NCBI GenBank assembly: GCA_026224875.1 | Contig: JAMFRU010000089.1 | Span: 1 to 50,258 of the forward strand | From: Acidocella sp. | Lineage (GTDB): Bacteria > Pseudomonadota > Alphaproteobacteria > Acetobacterales > Acetobacteraceae | DNA: 50,258 bases | Direction: 5' to 3' | Shown here: piece by piece, positions 1-50,258 of the stretch | How positions within the stretch are numbered: the stretch's first letter is position 1 | Layout of the letters: each line of letters opens with the position of its first letter | Made by a program: the position numbers and the translations under genes | Notes under the pieces: model-generated | The model's database searches: none | What the model saw: only the letters and a program-made list of their open reading frames with translations | Told to the model about the DNA's origin: nothing

Positions 1-1
1 C

Positions 2-118
2 TACAACCAGGACGACCTCAACGACGTCGCGCTCAAGCTAAATACTCGACCCAGAAAAACCCTTGGCTTTCAGACGCCAGGAGCTACATTCGCTCAGGCC
101 GTTGCGCTCATCAGTTGA
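2..118 (+). CDS. IS30-family transposase, C-terminal end (5' part outside window)
   Basis: Reading from base 2, the frame gives 38 residues ending in TGA at 116-118. The residues include DDLNDVALKLNTRPRKTLGF, which resembles the conserved C-terminal end of IS30-family DDE transposases (the N-x-R-P-R-K-x-L-G-F stretch close to the last catalytic glutamate). The gene begins before the window, so its integrity cannot be judged. Its stop codon lies inside the probable right inverted repeat, which is common for insertion sequences. The family call rests on this short motif only. Confidence 0.72.
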   Translation, partial: YNQDDLNDVALKLNTRPRKTLGFQTPGATFAQAVALIS

Positions 119-126
119 ACCCACCG
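101..126. mobile_element. probable right inverted repeat of the IS30-type element
   Basis: The stretch from GTTGCGCTCATCAG through the TGA to AACCCACCG overlaps the transposase stop codon. It resembles the GGTGGGTTCAA...GCAAC type of IS30-family ends. The left end is outside the window, so the match of the two ends and any target duplication cannot be seen. Confidence 0.5.
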
Positions 127-187
127 CAGCTTTTTGAAAAAAGACTGCTTAGCGCGCTCGAACCAGTGGCGCGCGCTGCGCAGACCG

Positions 188-253
188 AAAAACTTTGGAC
201 TTTAAGGAATGGCTGCGGAAGCACGCGGCCATTCCTTAAAGTCCAAAGTTTTT
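188..253. repeat. long perfect hairpin, 26-bp arms
   Basis: Arms 188-213 and 228-253 are perfect inverted repeats around a 14-nt loop. The right arm ends in a run of T, so this could be a strong intrinsic terminator for plus-strand transcripts leaving the insertion sequence. The mirrored A-run lets it act in the other direction too. It sits between the IS30 end and the YqhA-like gene. Confidence 0.75.
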
Positions 254-257
254 TTGG

Positions 258-283
258 GTACCTTTTTGTTCACAAAAAGGTAC
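258..283. repeat. T-run/A-run hairpin in front of the YqhA-like gene
   Basis: GTACCTTTTTGT pairs perfectly with ACAAAAAGGTAC across a 2-nt spacer. It ends 10 nt before the ATG at 294, and the only purine-rich stretch that could serve as ribosome binding site (AAAAAGG) lies in its right arm. It has the same plan (T-run arm, A-run arm) as the hairpins at 30082, 33266 and 47866. Confidence 0.65.
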
Positions 284-293
284 AACTTACTTC

Positions 294-797
294 ATGACTC
301 CCATCCGCCTTATCGAAACCATTCTCTTCGCCAGCCGCTGGTTGCTGGTGCCGATGTATCTGGCCCTGCTCGTCTTGCTGGTGTTGCTGGGCGCTTATTT
401 CATTGGCGAGCTGGTGCATGCTTTGCCTCTGGTGACGCAGCTTACCGAGAACCAGCTGCTGGTGTTGTCACTCTCGCTCATTGATCTGCTGCTGACGGCC
501 AATCTCGTGGTGGTGGTGATCATTTCCGGTTATGCGAGTTTCGTGCGCCGCCCGGAGTTTCACGCGCAGGATGCCTCGCCGGAGTGGATGGGGAAGATCA
601 ATTTCTCCAACCTCAAACTGCGGCTGCTGGCTGCCATTACCGTTATCGGTGCGGTGCATCTGCTGCGCAGTTTTCTGGAGGTTGATAGTGAGACGGACCA
701 TGATTTGCTTTGGCAGGTCGTCATCGTTCTGGTGTTTGGCGTACTGTCCCTGATGCTCGCCGTAACCGACAAGCTTACCGAGAGCGGCGACAAATAA
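294..797 (+). CDS. YqhA-like UPF0114 family inner-membrane protein
   Basis: 167 residues, the usual length of the UPF0114 (YqhA) family. Four hydrophobic segments are visible at about residues 14-38, 55-78, 105-125 and 138-158. The stretch DLLLTANLVVVVIISGYASF is typical of the family, whose function is unknown. The ATG follows directly on a hairpin that may hide the ribosome binding site. The gene stands alone: an insertion-sequence end lies upstream, and nth ends only 10 bp beyond its stop on the other strand. Confidence 0.85.
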   Translation: MTPIRLIETILFASRWLLVPMYLALLVLLVLLGAYFIGELVHALPLVTQLTENQLLVLSLSLIDLLLTANLVVVVIISGYASFVRRPEFHAQDASPEWMGKINFSNLKLRLLAAITVIGAVHLLRSFLEVDSETDHDLLWQVVIVLVFGVLSLMLAVTDKLTESGDK

Positions 798-807
798 CAC
801 CCAGGTT

Positions 808-1488
808 TTAGGCGGCGGCTTTGGGGGGCTTTTTCGTCGAGGGCACCGGGGTTTTTTCCTTGTAGGTACACCAGGCGGCACCGGCGCAGCGCCAGCATTC
901 CGGCGTGCGGGCCTTGCACAAATACCGCCCGTGCAAAATCAGCCACAGATGCGCGGGTTTGAGCATATCCTGCGGAATGCGCTTGAGCAGCCCGTCCTCC
1001 ACCGCGCGCGGCGTGGTGCCGGGCGCCAGCCCTGTACGGTTGCCGAGGCGGAAAATATGCGTATCCACCGCCATGGTCGCCTGGCCGAAAATCTCGTTGA
1101 GCACCACATTGGCGGTCTTGCGCCCCACGCCGGGCAGCGCTTCCAGCGCCTCGCGGTCACCCGGCACTTCGCCGCCGTGCCGGTCCATCAGCAGGGCTGA
1201 GAGTGCGGCCACATTCTTGGCCTTCGCACTCCATAGGCCGATGGATTTGATGAACGGCCCAATCCCCGCCTCGCCCAGTTTCGCCATCGCCGCGGGGCCG
1301 GGGGCTGCCTTGAATAAAGCCGGCGTTACCTTGTTCACCGCGACATCGGTGGTTTGCGCGGACATTACCACCGCGACCAGCAGCTGGAACGGGGTGGCGT
1401 AATGCAATTCCGTCTTGGGGTCCGGATTGCCGGCGGCGATGGCGGTTAAAAAAGCCGGAATATCGGCATGTTTCATAAGTTTCGGCAT
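808..1488 (-). CDS. nth: endonuclease III (DNA glycosylase/AP lyase)
   Basis: Removes oxidised pyrimidines from DNA and nicks the abasic site in base-excision repair. The helix-hairpin-helix LPGVGRKTANVV (residues 118-129) carries the catalytic lysine K124. VDTHIFR carries the catalytic aspartate D142. Four cysteines at 191, 198, 201 and 207 (C-X6-C-X2-C-X5-C) bind the 4Fe-4S cluster. All key residues are present. ATG at 1488 has AAGGA 4 nt upstream; ATG at 1476 is an alternative. Transcribed divergently from the DUF2244 gene, so the start regions share about 40 bp. Confidence 0.96.
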   Translation of the reverse strand: MPKLMKHADIPAFLTAIAAGNPDPKTELHYATPFQLLVAVVMSAQTTDVAVNKVTPALFKAAPGPAAMAKLGEAGIGPFIKSIGLWSAKAKNVAALSALLMDRHGGEVPGDREALEALPGVGRKTANVVLNEIFGQATMAVDTHIFRLGNRTGLAPGTTPRAVEDGLLKRIPQDMLKPAHLWLILHGRYLCKARTPECWRCAGAAWCTYKEKTPVPSTKKPPKAAA

Positions 1489-1530
1489 TTTATCCTTGGG
1501 GGTAGTCCAGCTGCGCGCGATATATGCGGC

Positions 1531-2022
1531 ATGGATGCGCCAAGCGGCAATAACGGGACCTTATATTTCGAGGCGGAACTGCACCCGCATCGCAGCCTCT
1601 CGCGCAAGGCGCTGTTGCTGGTGCTGGGTGGCATGATGTTGGGCTCGCTGTATGTGACCACGCTCATGTATTTTCTGGGCGCCTGGCCGGTCATTGGCTT
1701 CAATGGCGCGGATATCACGCTGGCCGCTTTGCTGTTCTGGTTCAATGCCCGCGCCGCGCGCGCGAAAGAGATTATCCGGCTGTACGATACGGTGCTGGAG
1801 ATCACCAACATTTCGCCCGGCGGTAAAAAGCAGGTGAGCACTCTTTCGCCGGATTGGGCGAAGGTGGAGTTACAGGAACGCCCCGGCGCCGTGCCCCGCC
1901 TGATTTTTCGCGCGCGCGATGCCGTGGCGGAGGTCGGCCGCCAGCTTGGCGAGGTGCAAAAACGCGATCTAGCGGAAGCTCTGAACCGGGCGTTGGTACG
2001 GCGGCGTGAGCCGCGGTTTTAG
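1531..2022 (+). CDS. DUF2244 family membrane protein
   Basis: 163 residues from ATG 1531; an upstream in-frame start at 1468 would overlap nth and adds a non-conserved tail. Two adjacent transmembrane helices (about residues 25-47 and 52-72) are followed by a soluble C-terminal part with VLEITNISPGGKKQ and DWAKVELQE, typical of DUF2244 proteins of alphaproteobacteria. These are small integral proteins of unknown function, often encoded near nth, as here. Confidence 0.82.
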   Translation: MDAPSGNNGTLYFEAELHPHRSLSRKALLLVLGGMMLGSLYVTTLMYFLGAWPVIGFNGADITLAALLFWFNARAARAKEIIRLYDTVLEITNISPGGKKQVSTLSPDWAKVELQERPGAVPRLIFRARDAVAEVGRQLGEVQKRDLAEALNRALVRRREPRF

Positions 2023-2221
2023 GGGTACGCATATGAGGGGTTTGCCGCTTAACGGCCGCCTCTGGTGCAAAGCCTGCATCTGTCTGAATGTCTGTATCGG
2101 GCCGGGTGTTGATCAATTTGGTTTGGACGGGCGGTCATAAATCTCGAGTTTTGAAACGCCCGTTGTCCAATAGTTTGGTACGCCTCGACAACTCTAGGAA
2201 ATATCGGCAGATCATGTGCCC

Positions 2222-2878
2222 ATGACCACGGAACACCTCGTCCCAGATGATTTGCGCGAACTATATCATGTTCGTGAATGGAGGAACGCGACGGGAATTC
2301 TGGCGACAGCCTGCCCCGACGAATGGGAGGAGATTGTTGATGTATTACGCACATTCCGTTTGCTACGCTCGGAAGTACAGGCGGCTGGCAAGAATCGGTC
2401 TCCCATTTCTCGCCAGTTGGATAGCGCTTTTTACCAGCTAGGCTGGAAAGAGACGCAGTTCAACACAGCAATTAAAGTCGATGATGTCGAATACGCTAGT
2501 CCAACCCATAAGGTTGATTGTTTTAAGGGCAAGGTAGCCCTCGAAATGGAATGGAATAACAAAGATCCGTTTTTCGACCGCGATTTGAATAACTTCCGCC
2601 TTCTTTTCGATCTCCGAGCCATTGATGTGGGCGTTATCATTACACGCAGTACGGAACTCCAGGGTATTTTCAATAGTCTGGGAAAAGGCGCCTCTTATGG
2701 CGCTTCAACCACCCACCACACAAAACTTTGGCCAAAGGTCGAAGGCGGGGGAGGAGGGGGTTGCCCGATTCTCACCTTCGCAATCACACCGAAGCTTTAC
2801 ATTGACGATGGCCAACCAACGGCGGCTACAGTGAAGCAGATGCCATTAGTAGACCCGGACGAGGACGCAGAAGCTTAA
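2222..2878 (+). CDS. BglII/BstYI-type type II restriction endonuclease
   Basis: 218 residues, close to BglII (223). The stretch around residues 98-112 contains D-X8-E-M-E (D99, E108, E110). This aligns with the active-site pattern D-X8-E-V-Q described for BglII; the last position is E instead of Q. The glycine run EGGGGGGCP near residue 175 is unusual. ATG 2222 is chosen over GTG 2216. The stop is 2 bp from the stop of the methyltransferase on the opposite strand, the compact layout of a type II system. Recognition sequence not determinable here; BglII and BstYI cut AGATCT and RGATCY. Confidence 0.83.
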   Translation: MTTEHLVPDDLRELYHVREWRNATGILATACPDEWEEIVDVLRTFRLLRSEVQAAGKNRSPISRQLDSAFYQLGWKETQFNTAIKVDDVEYASPTHKVDCFKGKVALEMEWNNKDPFFDRDLNNFRLLFDLRAIDVGVIITRSTELQGIFNSLGKGASYGASTTHHTKLWPKVEGGGGGGCPILTFAITPKLYIDDGQPTAATVKQMPLVDPDEDAEA

Positions 2879-2880
2879 GC

Positions 2881-3540
2881 TCATTCGGCCGGAACCACAG
2901 AGCGTCGTTCAGCGGCCGAATTATGAGCATAAGTATCCCAAGTGGGTTCATAAGCACCATCGGCTTGGTTACCCCATACCGTCCAGCCCTTCCGCGTTCC
3001 ACGAGAAAACATTTCCAAACGGGGACCGGGGCTGCACCCCTCGATAAGGTCATATTGTTCGTCCGGCTTGCGGCTATGCTCCCGCTTGCGAGTGCCCATA
3101 TAATTCACTTGTGTGCGCCCCTGTTGAAGGGTGCGAGCGTTTTTACCGCGAACGCCAAATAAAAGAATTTCCGTAACGTTACGGAAGTAAAAGCCAACGC
3201 CTCTCCCGTCGGAGCCGCCGTCTTTCCGTAGTTTGTGCCAGATGATATTGGATTTATATTGAAAGCCCCATGCCTTCAACACCTGCAACCCATCCGGCAA
3301 GAGAGCATTGGGAACCCATAAATACAGATGAGCCGTAGGCGTTAGAGCGTGTTCGACCGGCAACGCGCAAATTTCATCGAGCTTCATCGTGCCGTAGCGA
3401 TTCAGCCGACGATGCTCGGGCGCAACCTTTCCCGTTCTGTTTATGAATTGCCACGGCGGATCGGCCAAAACCGTAGAAAACTTCTTTTTTCCGATGGCGG
3501 CAAGGAAATCGGCGGCGGGGTCAATGTCTTCCGTCGTCAT
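2881..3540 (-). CDS. MT-A70 family DNA N6-adenine methyltransferase
   Basis: 219 residues from ATG 3540, preceded by AAGGAACGAAGA. An upstream in-frame start at 3597 would lie inside the preceding gene. The catalytic DPPW motif is at residues 27-30, followed by the MT-A70 pattern (LYLWVPNALLPDGLQVLKAWGF, shown here only by its first part LYLWVPNALL) and NVTEILLFG. The family transfers methyl from SAM to adenine N6. It presumably protects host sites from the convergent BglII-type nuclease. The gene overlaps the upstream small gene by ATGA, so the two are translationally coupled. Confidence 0.87.
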   Translation of the reverse strand: MTTEDIDPAADFLAAIGKKKFSTVLADPPWQFINRTGKVAPEHRRLNRYGTMKLDEICALPVEHALTPTAHLYLWVPNALLPDGLQVLKAWGFQYKSNIIWHKLRKDGGSDGRGVGFYFRNVTEILLFGVRGKNARTLQQGRTQVNYMGTRKREHSRKPDEQYDLIEGCSPGPRLEMFSRGTRKGWTVWGNQADGAYEPTWDTYAHNSAAERRSVVPAE

Positions 3541-3737
3541 TTCTTCGTTCCTTGAGCTGGTGCAGCGTGATCGTGGGTGTGTTCGTAGTGGTGCCAAACC
3601 TCAACGAACAGTTCATTCGGCTCCATGCCACGTAGTGCGGCAGCGGATTTAAAAGCGCGCTTTACCTTTATCGGTATTCGCACCTGTAACGGCTCTTTCT
3701 CCTGAGGAGAGGTCTTCTTTGTATTGGCGGCGACCAT
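3537..3737 (-). CDS. small basic protein, possible ribbon-helix-helix regulator of the R-M cassette
   Basis: 66 residues. The core PLQVRIPIKVKRAFKSAAAL with RGMEPNELFVEVW looks like a short beta strand followed by two helices, the plan of ribbon-helix-helix (CopG/Arc-like) DNA-binding proteins. The fold is inferred, not certain. The start codon ATG 3737 lies inside a perfect 9-bp palindrome, a natural place for an autoregulatory operator. No convincing Shine-Dalgarno is visible. Its TGA overlaps the methyltransferase ATG. A controller-protein role for the restriction-modification cassette is the simplest reading. Confidence 0.6.
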   Translation of the reverse strand: MVAANTKKTSPQEKEPLQVRIPIKVKRAFKSAAALRGMEPNELFVEVWHHYEHTHDHAAPAQGTKK

Positions 3738-3750
3738 GCAAGCATGGTCG
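3731..3750. promoter_or_regulatory. candidate operator palindrome over the start of the small regulator gene
   Basis: CGACCATGC and GCATGGTCG are perfect 9-bp inverted repeats separated by AA. The palindrome covers the minus-strand start codon at 3735-3737. Repressor binding here would block expression of the small gene and the coupled methyltransferase. No second copy was found in front of the nuclease gene. Confidence 0.5.
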
Positions 3751-3869
3751 CATGCACAGATTCGAGCCGTCAATCTCAAACGTACATAATTCTTGACTGA
3801 CGCGCCACTGTCCGCTCACAGCGCTTCATCCTCCACCCAAAAACGGCCGGTCTCGCAGCCCATGCAAAG

Positions 3870-4493
3870 TCACTTCGTCCCAAACAGCCTATCCCCGGCA
3901 TCGCCCAGCCCCGGGCGGATATACGCATGGTCATCCAGCTGCCGGTCCAGCCCGGCGGCAAACACCGGCACGTCCGGATGCGCGTTTTGAAACGCTGTCA
4001 CCCCTTCAGGTGCTGCAATTAAACAAACGAATTTGATCGCCTTCGCCCCCGCTTTTTTCAGCCGCGCCACGGCGGCAATGGCGGAATGGCCAGTTGCCAG
4101 CATCGGGTCCACGACCACGCACAGCCGTTCTTCCAGCGCATCGGGTACTTTAAAATAATACTCCACCGGCTCGTGCGTATTGGGATCGCGGTACAGCCCG
4201 ACGTGGCCCACGCGCGCGGCGGGCACGAGGTCCAGCATGCCGTCCAGAATCCCCTCGCCGGCGCGCAGGATTGAGATGAAGCAGAGTTTTTTGCCTTGGA
4301 CCTGAACGGCTTCCATCTCTTCGAGCGGGGTGGTGATGGTAATGGGCTCCAGGGGCAGGTCGCGCAGCACCTCGTACCCCAGCAGCAGTGAAATCTCGCG
4401 CGCCAGCCGGCGGAACTCGCCGGTGGTGGTGCAGGTGCGGCGCAGCAGGGTGAGTTTATGCTGCACCAGCGGGTGGTCGATGACTGTGAGCAT
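3870..4493 (-). CDS. upp: uracil phosphoribosyltransferase
   Basis: Pyrimidine salvage: uracil plus PRPP gives UMP. 207 residues, the family length. The PRPP-binding loop [14 protein letters not shown] and the family-typical [14 protein letters not shown] are present. The C terminus [13 protein letters not shown] matches the uracil-binding end of the family. ATG 4493 has AGGA upstream. No operon partner is visible; 268 bp separate it from chvG upstream. Confidence 0.96.
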
Positions 4494-4620
4494 GTTTTTG
4501 TCCTGCCGGTGGGTTAAGATCTAGCCGCGCCGCCTGTTATCCATTCGGCAGGAATTTTTGTAGCATTTCGGATGTAGCGATGAAATCTTTTCCGAGCCGG
4601 GACGGTGCCCGCTCTCTATA

Positions 4621-4645
4621 TCTGGAAGACTGATCTGGAAGACTG
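4621..4645. repeat. short tandem duplication
   Basis: A 12-bp unit TCTGGAAGACTG occurs twice in tandem, separated by one A. It lies in the 268-bp spacer between upp and chvG. No function is apparent. Confidence 0.5.
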
Positions 4646-4672
4646 TTTCCAACTGATTCCGGTGACCATATT

Positions 4673-4702
4673 CGTCATCCCCGCTTTCGCGAGGATGACG
4701 GG
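4673..4702 (-). repeat. REP-like GAAA-loop hairpin (copy A)
   Basis: Starts with CGTCATCC. Read on the minus strand it folds as ATCCTCGC-GAAA-GCGGGGAT. It belongs to the same family as the copies at 17931, 18292, 18341 and 25363. Degenerate pieces (GCGAGGCTGACGGGGA, GGGAATGAGG) follow up to about 4742, suggesting decayed neighbouring copies. It lies between chvG and upp. Confidence 0.72.
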
Positions 4703-4761
4703 AGTGGCGCGAGGCTGACGGGGACGGCGTGGGAATGAGGGGGCGGCGTATTGAGGGGCCG

Positions 4762-6363
4762 TTATCCGCCGGCCTTGGGTAGCCTGATCACGAACCGGGC
4801 GCCGACAATATTGCCATCCTCATCGCGCCGGTTCTCGGCTGAAATCCGGCCCTGGTGTGCCTCGACAATCTGGCGCGAGATGGACAGGCCCAGCCCGGAA
4901 TGGCTGCCGAACGTCTCTGTCTGCGGGCGTTCGGAGTAGAACCGGTCGAAGATGGAATCCAGTTTGCCGTCCGGAATGCCTGGGCCTTCGTCTTCCACCG
5001 AGAGCTCCACCAGCCCGCCTGTCTCACGGCCATGCAGGTAAATTTTTGCTCCGGGCGGCGAGAAGGAGATGGCATTGCCGATGAGATTGCGCAGCACCTG
5101 CACCAGCCGTGCTTCGGAGCCACTCACGTACAACCCCTCCACAGGTGCATCGACCAGCATGAATGGGCTGCCCTCCTTGCGGGTGGCATCGTGGATTTCC
5201 GCCAGCGTGGACAGCAGCTTCGCCATATCGACAATTTCCTGGCGGGAGCGCGACAATTCAGAGTCCAGCCGGGAGCTGTCAGAAATATCGGTGATCAGCC
5301 GGTCCAGCCGGGCCACATCCTGGTTGATGATGTCCAGCAGCCGCGAGGCCCGGGCCGGGTCTTCCACCCGCGTCAGCGTCTCGATTGCCGAGCGGATCGA
5401 GGACAGCGGGTTCTTGATCTCATGGCTCACGTCGGCGGCGAATTTCTCAATGGCATCCATCCGCGCCCACAAAGCCTGGGCCGAGCTTTCCAGCGTGCGG
5501 GCGAGCGTGCCGATCTCGTCATTCCGCCCGGTTACCGCCTCGGGCAAAGGCTGGGTGCGGGTGCGCCCCTGGCTCATGCGCTCCGCCGCCGCGGCCAGGC
5601 GCGAGAGCGGGCTGGCGATGGTGCGCGACAGATAGAAGGACACGATCACCGTGAGCAGCAGTGCCAGCGCGAACAGGAGCAAAATGGAAATCCGCACCGC
5701 CAGCACGGCGGCATCCACCTCGCTGGCCTCGCGCGTGAGCAGCACCGTGCCCACCACCTGCTGGCCCGTGGTAATCGGCTCGGCCACGGTAATCAGCAGC
5801 GTGCCTTCCGAATCCCGGCGCACGAACGGCGGCGTCTCCTGGTCCGGCGTGGCCGAGGTCAGCTCCAGCGCCGTGCGCGCGTCCGGCTGCCAGCCCAGGG
5901 TATCCGGGTTTTCCCCGGCGCCGGAGCCGATTACGCCGGATTCATCCTGCGCACCGATCACCGAGCCCGAGAGGTGGTCATAGATAAAACTGATCGTCCG
6001 GCTGAGCGCGCCCGGCGGCGGCGGGGCCGAGAGCGGCTCGGTTACAATCCCCCCGCCGGGCCCAGGGTGTACGCGCGAATTGGCAACCAGCGTGCCGTCC
6101 GGCCCGTAAATCAGCGCCTGGGCATTGGGCGTGGGCTCGGTGAGCGAAAACAGCAAAGGCTGTGCGAGGTCCGGATTAACCGAAACCTGGCCGTTATTGC
6201 CCTGTACCGCGGTCTGCGCAATCGCCCCCGCATAAATCCGCGCCTGCTCGCGCAGCGCCGAAACCTCGGCTGAAAGCAGCCCTTGCTGGTACTGGTCCAG
6301 GTACAGAAGCGCCGATAAAATCAGCGCCAGCGGCAGCAAATTCACGAGCAATATGTCGCGCAA
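4762..6363 (-). CDS. chvG: ChvG-type sensor histidine kinase
   Basis: Membrane kinase of an envelope/acid-stress two-component system; partner ChvI is encoded immediately upstream. First transmembrane helix at residues 3-22, a periplasmic sensing domain to about 215, second helix about 218-242, then HAMP. The dimerisation/H-box is DVSHEIKNPLSS with H314. The ATPase domain has NAISFSPPG, DEGPGIP and GLGLSISRQIVE. The start is uncertain: TTG 6363 is the first usual codon, but the frame is open further upstream without ATG or GTG, and homologues begin a few residues earlier. A CTG start at 6375 or 6393 is possible. The stop of chvI is at 6396, about 30 bp away. Confidence 0.9.
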   Translation of the reverse strand: MRDILLVNLLPLALILSALLYLDQYQQGLLSAEVSALREQARIYAGAIAQTAVQGNNGQVSVNPDLAQPLLFSLTEPTPNAQALIYGPDGTLVANSRVHPGPGGGIVTEPLSAPPPPGALSRTISFIYDHLSGSVIGAQDESGVIGSGAGENPDTLGWQPDARTALELTSATPDQETPPFVRRDSEGTLLITVAEPITTGQQVVGTVLLTREASEVDAAVLAVRISILLLFALALLLTVIVSFYLSRTIASPLSRLAAAAERMSQGRTRTQPLPEAVTGRNDEIGTLARTLESSAQALWARMDAIEKFAADVSHEIKNPLSSIRSAIETLTRVEDPARASRLLDIINQDVARLDRLITDISDSSRLDSELSRSRQEIVDMAKLLSTLAEIHDATRKEGSPFMLVDAPVEGLYVSGSEARLVQVLRNLIGNAISFSPPGAKIYLHGRETGGLVELSVEDEGPGIPDGKLDSIFDRFYSERPQTETFGSHSGLGLSISRQIVEAHQGRISAENRRDEDGNIVGARFVIRLPKAGG

Positions 6364-6395
6364 CAGGCGCGACAGGCGGGGTTTGCGAGCCAGGA

Positions 6396-7097
6396 TCAGA
6401 TGTCCTTGTAGCGATAGCCAATGCCGTAAAGCGTCTCGATCTGGTCGAACTCACCATCCTCATTGCGGAATTTTTTGCGCAGGCGCTTCACATGGGAGTC
6501 GATGGTGCGGTCGTCCACATACACGTTCTCGCCGTACGCGGCGTCGATCAGCTGGTCGCGCGACTTCACCATGCCCGGCCGCTGTGCCAGCGCTTTAACC
6601 AGCAGGAACTCCGTCACGGTGAGCTGAATATCCAGCCCTTTCCACAGGCATTGGTGCTTGGTCTCATCGAGTGTGAGATCGCCCCGCGTGAGCACGGCGG
6701 CGGGCGAGGCGCCGGAGGCCTCGGCGCGGGTGGAGTCATTGCGCCGCAGCAGGGCGCGGATGCGCTCCAGCAGCAGCCGCTGCGAGAAGGGCTTGGTGAT
6801 GTAGTCATCGGCCCCCAGCCGCAGCCCCATCAGCTCGTCCAGCTCGTCATCCTTGGAGGTGAGGAAGATTACCGGCATGGCCGAGCGCACGCGCAGTTTC
6901 TGCAGCACTTCCATCCCATCCATGCGCGGCATTTTAATATCCAGCACCGCCAGATCCGCCGGCTTGGCCAGCAGCGCCTGTAGCGCGCTCTCGCCATCCG
7001 TATAGGTGCGGACCAGGAAACCCTCGGCCTCCAACGTCATCTGCACGGAGGTGAGAATGTTGCGGTCGTCATCGACGAGGGCGATTGTGTGTTTCAT
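6396..7097 (-). CDS. chvI: ChvI-type response regulator (OmpR/PhoB class)
   Basis: 233 residues from ATG 7097 (an ATG at 7109 adds four residues and is less like the family N terminus). The receiver domain has acidic residues in IALVDDDRN, phospho-acceptor D53 in [14 protein letters not shown]80 in FLTS and K102 in DYITKPF. The winged-helix DNA-binding domain ends in [15 protein letters not shown] and [10 protein letters not shown]. First gene of the chvI-chvG operon. It is divergent from the HugZ-like gene, with about 60 bp for both promoters. Confidence 0.94.
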
Positions 7098-7118
7098 ACC
7101 GGGACCCATGCTTGGCTA

Positions 7119-7124
7119 TATAAT
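7119..7124 (+). promoter_or_regulatory. possible -10 box in the chvI/HugZ-like divergent region
   Basis: A perfect TATAAT lies 34 bp upstream of the HugZ-like ATG. The surrounding TATATAATA is almost symmetrical, so it could serve the minus strand as well. No good -35 box is visible at 17 bp, so this is tentative. Confidence 0.35.
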
Positions 7125-7157
7125 ACAGCCGTTGTGCATCTAGGGAGTGACGGGATT

Positions 7158-7637
7158 ATGGCAGCAAATCAAGAGCAGGAACGTTTGCGCGCGGCAGCGC
7201 AGTTGTTGATAGCTGCCCGCAGCGCCATGCTCGCCACGATTAGCGAAGGCCTGCCCCACGCCTCGCTCGTCACCCCGGCTTTGGATGAGGACGGCCAGCC
7301 CGTGTTGCTGCTCTCCTCGCTCGCGGCCCATACCAAACACCTGCAAACCAACCCCGCCTGCGCGCTGCTCATCACCGGCACGGCGCAAAGCGAAAACCCG
7401 CAAACCACGCCGCGCCTCTCCTTAAGCGGCATTGCGCAAATAATACCGGCAGAGCCGGTCCGCGAACGCTTTCTGCAAACCCATCCCTACGCCGCGCAAT
7501 ATGCCGCTTTCCGCGACTTTTCTTTCTGGAAGATTACCGTTTCGACATCGCAGTATATAGGCGGCTTCGCAAATGCGGGATATTTGGATTTTGCCGCATT
7601 GCAGCACGAAATTTCTGCGTTTTTGCGCGCCGGTTAA
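7158..7637 (+). CDS. HugZ-like / pyridoxamine 5'-phosphate oxidase-fold flavin protein
   Basis: 159 residues from ATG 7158, which has GGGAG upstream; a farther upstream frame extension overlaps chvI. The pattern AARSAMLATISEGLPHASLVTPALDEDGQPVLL (start AARSAMLATI) with LLSSLAAHTKHLQTNPACALL is typical of the split-barrel FMN-binding family that includes HugZ haem-degrading and general-stress flavin proteins. The later FWKITVSTSQYIGGFANAGY (start FWKITV) with R/G-rich substrate loop fits. It lacks the C-terminal DUF2470 domain of long HugZ proteins. Substrate unknown. Confidence 0.78.
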   Translation: MAANQEQERLRAAAQLLIAARSAMLATISEGLPHASLVTPALDEDGQPVLLLSSLAAHTKHLQTNPACALLITGTAQSENPQTTPRLSLSGIAQIIPAEPVRERFLQTHPYAAQYAAFRDFSFWKITVSTSQYIGGFANAGYLDFAALQHEISAFLRAG

Positions 7638-7639
7638 GG

Positions 7640-7668
7640 TTGATGGTGCGTGACCTGCTGCTTATGAA
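7640..7668 (+). promoter_or_regulatory. candidate sigma70-type promoter of pckA
   Basis: TTGATG (7640-7645) and TATGAA (7663-7668) are separated by 17 bp. They lie about 40 bp upstream of the pckA start, after the stop of the HugZ-like gene. Each hexamer agrees with consensus at four of six bases. Confidence 0.35.
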
Positions 7669-7708
7669 CGTATAGACTTTAGATCCCGCACGAGAGGACC
7701 GACCCGAA

Positions 7709-9325
7709 GTGAACCATATGGCCGATATTTCTCCGCTCCGAGATGCCGCCCCCCTCGCCGGTACCGGCGTGCGTGTTGCAGCCGAACTCCATGCCAACCT
7801 CACCGCCCCCGCTCTGGTGGCGCATTCCTTACGCAAGGGCGAGAGCCGGCTCTCCGCCGAGGGCGCGTTGATTGTGCGCACAGGTGTGCACACCGGCCGC
7901 TCCGTTGGCGATAAATTCATCGTGGACGAGCCCGAGACCAGCGGCGATGTCTGGTGGGGCAAGATCAACCAGCGCCTGCCGCGCGAAAAATTCGACATTC
8001 TAAAAGGCCGCGTCACCGCCTATCTGCAGGGCCGCGAGCTGTTCACCCAGGATCTCTACGCCGGCGCCGATCCGGAAAACCGCATCCGCGTGCGCCTGGT
8101 CACCACCGGCGCCTGGCACGCGCTGTTCGCCCGCAACATGTTCATCCGCCCCAAGGCCGAAGAACTGGCCGGCTTTGTACCCGATTACGTGATCATCCAC
8201 GCCCCCTTCTTCGAGGCCGATCCGGCCATCGACGGCGTAAAATCCAGCTCCGCCGTGGTGCTGTCCTTCGCCGAGAAGATCATCCTCATCGCCGGTACGC
8301 AATATGCCGGCGAGATCAAGAAATCCATCTTCACCGTGATGAACTGGATTCTGCCGTCCAAGGGCATGCTGCCCATGCATTGCTCCGCCAATATCGGGCA
8401 TAAGGAAGATTCCGCCATCTTCTTCGGCCTCTCCGGCACCGGCAAAACCACACTCTCCTCCGACCCCACCCGCCGCCTCATCGGCGATGACGAGCACGGC
8501 TGGGGCCCGCATGGCGTGTTCAATTTTGAGGGCGGCTGCTACGCCAAGGTCATCGACCTGTCGCAGAAGAGCGAGCCCGAAATCTGGGCCGCCTCGCACC
8601 GCTTCGGCACCGTGCTGGAAAATGTGGTGGCGGACGCCCATGGCCAACTCGACCTCACCGACCAGACTTTTACCGAGAACACCCGCAGCTGCTACCCCGT
8701 AGAGTACATCCCCAATGTGGAGCTCTCCGGCCAGGGCAGCCAGCCGAAAAACGTGGTGATGCTCACGGCCGACGCCTTCGGCGTGCTGCCGCCGATCTCG
8801 CGCCTCACCCCGGAACAGGCCATGTACCACTACCTCTCGGGCTACACCGCCCGCGTCGCCGGTACCGAAAAAGGCATGGGCTCGGAACCGCAGGCCACCT
8901 TCTCCACCTGCTACGGCGCGCCCTTCCTGCCGCGCCACCCGCAGGTGTACGGCAAATTGCTCCAGGCGCTCATCAAACAGCACAAGGTCTCCTGCTGGCT
9001 GGTCAATACCGGCTGGACCGGCGGCGCCTATGGTGTGGGCAAGCGCATGTCCATCGCCCATACCCGCGCTTTGCTGAATGCGGCTTTGGCCGGTGAACTG
9101 GATGATGTGTCCTACCGCACCGATCCGTTCTTCGGCCTGCGAATCCCCGAACACGTTAACGGCGTACCCGACGAAGTGCTCGACCCGCGCTCCGTCTGGA
9201 CCGACAAAGCCGCCTACGACACCGCCGCCAAAAACCTCGTCCACGACTTCGTTAACAACTTCGCCTCCTTCGCCGACCACGTCGACGACGACGTTAAAGC
9301 CGCGGCGATCCGGGTCGCGGCTTAA
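7709..9325 (+). CDS. pckA: phosphoenolpyruvate carboxykinase (ATP)
   Basis: First step of gluconeogenesis: oxaloacetate plus ATP gives PEP, CO2 and ADP. 538 residues, the family length. The P-loop GLSGTGKTTLS lies near residue 239, followed by the metal site DDEHGW and FNFEGGCYAK. Later motifs include NVELSGQG and TGWTGGAYGVGKRM. GTG 7709 has GAGAGGA 10 nt upstream; the ATG at 7718 is possible but leaves about 20 nt to that site. Location close to chvI-chvG is characteristic of many alphaproteobacteria. It probably feeds carbon from the isocitrate-lyase route at 30 kb. Confidence 0.97.
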   Translation: MNHMADISPLRDAAPLAGTGVRVAAELHANLTAPALVAHSLRKGESRLSAEGALIVRTGVHTGRSVGDKFIVDEPETSGDVWWGKINQRLPREKFDILKGRVTAYLQGRELFTQDLYAGADPENRIRVRLVTTGAWHALFARNMFIRPKAEELAGFVPDYVIIHAPFFEADPAIDGVKSSSAVVLSFAEKIILIAGTQYAGEIKKSIFTVMNWILPSKGMLPMHCSANIGHKEDSAIFFGLSGTGKTTLSSDPTRRLIGDDEHGWGPHGVFNFEGGCYAKVIDLSQKSEPEIWAASHRFGTVLENVVADAHGQLDLTDQTFTENTRSCYPVEYIPNVELSGQGSQPKNVVMLTADAFGVLPPISRLTPEQAMYHYLSGYTARVAGTEKGMGSEPQATFSTCYGAPFLPRHPQVYGKLLQALIKQHKVSCWLVNTGWTGGAYGVGKRMSIAHTRALLNAALAGELDDVSYRTDPFFGLRIPEHVNGVPDEVLDPRSVWTDKAAYDTAAKNLVHDFVNNFASFADHVDDDVKAAAIRVAA

Positions 9326-9332
9326 GGAAACA

Positions 9333-9360
9333 GCGGGGAGCTTTGCCCCCCGGCCTTTTT
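9333..9360 (+). terminator. likely intrinsic terminator after pckA
   Basis: A GGGG(A)GC stem with a TTT loop pairs with GCCCCC and is followed by CGGCCTTTTT. It begins 8 bp after the pckA stop. The stem is imperfect. Confidence 0.5.
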
Positions 9361-9367
9361 CTCTAGC

Positions 9368-9841
9368 CTAGAGATCCAGATCGCTGAGGCCAGGGTGGCC
9401 GGCGGGGCGGGGGCCGGGGGGCCAGTGGAATTTGCGGGTTTCTGGGGTGATGGGGATGTCGTTGATGCTGGCGTGGCGGCTGCGCATCAGGCCGTTTTCG
9501 TCGAAGTCCCAGTTTTCATTGCCGTAGCTGCGGAACCATTGGCCGGTTTTATCGTGCCATTCGTAGCAGAAGCGCACGGCGATTTTTGTATCGGTGAAGG
9601 CCCAGAGTTCCTTGATGAGGCGGTATTCAGATTCGGCCTGCCATTTGCGCGTGAGAAATTCAACGATGGCGGGGCGGCCCTGGAGGAATTCCGAGCGGTT
9701 GCGCCATTGGCTGTCGCTTGTGTAGGCCAGTGCCACGCGGGCCGGATCGCGGCTGTTCCAACCATCTTCGGCTTTGCGCACCTTCTCGGCGGCGGTTTGG
9801 GCGGTGAAGGGCGGCAAAGGCGGGCGCTGTTCGTCGGTCAT
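9368..9841 (-). CDS. DUF1348 / SnoaL-like (NTF2-fold) protein
   Basis: 157 residues with the DUF1348 signature: [50 protein letters not shown] (first part FLTRKWQAE), [27 protein letters not shown] (first part [10 protein letters not shown]) and R-A-S-I-N-D-I-P-I. The NTF2-like cone fold usually binds small molecules; no reaction is established for this family. The start is supported by GGAGATACAA before ATG. It lies between pckA (convergent) and the terminator of pgm. Confidence 0.88.
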
Positions 9842-9881
9842 TTGTATCTCCGTTCGGCGGCGAACTGCGCCGGGTCTGATG

Positions 9882-9915
9882 GGAAAAGGCCAGGGCTCTG
9901 CCCTGGCCTTTTTCC
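9882..9915 (-). terminator. intrinsic terminator between pgm and the DUF1348 gene
   Basis: AAAAGGCCAGGGC pairs with GCCCTGGCCTTTT around a TCT loop. T-runs on both strands allow bidirectional use. Directly downstream of the pgm stop codon on the minus strand. Confidence 0.8.
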
Positions 9916-9917
9916 TA

Positions 9918-11321
9918 TCAGTGCCCAGCGTTCTCGGCGTCGAAGTCCGGGGTGAGGCCGGAGGCGGAGAGTTGGGCGGCGAGGGCGGCTTTCAGGTTGG
10001 TGAGGCCGGCCTCCGAGCCGCTTTCGGCGCGGGCTACGAGTACGGCCTGGGTGTTGGAGGCGCGGAGGAGCCACCAGCCGTCTGGGGTGTTTACGCGTAC
10101 GCCGTCTGTGTCGGAGACATTTTCGCCGGCGGCTTTCAGGCGTGCGGCGACTTCGGCGACGACGGTGAATTTGCGGTCGTCGGCGCAGTCGAAGCGCAGT
10201 TCGGGGGTGTTGATGACGACGGGGAGCGAGGCGCGGAATTCGGCCACGGTTTCCGTGCCGCGCGAGATGACGCCGAGCACGCGCAAAGCGGCGTAGAGGG
10301 CGTCGTCGAACCCGTACCATTTGTCGTTATAGAATATATGGCCGGACATTTCGCCGGCGAGGGGTGAGCCCAGTTCGGCCATTTTGGATTTGATGAGCGA
10401 GTGCCCGGTTTTCCACATCAGCGGCTTGCCGCCGGCCTTGGCGATTTCGTCGAACAGCACCTGGCTGGCTTTAACGTCCGCGATGATGCTGGCGCCGGGG
10501 TGGGATTTGAGCACGTCACGCGCCATCAGGATGAGGAACTGGTCGCCGAACAGGATATGGCCTTCGTTATCGACCAGGCCGATGCGGTCGGCATCGCCGT
10601 CGAAGGCGATACCGACGTCGGCTTTATGCTCTGCCACGGCGGCGACGAGCTGTTCCAGGTTTTTCGGCACGGTCGGGTCTGGGTGGTGCGCTGGGAAATT
10701 GCCGTCGATTTTCTCGTTCAGCAGGATATGCGTGCCGGGGAGTTGTTTGACGAGCTCGACCAGCACGTCGCCGGCGGCGCCATTGCCGTTGTCCCAGACG
10801 ATCTTGAGGTCGCGCGTGCCGTCCCAATCTTTGACCATGCGCGCGATGTAGGCTTCGGACACGTCCTTGGCCGCGACACTGCCTTTGGCTTCGGTCACGA
10901 CCTCACCAGCGGCGGCACGGCTGCCGAGCGTCTGGATTTTCTCGCCGAAGAACGGCTTGTTTTGCAGCATCATCTTGAAGCCGTTGTAGTTCGGCGGGTT
11001 ATGGCTGCCGGTTACCATCACCGCGCCATCGGCATTATTGTCGAACGAGGCGAAATACAGCATCGGCGTGGGGCCCTGGCCGACATCGGTCACATCCATG
11101 CCGCTCGCGATGAGCCCGCGGATGAGGGCGGCGGATAATGTGGGGGATGACAGCCGCCCATCGCGCCCGACGACGATCTTTTTGCCGCCGGTTTCGGCCA
11201 CCATGGAACCGAACACGCGGCCGATGGCAAACGCATCCGCTTCGCTCAGGGCTTCACCGACGATGCCGCGAATATCGTATTCGCGCAGGCTGCTGGACGA
11301 GAATTTATGCGTAAAGCTCAT
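9918..11321 (-). CDS. phosphomannomutase/phosphoglucomutase
   Basis: Interconverts hexose 6- and 1-phosphates for sugar nucleotide and polysaccharide synthesis. 467 residues. N-terminal [10 protein letters not shown], the phosphoserine loop [11 protein letters not shown] (S106), the metal-binding FDGDADRIG near residue 250, the sugar-binding [11 protein letters not shown] and the phosphate-binding RASNTQ near the C terminus are all present. The gene follows galU by 12 bp, so the pair makes glucose-1-phosphate and then UDP-glucose. AlgC/ManB-like bifunctional activity is likely; the symbol is left open because several names are used. Confidence 0.94.
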
Positions 11322-11333
11322 GCGGCACCCACT

Positions 11334-12209
11334 TCAAGAGTTAACGTAGTTCTTCAAAAACGCGCGCACGGCGGGCCCGAGGTCGGGCCGGGCCAGCGAG
11401 AAGGCGATTTGCGCTTCAAGGAAGCCGATTTTATCGCCGCAATCGAAACGCTTGCCTTCGAATTTTAGCCCGTGGAACGGCGTATGGCCGATCATCTTGG
11501 CCATAGCATCGGTCAGCTGCACCTCGTTGCCGGCGCCGCGTTCCATCAGCGAGAGATGTTTCACCACCTCGGGCAGAAGAATATAGCGGCCGATGACCGA
11601 GAGGTTGGACGGCGCGTTTTCAGGTGCTGGTTTTTCCACCAGCCCGGTGACCTCAACGCGGTCGCCATTGGTCTCGCCCACTTTGAGAATACCGTAGCGG
11701 TTGGTCTGTTCGCGCGGCACTTCGGACACCGCGACCACATTACCGCCGGTTTCGTTATACACGTTCACCAGCTGCGTCATGCAGGGGGTATCGCTCAGTA
11801 CCAGATCATCGGGCAGCAAAATCGCGAATGCGTCGTCGCCGATGAACGTGCGGGCGCACCAGATGGCATGGCCGAGGCCCAGCGGCACCTGCTGGCGCAC
11901 GGTGGTGATGGAGCCGGGCGGCATCGCCTCTTCACGCAGCAATTCCAGCGCCTCGCGCTTGTTGCGTTCGGCCAGCGTGGCTTCCAGCTCGAAGGCGATG
12001 TCGAAATGGTCGATGAGTGCGGTTTTGCCGCGCCCGGTGACCATACAGAACTGCTCGATACCGGCGGCGCGCGCTTCATCCACCGCATATTGGATCAGCG
12101 GTTTATCGACGACCGGAAGCATTTCCTTCGGCATGGCTTTGGTGGCGGGCAGGAAGCGTGTGCCGAGGCCTGCGACCGGAAGCACGGCCTTGCGCAATGG
12201 TTTAACCAA
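11334..12209 (-). CDS. galU: UTP-glucose-1-phosphate uridylyltransferase
   Basis: Makes UDP-glucose from UTP and glucose-1-phosphate. 291 residues from a TTG start at 12209. AAGGAGG lies 5 nt upstream, which decides the start; a longer frame to 12281 adds a tail unlike the family. The nucleotide-binding GLGTRFLPATKAMPKEMLP (residues 14-32) and VDKPLIQYAVDEA are clear, as is the later GLVEKPAPENAPSN. Co-transcribed with the phosphohexomutase gene. It probably supplies precursors for surface polysaccharide, consistent with the pyruvyltransferase at the right edge. Confidence 0.95.
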   Translation of the reverse strand: MVKPLRKAVLPVAGLGTRFLPATKAMPKEMLPVVDKPLIQYAVDEARAAGIEQFCMVTGRGKTALIDHFDIAFELEATLAERNKREALELLREEAMPPGSITTVRQQVPLGLGHAIWCARTFIGDDAFAILLPDDLVLSDTPCMTQLVNVYNETGGNVVAVSEVPREQTNRYGILKVGETNGDRVEVTGLVEKPAPENAPSNLSVIGRYILLPEVVKHLSLMERGAGNEVQLTDAMAKMIGHTPFHGLKFEGKRFDCGDKIGFLEAQIAFSLARPDLGPAVRAFLKNYVNS

Positions 12210-12342
12210 GAAATCCTCCTTGTGCTTATGGGGGAGCGGATAGGCTGTCCATGTCCTGCCATGGCAGCTGGCATGCGGCAACCGATGATCAGGTAAAGAA
12301 TTTTTTATTGAACAACCACAATGTCGTTACGGCCTGCGCCGG

Positions 12343-13308
12343 TTAGGCGGTAACCGCCTGTGCCGCCGGTATCTTCATCATGGTTCCCGTCATGGGAATG
12401 AAGAAGCAGCCCATATCGCGGCGTGAGTGGATCTTTCCGGCGGCATCCTTGTGGTAAATGTAGAACACCTGGCCCTGCTTGAAGGGCTGGCCGATGGGGA
12501 TGATCATCCGCCCGCCCGGTTTTAGCTGCTGGAACAGCGCCGGCGGGGCGTATTGGGCGGCGCAGGTTACGATGATGAGATCGAAGCCGTCTTTCTGCTC
12601 CGGCCAGCCGTAATAGCCATCGCCCACGCGCGAGCTGATGTTGTCATAGCCCAGAGGGGCGAAAATTTGCTTTACCGCATTGCCGAGCGGCTGGATGATC
12701 TCGATGGAATAGGCGTGGCTGACGATGCGTGAGAGCAGCGAGGATTGAAACCCGGAGCCGGTGCCGATTTCCAGCGAGACATCGCCCGGTTTGGGGGCCA
12801 GCACCTGCGTCATATAGGCCTGGCCGAGATAATCGGAGAGCGCCGAGCCGTAGCCGAGCGCCCAGGGCTTGGGCGGCTGGTCATAGGCGTCGCCGCAGGT
12901 GGTGTGATGTTCCTGGTAGTTATAATGGTAATATTCGCGCGGCAGTGCGGCGAAGGCGGCCAGCACCAGCGGGTCTGGCGAGCCGAGGCGCTGGGTGAGG
13001 TAGCTGGAAATCAGCTTCATCGCCGCCGGTTTGCGGGCCTGGATGGCGTTGAACTGGTCGTCGGTGAGTGTCACCGGGCGGCCAGACGCGCTCATGGCCG
13101 CCTGGAATGCGGCGCGGTCCCATGGCTTGCCGTTGGGCGTGGCTGGGGTCGGCAGCGTGGCCGCTGTGCTTGGCAAAGCGGGCGGCGCATTGTTTGCGGC
13201 GGCGCTGTTGGTGGCGAAAGCGGCGGTAGCAAAAGCCGGGGCGGTGGCGCAGGCGGTCAGGCCGGCGATCAATCCGCGGCGGCCGAGCGTCTCAAAATGG
13301 GGAGCCAA
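12343..13308 (-). CDS. exported PCMT-like (protein-L-isoaspartate methyltransferase fold) protein
   Basis: 321 residues. The N terminus LGRRGLIAGLTACATAPAFA looks like a twin-arginine or Sec signal with a hydrophobic core and Ala-rich cleavage region. A linker rich in Ala/Pro follows. The SAM-binding motif LEIGTGSGFQSSLL is at 179-192, as in PCMT. The usual active-site stretch (QTISQPY) is replaced by GSALSDYLGQAY, so isoaspartate repair activity is doubtful. The TTG start at 13308 has AAGGA upstream. The first 40 bp overlap the 3' end of the membrane aminopropyltransferase-like gene, suggesting coupled translation. Confidence 0.75.
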   Translation of the reverse strand: MAPHFETLGRRGLIAGLTACATAPAFATAAFATNSAAANNAPPALPSTAATLPTPATPNGKPWDRAAFQAAMSASGRPVTLTDDQFNAIQARKPAAMKLISSYLTQRLGSPDPLVLAAFAALPREYYHYNYQEHHTTCGDAYDQPPKPWALGYGSALSDYLGQAYMTQVLAPKPGDVSLEIGTGSGFQSSLLSRIVSHAYSIEIIQPLGNAVKQIFAPLGYDNISSRVGDGYYGWPEQKDGFDLIIVTCAAQYAPPALFQQLKPGGRMIIPIGQPFKQGQVFYIYHKDAAGKIHSRRDMGCFFIPMTGTMMKIPAAQAVTA

Positions 13309-15710
13309 TTTGTTTTTCCTTCAGGGACGGGGAGGCTTAATGTCGCGACAGCATAGAGCAGAATTGCGCCGCCTAAAACCGCATGCAACCCGATATTACG
13401 CAGCAAAAGATTAGCCAAGGGCGGGGCGACGACCGAAAGTGCGCCGTTCAGCCCCCAGGCCCAGGGCAGAAAGAATTTTTGGGCGCGGACCCGTTCCAGC
13501 CCGAGCGGAAACGGTATGCCCATGGCGAGGCTTACGGGTGCCAACGCCAGCACCGCCAGGGCCACGCGTACCCCGTAAGTCAGCCCGCCGCCCGCCAGAA
13601 CCGCCGGGCCCGCGGCGAAATACATCAGCGCGCCCCAGGCGGCGATGACGGCGAATGCACCGGCCACGGCCTTGCCGGGGTGGGCGGCAAACCGGCCGGA
13701 GAGGAAGCTGCCCAGCCCCGAGAAGGCCAGCAGCACGCTGAGCACGAGGGAAAATGCGGTGGCGCGGTCGTTCAGCAGCAGGCTGACACGCTCGATGGCG
13801 AAGATTTCGAGAAACATATAGGCGAGCGCCAGCGCCGAGAAATACAGCGCCGGGCGCGGCACGGAAAACCCGCGCCGTTCGCGTTTGGGGGCGGCCAGCG
13901 GCACCAGCAGGACCAAGGCGGCGATGATCATGGCCTGGGCCAGCACGGCCAGGTTCACCAGCGCGCCAATCTCCGCCTGGGGTAGAATTTGCAGCCGGGC
14001 GAGCAGCAAAGACAATTGGTTAAGCCGCAATATGGCGAAAAACGCTGGGCGGTCGTCGGTTACGGGGCGCAGATCAAACGCCTGGGACGACACTGTGGGC
14101 TCCCCCGCGAGAATGCCGGCGGCTTCGTCGGCGATGGAGTCATCCATTGCGGTTTCATCCGCCGTGCCGTTTACGAAGGAGACGGCGGGGAGGTCGTTAT
14201 AGAGGTTATCCCGGGCCGCTATGGGGTCGAAACCTTTGTAGTAGGACACATCGAAGGAGCGGTCGTCGCACCATTTGGCCGCTGCCTGGATGTCGGCGGC
14301 GGAGAACGGTGTGTTGCTGGCCAGGAGGCGTACGTTCCAGGCTGAGCGATACATGATCACATACGGCCCGGCGTCGTTGATCCCGCGCATGCGGTAGGCT
14401 TCGCGCATCGTCGCCAGCAGGCGCAGGGCATAGGCCGGGAAATCCTGGATCGAGATTGGTACCGAGAGCATGCCGCCGGGGGTGAGTGCGTTCAGATCCG
14501 CGGCGAAGGCCTGGGCCGAGACGGCGTAGACATTGGCGGGGGCGGCATCGAGGAAATCGGGGGCGATATCGATCACGTCGTAACGCTGGCCGGTGAGAAC
14601 GGCGGCGCGTGGATTGTCATTGAAAATTCGCAAGGAGGGGTCTGCGGCCAGAGGTGGCGAGGCCCCGAGACCCTGCGTCATGGCCCGGTACAGCACCGGC
14701 TCGGGCTCCAGCGCATCCACATGCGCGGCACCCAACGCCAGGGTTTCCGCGGTGCGGAACCCGCCGGAGGTGCCGATGAGCAGGGTTGAGGCATGCGGGC
14801 GTAAAACATAGGGCAGCGCATCCAGCGCGCCGGGGGCGTAACCCGTGCCACTCACGCCTGGGCGCGGCAGGCTCGCGATGCGGATACCGTCCCGGTACAG
14901 CCCATAAGAGCGCGGCGGGCCGGGGTAGCCGAGCATCGCGGAATCATTGGAAATATCGGTGTTCACCCGCTCGGTGAAATCATCGAGCAGCATGTATTCG
15001 CCGCGCGGGCTGTGCAGTGTGGCGAGGATTTTGGCGTTCGGCGTGTGCAGCGGCGGGTAGATGGGTTTGTACTGGCTTAGCGCCGCCTGCGGCCCGAGGG
15101 CCAGAAGCGCCTCGCTCAACCCCAGGGCCAGTACCGCCGCCAGCACGGCGCGCTTGCGGTAGCGCTGCGTGAATAGACCGGCCAAAGCCAGCAGCGGCAG
15201 CAGGCAGGCGGTTAACGCGAAGGCTGGTACCAGATACATCAGCCCCAGCACGAGGATTGTGCCGAGGCCTGCGCCCAGCATGTCCGCCGCATAAACCTTG
15301 CCCAGCTGCACGGTGGCGGTGGTGAAACACAGCGAGATGAACAGGCCGGTGAGGTAGAAGAATGGCAGGAGGGCGATGTAATACAGCCCGATATTCTGCA
15401 ATTGAGGCAGCCAGGTCGCCTGGTTTTGCAGTGCCAGCGGGTTGAACGGGTTGAGGATGACACCGCAATAGCCCAAGGCCGCGCTGAGGGTGAGCAGGGC
15501 CGGGAGTGCGGCGAACAGCCGCTCGGCATGGCGGAGCAAAACCCCTTCGGCCAGGGCCAGCGTAACACCGGAAAACGCAAACCCGGCCATGACGATGGAA
15601 ATCACCCAATAGCCATAATCCGACCAGTTCGCGACGGCGAAATAGCGGGTCAGCGCCGTCTCCAGCCCCACGGCGGCGGCCGAGACAAAAAACAGCGGCA
15701 GGAGTCTCAT
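13269..15710 (-). CDS. membrane protein with spermidine-synthase-like domain
   Basis: 813 residues. About six N-terminal membrane segments (residues 1-210), a soluble Rossmann-type domain and a C-terminal membrane block (about 590-800). The soluble part has LLIGTSGGFRTAETLALGA followed by VDALEPEP, the SAM/decarboxylated-SAM site of aminopropyltransferases. DVIDIAPDFLD replaces the catalytic D-x-x-D-P region, so polyamine synthesis is uncertain. Such fused membrane proteins are common in bacteria but have no firm function. Upstream is a 75-residue AT-rich gene, 7 bp away; downstream is the overlapping exported PCMT-like gene. Confidence 0.8.
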   Translation of the reverse strand: MRLLPLFFVSAAAVGLETALTRYFAVANWSDYGYWVISIVMAGFAFSGVTLALAEGVLLRHAERLFAALPALLTLSAALGYCGVILNPFNPLALQNQATWLPQLQNIGLYYIALLPFFYLTGLFISLCFTTATVQLGKVYAADMLGAGLGTILVLGLMYLVPAFALTACLLPLLALAGLFTQRYRKRAVLAAVLALGLSEALLALGPQAALSQYKPIYPPLHTPNAKILATLHSPRGEYMLLDDFTERVNTDISNDSAMLGYPGPPRSYGLYRDGIRIASLPRPGVSGTGYAPGALDALPYVLRPHASTLLIGTSGGFRTAETLALGAAHVDALEPEPVLYRAMTQGLGASPPLAADPSLRIFNDNPRAAVLTGQRYDVIDIAPDFLDAAPANVYAVSAQAFAADLNALTPGGMLSVPISIQDFPAYALRLLATMREAYRMRGINDAGPYVIMYRSAWNVRLLASNTPFSAADIQAAAKWCDDRSFDVSYYKGFDPIAARDNLYNDLPAVSFVNGTADETAMDDSIADEAAGILAGEPTVSSQAFDLRPVTDDRPAFFAILRLNQLSLLLARLQILPQAEIGALVNLAVLAQAMIIAALVLLVPLAAPKRERRGFSVPRPALYFSALALAYMFLEIFAIERVSLLLNDRATAFSLVLSVLLAFSGLGSFLSGRFAAHPGKAVAGAFAVIAAWGALMYFAAGPAVLAGGGLTYGVRVALAVLALAPVSLAMGIPFPLGLERVRAQKFFLPWAWGLNGALSVVAPPLANLLLRNIGLHAVLGGAILLYAVATLSLPVPEGKTNWLPILRRSAAAD

Positions 15711-15717
15711 GGCGCGT

Positions 15718-15945
15718 TCATGTTCGCGCTAGCAACTCAAAATCTTCATCTGCCTCATCATAATAGAAAATCTGCCCATTATCCGCCTTTATAATTATTC
15801 CCTTCCCTTTATATGCCCAACTGGTTTCAGGAAACTCTTGGCTATATATCCCATCATCAATGGAGCAAACTACAACTCCACACACACTTGGCCAGAGCCT
15901 TACTCGATCCCCAACGTTAATTTGATCTCCACTATAATATTTCAT
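15718..15945 (-). CDS. small hypothetical protein, AT-rich insert
   Basis: 75 residues. The pattern MKYYSGDQINVGDRVRLWPS, GVVVCSIDDGIYSQEFPE, WAYKGKGIIIK and DEADEDFELLAR suggests a small beta barrel of SH3 type. I recall similar short proteins being encoded beside polymorphic toxin loci as possible immunity proteins, but no toxin is visible here. Codons are far AT-richer than in neighbours, a sign of recent transfer. GGAG lies 13 nt before the ATG. Ends 7 bp before the aminopropyltransferase-like gene. Confidence 0.65.
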   Translation of the reverse strand: MKYYSGDQINVGDRVRLWPSVCGVVVCSIDDGIYSQEFPETSWAYKGKGIIIKADNGQIFYYDEADEDFELLART

Positions 15946-16012
15946 TTCGAACTAACTCCAAACTTAAGGAGGCATCGGCACTGAGCCTGGCGGCGGCTCA
16001 GTCACTGTCGTT

Positions 16013-16840
16013 TCATTGGGGCGGGACGTCAGTATCCAGGAAATGTTGCAGCAAATCGTTAAACCGCGTGGGTTCGTCGACAAACAGCGCATGGCCCGCT
16101 TTGGGGAATACCGCAATGGTTGTGTTGGGCCGGTCTATGAGCAAATTGTTGGCTTGGCCCTGCAAATGCGGCCGCACCACGTACAGCACCGGCACATCGG
16201 TGGAGAGGATGGCCTCTTTCCAATAGGTTCGCGGCACGGGGTAGCGCAACAACTCGGCGGCATAAGGGGCGGGCAGGCGCTCGCAGCTTGCCGTCAGCCG
16301 GTCGAGATAGGCGGCGGGTTGGCGGGTGCGAAACATGCCGGAAACGAATTGCGCCATCGTCGGTGTGGGGCGTGGCGGGCCGCGCGGGGCGGTGGGCGCG
16401 GGGTTCTCCCCAACGGAATTATCGATGAACACCAGCCCGGTGAGCCTGCTGTTCCCGCCTTGATGCACCCAGGCCAGCGTATCCAGTACGCCGAGCGACC
16501 AGCCGATAACCACCACCTGGCCCGGTAGCCGGTCCACCAGCTCGCCGATATCCTGCCCGCGCCGGTCCTGGTTATAGCCGCTGCTGGTGATCTCGGACTC
16601 GCCCTGGCCGCGCGGGTCGAACAGGATGACGCGGTAATGCGTGCCGAAGGCTGCCAACTGGGGGGCAAAGATCCAGCTGGGCATGGTCCAGCCGGGCACG
16701 AACACCAGCGCTGGTGCGTTGGTTGGCCCGGTCTGGGTGTAATGCAGCCGCGCGCCGTCCGAGGCGGTAAAATACACATCTTCGGCACAGGCTGGTGCGG
16801 CGGAAATCATGAGTAGGAGTAAGGACAACAGGAACCGCAT
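16013..16840 (-). CDS. exported alpha/beta hydrolase
   Basis: 275 residues. A signal peptide is visible (MRFLLSLLLLMISAAPACA, cleavage near residue 19). The fold shows the oxyanion region FVPGWTMPSW, FDPRGQGES, the nucleophile elbow GWSLG (S115) and the histidine region KAGHALFVDEP. The catalytic acid is probably D217 or a neighbour in STDVPVLYVV. Substrate unknown; it may be an esterase or haloperoxidase-like enzyme acting in the periplasm. The next minus-strand gene upstream is the Sua5-type gene, 33 bp away. Confidence 0.85.
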   Translation of the reverse strand: MRFLLSLLLLMISAAPACAEDVYFTASDGARLHYTQTGPTNAPALVFVPGWTMPSWIFAPQLAAFGTHYRVILFDPRGQGESEITSSGYNQDRRGQDIGELVDRLPGQVVVIGWSLGVLDTLAWVHQGGNSRLTGLVFIDNSVGENPAPTAPRGPPRPTPTMAQFVSGMFRTRQPAAYLDRLTASCERLPAPYAAELLRYPVPRTYWKEAILSTDVPVLYVVRPHLQGQANNLLIDRPNTTIAVFPKAGHALFVDEPTRFNDLLQHFLDTDVPPQ

Positions 16841-16873
16841 TGGCGCAATCTGCGCTTGGCTCCCGCTTGCCTG

Positions 16874-17860
16874 TCAAATGATGTTTTTGCCGCTTATGTC
16901 GTGGCGGGGGGATGCTGCTCTCGTCAGCCGGTCGTTTATGGCGAGGCCGAGACCGTGGTTTGGCACGTGCATGGCGGCAATGTGCGTAAGTCCGCGTTTG
17001 GCGCCCTCGGCGTCCAGCACATGCAGCCCTTCGAACAGGCGCGCGGCGGCTTGCCGCAGGTTTTGGGTTTCGGAGAGCTGGAATACCAGTGCCGCACCTG
17101 GCAGCGGGGGGCCGAAGGCGAGCAGCGCTTCGTCTGCCGCTGCGCTGGTGGCGTTCAGCCGTACCGGCAGAGTGGGCGCGTAATGCGAGAGCAGCATGCC
17201 CGGCGAGGCCGGCGCGTTGGAGTCCCCCGAGGCGCGCTGGATGGGGCCGATTTCCGCCTCCAGCGCCTCGACACTTACCCCACCCGGCCGCAATATCACC
17301 GGCAGTGGGCCGGACAGGTCCAACACCGTGGATTCCAGCCCGACCGCGCAGGGGCCGGAATCCAGCACCGCGGCAATCCGCCCATCCAGCTCGGAGAGGA
17401 CGTGAGCGGCGGAGGTGGGGGACATGCGTCCGGAGCGATTGGCCGAAGGGGCTGCCACCGGCCCGCCAAACTCTGTCAGCAATTTCAATGCTGTATGGTG
17501 TCCTGGTACCCGCACTGCTAGTGCCGGTAAACCTGCTCCGGCCAATTGTGATACCGGGCAGTTTTTTGCGCGCGGCAGCACGAGGGTTAACGGCCCGGGC
17601 CAGAATTTCGCTGCAAGTTTTTCGGCTAGAGGCGTGCGGGTAACGTAACGGAACGCCATCTGCGCATCGGCAAAATGGCAGATGAGCGGGTTGAAACTTG
17701 GCCGCCCCTTGGCAGCATAAATCGCCGCCACGGCATCGGCATTACAAGCATCGGCCCCCAGGCCGTACACAGTCTCAGTGCCGAACGCGATGAGCGAGCC
17801 CGCGCGGAGGAGTGCTGCGGCATGGGCAATGTCGTTGGGTGTAAGGCGTTCCGTCATCAT
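16874..17860 (-). CDS. L-threonylcarbamoyladenylate synthase, Sua5 type
   Basis: Makes threonylcarbamoyl-AMP for the t6A37 modification of ANN-decoding tRNAs. 328 residues: an N-terminal YrdC domain (FGTETVYGLGADA, KGRPSFNPLICH, FWPGPLTLVL, VRVPGH, APSANRSGRMSPT) and the C-terminal Sua5 domain joined by the ASPGMLLSHYAP linker. This is the long Sua5 form, not the short TsaC form. Starts ATG 17860 or 17857, both after GGGG. An older Sua5 symbol is avoided because usage varies. Confidence 0.93.
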   Translation of the reverse strand: MMTERLTPNDIAHAAALLRAGSLIAFGTETVYGLGADACNADAVAAIYAAKGRPSFNPLICHFADAQMAFRYVTRTPLAEKLAAKFWPGPLTLVLPRAKNCPVSQLAGAGLPALAVRVPGHHTALKLLTEFGGPVAAPSANRSGRMSPTSAAHVLSELDGRIAAVLDSGPCAVGLESTVLDLSGPLPVILRPGGVSVEALEAEIGPIQRASGDSNAPASPGMLLSHYAPTLPVRLNATSAAADEALLAFGPPLPGAALVFQLSETQNLRQAAARLFEGLHVLDAEGAKRGLTHIAAMHVPNHGLGLAINDRLTRAASPRHDISGKNII

Positions 17861-17930
17861 GTCCCCGTTACGTCCCACTGCCTATTCCAACTTGGCCGTC
17901 ACGTTCCACTCCCGTCCCGACCCGCTCCTC

Positions 17931-17954
17931 CGTCATGCTCGCGAAAGCGGGCAT
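17931..17954 (+). repeat. REP-like GAAA-loop hairpin (copy B, left flank of GIY-YIG gene)
   Basis: CGTCATGCTCGCGAAAGCGG and four more bases. The stem TGCTCGC/GCGGGCA closes a GAAA loop. It is exactly the reverse complement of copy C across 24 bp. It lies 18 bp beyond the stop codon of the GIY-YIG gene. Confidence 0.85.
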
Positions 17955-17972
17955 CTCTTCTCACCCATGCCC

Positions 17973-18266
17973 TTAAAGAATTCCCGCATACAAATCATTC
18001 CAAGCCGGGTTCGTTGTAGTGATCAACTCGTCTTTCCAGGCACGGTTCCATTTTTTGAGTGTCTTTTCCCGCAAGATCGCATCGCGGATATCGTCATGGC
18101 GTTCAAAATACACGGGCTGATATAGCCGGTAACGTTGAGTGAAGCCTTCAATTTCTCCAGCCCGGTGTTGGCTGGTCCGCCGGATAAGGTCGGCGGTTAC
18201 GCCAATGTATAAAACGCCGCCTGGCTTGTTGGTCATCATATAGACCCACCCGCCTTTGGCTCCCAT
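17973..18266 (-). CDS. small GIY-YIG nuclease domain protein
   Basis: 97 residues, a single GIY-YIG domain of the YhbQ/UPF0213-like size. Visible are WVYMMTNKPGGVLYIGV (the GIY and YIG strands), the arginine-containing helix DLIRRTSQHRAG and the glutamate in DAILREKTLKKW, followed by W-K-x-E-L-I. These match the metal-dependent strand-cutting domain. The gene is flanked by two exact, inverted copies of a REP-like hairpin, 18 bp from its stop and 25 bp from its start. That arrangement recalls REP-associated transposases, hinting that the nuclease mobilises these repeats. Its biological role is not established. Confidence 0.88.
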   Translation of the reverse strand: MGAKGGWVYMMTNKPGGVLYIGVTADLIRRTSQHRAGEIEGFTQRYRLYQPVYFERHDDIRDAILREKTLKKWNRAWKDELITTTNPAWNDLYAGIL

Positions 18267-18291
18267 CGCGGTTTATTCTTGTGGCGAGAAG

Positions 18292-18315
18292 ATGCCCGCT
18301 TTCGCGAGCATGACG
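18292..18315 (-). repeat. REP-like GAAA-loop hairpin (copy C, right flank of GIY-YIG gene)
   Basis: Exact reverse complement of copy B (17931-17954). Adjacent outer bases GAGAAGA are also shared with copy B apart from a 2-base difference, so the flanking similarity extends beyond the hairpin. Confidence 0.85.
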
Positions 18316-18340
18316 TGGTTTGTGGGGGCTGGCCGGCTCA

Positions 18341-18358
18341 CTTTCGCGGGCATGACGG
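18341..18358 (-). repeat. REP-like hairpin, partial copy D
   Basis: CTTTCGCGGGCATGACGG repeats the distal part of copy C, in the same orientation, 26 bp further on. The first arm is incomplete. Confidence 0.6.
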
Positions 18359-18405
18359 GGTGGTTGTTGTTTGATTCCGCAGTTCGCAGAGCCACCGCAG
18401 GCAAA

Positions 18406-18906
18406 CTAATGGGGGTCCGGGGCCTCAGGCCCCGGCGGGTGCAGGGCAGCGCCCTGCGACTCTTCCTTCAAAGCTGCGGCCTCCTGCTCCGCCTTTAACG
18501 CCGCGGCTTTGGACTCAGCCGTCAAATCGCGCGCTACTTCCGCTTTGTGCAGCAGTTTGTTGATTTTGGTCGCCTGCTCCAGCGCCTCGTCCTTTACAAA
18601 CTTCAGCTCGGGCGACACCCGCAGCCCCAATCGTGGCGCGATCTGCGCCCGCAAAAACGGCGCGACACGCTTCAACGCCGGCAACAAAGGCGTAATATCC
18701 TTGTGCCCCAGCACAGTCGCGAACACGAGCGCGTGCCGCAAATCCGGCGACATGCGCACTTCGGACACGGTCAATTTCTCGCGCGCGAGCACCTTGTCGT
18801 GGAACTCGGTGCGCAGAAGCGCATCCGCGAGCGCATGCCGGATTTCCTCGCCCACACGCAGCTGGCGCTGCGAGGGGGTGTTAGGCTGGGACGATTTCGG
18901 TTTCAT
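18406..18906 (-). CDS. rbfA: 30S ribosome-binding factor A
   Basis: Assists late maturation of the 30S subunit and 16S rRNA 5' end. 166 residues from ATG 18906; a longer frame to 18969 overlaps infB further. The KH-like core runs from RVGEEIRHALADAL to RLGLRVSPELKFVKDE. A 40-residue Ala/Glu-rich tail follows, ending GAALHPPGPEAPDPH. Those last residues are encoded by a GC-rich palindromic repeat (about 18409-18462), so the gene has been extended by an intergenic element. The start overlaps the end of infB by 26 bp. truB, a common next gene, is absent. Confidence 0.93.
   Translation of the reverse strand: MKPKSSQPNTPSQRQLRVGEEIRHALADALLRTEFHDKVLAREKLTVSEVRMSPDLRHALVFATVLGHKDITPLLPALKRVAPFLRAQIAPRLGLRVSPELKFVKDEALEQATKINKLLHKAEVARDLTAESKAAALKAEQEAAALKEESQGAALHPPGPEAPDPH
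18409..18462. repeat. half-copy of the cloverleaf element, inside the rbfA 3' end
   Basis: Contains CCGGGGCCTCAGGCCCCGG and the adjacent GGGGGT, closely related to hairpin block A of the elements at 35805 and 41021. A second small palindrome, GCAGGGCAGCGCCCTGC, is beside it. The central stem, loop and block B are missing. It may act as the rbfA operon terminator. Confidence 0.65.
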
Positions 18907-21634
18907 AGCACTCGACCACGTCGCCTTCACGCAGATCCTGGAAGCCCGCGAACGACAGGCCACATTCATAACCGCGCGCCACTTCCTTCACATCGTCCTT
19001 GAAGCGCTTGAGCTGGCTGAGGTCGCCCTGATGGATGACCACGTTGTCGCGCAGCAGGCGCACGCCGCAGCCGCGCTTGACCAGACCTTCGGTGACATAG
19101 CAACCCGCGACCTTGCCGGTCTTGGTGATGTTGAACACCTGGCGGATTTCCGCGTAACCCAGGAACTTCTCGCGATGCACTGGGGCGAGCTTGCCCTTGA
19201 CCAGTTTCTCGATGTCATCGGCGACTTCGTAGATGATCGAGTAGTAGCGGATATCCACGCCTTCGCTCTTGGAGAGCTCACGGGCCTGCACATTGGCGCG
19301 CACGTTGAAGGCGACGACGATGGCGTCCGACGCTTTCGCCAGCTGCACATCGCTCTCGGTAATCTGGCCGACGCCTGAGTAGATGACGCGCACGCGCACC
19401 TCCTCGTTGCCGACCTTGGTGACGACCACGCTGATGGCTTCGGACGAACCCTGCACATCGGCCTTGACGACGATCGCCACTTCCTTCTGTGCGCCGGCCT
19501 GAATACGGGCCAGCATTTCGTCCATCGTGCCACGGCCGGCGGTTTGCGCGGCGGCCTGGCGGTCGCGCAGTTTTTGGGCGCGGTATTCCACAATCTCACG
19601 GGCGCGCTGCTCGTTCTCAACCACCACGAACGGCTCGCCAGCTGTGGGCGTACCGGACAGGCCGAGGATTTCCACCGGAGAGGAAGGTCCGGCCGATTTC
19701 ACGGGCTGGCCCTGGTCGTTGAGCATGGCGCGGACGCGGCCCCACTGGGCCCCGGCCACAACCGTGTCGCCCAGGTTGAGCGTACCCTTCTGCACGAGCA
19801 CGGTCGCAACCGGGCCACGGCCACGGTCGAGACGGCTTTCGATGATCGCGCCTTCGGCAGCGCGGTTCGGGTTGGCGCGCAGCTCGAGCACTTCGGCCTG
19901 GAGCACGATGGCTTCTTCCAATTTGTCGAGGCCGAGCTTCTTCAGCGCGGAAACTTCAACATCCTGGGTATCGCCGCCCATTTCCTCAACCACGATCTCG
20001 TATTGCAGCAGCTCCTGGCGGACGCGGTTGGCATCGGCGCCCGGGCGGTCGATTTTGTTGATCGCCACGATCAGCGGCACGCCGGCGGCCTGGGCGTGTT
20101 TGATCGCCTCGATCGTCTGCGGCATCACGCCGTCGTCGGCGGCAACCACCAGCACCACGATGTCGGTGGCGGCGGCACCACGGGCGCGCATGGCGGTGAA
20201 CGCCTCATGGCCCGGGGTGTCGAGGAAGGTGATCAGCGCGCCGGACGGGGCTTGCACCTGATAGGCGCCGATATGCTGGGTGATGCCACCGGCCTCGCCA
20301 GCTGCAACGGAGGTTTTGCGCAAGGCATCCAGCAGGCTGGTCTTACCATGGTCAACATGGCCCATGATGGTGACGACCGGCGGACGGATCTGCAGATCGG
20401 CATCGTCATCGACTTCGCCTTCGAGCCCGAGCTCAACGTCTGAGTCGGACACGCGGCGGGATTTATGGCCGAATTCGCTCACCACCAGCTCGGCGGTGTC
20501 GGCATCGATATCCTGGGTGATGGTCGCCATCACACCCATCTTCATCAGGGCGCGCACAACCTCGCGGCCGGGGGCGGCCATACGGTTGGCCAGCTCCTGC
20601 ACGGTGATGGTTTCGGGAAGAATAACCTCGCGGACGACTTTAACGCCATCGGCGCGCAGCAGTTCGAGCTCGGCCTGGCGGCGTTCGCGGTCACGCTGGC
20701 GGCGCACGGAAGCAAGGCTGCGCACTTTCTCGTCGGCACCCTCGAGGGCTGCCTGCACGTCGATACGTCCGCCGCGGCGGTTGCCGTCGCCGAGTTTTTT
20801 AACAGCCGGGACCGGCGCGCCGCGCTTGGGCGCAATGGTCGTCAGGCGGCGCACGCCACCGGGGCCACGCGGGGCCTCGTCGTCGTCTTCGGCGCCGGCG
20901 GGGCGTCCGCCGGGTTTCAGCTGCAATGTTTCGCGCACGGCGGGCGTTGCCGGGCGGGCAGGGGTTGCGGCCTGCGCGGGTCCGGGTGCGGGCTCCGCCA
21001 CGGGCAGCGGCACATGCTCGGTGCCGGCCAGCTCGGCGGCTTCGCGGGCTGCGGCCTCGGCTATGGCGCGGGTTTTGGCATCCTCAAGGGCCTGGCGGGC
21101 GGCATCCTCCTCGCGGCGGCGGGCCTCCTCGGCGGCGGAGAGAATGGAGATTTTTTCCTGCTCGCGGCGCTCGGCCTCGCGCTGGGCGGCCACGGCCAGC
21201 ACGCGCTGGCGGGTGGCCTGCTCACCAGCGGTGAGGGCGCGGTTGCCGGTGCCACCCTGGCGCGGGCGCACAAGCTGCGGCGCCGGCGGGGCGAGGGTTG
21301 CGGCCGGACCCGGCGCCGGGCCAGGGGACGTAGTGGGGGCAGCGGTTGCGGCTGCGGGGCGCTCGGTGTGCTCAACGCGCTCAGCCGCGGCTGGGCTCGC
21401 GGCGGCTGGGCTCAGGGCAAGAGTAACAGGCGCTGCTGCCGGGGCAGGGGCTGCGGCAGGCACTGGGCCCAGGCCGCGCTTTTTGCGCACTTCCACCTGC
21501 ACAACCTTCGAGCGGCCATGCGAGAAACTTTGCCGGACGGAACCGGCATCGACAGTATGCCCTGCATCGCCGCGCGCCACCGGGCGCAGCGACAGCCTGC
21601 CTTTGGTTTCATTCTGGTCGTTGCCGTCACTCAT
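18881..21634 (-). CDS. infB: translation initiation factor IF-2
   Basis: GTPase that brings initiator tRNA to the 30S subunit. 917 residues from ATG 21634; an upstream in-frame start at 21655 is less likely. A long Ala/Pro/charged N-terminal region (to about 330) is followed by the IF2-N fold [18 protein letters not shown] (first part [10 protein letters not shown]), G1 GHVDHGKT near residue 425, [21 protein letters not shown] and SALKKLG. Domain IV ends [20 protein letters not shown] (first part GYECGLSF). Fourth gene of the rimP-nusA-ylxR-infB-rbfA operon. Confidence 0.97.
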
Positions 21635-21688
21635 GCTCAAATCCGGTCCATTCACGTCTTGGCTGGGGTTACCCGGCCTGGTTGGGCT

Positions 21689-22435
21689 CTACTGCCCGCT
21701 TGTCTCGCCGTCCGCAACACCTTGCAGGCGCAGCGCTTCGATTTCGATCATCTTGGCCAGCCGCCCTGGCGAAATGACCGCATGTACCGTGTGATCACGG
21801 CCAAAAATTTTGCCCAGCGCGGCGGCGTTAAGGATCGCCACCACCGGGATATCGCGCCCGCCCACAAACCTTGCCCGCTCGTCGATACTGCCGTCTGCGG
21901 CTTGCACCACCAGCCCGGCTCCACCGATCTGCAACCACTCCCGTGCCTTCTCGAAGCCGGAAATAGCGGCACCGCTGCGCCGGGCGAGGCCCAGCAAATC
22001 CGTCAGTCTTCGTGTCAGCGCGGCAGTCACCTCGTCAGCCAGACTGGGCGGTACAACCACCTGCGCCTTAGCCGCGCGGGCGAAAACCCCGCGGCGGATC
22101 GCCTGATGTAGCACGCCCGGCTGAGCACTCAACCATAATCCACGTCCGGGCAGGGTTGCGGTAACGTCGAACACCACCCTGCCGCCCGGTGCCATGGCAA
22201 AGCGTAGCATCTCTTCGCGCTTGCCTTGCTCGCGGGTGACGAGGCAGCGCCTGAGCGGCCCCTTCTCCGGCTCGTCTTCCTCAAACGCCGCACCTTCCTC
22301 AGTTGAGGCGGCTGCCTCGGTTGGGGCAGCTTCCTTGTCTGGGGTTACGTCCTCATGCGGGGCGGTTTCCGGTTCAGGCAGCTGGGCCGCCCTCCCCTTC
22401 GAACCAATGCGCACGCGCGGCCATGATAACCTCAT
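21689..22435 (-). CDS. YlxR (DUF448) / L7Ae-like RNA-binding protein
   Basis: 248 residues. An acidic N-terminal stretch is followed by the YlxR domain ([20 protein letters not shown], then GRGLWLSAQ) and an L7Ae/ribosomal-L30e-like domain ([33 protein letters not shown], first part HTVHAVIS). Such fused proteins are encoded between nusA and infB in alphaproteobacteria and are thought to bind RNA. The ATG at 22435 overlaps nusA by 62 bp; a shorter form starting near 22414 (GTG) is possible. Confidence 0.88.
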
Positions 22436-23891
22436 TGGCCTGCTCTTCGGTCAGAGCCTCGGCACCCAGCATTTCCACCAGCTCGTCACCGGCGAGGTCC
22501 GCCAGATCGTCCAGGGTTTTGACGCCCTTTTCGCCAAGCGTGATCAGATCCTTCGCCGAAAGCGCCTCGATGGCGGCAATCTCGTCGGATACGCCCAGCT
22601 CGACGCGCTTCTCTTCCTGCTCATTGGCCTGGCGGGTCAGGAAGTTGTCGGCACGGCGCTGCAATTCGGCGGCGACGGTGTCGTCGAAGCCTTCAATCGT
22701 GCCGATCTCTTCCACCGGGGTGGTCACCAGGTCCTCGATGCTCTCGAACCCTTCCTGCACCAGCAGCCCGGCGATCATGTCGTCCACATCAAGTGCCTCG
22801 ACGAACAGACCTGTTTTACGGCGGAACTCTTCCTGGCGGCGCTCGCTCTCTTCGGCTTCGGTCAGAATATCGATGTCCCAGCGCGTCAGCTGCGAGGCCA
22901 GGCGCACGTTCTGGCCGCGGCGGCCGATGGCGAGGCTAAGCTGGCTATCCGGCACCACGACTTCAACCCGCCCGGCGTCTTCATCCATCACGACCTTGGA
23001 GACTTCCGCCGGTGCCAGCGCATTCACCACAAAGGTGGCGATGTTGGGCGACCAGGGGATGATGTCGATCTTCTCGCCCTGCAATTCGGCGACGACCGCC
23101 TGCACGCGCGAGCCGCGCATACCGACGCAGGCGCCGACCGGGTCGATCGACTGGTCACGCGAGATCACGGCCATTTTGGCGCGTGAACCAGGGTCGCGGG
23201 ACACGGCCTTGATCTCGATGATGCCGTCGTAGATTTCCGGCACTTCCTGCGCGAACAATTTGGCCAAAAAGCCGGGATGCGTGCGGGAGAGGAAAATCTG
23301 CGGGCCGCGCTGCTCTTCGCGCACGTCGTAGATGAAGGCGCGCACGCGGTCGCCGTTTTTCAGCTGCTCGCGGGGAATGCACTCGTCACGGCGCAGCAAA
23401 GCTTCAGCCCGGCCGAGATCAACCATGAGGTTGCCGTATTCGGTGCGCTTGACCACGCCGTTGATGATCTCGCCGACGCGATCCTTGAACTCGTTGAACT
23501 GCTTGGCGCGCTCGAATTCGCGGACGCGCTGCACGATCACCTGCTTGGCGGTCTGCGCGGCGATACGGCCGAAATCGATGGGCGGCAGCGGGTCGATCAG
23601 ATACTCGCCGACATTCTTTTCGGGGGCGAATTTTTTGGAGATGGCGACGGGAATTTGGGTTTCCTCGTTCTCGACAACCTCGACGATCTCGGTCCAGCGC
23701 GAAAGCCTCACATCGCCCGTCTTGCGGTCGATGATGGCGCGGATGTCCTTCTCATGCCCATATTTGGCGCGGCCGGCTTTCTGGATCGCCTGTTCCATCG
23801 CTTCGAGCACATCGTCGCGCTCAATCGATTTTTCGCGTGCCACGGCATCGGCGACAAGCAGCAATTCCGGGCGGTTGACTGCGGTATCCAT
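22374..23891 (-). CDS. nusA: transcription termination/antitermination factor NusA
   Basis: 505 residues. N-terminal RNA-polymerase-binding region, then S1 domain around 135-200 ([20 protein letters not shown], first part [10 protein letters not shown]), KH1 with [17 protein letters not shown] and KH2 with [17 protein letters not shown]-terminal helix-hairpin-helix repeats ([16 protein letters not shown] and [19 protein letters not shown]) are present. It regulates pausing and termination. It follows rimP by 9 bp. A hairpin-plus-U-tract lies upstream of rimP, so autoregulation by termination is conceivable. Confidence 0.97.
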
Positions 23892-23900
23892 GGGAATCCT

Positions 23901-24467
23901 CTAATGGCTCTCTTGAGGTTGGGTAATATCAGGCAGCGGGGTTTCAGAAGAAGCGGCTTCAGTCGTCGTAAAGGCGATCAGCGCATCGGTCAGCACGAGC
24001 TTGGCCTTGCGGATGTCGGCACGTTTGAGTTCGATGACTTCGTCTTTTTCCATGCGCAGGCGGACGATCTCGGAATCGGTCTCAGCCAGTTTGCCGGTAA
24101 AACGCTTGCGGCCGCCGGGGCCGGGGAAGTTCAGCTCGATTTTAGCATCATATCCGGCATAGCGGATGAAATCCTTGGTCCGGGTCAGCGGCCGGTCGAT
24201 GCCGGCGGAGGAGACCTCCAGCGTCCAGGCGGTGCTGATCGGGTCTTCCACGTCCGTTACGGCGGAAACCAGGCGCGACACGGCCTCGCAATCGCCCAAA
24301 GTGAAGGAGGCGCCATCGGCACGGTCGGCCATAATCTGCACGGTCGGGGTGTCGGTACCGATCACCTGCACGCGCACCAGCTCATAGCCCTGGCCTTCCA
24401 GGGGCTCCATGATGATATCGGCAATGCGGCCTTCGAGGCCGGTATGAACGGGACGGTTGTCGGACAA
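23901..24467 (-). CDS. rimP: ribosome maturation factor RimP
   Basis: Needed for 30S maturation. 188 residues. The pattern LEGQGYELVRVQV, DCEAVSRLVSAVTD, TLEVSSAGIDRPLTRTKDF and GKLAETDSEIVRL matches the family. The start codon is TTG at 24467; an in-frame stop sits three codons upstream and no ATG occurs near, so TTG is the only reasonable start, with no obvious ribosome binding site. First gene of the operon. The leader contains an intrinsic-terminator-like hairpin (24515-24544). Confidence 0.93.
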   Translation of the reverse strand: MSDNRPVHTGLEGRIADIIMEPLEGQGYELVRVQVIGTDTPTVQIMADRADGASFTLGDCEAVSRLVSAVTDVEDPISTAWTLEVSSAGIDRPLTRTKDFIRYAGYDAKIELNFPGPGGRKRFTGKLAETDSEIVRLRMEKDEVIELKRADIRKAKLVLTDALIAFTTTEAASSETPLPDITQPQESH

Positions 24468-24514
24468 GTGCGGTTAGATCCACGGGTCAAAAGCCCATCA
24501 GGGCGAAAAGCAAT

Positions 24515-24544
24515 AAAAAAGGCGGCCCTTTTAAGGGGCCACCC
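24515..24544 (-). terminator. leader terminator/attenuator candidate upstream of rimP-nusA
   Basis: On the minus strand GGTGGCCC pairs with GGGCCGCC (one G-T wobble) around CTTAAAA, followed by TTTTTT. It lies 48-77 bp upstream of the rimP start. No minus-strand gene exists just before it, because the VapBC-like genes run the other way. It therefore may sit in the operon's own leader. Confidence 0.6.
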
Positions 24545-24696
24545 AGCGAAAGACGGGTAATGTTGAGGCGCTGCATAGCCGGTTAGGGGCAAAACGGCAA
24601 GCGGTTTTTGGGGTAGGCCGCGGAGCGCCGTGCGGTTTTTCTGGCATACGCATGGACTATGTGGTAACGCATCCATATTGGAGCTATTTTGGAACC

Positions 24697-24945
24697 ATGC
24701 CTGTCAATCTTTCCATCAAGAACGCGCCGGACGATATCGTGGAGCGCCTGCGCGTCCGGGCTGCTTCCCACCACCGCTCGCTCCAGGGCGAGCTTATGGC
24801 GATCATCGAGGCGGCGGTGGAGCCCCCACGCAAACTCTCGCCTGTAGAGCTTGTGGCCGAGGTCCGCCGGCGTGGCATCAGCTCCGGCGAAAGCTCAGTG
24901 GATATGATCCGCGCTGACCGGGACCGCGACAATAACCGATATTAA
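24697..24945 (+). CDS. FitA/VapB-type ribbon-helix-helix antitoxin
   Basis: 82 residues. The N-terminal strand VNLSIKNAPDDIVERLRVRA followed by HHRSLQGELMAIIEAAVE is the typical ribbon-helix-helix of FitA-type antitoxins. The C-terminal tail with SVDMIRADRDRDNN binds the toxin. ATG 24697 is the family-consistent start; an upstream frame to 24652 adds unrelated residues. The gene overlaps the reading frame of the PIN-domain toxin, so the two are probably coupled and autoregulated by the complex. Confidence 0.85.
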   Translation: MPVNLSIKNAPDDIVERLRVRAASHHRSLQGELMAIIEAAVEPPRKLSPVELVAEVRRRGISSGESSVDMIRADRDRDNNRY

Positions 24946-25309
24946 AGTCATCGATGCCTCGGCACTCGCGGCGATGTTGTTCGGAGAACCGGCGGCGGAG
25001 CGCATCGCCGCGCAGTTACAAGGCGCTCGGCTGATCGCGCCAACGCTCATCGAATACGAGCTGGCCAATGTTTGCCTGTTCAAAATGCGCCGGGGAAAAT
25101 CTCGCAGGGATGAGTTGCTGGATGGCTTCGCTTTGCGCGGCACGATCGGTATCGAGCATGAGGATGTGGACGCGGCCGAAATCCTCACGCTCGCGGATGC
25201 CACGGGGCTCACCGCCTATGACGCGAGCTACCTCTGGCTGGCCCGCAAACACGGCGCCGATCTTGTAACGTTGGATAAACAACTGGCCGCTGCCCATGCC
25301 GGCGTTTGA
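24914..25309 (+). CDS. VapC/FitB-type PIN-domain toxin (non-ATG start)
   Basis: Ribonuclease toxin of the PIN family. From CTG 24914 it has 131 residues: VIDASALAAMLFGEP with the first catalytic Asp, APTLIEYELANVCL with the conserved Glu, and DATGLTAYDASYLWLARKHGADLVTLD with the C-terminal acidic residues (first part DATGLTAYDASYLW). The first ATG in the frame, 24974, would lose the essential first Asp. No ATG or GTG lies between the upstream stop (24905-24907) and that ATG, so CTG or ATT 24941 must be used, perhaps by reinitiation from the overlapping antitoxin. Confidence 0.75.
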   Translation: MTGTATITDIKVIDASALAAMLFGEPAAERIAAQLQGARLIAPTLIEYELANVCLFKMRRGKSRRDELLDGFALRGTIGIEHEDVDAAEILTLADATGLTAYDASYLWLARKHGADLVTLDKQLAAAHAGV

Positions 25310-25316
25310 GTCCCAA

Positions 25317-25343
25317 TAAAAAACGGCGCCCGAGGGCGCCGTT
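25317..25343. terminator. bidirectional terminator between the PIN toxin and glnA
   Basis: AAACGGCGCCC-GAG-GGCGCCGTTT, starting 8 bp after the toxin stop. A-run before and T-run after the stem allow use from both convergent genes. Confidence 0.75.
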
Positions 25344-25362
25344 TCGTCTCTGCCCGCCGGGG

Positions 25363-25407
25363 TTCCCGCTTTCGCGGGAATGACGGTGTTTCGCGCCAAT
25401 GACGGCG
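25363..25407 (-). repeat. REP-like GAAA-loop hairpin (copy E) with a degenerate second unit
   Basis: TTCCCGC-TTTC-GCGGGAA then TGACGG; on the minus strand the loop reads GAAA. A shortened second unit (TTTCGCGCCAATGACGGCG) follows directly. It lies just past the glnA stop. Stem bases differ from copies A-C, but pairing is kept. Confidence 0.75.
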
Positions 25408-25417
25408 CGATGAAGTT

Positions 25418-26848
25418 TTAGGCCGAGTAGTACATTTCGAACTCAACCGGGTGCGGTGTGTGTTCGAAGCGGTACACGTCCTTCCACTTGATTTCGATGT
25501 AGCTCTCGATCTGGTCCTTGGTGAACACGTCGCCCTGCAGCAGGAACTCGTGGTCGGCGGCCAGGGTTTCCAGCGCTTCGCGAAGCGAACCGCAAACCGT
25601 GGGGATGCCTTTCAGCTCTTCCGGCGGCAGCTCGTACAGATCCTTGTCCATCGGGTCGCCCGGGTGGATCTTGTTCTTGATGCCGTCGAGACCCGCCATG
25701 GTGAGGGCCGCGAAGGAGAGATACGGGTTCGCCGTCGGGTCGGGGAAACGGACCTCCACGCGCTTGGCTTTCGGGCTGGTTGTATACGGAATACGGCAGG
25801 AGGCCGAGCGGTTACGCGCGGAATAGGCCAGCAGCACCGGGGCTTCGAAACCCGGGATCAGGCGCTTGTAGCTGTTGGTCGAGGGGTTGGTGAAGGCATT
25901 GATCGACTTGGCATGCTTGATGACGCCGCCGATGAAATACAGACACATTTCGGACAGATCCGCATAACCATTGCCGGCGAACAACGGCTTGCCGGCTTTC
26001 CAGATCGAGGCGTGCGTGTGCATGCCCGAGCCGTTATCGCCATAGATCGGCTTGGGCATAAAGGTCGCCGTTTTGCCGTAAGAGTGAGCGACGTTGTGGA
26101 CGCAGTATTTATAGATCTGCATCTGGTCGGCCATCGTCGTCAGCGAGTTGAAGCGGGTCCCCAGCTCATGCTGGCTCTGCGCCACCTCATGGTGATGCTT
26201 CTCGATCGGCAGACCCATCTCGCCCATGGCGGAGAGCATTTCGGCGCGCAGGTCAACGTCGCCGTCAACCGGGGCGACGGGGAAATAGCCGCCCTTAACG
26301 GTCGGGCGGTGGCCCATGTTGCCTTCGGGGTAGTCCTTCATGGAGGAGCCGGGGCCCTCGATGGAGTCCAGCTGGTACATGCCGAAATTGCCGCCGGTGC
26401 CGAATTTTACGCTGTCAAAAATGAAGAACTCAGCTTCGGCGCCGATGAGAATGGTGTCACCGATGCCGGTGGCCTTTACATAGGCTTCCACGCGCTTGGC
26501 GGTGGAGCGCGGGTCGCGCGAATAGCCCTGGCCGGTGGCGGGTTCCACGATGTCGCAGAACAGGATCAGGCTCGGCTTGGCCGTGAACGGGTCCATAACC
26601 GCGGAATCGAGGTCCGGCTGCAGGATCATGTCGGACTCATTGATGGCTTTCCAGCCGGCAATGGAGGAGCCGTCGAACATGAAGCCGTCTTTGAGCGAGT
26701 CGGCATCAACGGTGCTGACATGCTGCGCGGTGTGCTGCCATTTGCCCTTGGGATCGGTGAAACGGAGATCGACATATTCGACCCCGTTTTCCTTGATCAA
26801 ATTCAGAACTTTAGCGACGCCGTCGTCGCTCTCGGCCTTCTTAGCCAT
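25418..26848 (-). CDS. glnA: glutamine synthetase, type I
   Basis: Glutamate plus ammonia plus ATP gives glutamine. 476 residues. Visible are [19 protein letters not shown], the NGSGMHTH-type motif [12 protein letters not shown], the glutamate-binding [10 protein letters not shown] and [19 protein letters not shown] (first part RIPYTTSP). The adenylylation site is Y405 in [10 protein letters not shown], so activity is probably adjusted by GlnE. It follows glnB by 170 bp in the same direction, as in most alphaproteobacteria. GGGGA precedes the ATG. Confidence 0.98.
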
Positions 26849-26953
26849 TGCTCAATTCCCCGTTTTGTAAAAAGTTCAGGTGTAAGTTTTAACCGTTTAT
26901 CCGGCAAAGGCGCATGACGCGTTTTGCCTGAAAGGCGCTTAATCTGGATTGCA

Positions 26954-26984
26954 CCGGGGTCATGTTAAGCAAGCATGACCCCGG
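26954..26984 (-). terminator. hairpin in the glnB-glnA spacer
   Basis: CCGGGGTCATG and CATGACCCCGG pair perfectly over 11 bp around a 9-nt loop. No T-run follows. It may cause partial termination or separate the two messages' processing. Confidence 0.5.
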
Positions 26985-27018
26985 CGGCAATGTTATAAGC
27001 GGGTATTTTAAGCGATGA

Positions 27019-27670
<652 letters not shown>

Positions 27671-28831
27671 GTGAAACCAGCCAATGCATTGCTCGGCCAG
27701 ACCGGCACCACGATCTTCACCATCATGTCCGCACTGGCCGTGCAGCATAATGCCATCAACCTCGGCCAGGGGTTCCCGGATACCGAGGGGCCGGCCGATA
27801 TCGTGCAGGCCGCGGCCGATGCCCTGGGCGACCAGCGCAACCAGTACCCGCCGCTTACCGGCCTGCCGGAGCTGCGCGGCGCCGTGGCCGCCGCCAACAA
27901 AAGATTCTACGGGCTGGATATCGACCCGGTGGCGGGCGTGTGCGTTACCTCTGGCGCCACCGAGGCCATTACGGCGTGCCTGATGGCGCTGCTCAACCCC
28001 GGCGACGAGGTGGTGCTGATCGAGCCGCTATACGATACCTATTTGCCCGTGGTGCAGATGCTGGGTGCCGTGGCGCGGCTGGTGCGGCTGGAGCCGCCGC
28101 TATGGGAGCTGCCGCGCGAGGCGCTGGCCGCCGCCTTTGGGCCGAAAACCAAGCTGCTGTTGCTGAACTCGCCGATGAACCCTACGGGCAAGGTTTTTAC
28201 GCGCGACGAGCTGGATTTCATCGCCGGGCTTTTGCGCCAGCACGATGCCTATGCGGTGTGTGACGAGGTTTACGAGCATCTGGTTTTTAGAGGTGCGACA
28301 CATATCCCGCTGATGACCCTGCCAGGCATGGGGGAGCGGAGTTTGCGCATCGGCAGTGCAGGCAAAACCTTCTCGCTCACCGGCTGGAAGGTCGGTTATG
28401 TGTCTGGCCCGCCGGCGCTGATTTCCCTGGTCGCCAAGGCGCACCAGAACCTTACCTTCACCACCGCCCCCAACCTCCAGCGCGCCGTCGCCCTCGGCCT
28501 GGCCAAGCCGGATGCGTATTTTGCCGCTCTGGCCGACGGGCTGCAGGCTGGCCGCGATCTGCTGGAAGCCGGGCTGCAACGCTTAGGGTTCCTCACCCTC
28601 CCGGCCCAGGGCAGCTATTTCATCACCGCCGATTTCACCGCTCTGGGCTATGCGGGGGACGATGTGGCCTTCGCCCGTACCATCACCGCCGAGGCTGGTG
28701 TCGCCGCCATCCCCGTGTCCGCCTTCTATGCGGAGGGCGGCCCGCGCTCTTACGTCCGCTTCGCCTTCTGCAAACAACCTGCCGTGCTGGAGGAAGCCCT
28801 GCGCCGCCTGGAAGTCTGGCTTACTAAGTAA
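27671..28831 (+). CDS. PLP-dependent aminotransferase, class I/II
   Basis: 386 residues from GTG 27671, with AGGAG about 8 nt before it. Fold-type I features: INLGQGFPD, PPLTGLPELRGAVA, VTSGATEAI, NPMNPTGKV-like NSPMNPTGKVF, DEVYEHLVF and the PLP lysine K232 in SAGKTFSLTGWKVGY. The sequence is closest in style to the methionine/aspartate-type transaminases (YbdL/KAT-like, also annotated DapC). Exact substrate unknown. Divergent from glnB; the tRNA-His gene follows about 80 bp after. Confidence 0.88.
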   Translation: MKPANALLGQTGTTIFTIMSALAVQHNAINLGQGFPDTEGPADIVQAAADALGDQRNQYPPLTGLPELRGAVAAANKRFYGLDIDPVAGVCVTSGATEAITACLMALLNPGDEVVLIEPLYDTYLPVVQMLGAVARLVRLEPPLWELPREALAAAFGPKTKLLLLNSPMNPTGKVFTRDELDFIAGLLRQHDAYAVCDEVYEHLVFRGATHIPLMTLPGMGERSLRIGSAGKTFSLTGWKVGYVSGPPALISLVAKAHQNLTFTTAPNLQRAVALGLAKPDAYFAALADGLQAGRDLLEAGLQRLGFLTLPAQGSYFITADFTALGYAGDDVAFARTITAEAGVAAIPVSAFYAEGGPRSYVRFAFCKQPAVLEEALRRLEVWLTK

Positions 28832-28909
28832 AAGCCCCGCAGGGCGCAGCCGTGCAGTAAAAGCATTGACGGGCTAGGCCAGAGCGCGTTACGAGGCCCC
28901 ACCCTGGAT

Positions 28910-28986
28910 GGCGGACGTAGCTCAGTTGGTAGAGCGCCGGTTTGTGGTACCGGTTGTCGCGGGTTCAATCCCCGTCGTTCGCCCCA
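28910..28986 (+). tRNA. tRNA-His (GTG anticodon)
   Basis: The acceptor stem GCGGACG pairs with CGTTCGC. The genome encodes the extra G-1 (28910) opposite discriminator C73, the identity pair of histidine tRNA, and also the terminal CCA (28984-28986). The D-arm AGCTCAGTTGGTAGAGC, the anticodon loop TTTGTGG in the CCGG/CCGG stem and the T-arm GGGTTCAATCCCC are standard. Confidence 0.96.
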
Positions 28987-29061
28987 GGTTTTACTCCCCC
29001 CTTGCCTGCCCCGCCCTTGCGGCCCAGTTTACCGGCGAGCACTAATTCGAGGGAGCAACAC

Positions 29062-30057
<996 letters not shown>

Positions 30058-30065
30058 CCATTGAT

Positions 30066-30110
30066 TCAAAAATTTTTTGGTGTCGCTTTTTTACAAAAAA
30101 GCGGCTGTTT
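30066..30110 (+). repeat. T-run/A-run hairpin element, copy 1
   Basis: An AAAATTTTTTGG lead is followed by GTCGCTTTTTT-AC-AAAAAAGCGGC (one G-T wobble) and CTG. It starts 9 bp after the reductase stop codon. Same arrangement as the elements at 33251 and 47861. Likely a terminator. The remaining spacer to aceA is AT-rich with several imperfect repeats. Confidence 0.65.
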
Positions 30111-30290
30111 TTTCTTAAAACGCGACTTGTTTTGAGTAAAATTTTTACAAAACTTCCTAATTTACAATTAAATCCACACTGTTTTACGCGTGTTTTTCAC
30201 AAAACCGGCGATTTTTTTACTTCCTTCCGTAAGCGTTAGGTGTATGTGTGCGCCGCAACATAGACCTCCAACCGCGAACGGATGTGAAGA

Positions 30291-31886
30291 ATGTCTTACC
30301 AAGACCATATCAGCGACGTCACTGGGCTGATCTCTGCGAAGAACGGTACCTGGGACGGGATCAGCCCCGAGGCGGTGGCCCGTATGCGCCTCCAGAACCG
30401 GTTCCGCACCGGTCTGGACATTGCGAAGTACACCGCGAACATCATGCGCGCTGATATGGCTGCTTATGATGCGGACCACGCCAATTACACCCAGTCTCTG
30501 GGTTGCTGGCACGGGTTTATCGCGCAGCAGAAGATGATCTCCATCAAGAAGCATTTCGGTACCACCAAGCGCCGCTACATCTACCTCTCGGGCTGGATGA
30601 TTGCCGCTTTGCGTTCCGATTTCGGCCCGCTGCCGGACCAGTCGATGCATGAGAAAACCTCCGTGCCGGCGCTGATCGCGGAAATCTATACCTTCCTGCG
30701 CCAGGCCGACCAGCGCGAGCTGGGCATGCTGTTCCGCGACCTGGATGCCGCCCGCACTGCCGGCGATCTTGCCCGCCAGAAAGAGGTTCAGGCCAAGATC
30801 GACCATTACGAAACCCATGTCGTGCCCATCATCGCCGATATCGACGCTGGTTTCGGCAATGCCGAGGCGACGTATTTGTTGGCCAAGAAGATGATCGAAG
30901 CCGGCGCCTGCGCGCTGCAGATTGAGAACCAGGTGTCCGATGAGAAGCAGTGCGGCCATCAGGACGGCAAGGTTACCGTGCCGCATGAGGATTTTCTTGC
31001 GAAGGTCCGTGCCTGCCGCTACGCCTTTCTTGAACTCGGCATTGAAGAGGGCATCATCGTTACGCGCACCGACTCACTCGGCGCCGGGCTGACCAAGCAG
31101 ATCGCCGTTTCCAAGGAGCCGGGCGATCTTGGCGACCAGTACAATTCCTTCCTGGATTGCGAGGAAGTACAGCCGGGCGACGCGCATAATGGCGATGTCA
31201 TCATCAACCGCAACGGCAAAATGCTGCGTCCGAAGCGCCTGGCCTCCAACCTCTACCAGTTCCGCGCCGGCACGGGCGAAGACCGTTGCGTTCTGGACTC
31301 CATCACGAGCTTGCAGAACGGCGCTGATCTGTTGTGGATTGAAACCGAGAAGCCGCATGTGGAGCAGATCGCCGGCATGATGGACCGCATCCGCGCCGTC
31401 GTCCCGAACGCCAAGCTGGCCTATAACAATTCGCCGTCCTTCAACTGGACGCTGAATTTCCGCCAGCAGGTGTATGATGCAATGAAGGCCGAAGGCAAGG
31501 ACGTTTCCGCCTACGACCGCGCCAAGCTGATGGGCGTCGCTTACGATGCCACCCCGCTGGGCATAGAAGCCGACGAACGCATCCGCACCTTCCAGGCCGA
31601 TGCCGCAATGCGCGCCGGCATCTTCCACCATTTGATCACTTTGCCGACCTACCACACCGCGGCACTGTCCACCGACAATCTGGCGAAAGAGTATTTCGGC
31701 AGCCAGGGCATGCTCGGCTACGTGCTGAACGTGCAGCGTGAGGAAATCCGCCAGGGTATCGCCTGCGTGAAACATCAGAACATGTCGGGCTCCGACATCG
31801 GCGATGATCACAAGGAATATTTTGCCGGTGAGGCCGCGTTGAAGGCTGGCGGTTCGCATAATACGATGAACCAGTTCGCCGCTTAG
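30291..31886 (+). CDS. aceA: isocitrate lyase (long form)
   Basis: Splits isocitrate to glyoxylate and succinate in the glyoxylate shunt. 531 residues, the length of the long bacterial/eukaryote-like form rather than the 430-residue E. coli type. SLGCWHGFIAQQK, the metal site IADIDAGFGN, the catalytic loop EKQCGHQDGKVTVPH with the active cysteine and TRTDS are intact. Malate synthase is not in the window. Works upstream of gluconeogenesis by PckA. The 233-bp AT-rich leader has runs of T and could hold regulation, but no motif was recognised. Confidence 0.96.
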   Translation: MSYQDHISDVTGLISAKNGTWDGISPEAVARMRLQNRFRTGLDIAKYTANIMRADMAAYDADHANYTQSLGCWHGFIAQQKMISIKKHFGTTKRRYIYLSGWMIAALRSDFGPLPDQSMHEKTSVPALIAEIYTFLRQADQRELGMLFRDLDAARTAGDLARQKEVQAKIDHYETHVVPIIADIDAGFGNAEATYLLAKKMIEAGACALQIENQVSDEKQCGHQDGKVTVPHEDFLAKVRACRYAFLELGIEEGIIVTRTDSLGAGLTKQIAVSKEPGDLGDQYNSFLDCEEVQPGDAHNGDVIINRNGKMLRPKRLASNLYQFRAGTGEDRCVLDSITSLQNGADLLWIETEKPHVEQIAGMMDRIRAVVPNAKLAYNNSPSFNWTLNFRQQVYDAMKAEGKDVSAYDRAKLMGVAYDATPLGIEADERIRTFQADAAMRAGIFHHLITLPTYHTAALSTDNLAKEYFGSQGMLGYVLNVQREEIRQGIACVKHQNMSGSDIGDDHKEYFAGEAALKAGGSHNTMNQFAA

Positions 31887-31905
31887 CGCAGCACATACTG
31901 CAGAT

Positions 31906-31941
31906 AAAAACGGCCCGGAGCTTCTGCTCCGGGCCGTTTTT
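31906..31941 (+). terminator. intrinsic terminator after aceA
   Basis: AAAAACGGCCCGGAGC-TTCT-GCTCCGGGCCGTTTTT, perfect 16-bp arms, 20 bp after the stop codon. Confidence 0.92.
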
Positions 31942-32036
31942 CATGGCACCCAGATCGGTTGCGGAGATGCTTGACAAAGCCCTGGATTGGGGCTGCCAAT
32001 AAGCCGGCATCGGGATAATAAGGGAGAGACGGCGCC

Positions 32037-32704
32037 GTGAAATTCCTGCACCATCAGGCCGGCGTTTTGGCCATCGCCGCCAGCCTTGGTTTTGCGCCCT
32101 CTGCATATGCCGATGCCGATTACCACGTGCTGGGCAATGACGCTGCCTGGGAGGTTGGCACCGGCACGGATTCCCAGGGCAATGAATATTGCTCGATTCA
32201 GGACCAGTCGCAGGACCAGAGCTACGGGTTGCTCCTGCTCATCTACCGCTCGGCGACGATCCGAGTTTTGAGGTCCACGCGTTCAAGGACAGCTGGTCGA
32301 TCCCGGCCAATGCCGATGTTCCCACCAAGTTCAATTTTTCGGACGGCGGCAGCTGGGATGCCGATGGGGCCGCGGCAAGTGATGGCAGCTCGGTTGTGGA
32401 TTATACCATCGACATCAAGGATATGAAGGATTTCCTCGCCGATTTTTCGCAGTCCACCAGCCTGGACATCATGTTCACCAACGGCACCGAACCGACCTGG
32501 ACAACCGACCTTACCGGCAGCTCCCAGGCCACGGCTGATCTGCTGAAATGTTCCAACAAACTGCTCAACGATAATGGCGGCGCTGGCGGGGGCGGCAACA
32601 CCGAGCCGTTTAGCCCGCCGCCGGATAATTCCCAGCCTTTTGCGCAACCGCCGGACAACAGCGCCCCCGCGCCGCCGGATAATTCGCGGCAGCAGACTCT
32701 GTAA
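32037..32704 (+). pseudogene. secreted protein gene with a single-base frameshift
   Basis: GTG 32037 has GGGAG upstream. The first 71 codons give a signal peptide (MKFLHHQAGVLAIAASLGF, cleavage after AYA) and a mature start DADYHVLGNDAAWEVG. At about 32250-32254 the frame breaks; the next frame continues DDPSFEVHAFKDSWSIPANA to SSPPPDNS-type proline/asparagine repeats and ends at 32704. One extra G at CTCGGCGAC would restore a 222-residue protein. So this is a decayed gene, a sequencing error or a slippage site. The late part has three PPDNS units (PPPDNSQPFAQPPDNSAPAP). Homology not recognised. Confidence 0.7.
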
Positions 32705-33246
32705 TGGCGGACATCGCGGAACTCACCACGGCACGGCTCATCTTGCGCGGCGTAACGTTGGCGGACGCTCCCGCGATCCAGCGCAACTTCGACGATTACG
32801 AGATCATCCGTTACCTCGCCGCTGTCGTGCCCTGGCCCTACCCGCCCGATGGCGCGCATAATTTTCTGAATGTGGTGCTGGCTTCGCAAGGTGATACCCG
32901 TTGGGTCTGGGCGCTGTTCCTGAAAGACGCACCGGAGGAAGCCGCCGGCATCGTCGATCTGCGCCACGGCGAGGGCGAGAACCGCGGTTTTTGGCTGGCG
33001 CGCCGGCTCTGGGGACAGGGGCTGATGACTGAAGCCTGCGATGCTGTCACGGACTATGCGTTTACAGCGCTCGGCTTTGAGAAACTGACTCTCTGCAACG
33101 CCGCCGGCAACACCCGCTCGCGCCGCATCAAAGAAAAAGCGGGCGCCACGTTTCTACACGTGGAACCTGCTTCTTTTGTGGACCCAGCGCTCACAACGCA
33201 CGAAGTCTGGGAGCTAAACCGCGCCACCTGGGCAGCCCGGCGCTAA
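32704..33246 (+). CDS. GNAT family N-acetyltransferase (RimJ/RimL type)
   Basis: 180 residues. TARLILRGVTLADAPAI, PYPPDGAH, the acetyl-CoA region GFWLARRLWGQGLMTEAC and the tail NTRSRRIKEKAGATFL are typical of RimJ/RimL-like acetyltransferases. The ATG overlaps the TAA of the frameshifted gene (TAATG), so its translation may depend on that gene. Acceptor unknown: ribosomal protein or small molecule. Confidence 0.9.
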   Translation: MADIAELTTARLILRGVTLADAPAIQRNFDDYEIIRYLAAVVPWPYPPDGAHNFLNVVLASQGDTRWVWALFLKDAPEEAAGIVDLRHGEGENRGFWLARRLWGQGLMTEACDAVTDYAFTALGFEKLTLCNAAGNTRSRRIKEKAGATFLHVEPASFVDPALTTHEVWELNRATWAARR

Positions 33247-33250
33247 ATTC

Positions 33251-33294
33251 CCAAAAGTTTTTTGCGCCGCTTTTTTACAAAAAAGCGGCTGCTT
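33251..33294 (+). repeat. T-run/A-run hairpin element, copy 2
   Basis: CCAAAAGTTTTTTGC then GCCGCTTTTTT-AC-AAAAAAGCGGC (33266-33289) then TGCTTA. It lies 5 bp after the acetyltransferase stop and just before the stop of the convergent permease. It can terminate both ways. Confidence 0.7.
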
Positions 33295-33298
33295 ACTT

Positions 33299-34669
33299 CT
33301 AGTCCTCAGCCAGAATATTACCCAGCTTCTTGCCCCAGCCAGACGGCCGGTAGAACACGATGCCAATCAACAGCCCGCCCAGCCCGATGATCTTGGTAGG
33401 TTCATCGAACTGGAAGAAAGCGTAAATTCCCAGCACGAACAGGATCAACGCGCTGGCGGCCGGAATGATGACATATTGCACGAAATTGCCGGGTGAGGAT
33501 TTACGGTACACCCAGGCGCAAACCAGCCCGGCCAGGCCGTAATAATAGCACACCTGCACGGCAATCGCCGCGACTGAATCCGACAGGATTTTCGCGACCG
33601 AAGAGGCAAAGCTCGAGGCGAAGATCATGACCAGTCCCACGGCGAGCAGCAGATACATGGTACGCACCGGGGTGATCGTTTTCTCGTGTACCTGGCCGAA
33701 ATAGCCCGGCAAGGCACGGTCGCGGCCCATGGCGAACAGGGTGCGCGAGAATTGCAGCATCGTCGTTTCCAGCGTGGCCACCGAAGAGAGGATCAGCACC
33801 AGAATGGCGGAATAGGCGCCAAATTTGCCGAGCCCCGCGGCGATTGCCACATGGTAGATCAGATTATCGGAGAACCCGCTGGCATCGGCCAGCGTGAACA
33901 TCATCAACGCCGCGACCGTGAACGCCACGAAAGAGGCAATGGTGATGAAAATGCTCAGAAACCCGCCCTGGCCGGCGGCATTCGGCGGGTGCCCCTTGGT
34001 CTCTTCCGAGAGGTTGCTGGTCACATCCCAGCCCCAGTACAGAAACACCACGATGAGCGCCGAAGAGGCAAACGTACCGGGCGGGTAGTCGAAGCTGAAC
34101 CACGAGGCGGAGAACGAGGTGACCGCGCCATGTGTGCCGCTATGCACGAAGGCTGCGATGGAGATGATCGCCAGCAGCCCGAGCTCGATGCTGCTCATCA
34201 CCACCTGGATTTTGCTGGTCAGCTCAATGCCCGTGATCAGCACGATGCCGATTGCGATAAACCACACCGCACCAATGCCGGTGGTGAGAAACACATTGCT
34301 GGCAAGATTGGGGTCGAACAGATCGATTGTGGCGGTGCCGAGCGGAACCGAGCCCGTGACCATGAACACCATGGCGGCGATCAGCAGTGCCCAGCCGGAA
34401 AAATACCCGAAGAACCCGCCAAAAACCGATTTGGTCCATTCATAGGCGGCGCCGGCATTCACCATTTTCGCGGTGAGGCCTTTATAGGCAACGGCAATCC
34501 CCAGCATGGGGAGTGCGAACAGCAGCAGTGCATTGGGCGAGACCTTGCCTGCCGCCGCCAGTAGCCCGGCGATTGCCACCGCAATGGAAAACCCCGGTGC
34601 GGAACCCGCTACACCCATGATGATAGATTCAAAAAACGATAGAGAATCAGCCTTTAATTTTGTACTCAC
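33299..34669 (-). CDS. APC superfamily amino acid/polyamine permease
   Basis: 456 residues from GTG 34669; a longer frame to 34795 would run into aguA. About 12 hydrophobic segments. The start SFFESIIMGVAGSAPGFSIA (first part SFFESIIMGVAGSAPG) is the first-helix G-x-G-like signature of the APC family, followed by MVNAGAAYEWTKSVFGGFFG (first part MVNAGAAYEW). Position at the end of the agmatine/putrescine operon suggests that it imports agmatine, putrescine or an amino acid precursor. The start lies 35 bp after the aguA stop. Confidence 0.87.
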   Translation of the reverse strand: MSTKLKADSLSFFESIIMGVAGSAPGFSIAVAIAGLLAAAGKVSPNALLLFALPMLGIAVAYKGLTAKMVNAGAAYEWTKSVFGGFFGYFSGWALLIAAMVFMVTGSVPLGTATIDLFDPNLASNVFLTTGIGAVWFIAIGIVLITGIELTSKIQVVMSSIELGLLAIISIAAFVHSGTHGAVTSFSASWFSFDYPPGTFASSALIVVFLYWGWDVTSNLSEETKGHPPNAAGQGGFLSIFITIASFVAFTVAALMMFTLADASGFSDNLIYHVAIAAGLGKFGAYSAILVLILSSVATLETTMLQFSRTLFAMGRDRALPGYFGQVHEKTITPVRTMYLLLAVGLVMIFASSFASSVAKILSDSVAAIAVQVCYYYGLAGLVCAWVYRKSSPGNFVQYVIIPAASALILFVLGIYAFFQFDEPTKIIGLGGLLIGIVFYRPSGWGKKLGNILAED

Positions 34670-34703
34670 CCCGGCCCCCCGCTTGTTTAGGTGTATGTTT
34701 TGT

Positions 34704-35804
34704 TTACGTGCCGCCCTTTGGTTGCTGCTGGGTGATGCAATGGATATTGCCACCCCCCAGCAGAATTTCGCGCGCCGGCACCATAACAATGTCACGTCCG
34801 GGAAACAGCCGGGTCAGCACATCGCGCGCCGCCGCATCCGTCTCCACGCCGAAACCCCCGCCACCAAAAGAGGGCGCAATTATTGCGCCATTCGCGATAT
34901 AAAAATTCACGTAGGATGCCGCCATGCGGTCGCCCGCGCGCCGGTTCATGCCCGAAGGTGTTGCATCGAGCCCGCTAACCTCCTCGGCGGTGTAGAACAT
35001 CGGGGTGGGCATGGGGATGCGCTCCACCTTGATCGGCCGCCCCTTGGCATCACGGGCTGCCAGCAGCCGCGCCTCGGCATCGCGGCTCACCGCATAATGC
35101 GGGTCCGCAGGGTCGTCGCACCAGGTGAGCAGCACCACGCCGGGTGCCACAAAACAGGCGAGGTTATCGACATGCCCGTCGGTCTCATCCTCCGGCACGC
35201 CCTGGCCCAGCCAGATAACATGGCTCGCACCCAGATAATCCTTGAGCACCCGCTCCATCTCCTGGCGCGTCGGGTTCTCGTTACGGTTCTCGTTCAACAC
35301 ACATTGCTCGGCCACCAGCACGGTGCCCTCGCCATCCACATGGATTGCCCCGCCTTCAACCACGTTGGGTGCCCGGAACCGCCGCGCCCGCTCAATGCCC
35401 AGCATTTTCGCGGCCACCTGATCATCCAAATCCCAGGGAAAATACAAGCCGCCAATCAAGCCGCCCCAGGCATTGAACGGCCAATCAACCCCGCCCAACT
35501 TACCGTCACGCCCCAACAAAAACGAGCACCCGACATCGCGCGCCCAGCTGTCGTTAGTGCTGACCTCAACCACCCGCACCGCCTCAGGCAAAACAGTCCG
35601 GGCATTCTCAAACTGCCGCGCACTCACCATCATCGTAACAGGCTCATACCGTGCAATGGCACTGGCCACCGCCACAAAAGCCCCCTGCGCCGGCTTAGCC
35701 CCCAACCGCCAATTATCCGGCCGCTCCGGCCAAATCATCCAACACCCCGCATGCCCGGCCCACTCCGCCGGCATGGCAAACCCGGCTTCCCGCGGTGTGG
35801 TCAT
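34704..35804 (-). CDS. aguA: agmatine deiminase
   Basis: Agmatine to N-carbamoylputrescine plus ammonia. 366 residues. MPAEWAGHAGCWMIWPERPDNWR (first part MPAEWAGHAGCWMIW), DSWARDVGC, VEGGAIHVDGEG, DGHVDNLACF and the catalytic cysteine in LLGGGNIHCITQQQP fit the guanidine-modifying fold. The ATG abuts the large palindromic element 35805-36059. Upstream of it there is no Shine-Dalgarno sequence, only the element's arm (AGGTCTTCCTC). So the element separates aguA from aguB and probably affects its translation. Confidence 0.94.
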   Translation of the reverse strand: MTTPREAGFAMPAEWAGHAGCWMIWPERPDNWRLGAKPAQGAFVAVASAIARYEPVTMMVSARQFENARTVLPEAVRVVEVSTNDSWARDVGCSFLLGRDGKLGGVDWPFNAWGGLIGGLYFPWDLDDQVAAKMLGIERARRFRAPNVVEGGAIHVDGEGTVLVAEQCVLNENRNENPTRQEMERVLKDYLGASHVIWLGQGVPEDETDGHVDNLACFVAPGVVLLTWCDDPADPHYAVSRDAEARLLAARDAKGRPIKVERIPMPTPMFYTAEEVSGLDATPSGMNRRAGDRMAASYVNFYIANGAIIAPSFGGGGFGVETDAAARDVLTRLFPGRDIVMVPAREILLGGGNIHCITQQQPKGGT

Positions 35805-36059
35805 GAGGAAGACCTGGGGGCTGCGCCCCCTTGCCCCCTACGAGGGCTCCGCCCCTCGCCCCCGCTGGGGCCTGAGGCCCCAGACCCCCAACAATCGGGT
35901 TTGGGAAGGGGATGCCCTGCATGGGCTTTCCACGCGCACGGGCGTGACAGGGCATCCCCTTCCCAAACCCGGGTGGGATCCAAGGGCCCTTCGGCCCTTG
36001 GTGGGTCCAGGGCGGAGCCCTGGTAGGGGGCAAGGGGGCGCAGCCCCCAGGTCTTCCTC
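35805..36059. repeat. cloverleaf-like palindromic element 1
   Basis: Outer perfect 37-bp arms (35805-35841 and 36023-36059). Hairpin block A (35865-35895, CTGGGGCCTGAGGCCCCAG plus ACCCCCAACAAT). A perfect 24-bp central stem (35896-35919 with 35948-35971) closing a 28-nt loop that holds TTCCACGCGCACGGG (35928-35942). Hairpin block B (35969-36001, with CCAAGGGCCCTTCGGCCCTTGG around its 20-base core). Small palindromes GAGGGCTCCGCCCCTC and CCAGGGCGGAGCCCTGG flank the inner parts. The element fills exactly the space between the aguB stop and the aguA start. No protein is encoded. Confidence 0.9.
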
Positions 36060-36951
36060 ACAACCGCACCGCGGGAGACCGGGTGGTGCCATCTAGCGTG
36101 AGCAGGGGGGTGTACAGCTCGGGGCGGCGGTCGCGGAATACGCCCCAGCCGTTGCGGATGGGGGCTATGTGGTCGAGGTCGAATGTTGCGACCAGGACTT
36201 GTTCTGTTGAGCGGTCTGCTTCCTGGATTTTGGCGCCGTAGTGGTCGGCTATGAAGGAGGAGCCGTAGAAGGTTATGCTGGTGCCGTTTTTACCGTCCTC
36301 GGTGCCGATGCGGTTGGAGGCGATTACGGGTGTGAGATTGGCGCCGGCGTGGCCTTGCATGGTGCGTTGCCAGTGGCCGGCGGAGTCTATGCTGGCGTCC
36401 AGCGGTTCGGAGCCGATGGCGGTGGGGTAGAATAACAGCTCGGCACCCATCAGTGCCATGGCGCGGGCGCATTCGGGAAACCACTGGTCCCAGCAGATGC
36501 CCACACCGATTTTCGCGTGTTTGGTGTTCCACACTTTGAATCCGGTATCTCCTGGGGAGAAATAGAATTTCTCGGAATAGCCTGGCCCGTCGGGGATGTG
36601 GGATTTGCGGTAGTGGCCCATGACGGTTCCATCAGCATCGATGATGACGACGGTGTTGAAATTGCTTTGCCCGGCGCGTTCGTACACCGAGATCGGCAGC
36701 ACGACGTTGAGCTCTTTGGCGACGGCTGAGAAATGTTTCACGGCCGGGTTTTCATCCAGAGGTTTCGCCAGGCTCAGCAGATCGTAGATTTCATCCTGGC
36801 AGAAATACGGGCCCTCGAAAAGTTCCTGGATGAGAATGATCTGCGCGCCTTTGCTTGCCGCCTCGCGGATCAGCTTTTCCGCGCGCGCGATGTTTTCAGC
36901 GCCACTCGAGGAACATGCCATTTGCGTGGCGGCAACGATAACCTGTCTCAT
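36058..36951 (-). CDS. aguB: N-carbamoylputrescine amidase
   Basis: N-carbamoylputrescine to putrescine, CO2 and ammonia. 297 residues of the nitrilase superfamily. The catalytic triad is visible: E43 in LIQELFEGPYFC, K in GHYRKSHIPDGPGY and C in GVGICWDQWFPE. The family motif YPTAIGSEP follows. AAGGACG precedes ATG. Spacing to the upstream glutamine-synthetase-like gene is 10 bp. The stop codon overlaps the first bases of the palindromic element. Confidence 0.95.
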   Translation of the reverse strand: MRQVIVAATQMACSSSGAENIARAEKLIREAASKGAQIILIQELFEGPYFCQDEIYDLLSLAKPLDENPAVKHFSAVAKELNVVLPISVYERAGQSNFNTVVIIDADGTVMGHYRKSHIPDGPGYSEKFYFSPGDTGFKVWNTKHAKIGVGICWDQWFPECARAMALMGAELLFYPTAIGSEPLDASIDSAGHWQRTMQGHAGANLTPVIASNRIGTEDGKNGTSITFYGSSFIADHYGAKIQEADRSTEQVLVATFDLDHIAPIRNGWGVFRDRRPELYTPLLTLDGTTRSPAVRL

Positions 36952-36961
36952 ACGCTCGTCC

Positions 36962-38353
36962 TTATGCTTCGGTCAGATAGGCATCATATTCCACATCGGA
37001 GATACGCTTGCGCATTTCCGAAATCTCCTGGCGTTTGCAAGCGGTATAGAGACGCTGGAACTCTTCGCCGAAAATTTTTCCGATCACTCCCGATCTCGCG
37101 AATTTATCCACAGCTGTCGACCAGGCGATGGGCAGCGGCGGCGCGCCCTTGGCGCGTGTCAGGCCGAAACTCTCAACCCCAGGGTCGGCTTTTTCTTCCA
37201 GCCCGATCAGCGCAGAGCCGAGCAGCGACGCAAAGGCAAGATACGGATTGCAATCCGCGCCCGCGACGCGATGTTCTACGCGGGAAGCCGCAGGGTCCGC
37301 GGTAATAACGCGAAGGGCCGCCATCCGGTTGTCGTGCCCCCAATCGCCATAGGTCGGCGCATGTACGCCGGGCGCGAAGCGGCGGTAGGAATTGGCATGC
37401 GGGGCGAGGGTCAGCATGGTATCCGGCATGGCGCGGATGATGCCGCCCACCGCATGATACAACCGCTCCGAGCCACGCTCCGGTGTGCCCACAAAAATAT
37501 TGTTGCCGGCCTCATCCAGCACGGACATATGCACATGCATGCCCGAGCCCGCGCATTGCCCATAGGGCTTGGCCATGAAGGTGGCGGTTAGCCCATGCTT
37601 GCGCGAAATCTCCTTGATCGTGCGCTTGAATAACGTCGCATGGTCGGCGATGAGCAGCACGTCGGTGCTATATTTCAGCGTTACTTCAAACTGCCCGGGC
37701 CCGTTTTCGGAAACCAGCGTTTCCAGCTTAATGCCCTGTATCTTCGCGGTGGTCATCAGCTCGCGCAAAATCGGCTCATATTCGCGGATTTCGCCAAGGC
37801 CCACGGCATCCACATGCCAGCCGCGCCAGCCGGATTCATCGGCGCCGCGCGGGGCGATCGCCATGCCGCCGTGCTTGCCCGTATCGACGAGGTAGAACTC
37901 AAGCTCCACACCCATGGCAGGCTGCAGCCCCGCCGCCTTATAGCGGTCCAGCACGTTGGACAGCACGCCGCGCGGGTCGAGGCAGAAATAGCTGCCATCG
38001 GCCTCGCGCATCGTCAGCAGCGCCTGGGTCACATTGCCTTCGGTCCAGCCCATGCGGGTGATGCTGTGCGGCACGGCGGTACAAATACCGTCAGGGTCGC
38101 CGGTGTCCTGGGCAATGCCGCCTTCGATAATGTCATTGCCCCAGATATCGAGCAGATAGACCGAGCGCGGCATGGCGATGCCGTTGCCGAGCAAGGCTTT
38201 CGCCTTCTCCGGCTGCAGCCATTTGCCGCGCAGCACGCCGTTCACATCCACCGCGAACGCTTCAACAAAATCGCTCTGCGCCATGAGCGCCGCTTTGGTG
38301 GCAATCATTTCTGCCGAAGTGTGCATCTCTGCCGTATCTGGTGCGGAACTCAC
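36962..38353 (-). CDS. glutamine-synthetase-like ligase, probably gamma-glutamylpolyamine synthetase
   Basis: 463 residues of the GS fold. FVEAFAVDVNGVLRGKWLQP (first part FVEAFAVDVNGVLRGK), GVELEFYLVD, MAKPYGQCAGSGMHVHMS (first part MAKPYGQCAGSGMH), HANSYRRFAPG and EHRVAGADCNPYL resemble the PuuA/SpuI group, not GlnA. No adenylylation tyrosine motif is visible. Context with putrescine genes supports gamma-glutamylation of putrescine. GTG 38353 overlaps the aminotransferase stop as GTGA; ATG 38326 is an alternative. Confidence 0.85.
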   Translation of the reverse strand: MSSAPDTAEMHTSAEMIATKAALMAQSDFVEAFAVDVNGVLRGKWLQPEKAKALLGNGIAMPRSVYLLDIWGNDIIEGGIAQDTGDPDGICTAVPHSITRMGWTEGNVTQALLTMREADGSYFCLDPRGVLSNVLDRYKAAGLQPAMGVELEFYLVDTGKHGGMAIAPRGADESGWRGWHVDAVGLGEIREYEPILRELMTTAKIQGIKLETLVSENGPGQFEVTLKYSTDVLLIADHATLFKRTIKEISRKHGLTATFMAKPYGQCAGSGMHVHMSVLDEAGNNIFVGTPERGSERLYHAVGGIIRAMPDTMLTLAPHANSYRRFAPGVHAPTYGDWGHDNRMAALRVITADPAASRVEHRVAGADCNPYLAFASLLGSALIGLEEKADPGVESFGLTRAKGAPPLPIAWSTAVDKFARSGVIGKIFGEEFQRLYTACKRQEISEMRKRISDVEYDAYLTEA

Positions 38354-39729
38354 AATGCCACCTCATCCTTCACCTTGTCATAGGTCTGGCCGACAGATTT
38401 TTTAAAACGCGCAACGAGGATATCGATTTCCGCTTCCGAAATGGTCAGCGGCGGTGAGAACAGCATGGTGTCGCGCGTGGCCCGCATGATCAGTCCGTTT
38501 TCGATGCAAAAGTCGCGGCAGATGGTGCCCACGCTGCCGACTTTACCAAACGGTTTGCGCGTGCGTCTATCCGCCGTCAGCTCGATGGCGCCGATCAACC
38601 CGACGCCACGGATTTCACCCACCATAGGGTGATCGCCAAGTGCCTCGATCATCTTCCGGCGCAACAGCTCCCCCTTTGGTCCGGCCGTTTCCACCAGCTT
38701 CTCATTCTCAAGAATATCCAAATTCGCCAGCGCCACGGCGCAGGAAACCGGATGACCAGAATATGTAAACCCGTGATAATATTCGCCGGTCTGGTTGATC
38801 ATCACCTCGGCAACGCGGTCGTGCACCAGCAAAGCCGAGAGCGGGATATAGCCCGAGGTCAGCCCCTTCGCGGTGGTGATCATATCCGGCTTGATCCCGA
38901 AATAATCGGAGCCGAACCATTTGCCGGTGCGCCCGTAGCCGGTGATCACCTCATCGGCGATCAGCAATATATCATGCTCCTTGCAAATCCGGTTGATCTC
39001 GGGCCAGTACGTCTCCGGCGGAATGAGCACGCCGCCCGAGCCTTGAATTGGCTCGCCGATGAAGGCGGCGATATTGTCAGCGCCCAGCTCGAGAATCTTC
39101 TTCTCAACCTCGAGTGCTGCGTAAACCCCGAACTCTTCCGGGCTCATCTGCCCGCCTTTGCCATACCAATAAGGCGGCAGCACGTGATGGAAATTCGGCA
39201 TGTCGCCGGCCTGGCGGTGCATATCCTCCATCCCGCCGGCCGAAGCGCCGAGTGTGGTGGACCCATGATAGCCATACTCCCGGCCGATCACGTGCTTCTT
39301 GTTGGGCTTGCCCAAAGTCTGCCAATAAACCCGCGCCGTCCGCAGCGCGGAATCCACCGCTTCCGAGCCCGAACAGGCAAAGAAAACATGGTTGATCCCA
39401 TCCGGTGCCAACTGCGCCAAACGCTGTGCCAGCAGCACCGCCGGCTGGTTCGTGGTTTTGAAAAACGTGTTGTAATACGGCAGTTTGGTCATCTGCGCGG
39501 CGGCGGCATCCACCAGCTCTTTGCGGCCATAACCGGCGGCGACGCACCACAGCCCAGCCATGCCGTCCAGAATCTCATTGCCATCGCCATCGCGCAGAAA
39601 CACGCCCTGCGCCTCGGTAATCACCCGCACCCGGCGGGCGTGCAAATCCTTATGGTCGGTAAAAGGGTGCAGATGATGCGCCGCATCCAGCCCCTGCCAA
39701 TCCACAGTGTCATTTATAATATCAAGCAT
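38350..39729 (-). CDS. class III aminotransferase, probably putrescine-pyruvate type
   Basis: 459 residues from ATG 39729, with GGAG upstream; a longer frame to 39927 adds a non-family leader. HHLHPFTDHKDLHA, DGMAGLWCVAAGYGRKEL (first part DGMAGLWCVAAGYG), the FFACSGSEAVDSALR motif, YGYHGSTTLGAS, IADEVITGYGRTG and the PLP lysine in TTAKGLTSGYIP are present. It resembles SpuC, which moves the amino group of putrescine to pyruvate. First gene of the operon with GS-like, aguB, aguA and permease. Alanine dehydrogenase at 41.3 kb could recycle the alanine formed. Confidence 0.88.
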   Translation of the reverse strand: MLDIINDTVDWQGLDAAHHLHPFTDHKDLHARRVRVITEAQGVFLRDGDGNEILDGMAGLWCVAAGYGRKELVDAAAAQMTKLPYYNTFFKTTNQPAVLLAQRLAQLAPDGINHVFFACSGSEAVDSALRTARVYWQTLGKPNKKHVIGREYGYHGSTTLGASAGGMEDMHRQAGDMPNFHHVLPPYWYGKGGQMSPEEFGVYAALEVEKKILELGADNIAAFIGEPIQGSGGVLIPPETYWPEINRICKEHDILLIADEVITGYGRTGKWFGSDYFGIKPDMITTAKGLTSGYIPLSALLVHDRVAEVMINQTGEYYHGFTYSGHPVSCAVALANLDILENEKLVETAGPKGELLRRKMIEALGDHPMVGEIRGVGLIGAIELTADRRTRKPFGKVGSVGTICRDFCIENGLIMRATRDTMLFSPPLTISEAEIDILVARFKKSVGQTYDKVKDEVAL

Positions 39730-40011
39730 GGTATTTACTCCGTATCTGTAACAAAATAGCCCGCGCGCGTGGCGTAACCAGCCGCGCGGGGTAGAAATCG
39801 TTAGATACGGGGCGGGCTGAAGCCGATGCGTGCGCAGAGAATGAGCATCTCTGCTTCCAAATTCAGCGCAGCAATGTGGGCTGCTATAACCATGGCCAAC
39901 TCTCGCATGGCGGCAGGAACCGTTCAAGAAATATTTGTTAATAAAGCTTCAGCCGAGGCAAAAATCCTCTACCACTTGCCCCAGACACAGATGATGCGGC
40001 ACAAGCGCCCC
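39730..40011. promoter_or_regulatory. 282-bp divergent region before the aminotransferase and WD40 genes
   Basis: No gene found that I would support. Moderately AT-rich around 39720-39760 and 39920-39970. Both operons start here. No clear palindromic operator or sigma boxes were recognised. Confidence 0.35.
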
Positions 40012-41022
40012 ATGTCCGAACGCACTGCAGACCTCGACCAGCTCCTGGAATCCCGCGGCAAAACCGCCCAGCTCGGCGCCTATGTCACCGCCGCCTGTTT
40101 TTCCGCCTCCGGCCAGGCCGCCTTCGCGCTTGGCGACGGCACCATCCGCCTCGGCCCCGATTTCACCCAAATCCAGGCGCATGGCGGCGCCGTGCTGAGC
40201 CTGGCCCCCCACCCGCTGGGCGGTTTTTGCTCCGGCGGCGATGACGGCCGCCTGGTTCACACCACGGATAAACCCACCGAAATCGCTAAATTCGGTTCCA
40301 AATGGGTCGAACAACTGGCCGTCTTCGGCGGTAAAACCCCCCTGATTGCCGCCGGCGTAGGTAAGACGGTACATCTTTTCGACGGCAAAGGCGGAGCAAA
40401 AATACGCGAACTCGCCCACCCCAGCACCGTCACCGGCATTACCTTCGACGCCAAAGGCAAACGCATCGCCGCCTCGCATTATAACGGCGCCTCCCTCTGG
40501 TTCACCGGCAGCACCGCCGCCCCCCGCGTGCTCGACTGGAAAGGCAGCCACACCGGCATCGCCATGCACCCCGAAGGCCAGGCCCTCGTCACCTCCATGC
40601 AGGAAAACTCACTGCACGGCTGGACCCTGCCCGAAGGCAAACACATGCGCATGGCCGGCTACCCCACCAAAACCGAATCCATGGGCTTCACCAAATCCGG
40701 CCGCTGGCTCGCCACCGCAGGTGCCGAAAGCGTCGTCCTCTGGCCCTTCTTCGGCGGCGGACCCATGGGCAAAGCCCCCACAGAACTCGGCATGGGGGAC
40801 GGCATCGTCCGCCGCATAGCCTGCCACCCCCAACACGAAGTGGTAGCCGCAGGCTTCGACACCGGCCTAACCCTGCTCATCAACATAGCCCAGGAACAAA
40901 TAATCCCCCTATGCGGCCCCGGAAGAGGCGCAATAACCGCCCTAGCCTGGAGCCCCACCGGCAGCCACCTAGCCATTGGCACCGAACCCGGCTTCGCAGC
41001 CCTCATCGATTTTACGGGTTAA
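40012..41022 (+). CDS. WD40-repeat protein
   Basis: 336 residues from ATG 40012. Repeats are seen as alternating blades such as GAVLSLAPHPLGGFCSGGDDGRL (first part GAVLSLAPHPLGGF), STVTGITFDAKGKRIAASHYNGASLW (first part STVTGITFDAKG), KTESMGFTKSGRWLATAGAESVVLW (first part KTESMGFTKSGRWL) and ITALAWSPTGSHLAIGT. They give a beta propeller of about seven blades. No signal peptide, so probably cytoplasmic scaffolding; the partner is unknown. Upstream in-frame starts exist at 39826, 39991 and 39994, so the N terminus is not firm. The stop codon TAA touches the palindromic element 2. Confidence 0.8.
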   Translation: MSERTADLDQLLESRGKTAQLGAYVTAACFSASGQAAFALGDGTIRLGPDFTQIQAHGGAVLSLAPHPLGGFCSGGDDGRLVHTTDKPTEIAKFGSKWVEQLAVFGGKTPLIAAGVGKTVHLFDGKGGAKIRELAHPSTVTGITFDAKGKRIAASHYNGASLWFTGSTAAPRVLDWKGSHTGIAMHPEGQALVTSMQENSLHGWTLPEGKHMRMAGYPTKTESMGFTKSGRWLATAGAESVVLWPFFGGGPMGKAPTELGMGDGIVRRIACHPQHEVVAAGFDTGLTLLINIAQEQIIPLCGPGRGAITALAWSPTGSHLAIGTEPGFAALIDFTG

Positions 41023-41265
41023 CCCTCGTTCGGGGAGTGACTCGCAAGGGGACTTTGTCCCCCTGCACCCCCTACCAAGGGCCGAAAGGCCCTTGGATCC
41101 CACCCGGCTCTAAAAGAGAGAGGCCATCCCGTGCTCGTGGAACACACGTGCTGGAATGGCCTCTCTCTTTTAGAGCCGAATTGTTGGGGGTCTGGGGCCT
41201 CAGGCCCCAGGCAGGGGGTGCAGGGGGGCAAGGCCCCCTTGCGAGTCACTCCCCGAACGAGGGTT
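41021..41265. repeat. cloverleaf-like palindromic element 2 (opposite orientation to element 1)
   Basis: Outer arms 41021-41073 and 41213-41265 (53 bp, three transitions, outer 30 bp perfect). Block B (41075-41107) and block A (41180-41210) are the reverse complement of those in element 1: 33 bp with one difference, and 31 bp identical. The central stem is 23 bp perfect (41105-41127 with 41156-41178) around a 28-nt loop. Its end 41128-41142 is the complement of TTCCACGAGCACGGG, one base off the core of element 1. It joins the two convergent stop codons and probably terminates both transcripts. Confidence 0.9.
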
Positions 41266-42389
41266 TACCCCGCAAGTCCGAGGAGGGTTTCGGCCGTGTG
41301 GTAGGGGCGGCCGAGGGCTTCGGCTACGGCGGCGAAGGTGATTTTGCCTTCGGCTACGTTTAGGCCGTTTCTGAAATTCTTGTCGTCGCTTAGGGCTTGG
41401 CGCCATCCTTTGTCGGCCAGTTTCAAGGCGTAGGGCAGGGTGGCGTGGTTTAGGGCGAAGGTGCTGGTGCGGGCTACGGCGCCGGGCATGTTGGCCACGC
41501 AATAGTGGACGATGCCGTCGACGATATAGGTGGGGTCTGAATGGGTGGTGGCGTGGCTGCTCTCGAAGCAACCGCCCTGGTCGATGGCGACGTCCACCAG
41601 CACGGCGCCGGGGCGCATGTGCTTCAGCATGGCGCGGGTGACGAGTTTGGGGGCGGCGGCACCGGGCACGAGCACGGCGCCGATGATGAGGTCCGCGCCG
41701 AACACGGCTTCTTCCACGGCTTCGGTGGTGGAGTAGCAGGTTTTCAGATGCGGGCCGTAGAGGTCGTCGAGCTGGGCCAGCCGGGCGAGGGATTTGTCGA
41801 AAATCGTCACGTCGGCGCCCATGCCGTGGGCGATGCGCGCGGCATTCGCGCCCACCACGCCGCCGCCGAGCACCACGACTTTGCCGGGCGGCACGCCGGG
41901 CACGCCGGCCAGCAGCACGCCGCGCCCGCCATTGGCTTTTTGTAAGCTGACAGCGCCAACCTGCACGGCCATGCGCCCGGCCACTTCGCTCATGGGGGCC
42001 AGCAGCGGCAGGCGTCCGGCGGCATCGGTCACGGTCTCGTAGGCAATGGCGATGGCGCCCGAGGCTTCGATCAGTTTCGCCTGTTCCGGGTCCGGCGCGA
42101 GGTGGAGGTAGGTGAAGAGGATTTGCCCCTGGCGCAGCATTTTGCATTCCTGCGGCTGCGGCTCTTTCACCTTCACCACCATCTGCGCGCGGGAAAACAC
42201 TTCGGCGGCCGTGTCCACAATCTCGGCTCCGGCTTTAATGTAGGCCTCATCCGGCGCATCGATGCCGGCACCGGCATTTTTTTCCACCAGTACCTGGTGC
42301 CCGTGTGCCTTCAGCTCGCGCACTGATGCCGGGGTAAGCCCGACGCGGAATTCATTGTCTTTGATTTCACGAGGCAAGCCGACGAGCAT
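41265..42389 (-). CDS. ald: alanine dehydrogenase
   Basis: NAD-dependent interconversion of L-alanine and pyruvate plus ammonia. 374 residues. [44 protein letters not shown], the Rossmann motif [20 protein letters not shown] (first part [12 protein letters not shown]), [18 protein letters not shown] (first part [13 protein letters not shown]) and [20 protein letters not shown] (first part [10 protein letters not shown]) are typical. AGGAGA precedes ATG. It could recycle alanine made by the pyruvate-dependent putrescine aminotransferase. Confidence 0.97.
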
Positions 42390-42533
42390 GGGGTTCTCCT
42401 GTTGTGGTCCGCTGTGATAGTCCGGGCGCGGCGGCTTATAGTTTAAAATATTAAACTCATCAACAAAGTTATGCGGCGGGCTGGGCGTGGTAGGCCAAGA
42501 AACAAAAGCATGAGCAAGCCGGTAGCGATTATA

Positions 42534-43169
42534 TTAAACAGCCTGCAAAGCGCACCGGAACGTCAGGTTCAGCCGCACCGCGCCCAATATGGGGTGGGTG
42601 CCGGGCTTCACCGGGGCGATCCCATGAAAATATAGCCGTTCGGTGCCGCCCCACACCAGCACATCGCCATGCTCCAGCGGCAGTTTCACGGTCCCGCCGG
42701 TCCGCTTCGGTCCGCCCCATAGAAATACCGCCGGCAGACCCAGCGACACCGACACGATAGGTGCTGCAAAATCCGCCTCGTCGCGGTCCTGGTGCAGCCC
42801 CATTTTGGCGCCCGGCGCGTAGCGGTTCATCAGGCACACGTCGGGTGTAAAATCCGCGAACCCCGCCTGCGCTGCCGCCCGCACCGCCAGATCGCGGAAC
42901 ACATCCGGCATCTCCGGCCATGCCGCGCCGGTTTCCGGGTCAAGCGTCTGGTACCGGTACCCGCGCCGGTCACTCACCCAGCCCGCGGCCCCGCAATTGG
43001 TAATTGCCGCGGACATTTGCGCCCCACCCGGCACCGCCATCACCCGGAATGGTGACGCCGCCGCCACAGCCTCGGCCGCCGCCAGCAGCACCGCCTCATC
43101 ATCCAAAGCAAAACCAGGCAAAAAAATCAGCCCAGGGGCCGGCTTCCCCCCGAACAGATCGCCGTTCAC
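42534..43169 (-). CDS. AlkB-like 2-oxoglutarate/Fe(II) dioxygenase
   Basis: Oxidative repair of alkylated bases (1-methyladenine, 3-methylcytosine). 211 residues from GTG 43169, which overlaps the phzF stop as GTGA. The iron site is seen as LHQDRDE (H-x-D) and the second histidine in YFHGIAPVKPG; the 2-oxoglutarate binding end is RLNLTFR. NRYAPGAKMGLHQD is also typical. Last gene of the HIG1/PhzF/AlkB operon. Likely DNA repair; AlkB homologues acting on RNA are not excluded. Confidence 0.93.
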   Translation of the reverse strand: MNGDLFGGKPAPGLIFLPGFALDDEAVLLAAAEAVAAASPFRVMAVPGGAQMSAAITNCGAAGWVSDRRGYRYQTLDPETGAAWPEMPDVFRDLAVRAAAQAGFADFTPDVCLMNRYAPGAKMGLHQDRDEADFAAPIVSVSLGLPAVFLWGGPKRTGGTVKLPLEHGDVLVWGGTERLYFHGIAPVKPGTHPILGAVRLNLTFRCALQAV

Positions 43170-44002
43170 AGCGTCAGCGTGCCTTTGATGCAGGTGATGG
43201 TTTCCCCGCCGATCCAAAAATCCGTGCCGTCATATTCAACATGCACGCGCCCCTCGCGCCCCAAACACGTGCCCTGCGCCGCCACATAGCGTGCCGGCGC
43301 GATACCGGCGCCAATCAGCCAGCGCGCCAGCCCGGCATTGAAGCTGCCGGTCACCGGGTCCTCACCACTGACTTCCGGCGAAAACGCCCTTACCTCGAAA
43401 TCCGCCGCGCCATCGGGCCAGGGTGCCACAACCCCAAGGTCCATCTCACCCAGCGCGGCATAGTCCAGCCGCACTTCCAGCACCTCTTCGCGGCTTGCCA
43501 GCAGCACGCCGATCCAGCGCGGCACGGCCGCGGAAAGCGCACACGCGGCCAGAATACCGGCCACGGGAATCCCCAAGGCCCTGGCCAGGCGCGGATATTC
43601 CGCCACGGGCACATCCTGCTGCGCCGCTGGCGGGGCGGCAAAGGCCAGGCGCTGGCCTTCCCGGCGGATGCGCACAAGCCCCGCCTTGCATTCCTGAATG
43701 ATCAACTCGCCTTTGAGGCCCTTGGGCACACCGCCGGCCTCCAGCCAGGCGTGGCACGAGCCCAGGGTCGGATGGCCGGCAAAGGGTATTTCGCCGGCGG
43801 GCGTAAAAATCCGCACGCGGTAATCCGCCTCGGGCCTTGTGGGCGGGAGTAAAAAAACCGTCTCGCTCAGATTGGTCCAATTGGCGAAATCCGCCATTGC
43901 CGCATCATCCAGCCCCGTGGCGTCATGCACCACGGCCAGCGGGTTGCCCTTGGTGGCGCGGGCGGAAAACACATCCAGCTGCCGGAATTCAAACACCGGC
44001 AT
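43166..44002 (-). CDS. PhzF family isomerase/epimerase
   Basis: 278 residues with the two-lobed PhzF fold. QLDVFSARATKGNPLAVV, NLSETVFLLPP with the conserved catalytic Glu, RIFTPAGEIPFAGHPTLGSC (first part RIFTPAGEIPFAGHPTLG) and SGEDPVTGSFNAGLARWL (GEDPVTGS) are all present. No phenazine genes are near, so the substrate is unknown. It is coupled to the AlkB gene. Confidence 0.9.
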   Translation of the reverse strand: MPVFEFRQLDVFSARATKGNPLAVVHDATGLDDAAMADFANWTNLSETVFLLPPTRPEADYRVRIFTPAGEIPFAGHPTLGSCHAWLEAGGVPKGLKGELIIQECKAGLVRIRREGQRLAFAAPPAAQQDVPVAEYPRLARALGIPVAGILAACALSAAVPRWIGVLLASREEVLEVRLDYAALGEMDLGVVAPWPDGAADFEVRAFSPEVSGEDPVTGSFNAGLARWLIGAGIAPARYVAAQGTCLGREGRVHVEYDGTDFWIGGETITCIKGTLTL

Positions 44003-44006
44003 GGCC

Positions 44007-44195
44007 TCAACCCACCAGCATCAACGCGCCCACCAGCGCCACCGCCACGGCCTGCAGGGTTACGCGCCAGCGCATCAGCCGGTTGGATTTATGCGGGTCG
44101 TGGTTCCGGTCAACCATGCCGAACACCCCGGCCAGCATCACCCCCACCACCGCCAGCATGTCGGCCGCCAGCAGCACCATCAATATGATTTTCAT
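44007..44195 (-). CDS. HIG1-domain twin-transmembrane small protein
   Basis: 62 residues. Two hydrophobic segments (about 2-24 and 43-61) joined by a charged loop RNHDPHKSNRLMRWRV. This is the two-helix HIG_1_N pattern (hypoxia-induced gene family) that associates with cytochrome oxidase in alphaproteobacteria. Ends 4 bp before phzF starts, so probably the first gene of that operon. The start is ATG 44195. Divergent from mscS-like gene. Confidence 0.72.
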   Translation of the reverse strand: MKIILMVLLAADMLAVVGVMLAGVFGMVDRNHDPHKSNRLMRWRVTLQAVAVALVGALMLVG

Positions 44196-44308
44196 GCCCC
44201 CATTATAGACCCGGCGGCGAATTTGCCTATCGGTGTATGCGCTTCGTTTGCGCTGCGTATGTGCGGCGTAGAGTTGACTTCTCCCGCAATCGCCCGTCAG
44301 GCTCCCGC

Positions 44309-46735
44309 ATGCGCCCCGCTTTATTCATGTTTCTGCTCTTGCTGGGTTTTGGCATCACCGCCCCAGCTACGGCACCAGCCCAGGCCCAAACCGCGGCCAG
44401 CCTGCTCGGCGGGCACCACCCGCCAGCCACCCCCGCCGCCAAAGCCGCCGCGACGGCAGAACCCGCCCCCGCCATCATCCCCGGCTCGCCGCTGGCAGCC
44501 CTGGCCGGTGCTGGTGCCGCCGCCCAGCCCGCCCAGCCCGCAGCCACCACCGATGCCGACACCCCCGCCCCCTTCGGCACCGATGAGCTTGGCTTCGTTA
44601 TCTCCGGCGCCGTGGGCGGCGAGGCCGTGCATGCGTTCAACGGTTTCCTCGATGCCGTGCGCGACTCCACCCGCCTTACCCCGGTAACCGCCTGGCTGGC
44701 CGCCACCCGCGACAGACCCGCGCGCGGCGCCGAAGCCGATGCCATGCTCCTGGCCCTGGTCATCGTCATATTCCCGGCGGCACTGGCCGATGCCATCATC
44801 CGCCTCGGCCTGCGCCGCCCGGCGGCGTTGTTCGCGAAATGGGCCTTGCCGAAGCAGGAGGAGTTCCTACCCGACGCCGAGGCCCCAGACTCTGAAACAA
44901 ACACCCAACCCGTGGCGCCCGCCGGCCCCGCCGGCCCGGTGCGTACCCAGCGCTACGTCTCGCTGCGCGCCTGGGGCCGCCGCCTGCTCTTCGCTTTGCT
45001 GAAACTATTGCTCGCCATGCTGCCGCTCGCGGGTTTTATCGTCACGGCACAGGTGATTCTCTCCTCCGGCTTTATCACTCACCGCGCCGGGCAACTCGCC
45101 GTTACCGGCATCGCCAACGCGTATCTCGCCTGCCGCCTGGCGCAGGAGCTGGCGCGCTTCCTCGTCAGCCCGGCCGCGCCCCCGCTGCGCCTCATCGCCA
45201 TGCCGAGCGCGCGCGCGCAGTCGCTGATGGGTTTTCTGCTCATCGTCCTCTCCACGTTGCTGTTCGCCAGCGGCATCATCTCGGGTGCGGTCATCCTCGG
45301 CCTGCCGCACGAGGGCGCCAAAGTCCTCGTCCGCATCGCCGCTCTGGTTGTGCATCTGGAGATGGCCATCGGCATCTGGCGCTGCCGCCGTGTCGTCGGA
45401 ACCTGGCTCATGGGCGACCCCAAAGCCACCGGCGCGCTGGCCTGGCTGCGCCAGCGCCTCGGCAAGTGGTGGTATCTGTTCGCGCTGTTTTACGTGCTGG
45501 CGCTCTGGGTGGCCTGGGCCGGCGGCGTGCAGAATGCCTTCGGCGTGCTGCTGCGCGCGGTGGCCGTGCTCATCGCCGCGGTGGTGGCGGGCCGGCTGGC
45601 CTGGACCGGCAGTTCCATTCTGCTGGACCGCATGTTCCCCGACCCGGCCACCGCCAAAACCCGCCAGGCCGTGCTGCTGTCCCACGCGCATGCCTATAAC
45701 CCGTTCATCCGCGTTCTCATCCGCGCCGCCATCGCCGCCGGCGTGCTGCTGTTCATCCTTCAGGGCTGGGGGGTGGATGCACTTGGCTGGCTGCACAGCA
45801 ATACAATCAGCCGCGCGCTGATCAGCGCCTTAACCTCCGTGCTCGTCACCACCAGCATCGCTTTGGTCCTGTGGGAAACGGTTAATTTCGTCCTGCACAG
45901 CCGTGTGGACAGACTGACCAGTTCGGGGCGCAAACGCCAGGCCTCGCGGCTGCGCACGCTGGTGCCGATCCTGCGCGGCGCCATCGGCACCTTCATTTTC
46001 CTGGTCGCACTGGTGGTCTGCCTGTCGGAAATCGGGGTCAACACCACGGGCCTGCTCGCGGTTTCCTCCATCGCCGGCATCGCGGTCGGCTTCGGCTCCC
46101 AAAAACTGGTGCAGGACATCATCACCGGCCTGTTCATGCTGTTGGAAGACGCCATCCAGGTCGGCGATAACGTCACTCTGGCCGGCATGTCCGGCACGGT
46201 GGAAAAACTCTCCATCCGCACCATCCATCTGCGCGGCGGCGACGGCTCGCTCAACATCATCCCCTTCTCTTCGGTCACCACCGTCACCAACACCACGCGC
46301 GATTTCAACAACGCGCAATTCGCCATCACGGTCTCCTATGGCGAGAATATCGACCATGTTTTCGCGGTGCTCACCGATATCGGCCGCGACATGCGCGCCG
46401 AGCCCGGCTGGGGCAGCATGATGCGCGACGATCTGCAGATTTACGGCCTGGATAAATTCGGCGAGCAGGGCATGGTGATCAGCGGCGTCATCCGCACCGG
46501 CCCCGGCCAGCTGGACGCCGTGCGGCGCGAATTGTTCCGCCGCGTGCAGACGCGCTTCGCCCAGGACGGTATCTCCATGCCTTTCGGCAAACAGAGCGTG
46601 TTCCGGCTGGAAGGGCCCGAGGCGGAGCGGCTCCAGGCAGACATGCTGGAGCAGCCGCCAATAGCGCCTGAAACAGCCAAGACACCAAAGCCGAAAACGC
46701 CCAAAGCTGACGCGGAACCGAAGCTGCCGCTATGA
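44309..46735 (+). CDS. large MscS-family mechanosensitive channel
   Basis: 808 residues from ATG 44309 (alternative 44237). Signal-like first helix ALFMFLLLLGFGITAPATA (first part ALFMFLLLLGFG), a long Ala/Pro region, then about ten membrane segments. The C-terminal MscS core has SSIAGIAVGFGSQKLVQDII (TM3b region, first part SSIAGIAVGFGS), ITGLFMLLEDAIQVGD and NIIPFSSVTTVTN. The C-terminal tail is KP-rich. Such large proteins (YbiO-like) release solutes on osmotic downshock. MFS gene starts 11 bp after the stop. Confidence 0.9.
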   Translation: MRPALFMFLLLLGFGITAPATAPAQAQTAASLLGGHHPPATPAAKAAATAEPAPAIIPGSPLAALAGAGAAAQPAQPAATTDADTPAPFGTDELGFVISGAVGGEAVHAFNGFLDAVRDSTRLTPVTAWLAATRDRPARGAEADAMLLALVIVIFPAALADAIIRLGLRRPAALFAKWALPKQEEFLPDAEAPDSETNTQPVAPAGPAGPVRTQRYVSLRAWGRRLLFALLKLLLAMLPLAGFIVTAQVILSSGFITHRAGQLAVTGIANAYLACRLAQELARFLVSPAAPPLRLIAMPSARAQSLMGFLLIVLSTLLFASGIISGAVILGLPHEGAKVLVRIAALVVHLEMAIGIWRCRRVVGTWLMGDPKATGALAWLRQRLGKWWYLFALFYVLALWVAWAGGVQNAFGVLLRAVAVLIAAVVAGRLAWTGSSILLDRMFPDPATAKTRQAVLLSHAHAYNPFIRVLIRAAIAAGVLLFILQGWGVDALGWLHSNTISRALISALTSVLVTTSIALVLWETVNFVLHSRVDRLTSSGRKRQASRLRTLVPILRGAIGTFIFLVALVVCLSEIGVNTTGLLAVSSIAGIAVGFGSQKLVQDIITGLFMLLEDAIQVGDNVTLAGMSGTVEKLSIRTIHLRGGDGSLNIIPFSSVTTVTNTTRDFNNAQFAITVSYGENIDHVFAVLTDIGRDMRAEPGWGSMMRDDLQIYGLDKFGEQGMVISGVIRTGPGQLDAVRRELFRRVQTRFAQDGISMPFGKQSVFRLEGPEAERLQADMLEQPPIAPETAKTPKPKTPKADAEPKLPL

Positions 46736-46746
46736 TTGCCCTCTAA

Positions 46747-47862
46747 ATGATTGTCCCTTTGCTGCGAATGCGGCTGATCTTCGCCATGGCGGGGCTCGGC
46801 ATTTCCGTCTGGGCGCTTACCGTGCCCTTCGCCAAAATCCGCTTCCACCTTAGTGACGGTACGCTCGGCTTCATGTTGCTGGCCGGCGGCATGGGCGGCA
46901 CGCTGGTCATGCCCTTCGCCGGGCTTGCCGTGGCCCGCTGGGGGAGCCGCGCCACGGTCATCGGCGCCACAATCGGCGTGATGGCGCTGATGCCGCTGCT
47001 CGCCATCGCCCCCACGCCTTTCGCCTTCACCGCCATATTGCTGTTCTACGGCGCCTGCTTCGGCCTGCTGGATATTGCCATGAACGCGCAGGGCGCGGTG
47101 GTGGAGGCACGCGACGGCCGGCTGCAGATGTCCGGCTTCCACGGCTGCTACAGCATCGGCACGCTCGGCGTATCGCTGGCCATCATCCTGCTCCTGCGGC
47201 TGCACCTCACCTACCCCTTGTGTTCCGTACTGGCCGCAATCGTAATGGGCCTGATGTTGCTCTCCGCCCGCGGGCTCATAGGCAAATCCGGCGACGCCCC
47301 TGTCTCAGGCCGCCATTTCGCCTGGCCCAACCGCGCCACCATCGTGCTCGGCCTGTGCTGCTTCGCCTGCTTCATGACCGAAGGTGTGGCCACCGACTGG
47401 AGCACCATCTACCTGCGTTTTAATCGCGGCATGGCGCTGGACACGGCCCCTTATGGCTACGCCGCCTTCGCCGTAGCCATGACCGCCTCGCGCTTCCTGG
47501 GCGACGCCGTGGCAACCCGCCTCGGCAAACCCGTAATCATGCGCCTCGGCTGTGCTTTGGCGGTGCTGGGCTTTGGCCTGGCCATATTCATAAAAACCGG
47601 CTGGGTAGATGTACTGGGCTTCGGCCTGGTCGGGCTAGGCACTGCCAATATCGCCCCGCTGGTCTTCTCCGCCGCTGCCCGTGTCCCCGGCATGTCCGCC
47701 AGTCACTCTGCCCCCGCCATTATGGCCCTGGGCTACTCGGGCTTCCTGATAGGTCCTGTCATCATCGGCCTCGTTGCCAACCATCTGGGTTTGGGCTTCG
47801 CGCTGGGCGTGGATGCGGTACTACTAGGGGCAACATTTTTCGCTGCAAAAGCGGTAGTATAA
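46747..47862 (+). CDS. MFS transporter (YbjJ-like)
   Basis: 371 residues, about 12 hydrophobic segments, slightly short for an MFS protein. GLGISVWALTVPFAKIRF (first part GLGISVWALTVP), FGLLDIAMNAQGAVVE, SGFHGCYSIGTLG and FMTEGVATDWSTIYL are the pattern of YbjJ-type proteins. Substrate unknown. It follows the mscS-like gene by 11 bp. A T-run/A-run hairpin and a 20-bp perfect hairpin follow the stop. Confidence 0.87.
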   Translation: MIVPLLRMRLIFAMAGLGISVWALTVPFAKIRFHLSDGTLGFMLLAGGMGGTLVMPFAGLAVARWGSRATVIGATIGVMALMPLLAIAPTPFAFTAILLFYGACFGLLDIAMNAQGAVVEARDGRLQMSGFHGCYSIGTLGVSLAIILLLRLHLTYPLCSVLAAIVMGLMLLSARGLIGKSGDAPVSGRHFAWPNRATIVLGLCCFACFMTEGVATDWSTIYLRFNRGMALDTAPYGYAAFAVAMTASRFLGDAVATRLGKPVIMRLGCALAVLGFGLAIFIKTGWVDVLGFGLVGLGTANIAPLVFSAAARVPGMSASHSAPAIMALGYSGFLIGPVIIGLVANHLGLGFALGVDAVLLGATFFAAKAVV

Positions 47863-47901
47863 GCAGCGCTTTTTTGTAAAAAAGCGCGCAAAAAACTTTT
47901 A
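47861..47901 (-). repeat. T-run/A-run hairpin element, copy 3
   Basis: GCGCTTTTTT-GT-AAAAAAGCGC (47866-47887) then GCAAAAAACTTTTAG. On the minus strand it aligns well with the element at 33251: AAAAGTTTTTTGCGC, T-run hairpin, CTGCTT. It overlaps the TAA of the MFS gene. Confidence 0.68.
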
Positions 47902-47945
47902 GCCCTTTAGGCTGAAGCCGTTTCACGGCTTCAGCCTAAAGGGCT
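47901..47945. terminator. perfect 20-bp hairpin between convergent genes
   Basis: AGCCCTTTAGGCTGAAGCCG (47901-47920) pairs exactly with 47926-47945 around a TTTCA loop. It stands between the MFS gene and the 52-residue minus-strand gene. Without a T-run, it may act as an RNA end-stabiliser rather than a terminator. Confidence 0.65.
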
Positions 47946-47950
47946 CGGCA

Positions 47951-48109
47951 TCACGCGTTGATGAACTGCAAAAACGCCGGTGCGCCCAACGGCCAGAAAT
48001 CGAACAGACTGCCACCCCGGGCCATGCCCTCCATCGCGACCTCCCAGGCATCCTCGGGCCCAATGAACTGATAAACGACGATGCCGCTGTTAACCTCGAT
48101 TTCGGCCAT
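47951..48109 (-). CDS. 52-residue hypothetical protein
   Basis: ATG 48109 with GGGAGG 8 nt upstream, a very good ribosome binding site. The protein reads MAEIEVNSGIVVYQFIGPED, then a middle AWEVAMEGMARGGSLFDFWP and a C-terminal end LGAPAFLQFINA. It has no clear signal or cysteine. It is too short to place in a family. Flanked downstream by the 20-bp hairpin, upstream by an AT-rich region. Possible roles: small regulator or precursor peptide, neither supported by neighbours. Confidence 0.6.
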   Translation of the reverse strand: MAEIEVNSGIVVYQFIGPEDAWEVAMEGMARGGSLFDFWPLGAPAFLQFINA

Positions 48110-48722
48110 AGCCAGCCTCCCGTGTTTTTTGTCTGCGGCAGGATGGAACTATTAATTCGTTCTGATGTCTACAGCTGAGTCCGGTTGCTTTTGCCAAAAA
48201 TATACAACTAAAATCGCCATCAATTGATGGCAGAATTATCAAGTAACAGCACGGCACGGAGGAGGACAACGAAAATTGTCATGTCCAAATCGAAATATAT
48301 ACATGGGAGAGGAAGTGCGAAGGGTTTCGTTATTTTCCTGGCCGCTGATGCGCCCTGCGGCAGTGCTTAAATGCGGTGCCTAATAGAGTCCGGCGCGTGC
48401 GGCGGCAATAAGCCGTATCCACGAACATCTATCGTTACGAAAAAGATGCTTCGCGTTTCGTTGGATGACTGTACTCGTTCGGCAAGCGCTTGTTCCAACG
48501 CATCTCGTAATGTCTTCCCGTTCACCGGCCTCGCCCTCAAAGCCCTGCGCTGGGTCGCTCCTTCACCCACAAGGGCAGCCGAGCACTTCCAGGACAATCG
48601 AAACCGAGCCACATAAACGGCCGCAGTGGTTAATGGATCGCCCTGATCCCCTCCCTTGCAGGTGTTCGGTAACGGAGCTATCAATAGCGCAAGGAACAAT
48701 CACATCTAGCAGGATTTATAAG
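48110..48722. other. 613-bp region without a firm gene
   Basis: Left part is AT-rich. A weak reading frame of 47 residues runs 48227-48370 on the plus strand (ATG 48227 or 48281, with GGAGGA 16 nt upstream of the latter). From 48371 to about 48700 several long frames are open on both strands, but none starts well or resembles a known family. I read it as decayed or transferred DNA bordering the exopolysaccharide-like region, and note a promoter for the next gene must lie at its right end. Confidence 0.4.
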
Positions 48723-49610
48723 ATGCTTTCCATTACGGGGGTGGTCTTGTCATATTATAAGGCTCTAGCAGATAACGATGGGGCGGCTGCCCGCCGGATG
48801 CTGGAATCTCTTGAGGATGAAGCCTACCAAAATGAAGCAGATTGGAAGGTTATTGCCGAATTCCTAAAGAAACTAAATCTTGATGCAAGGCTTGAAGTTA
48901 TTACAAGGCGCTTGATCGCACGTAAACCAATTGAGAACTCAAAGGTTTATTTCGTGCTCGCTTCTTTATTGCGGAAGTCTGGCCATGCGGAAGAGATATA
49001 TCCTTTAATAAAGGGCCGAAAATTGCTTCTTACGCACACCAGAAGCGACCATTGGGAGTTCTTACAACTGCTTTTTTCGACTCAAAATTTCTCGGAGTAT
49101 TTGGAAGAATCAGAACAATTTAAAAATAAATATGGGGCAGATTTCCCCCTCGGAATTATGGAAGCAAAAACATATTGGATGATGGGGGAACGCCGCATTG
49201 CTCGCACGAAGTTGAGGGGTTTGAATCCGCTAGTGGGTCAAAAATTGGGAAACTGGATATGGTACTCAAACGTTGCTGCGGATTTCGGTGAAAGAAAACT
49301 TGCCGAGGATGCTTTAGTAAATGCTATTCGGCTGATCGATTGCGGTGTTGCGTCAATAAGTCGTGAGGTTGTGGAGGCTCTTAATAGAAGAGACTATAAA
49401 GCAGAGGCACGGCGATTGATTGGTATTGCCAAACCACAAAACGGAGGGACCATTTCAGAATATCTGTATATTTACAAAACAGCTTTGGACTATGGGTACA
49501 TAAAGGTCGCGCAGGAGTTCGGTAAAGCAATACTTCACGCGGACGCTACCCACGAACTCCGCTCTGAAATTGAAGGACTGGCGGTCAACTCTGGGTTTTT
49601 AACCTCTTAA
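48723..49610 (+). CDS. helical-repeat (TPR-like) protein at an exopolysaccharide-like locus
   Basis: 295 residues from ATG 48723, with AGGA about 11 nt upstream; longer in-frame starts reach 48465 but add a Pro/Ser-rich unlike leader. The sequence is a chain of helices with recurring patterns such as VVLSYYKALADNDGAAARRMLE (first part VVLSYYKALADNDG), KVYFVLASLLRKSGHAEE, MEAKTYWMMGERRIARTKL and EDALVNAIRLI, suggesting TPR-like repeats. Markedly AT-rich. Convergent with the pyruvyltransferase gene. Function unknown; a role in polysaccharide assembly is only inferred. Confidence 0.55.
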   Translation: MLSITGVVLSYYKALADNDGAAARRMLESLEDEAYQNEADWKVIAEFLKKLNLDARLEVITRRLIARKPIENSKVYFVLASLLRKSGHAEEIYPLIKGRKLLLTHTRSDHWEFLQLLFSTQNFSEYLEESEQFKNKYGADFPLGIMEAKTYWMMGERRIARTKLRGLNPLVGQKLGNWIWYSNVAADFGERKLAEDALVNAIRLIDCGVASISREVVEALNRRDYKAEARRLIGIAKPQNGGTISEYLYIYKTALDYGYIKVAQEFGKAILHADATHELRSEIEGLAVNSGFLTS

Positions 49611-49632
49611 GTTGCGTGGAATCAGTTTTATA

Positions 49633-50258
49633 TTATATTTGACAAAGTCCGCGTCGATCACCACGAAGCAAGGCGACAGTCATTTCGAGTTCATTGACAA
49701 TCGGCGTTACATCGACACGTGCCGACTGTATACCGTCGATCAGATCTACTATTTTGTGAAATGTAGTTTCTTTACCGAGGGTGATTCTAGGCATATGATA
49801 GCCAAGCGCTGAAGCATAATCCCGGTATTTAAACCCAGCACCTTCCAGTTCTCTGCCTTCACTAAAGACCAACTGACAATTTCGAATACCAAACGCATCC
49901 GCCGCAACAATCCCATGTAAAGATGAAGATGCGATCCTGCGGCAAGCTGCAATCTCAGCCAAGACTTGATCAATAGGGGCCAGGATATCAATGATCTTCG
50001 TGTTTGGCCAAGACATCATACCTAACGCTCTCGCTGAATTGACGTCCGACATATGGGGTATAATGCCAAGATCATATTGCCTTGCAATATTGTCAGATGA
50101 AAACAATTTATTCACTAACAAACCACCGTCCCCGATAACCATTTCCACTGGTTTATTCGGCGCAATCGCAGCGTCTGTATGAAATCCACGAACCCCCAAA
50201 AAGCGAATGCGATTATTATAAGCAATGGGTTGGGATTTCGGATACATAAAGCCAGACG
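49633..50258 (-). CDS. polysaccharide pyruvyltransferase family protein (N-terminal part beyond window)
   Basis: Adds pyruvate ketals to sugars of exopolysaccharides. The visible 208 residues include SGFMYPK at the window edge (the family's G-x-G-F region), LGVRGFHT, VIGDGGLLVNKLF (GDP-L-L-like motif), LGIIPHMSD and ACRRIASSSLHGIVAADAFG (SSLHG is strongly conserved). The frame is open to the last base, so the gene continues past 50258. Reading right-to-left, the stop is at 49633. AT-rich codons suggest a transferred locus. It may use sugars from galU and the hexosephosphate mutase. Confidence 0.85.
   Translation of the reverse strand, partial: SGFMYPKSQPIAYNNRIRFLGVRGFHTDAAIAPNKPVEMVIGDGGLLVNKLFSSDNIARQYDLGIIPHMSDVNSARALGMMSWPNTKIIDILAPIDQVLAEIAACRRIASSSLHGIVAADAFGIRNCQLVFSEGRELEGAGFKYRDYASALGYHMPRITLGKETTFHKIVDLIDGIQSARVDVTPIVNELEMTVALLRGDRRGLCQI

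Follow-up and report, generated by a model that had tools for sequence, protein, structure and literature searches.

Repeated extragenic palindromes are the closest described relatives of the elements reported here. Excerpts of the REPIN description (PMC3116915) report a variable stem that undergoes compensatory changes between two conserved, inverted blocks, and mention a 'clover' fold; part of a second report gives REP palindromes a GTAG- or CGTC-type tag at one end (PMC3733652), and part of a third places REPs often between convergent genes (PMC1525189), a location that recurs below. Like REPINs, REP doublets and BIMEs as excerpted (PMC3116915), the present family consists of repeated extragenic palindromes with two conserved blocks, a variable compensatory stem and singlets. 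Unlike REPINs and BIMEs, it is larger and nested, block A differs from block B in the class represented in our window, and the arms enter flanking open reading frames (ORFs). The sequence-only reading of this DNA had known no named element with this plan, which was an overstatement given the inverted blocks and compensatory stem of REPINs.

Two organelle systems are also similar. Nematomorpha mitochondrial palindromes have near-perfect arms with changes matched on both sides, for which the authors discuss repeat conversion and template switching (PMC6649704, in the part excerpted), and Volvox carteri shows palindromes inserted in palindromes that build larger elaborate repeats, with loops often TAAA or TTTA (PMC2670323, likewise in part). 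The former lie inside mitochondrial coding genes and the latter in organelle DNA, whereas our elements are dispersed over a bacterial chromosome, mostly intergenic and modular. Quasipalindrome correction by strand misalignment, in which imperfect hairpins are said to be perfected by copying one arm from the other (van Noort 2003 and Ripley 1982, both as cited in PMC6649704), is a mechanism of the kind that we propose for the present family. It is known as a mutational process acting mainly on short repeats, whereas in the present case both a family of long elements and the genes beside them would be shaped by it.

The window, 50,258 nucleotides in all, comes from an Acidocella draft genome (G000, listed as 95% complete) that we compared with the draft of a sister species (G013, 94% complete) and other genomes. 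Two nested palindromes are present in it, and the near-complete self-pairing, shared hairpin blocks and differing stems ascribed to them earlier were confirmed. Element 1 spans positions 35780 to 36084. A self-complementarity search placed its outer arms at 35780-35854 and 36010-36084 (75 nt, 92% complementary); they pair as claimed but extend about 25 nt further on each side than had been read, into the neighbouring genes. Between the far ends lie a left mini-hairpin, h1 (35842-35857, plus strand, GAGGGCTCCGCCCCTC), block B (35865-35894, plus strand), a hairpin made of CTGGGGCCTGAGGCCCCAG and ACCCCCAACAA, a central stem-loop (35896-35971) with a perfect 24-bp stem (35896-35919 and 35948-35971) and a 28-nt loop, block A (35972-36001, plus strand, GGTGGGATCCAAGGGCCCTTCGGCCCTTGG), and a right mini-hairpin, h5 (36007-36023, plus strand, CCAGGGCGGAGCCCTGG), both mini-hairpins being read from the sequence.

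Element 2 (41016-41270) is located between what are presumably a WD40-like gene ending at 41022 on the plus strand and an ald-like gene ending at 41265 on the minus strand. Its outer arms (41016-41092 and 41194-41270) are 77 nt long and 86% complementary. Within the element lie block A (41075-41104, minus strand, a match to the core pattern), a central stem-loop (41105-41178) whose 26-nt stem arms (41105-41130 and 41153-41178) are 96% complementary, and block B (41181-41210, minus strand). The loop of block B contains an extra hairpin in the sister species, and hairpins inside the loops of other hairpins recur in the family. Block B is identical between the two elements at 30 of 30 positions and block A at 29 of 30, so that the near-identity noted before stands while its counts (31/31 for A and 32/33 for B) belong to another delimitation. 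As had been stated, a single base separates the two versions of the loop core, TTCCACG[C/A]GCACGGG. When folded as single-stranded DNA, elements 1 and 2 were more stable than dinucleotide shuffles by 18.4 and 21.5 standard deviations, respectively (none of the 200 shuffles per element reached its stability), and both folds showed the anticipated outer stem closing a three-branch junction. The outer arms of element 2 are not confined to this element: matches that include them occur at one further place in its own genome (C89:13606) and at three in the sister species (C59:246403, C26:25332 and C63:100755).

Both elements belong to a large multicopy family of hypervariable nested palindromes of about 200 to 300 bp. 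With up to 2 mismatches allowed, the 18-base B core had 66 matches in G000; the 27-base A core, with up to 3 mismatches allowed, had 33. Neither pattern matched when read backwards, and the core of element 1 used as a query returned 52 matches in the same genome at E ≤0.01. A longer B pattern matched 67 times in G000 and 93 times in G013, compared with 0 to 6 times in each of the other 35 genus genomes searched, and did not match in 24 genomes of other families. Across 385 genomes of the class, the A pattern was present in three, G000 among them, with a single match in each of the other two. The copies share one plan, which runs from an outer arm through a mini-hairpin, block B, the central stem-loop, block A or another hairpin, and a second mini-hairpin to the other outer arm. 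As in REPs, a palindromic block thus occurs in many copies; as for two inverted copies of one block, B and A are different hairpins in the window's class (at least 57 of 114 copies), while the 3' block of another class approximates B in inverted form.

Block B is usually accompanied by the central stem. Among 65 B blocks read, 52 led into a stem of 12 bp or longer, a count that includes at least one case (L049, plus strand) whose stem belongs to another repeat family; 5 were truncated and 8 had no such stem. Three of these eight (L029, L046 and L071) had an imperfect stem and the other five look like half-elements. A related half-element, a B hairpin without central stem or block A, lies in the window itself (18410-18433, minus strand). 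No Rfam family reached its gathering score between 35500 and 41600 of the window, the nine matches at E ≤1 all being sub-threshold microRNA-precursor models; element 1 had no match among plasmid records and element 2 none among phage records, and a literature search by title found no title describing the nested-palindrome family.

The central stems of this family vary in concert on both arms. With a pattern consisting of B and a 3' block, we obtained 138 candidate readings, 62 from G000 and 76 from G013. Ten of these did not reach 25 paired main-stem bases and were removed, namely, element 1 with its 24 perfect pairs, one half-element, one shifted reading of another copy and chance hits of the pattern, and merging of double readings left 114 distinct copies (53 in G000 and 61 in G013). 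The lower central stem (20 bp) was perfect in 94 of the 114 and had at most one mismatch in 109, fractions that are conditioned by the entry rule, which demanded a recognizable 3' block and at least 25 paired main-stem bases. Neither a family of only two copies nor one with many non-pairing stems, the outcomes that would have spoken against a selected or copied structure, was thus encountered. Despite this pairing, there were 75 different 5' arms, and the 5' arm of one type matched the 3' arm of another at a mean of only 8.1 of 20 positions.

The kinds of change are informative. In 88 pairs of types differing at no more than three pair positions, which are not independent of each other, 166 differences affected both arms and 25 a single arm, and two types were separated by the same 1-bp deletion in each arm. 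Non-Watson-Crick positions were rare (36 of 2,280), with G.T (8) about as scarce as A.C (11), and among perfect types one step apart, again non-independent pairs, transversions outnumbered transitions 12 to 6. Since G-U intermediates in a single RNA strand would predict the opposite bias, compensation of the RNA type is disfavoured, and the equal rarity of G.T and A.C together with the excess of transversions speaks against stepwise RNA compensation. The hairpin tip above the lower stem is not homogenized, two of its positions pairing no more than expected by chance, so that copying would have to stop below the tip. Selection for mismatches at the tip was considered and rejected: across 32 distinct variants, one position paired slightly less than expected (8 versus 13.6), and two others did not.

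We then compared orthologous sites of the two species. The comparison covered 1.87 Mb of G013 DNA. Of 79 site readings in G000, some of which cover one site on both strands, 14 could be placed with the two flanks on a single piece of it. At these 14, the sister species showed an empty site once (element 1), a simple hairpin twice (sites 63 and 66), a site interrupted by other DNA once (site 37), other DNA twice (sites 48 and 49) and a full cluster eight times. In the eight full clusters, the best pair of 20-bp arms matched at 18 to 20 of 20 positions within each species. Between species, the same arm matched at only 14, 13, 11, 12 and 13 of 20 positions at sites 13, 19, 26, 38 and 58, respectively. 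Sites 32, 57 and 62 had closer matches, of 17, 19 and 18 positions. The central stem is thus clearly different at five of the eight orthologous sites and similar at three, and at some sites it has been replaced. Site 13, which is element 2, illustrates this, with CGGCTTATAAAAAGAGGGCC as the stem in the sister species and CGGCTCTAAAAGAGAGAGGC in the window, and in either species the 3' arm fits its own version. By eye, the interior of the cluster at site 58 appeared to be inverted between the species. Comparison with the sister species suggests that the halves of the elements stay matched through DNA copying, although the three similar stems weigh against it.

The same comparison gave a mixed result for the outer arms. 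Aligned from named anchors at 11 orthologous sites, they showed a within-copy identity of 0.824 over 25 nt versus 0.787 between species (within higher at 8 of 11 sites), and of 0.757 versus 0.756 over 40 nt (6 of 11). Sites 58 and 62 were clearly higher within the copy, and sites 38, 57 and 63 showed the opposite at both lengths.

The distribution of copies raises the question of mobility. The family could be a non-autonomous mobile element resembling REPINs, in which a trans-acting transposase recognizes the single-stranded hairpins of A and B as the ends, the variable stem serves as a spacer and the match of the arms is a by-product of single-strand transposition. Abundance in two sister species together with near absence from the other 35 genus genomes searched, the lack of element 1 at the sister's site, and a plan with two conserved hairpin blocks, a variable compensatory stem and half-elements as singlets, as in the excerpted REPIN description (PMC3116915), all agree with it. 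However, PF01797, the model of REP-type Y1 transposases, had 0 matches in G000 and G013 and one match in 5 of 38 genus genomes, none of them copy-rich. A Y1/RAYT transposase was thus rejected as the mover, and we make no claim of REPIN membership. Moreover, A is not the inverse of B in the window's class, even if the 3' block of another class comes near to inverted B, the ends are not fixed, with arm length and sequence varying from locus to locus, and orthologous copies change internally without moving. We regard this explanation as possible but unlikely, and the spread of copies to new sites needs something beyond arm copying.

The outer arms often run into locus-specific DNA, past stop codons, and reach into ORFs. 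They were scanned, up to a limit of 75 nt, in the 84 copies that are bordered by A and T runs on either side and have sufficient flanking sequence; the arm match had a median length of 14.5 nt within a copy versus 7 nt between copies and measured at least 20 nt in 33 of the 84. In 32 of these 33, the arm on at least one side includes the stop codon of an ORF with 100 codons or more, and in 18 the arms on both sides do so, a count made without a control on longest ORFs, some of which may be spurious.

Element 1 likewise reaches into its neighbours. The gene on its left (34704-35804, minus strand), which we take to be aguA-like (agmatine deiminase), contributes its first codons as the far left arm, and the gene on its right (36058-36951, minus strand), presumably aguB-like (N-carbamoylputrescine amidase), contributes its last codons as the far right arm; both names rest on the protein sequences. 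The relatives of aguB that were retrieved bear no gene names; named records ranking first among them are mostly from alphaproteobacteria. In G000, the aguB end agrees at 19 of 22 bases with the start of aguA in inverted form (score 13), while the same comparison in 24 other genus members scored 5 to 9, with the aguB stop unlocated in two (L171 and L179) and the aguA edge approximate in a few genomes. As the aguA start is alike, by eye, across the genus genomes compared, aguB is likely the recipient of the copied sequence, and the copying tract of element 1 appears to have overwritten the aguB end. The junction was readable at 25 of 30 genus loci. The spacer is about 30 bp or less at 22 of these 25; the other three are the window's own element, a different hairpin cluster in G007 and a smaller one of about 83 bp in G028.

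Most copies sit at or beside the 3' ends of genes. With a crude gene caller, 80 of the 114 could be classed, 40 as convergent, 36 as tandem and 4 as divergent, leaving 34 unclassifiable, whereas 1,687 background gene pairs in the sister's DNA comprised 371 convergent, 947 tandem and 369 divergent ones (Fisher p 9e-8 for the convergent excess and 7e-5 for the divergent deficit). Simple hairpins with A and T tracts occupy orthologous positions in relatives, at sites 63 and 66 in the sister species and, as an ordinary hairpin, at site 62 in the more distant G016. In the other species listed, the two genes that flank site 62 or 66 usually lie on separate contigs or at a large distance from each other. 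Some clusters therefore occupy the positions of terminator-like hairpins of a relative. The sister's DNA yielded ten simple A/T-tract hairpins, and eight of these had the CAGGG-type core of the family. Runs of at least three A and three T on opposite sides, with enough flank, were present in 84 of 114 copies, a loose pattern whose chance level was not controlled; the ends of elements 1 and 2 carry none in their sequence.

This placement is what would be expected if the copies were transcription terminators or 3'-end RNAs read both ways, whose pairing is kept by selection on the hairpin, and such selection on a bidirectionally read hairpin could also yield equal counts of G.T and A.C. The earlier reading had left selected structure and arm-regenerating copying side by side; the evidence favours copying, while selection of the bidirectional kind is still compatible with it. 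Against an RNA structure stand the lack of a wobble excess and the richness of paired differences in transversions, as well as arms that run through ORF stops, for which a terminator has no need. Element 1, furthermore, lies between co-directional genes at a junction that is short in most of the genus, and a simple terminator scan, which does not model long stems, found nothing at either element. We consider selected RNA structure rather doubtful as the source of the matched arms.

An artefact of assembly or amplification that folds contigs back on themselves is very improbable: 20 of 53 G000 copies, being close to the end of a contig or locus, lack one flanking gene call, many copies lie at contig ends of that draft, and L067, with the longest near-perfect arms, may be a fold-back case, but other copies are contig-internal (for example, L247, L267 and L300 of G013), and the same module family, with different sequence, recurs at orthologous positions in the other species' assembly.

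Our preferred reading, to which we give a probability of roughly 0.6, is that these are nested palindromes of a REPIN/BIME-like kind whose complementarity is kept by DNA-level copying from arm to arm and whose hairpin modules are exchanged between copies. One arm would repeatedly be rewritten from the other, by strand or template switching at the hairpin during replication or by gene conversion between the arms, so that complementarity would be kept without pair-by-pair compensation under selection on RNA. Copying could extend beyond the element into unique flanking DNA, which would give rise to locus-specific outer arms, and modules such as the central stem and the mini-hairpins would also be swapped between copies. 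Arm-to-arm DNA copying would, as one process, account for matched changes of every type, for the locus-specific arms and for the changed aguB end. We infer arm copying, the enzymes performing it and termination as a by-product function.

The genus may be a permissive host for such sequences. Long palindromes are spared where SbcCD is lacking, and in 38 genus genomes no SbcD match exceeded the cut-off and a single weak one was seen, compared with 13 positives among 14 control genomes. The genus as a whole would thus tolerate long palindromes, which leaves the richness of two species unexplained. Loss of SbcCD as the trigger in the two rich species is unsupported, SbcD being below the cut-off in all 38 genomes. 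The SbcC model was uninformative, with weak matches in 30 of the 38 and only 1 of 14 controls passing its cut-off.

A bolder version, which we put forward tentatively and think improbable as a whole, would see here self-maintaining palindromes without an enzyme of their own, in which a strong hairpin, once present, is kept perfect by replication-coupled copying from arm to arm, grows outward into adjacent genes and takes in modules of other copies, structure being inherited rather than sequence. Paired changes in a stem are usually read as a sign of selected RNA structure, and this family would be a natural counter-example, with covariation lacking a wobble bias arising from DNA copying in two species, at orthologous sites and in more than 100 copies. 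It would also show that the arms of palindromes can grow into bacterial genes and rewrite the end of a protein.

The sister species rich in nested palindromes, G013, also carries a second palindromic repeat family of the form GTCATTGCGAGC...GCAATGAC, with arms of 32 to 33 nt, copies of which were found at L216:9873-9954, L221:11798-11875, L224:18038-18119, L232:18880-18962, and L253:17949-18029. One such repeat adjoins a half-element, namely, a block B hairpin lacking both the central stem and block A, at locus L049 of the genome of the window. A third kind of inverted repeat in G013, 120 to 144 bp long, has GTATAGTGGTGATTT common to its copies (L235:455-598, L240:2207-2326, and L246:16480-16622).

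At site 37, shared by the two genomes, a segment of other DNA roughly 2.6 kb long splits the orthologous cluster of G013 (L260), within the element. The spacer between aguB and aguA, which in the window holds element 1 (35780-36084), is occupied in another member of the genus (G007, L156) by a different nested hairpin cluster, which has an A-like block in common with element 1, in the opposite orientation.

Three contig ends of the genome of the window (L035, L043, and L072) have in common a stretch of about 70 bases that leads directly into the tip of a B hairpin, and this stretch may be the terminus of an insertion sequence targeting the hairpin. Within the window, the 3' end of an rbfA-like ORF (18406-18969, minus strand) contains a half-element (18410-18433, minus strand), which thus seems to encode the last residues of the protein.
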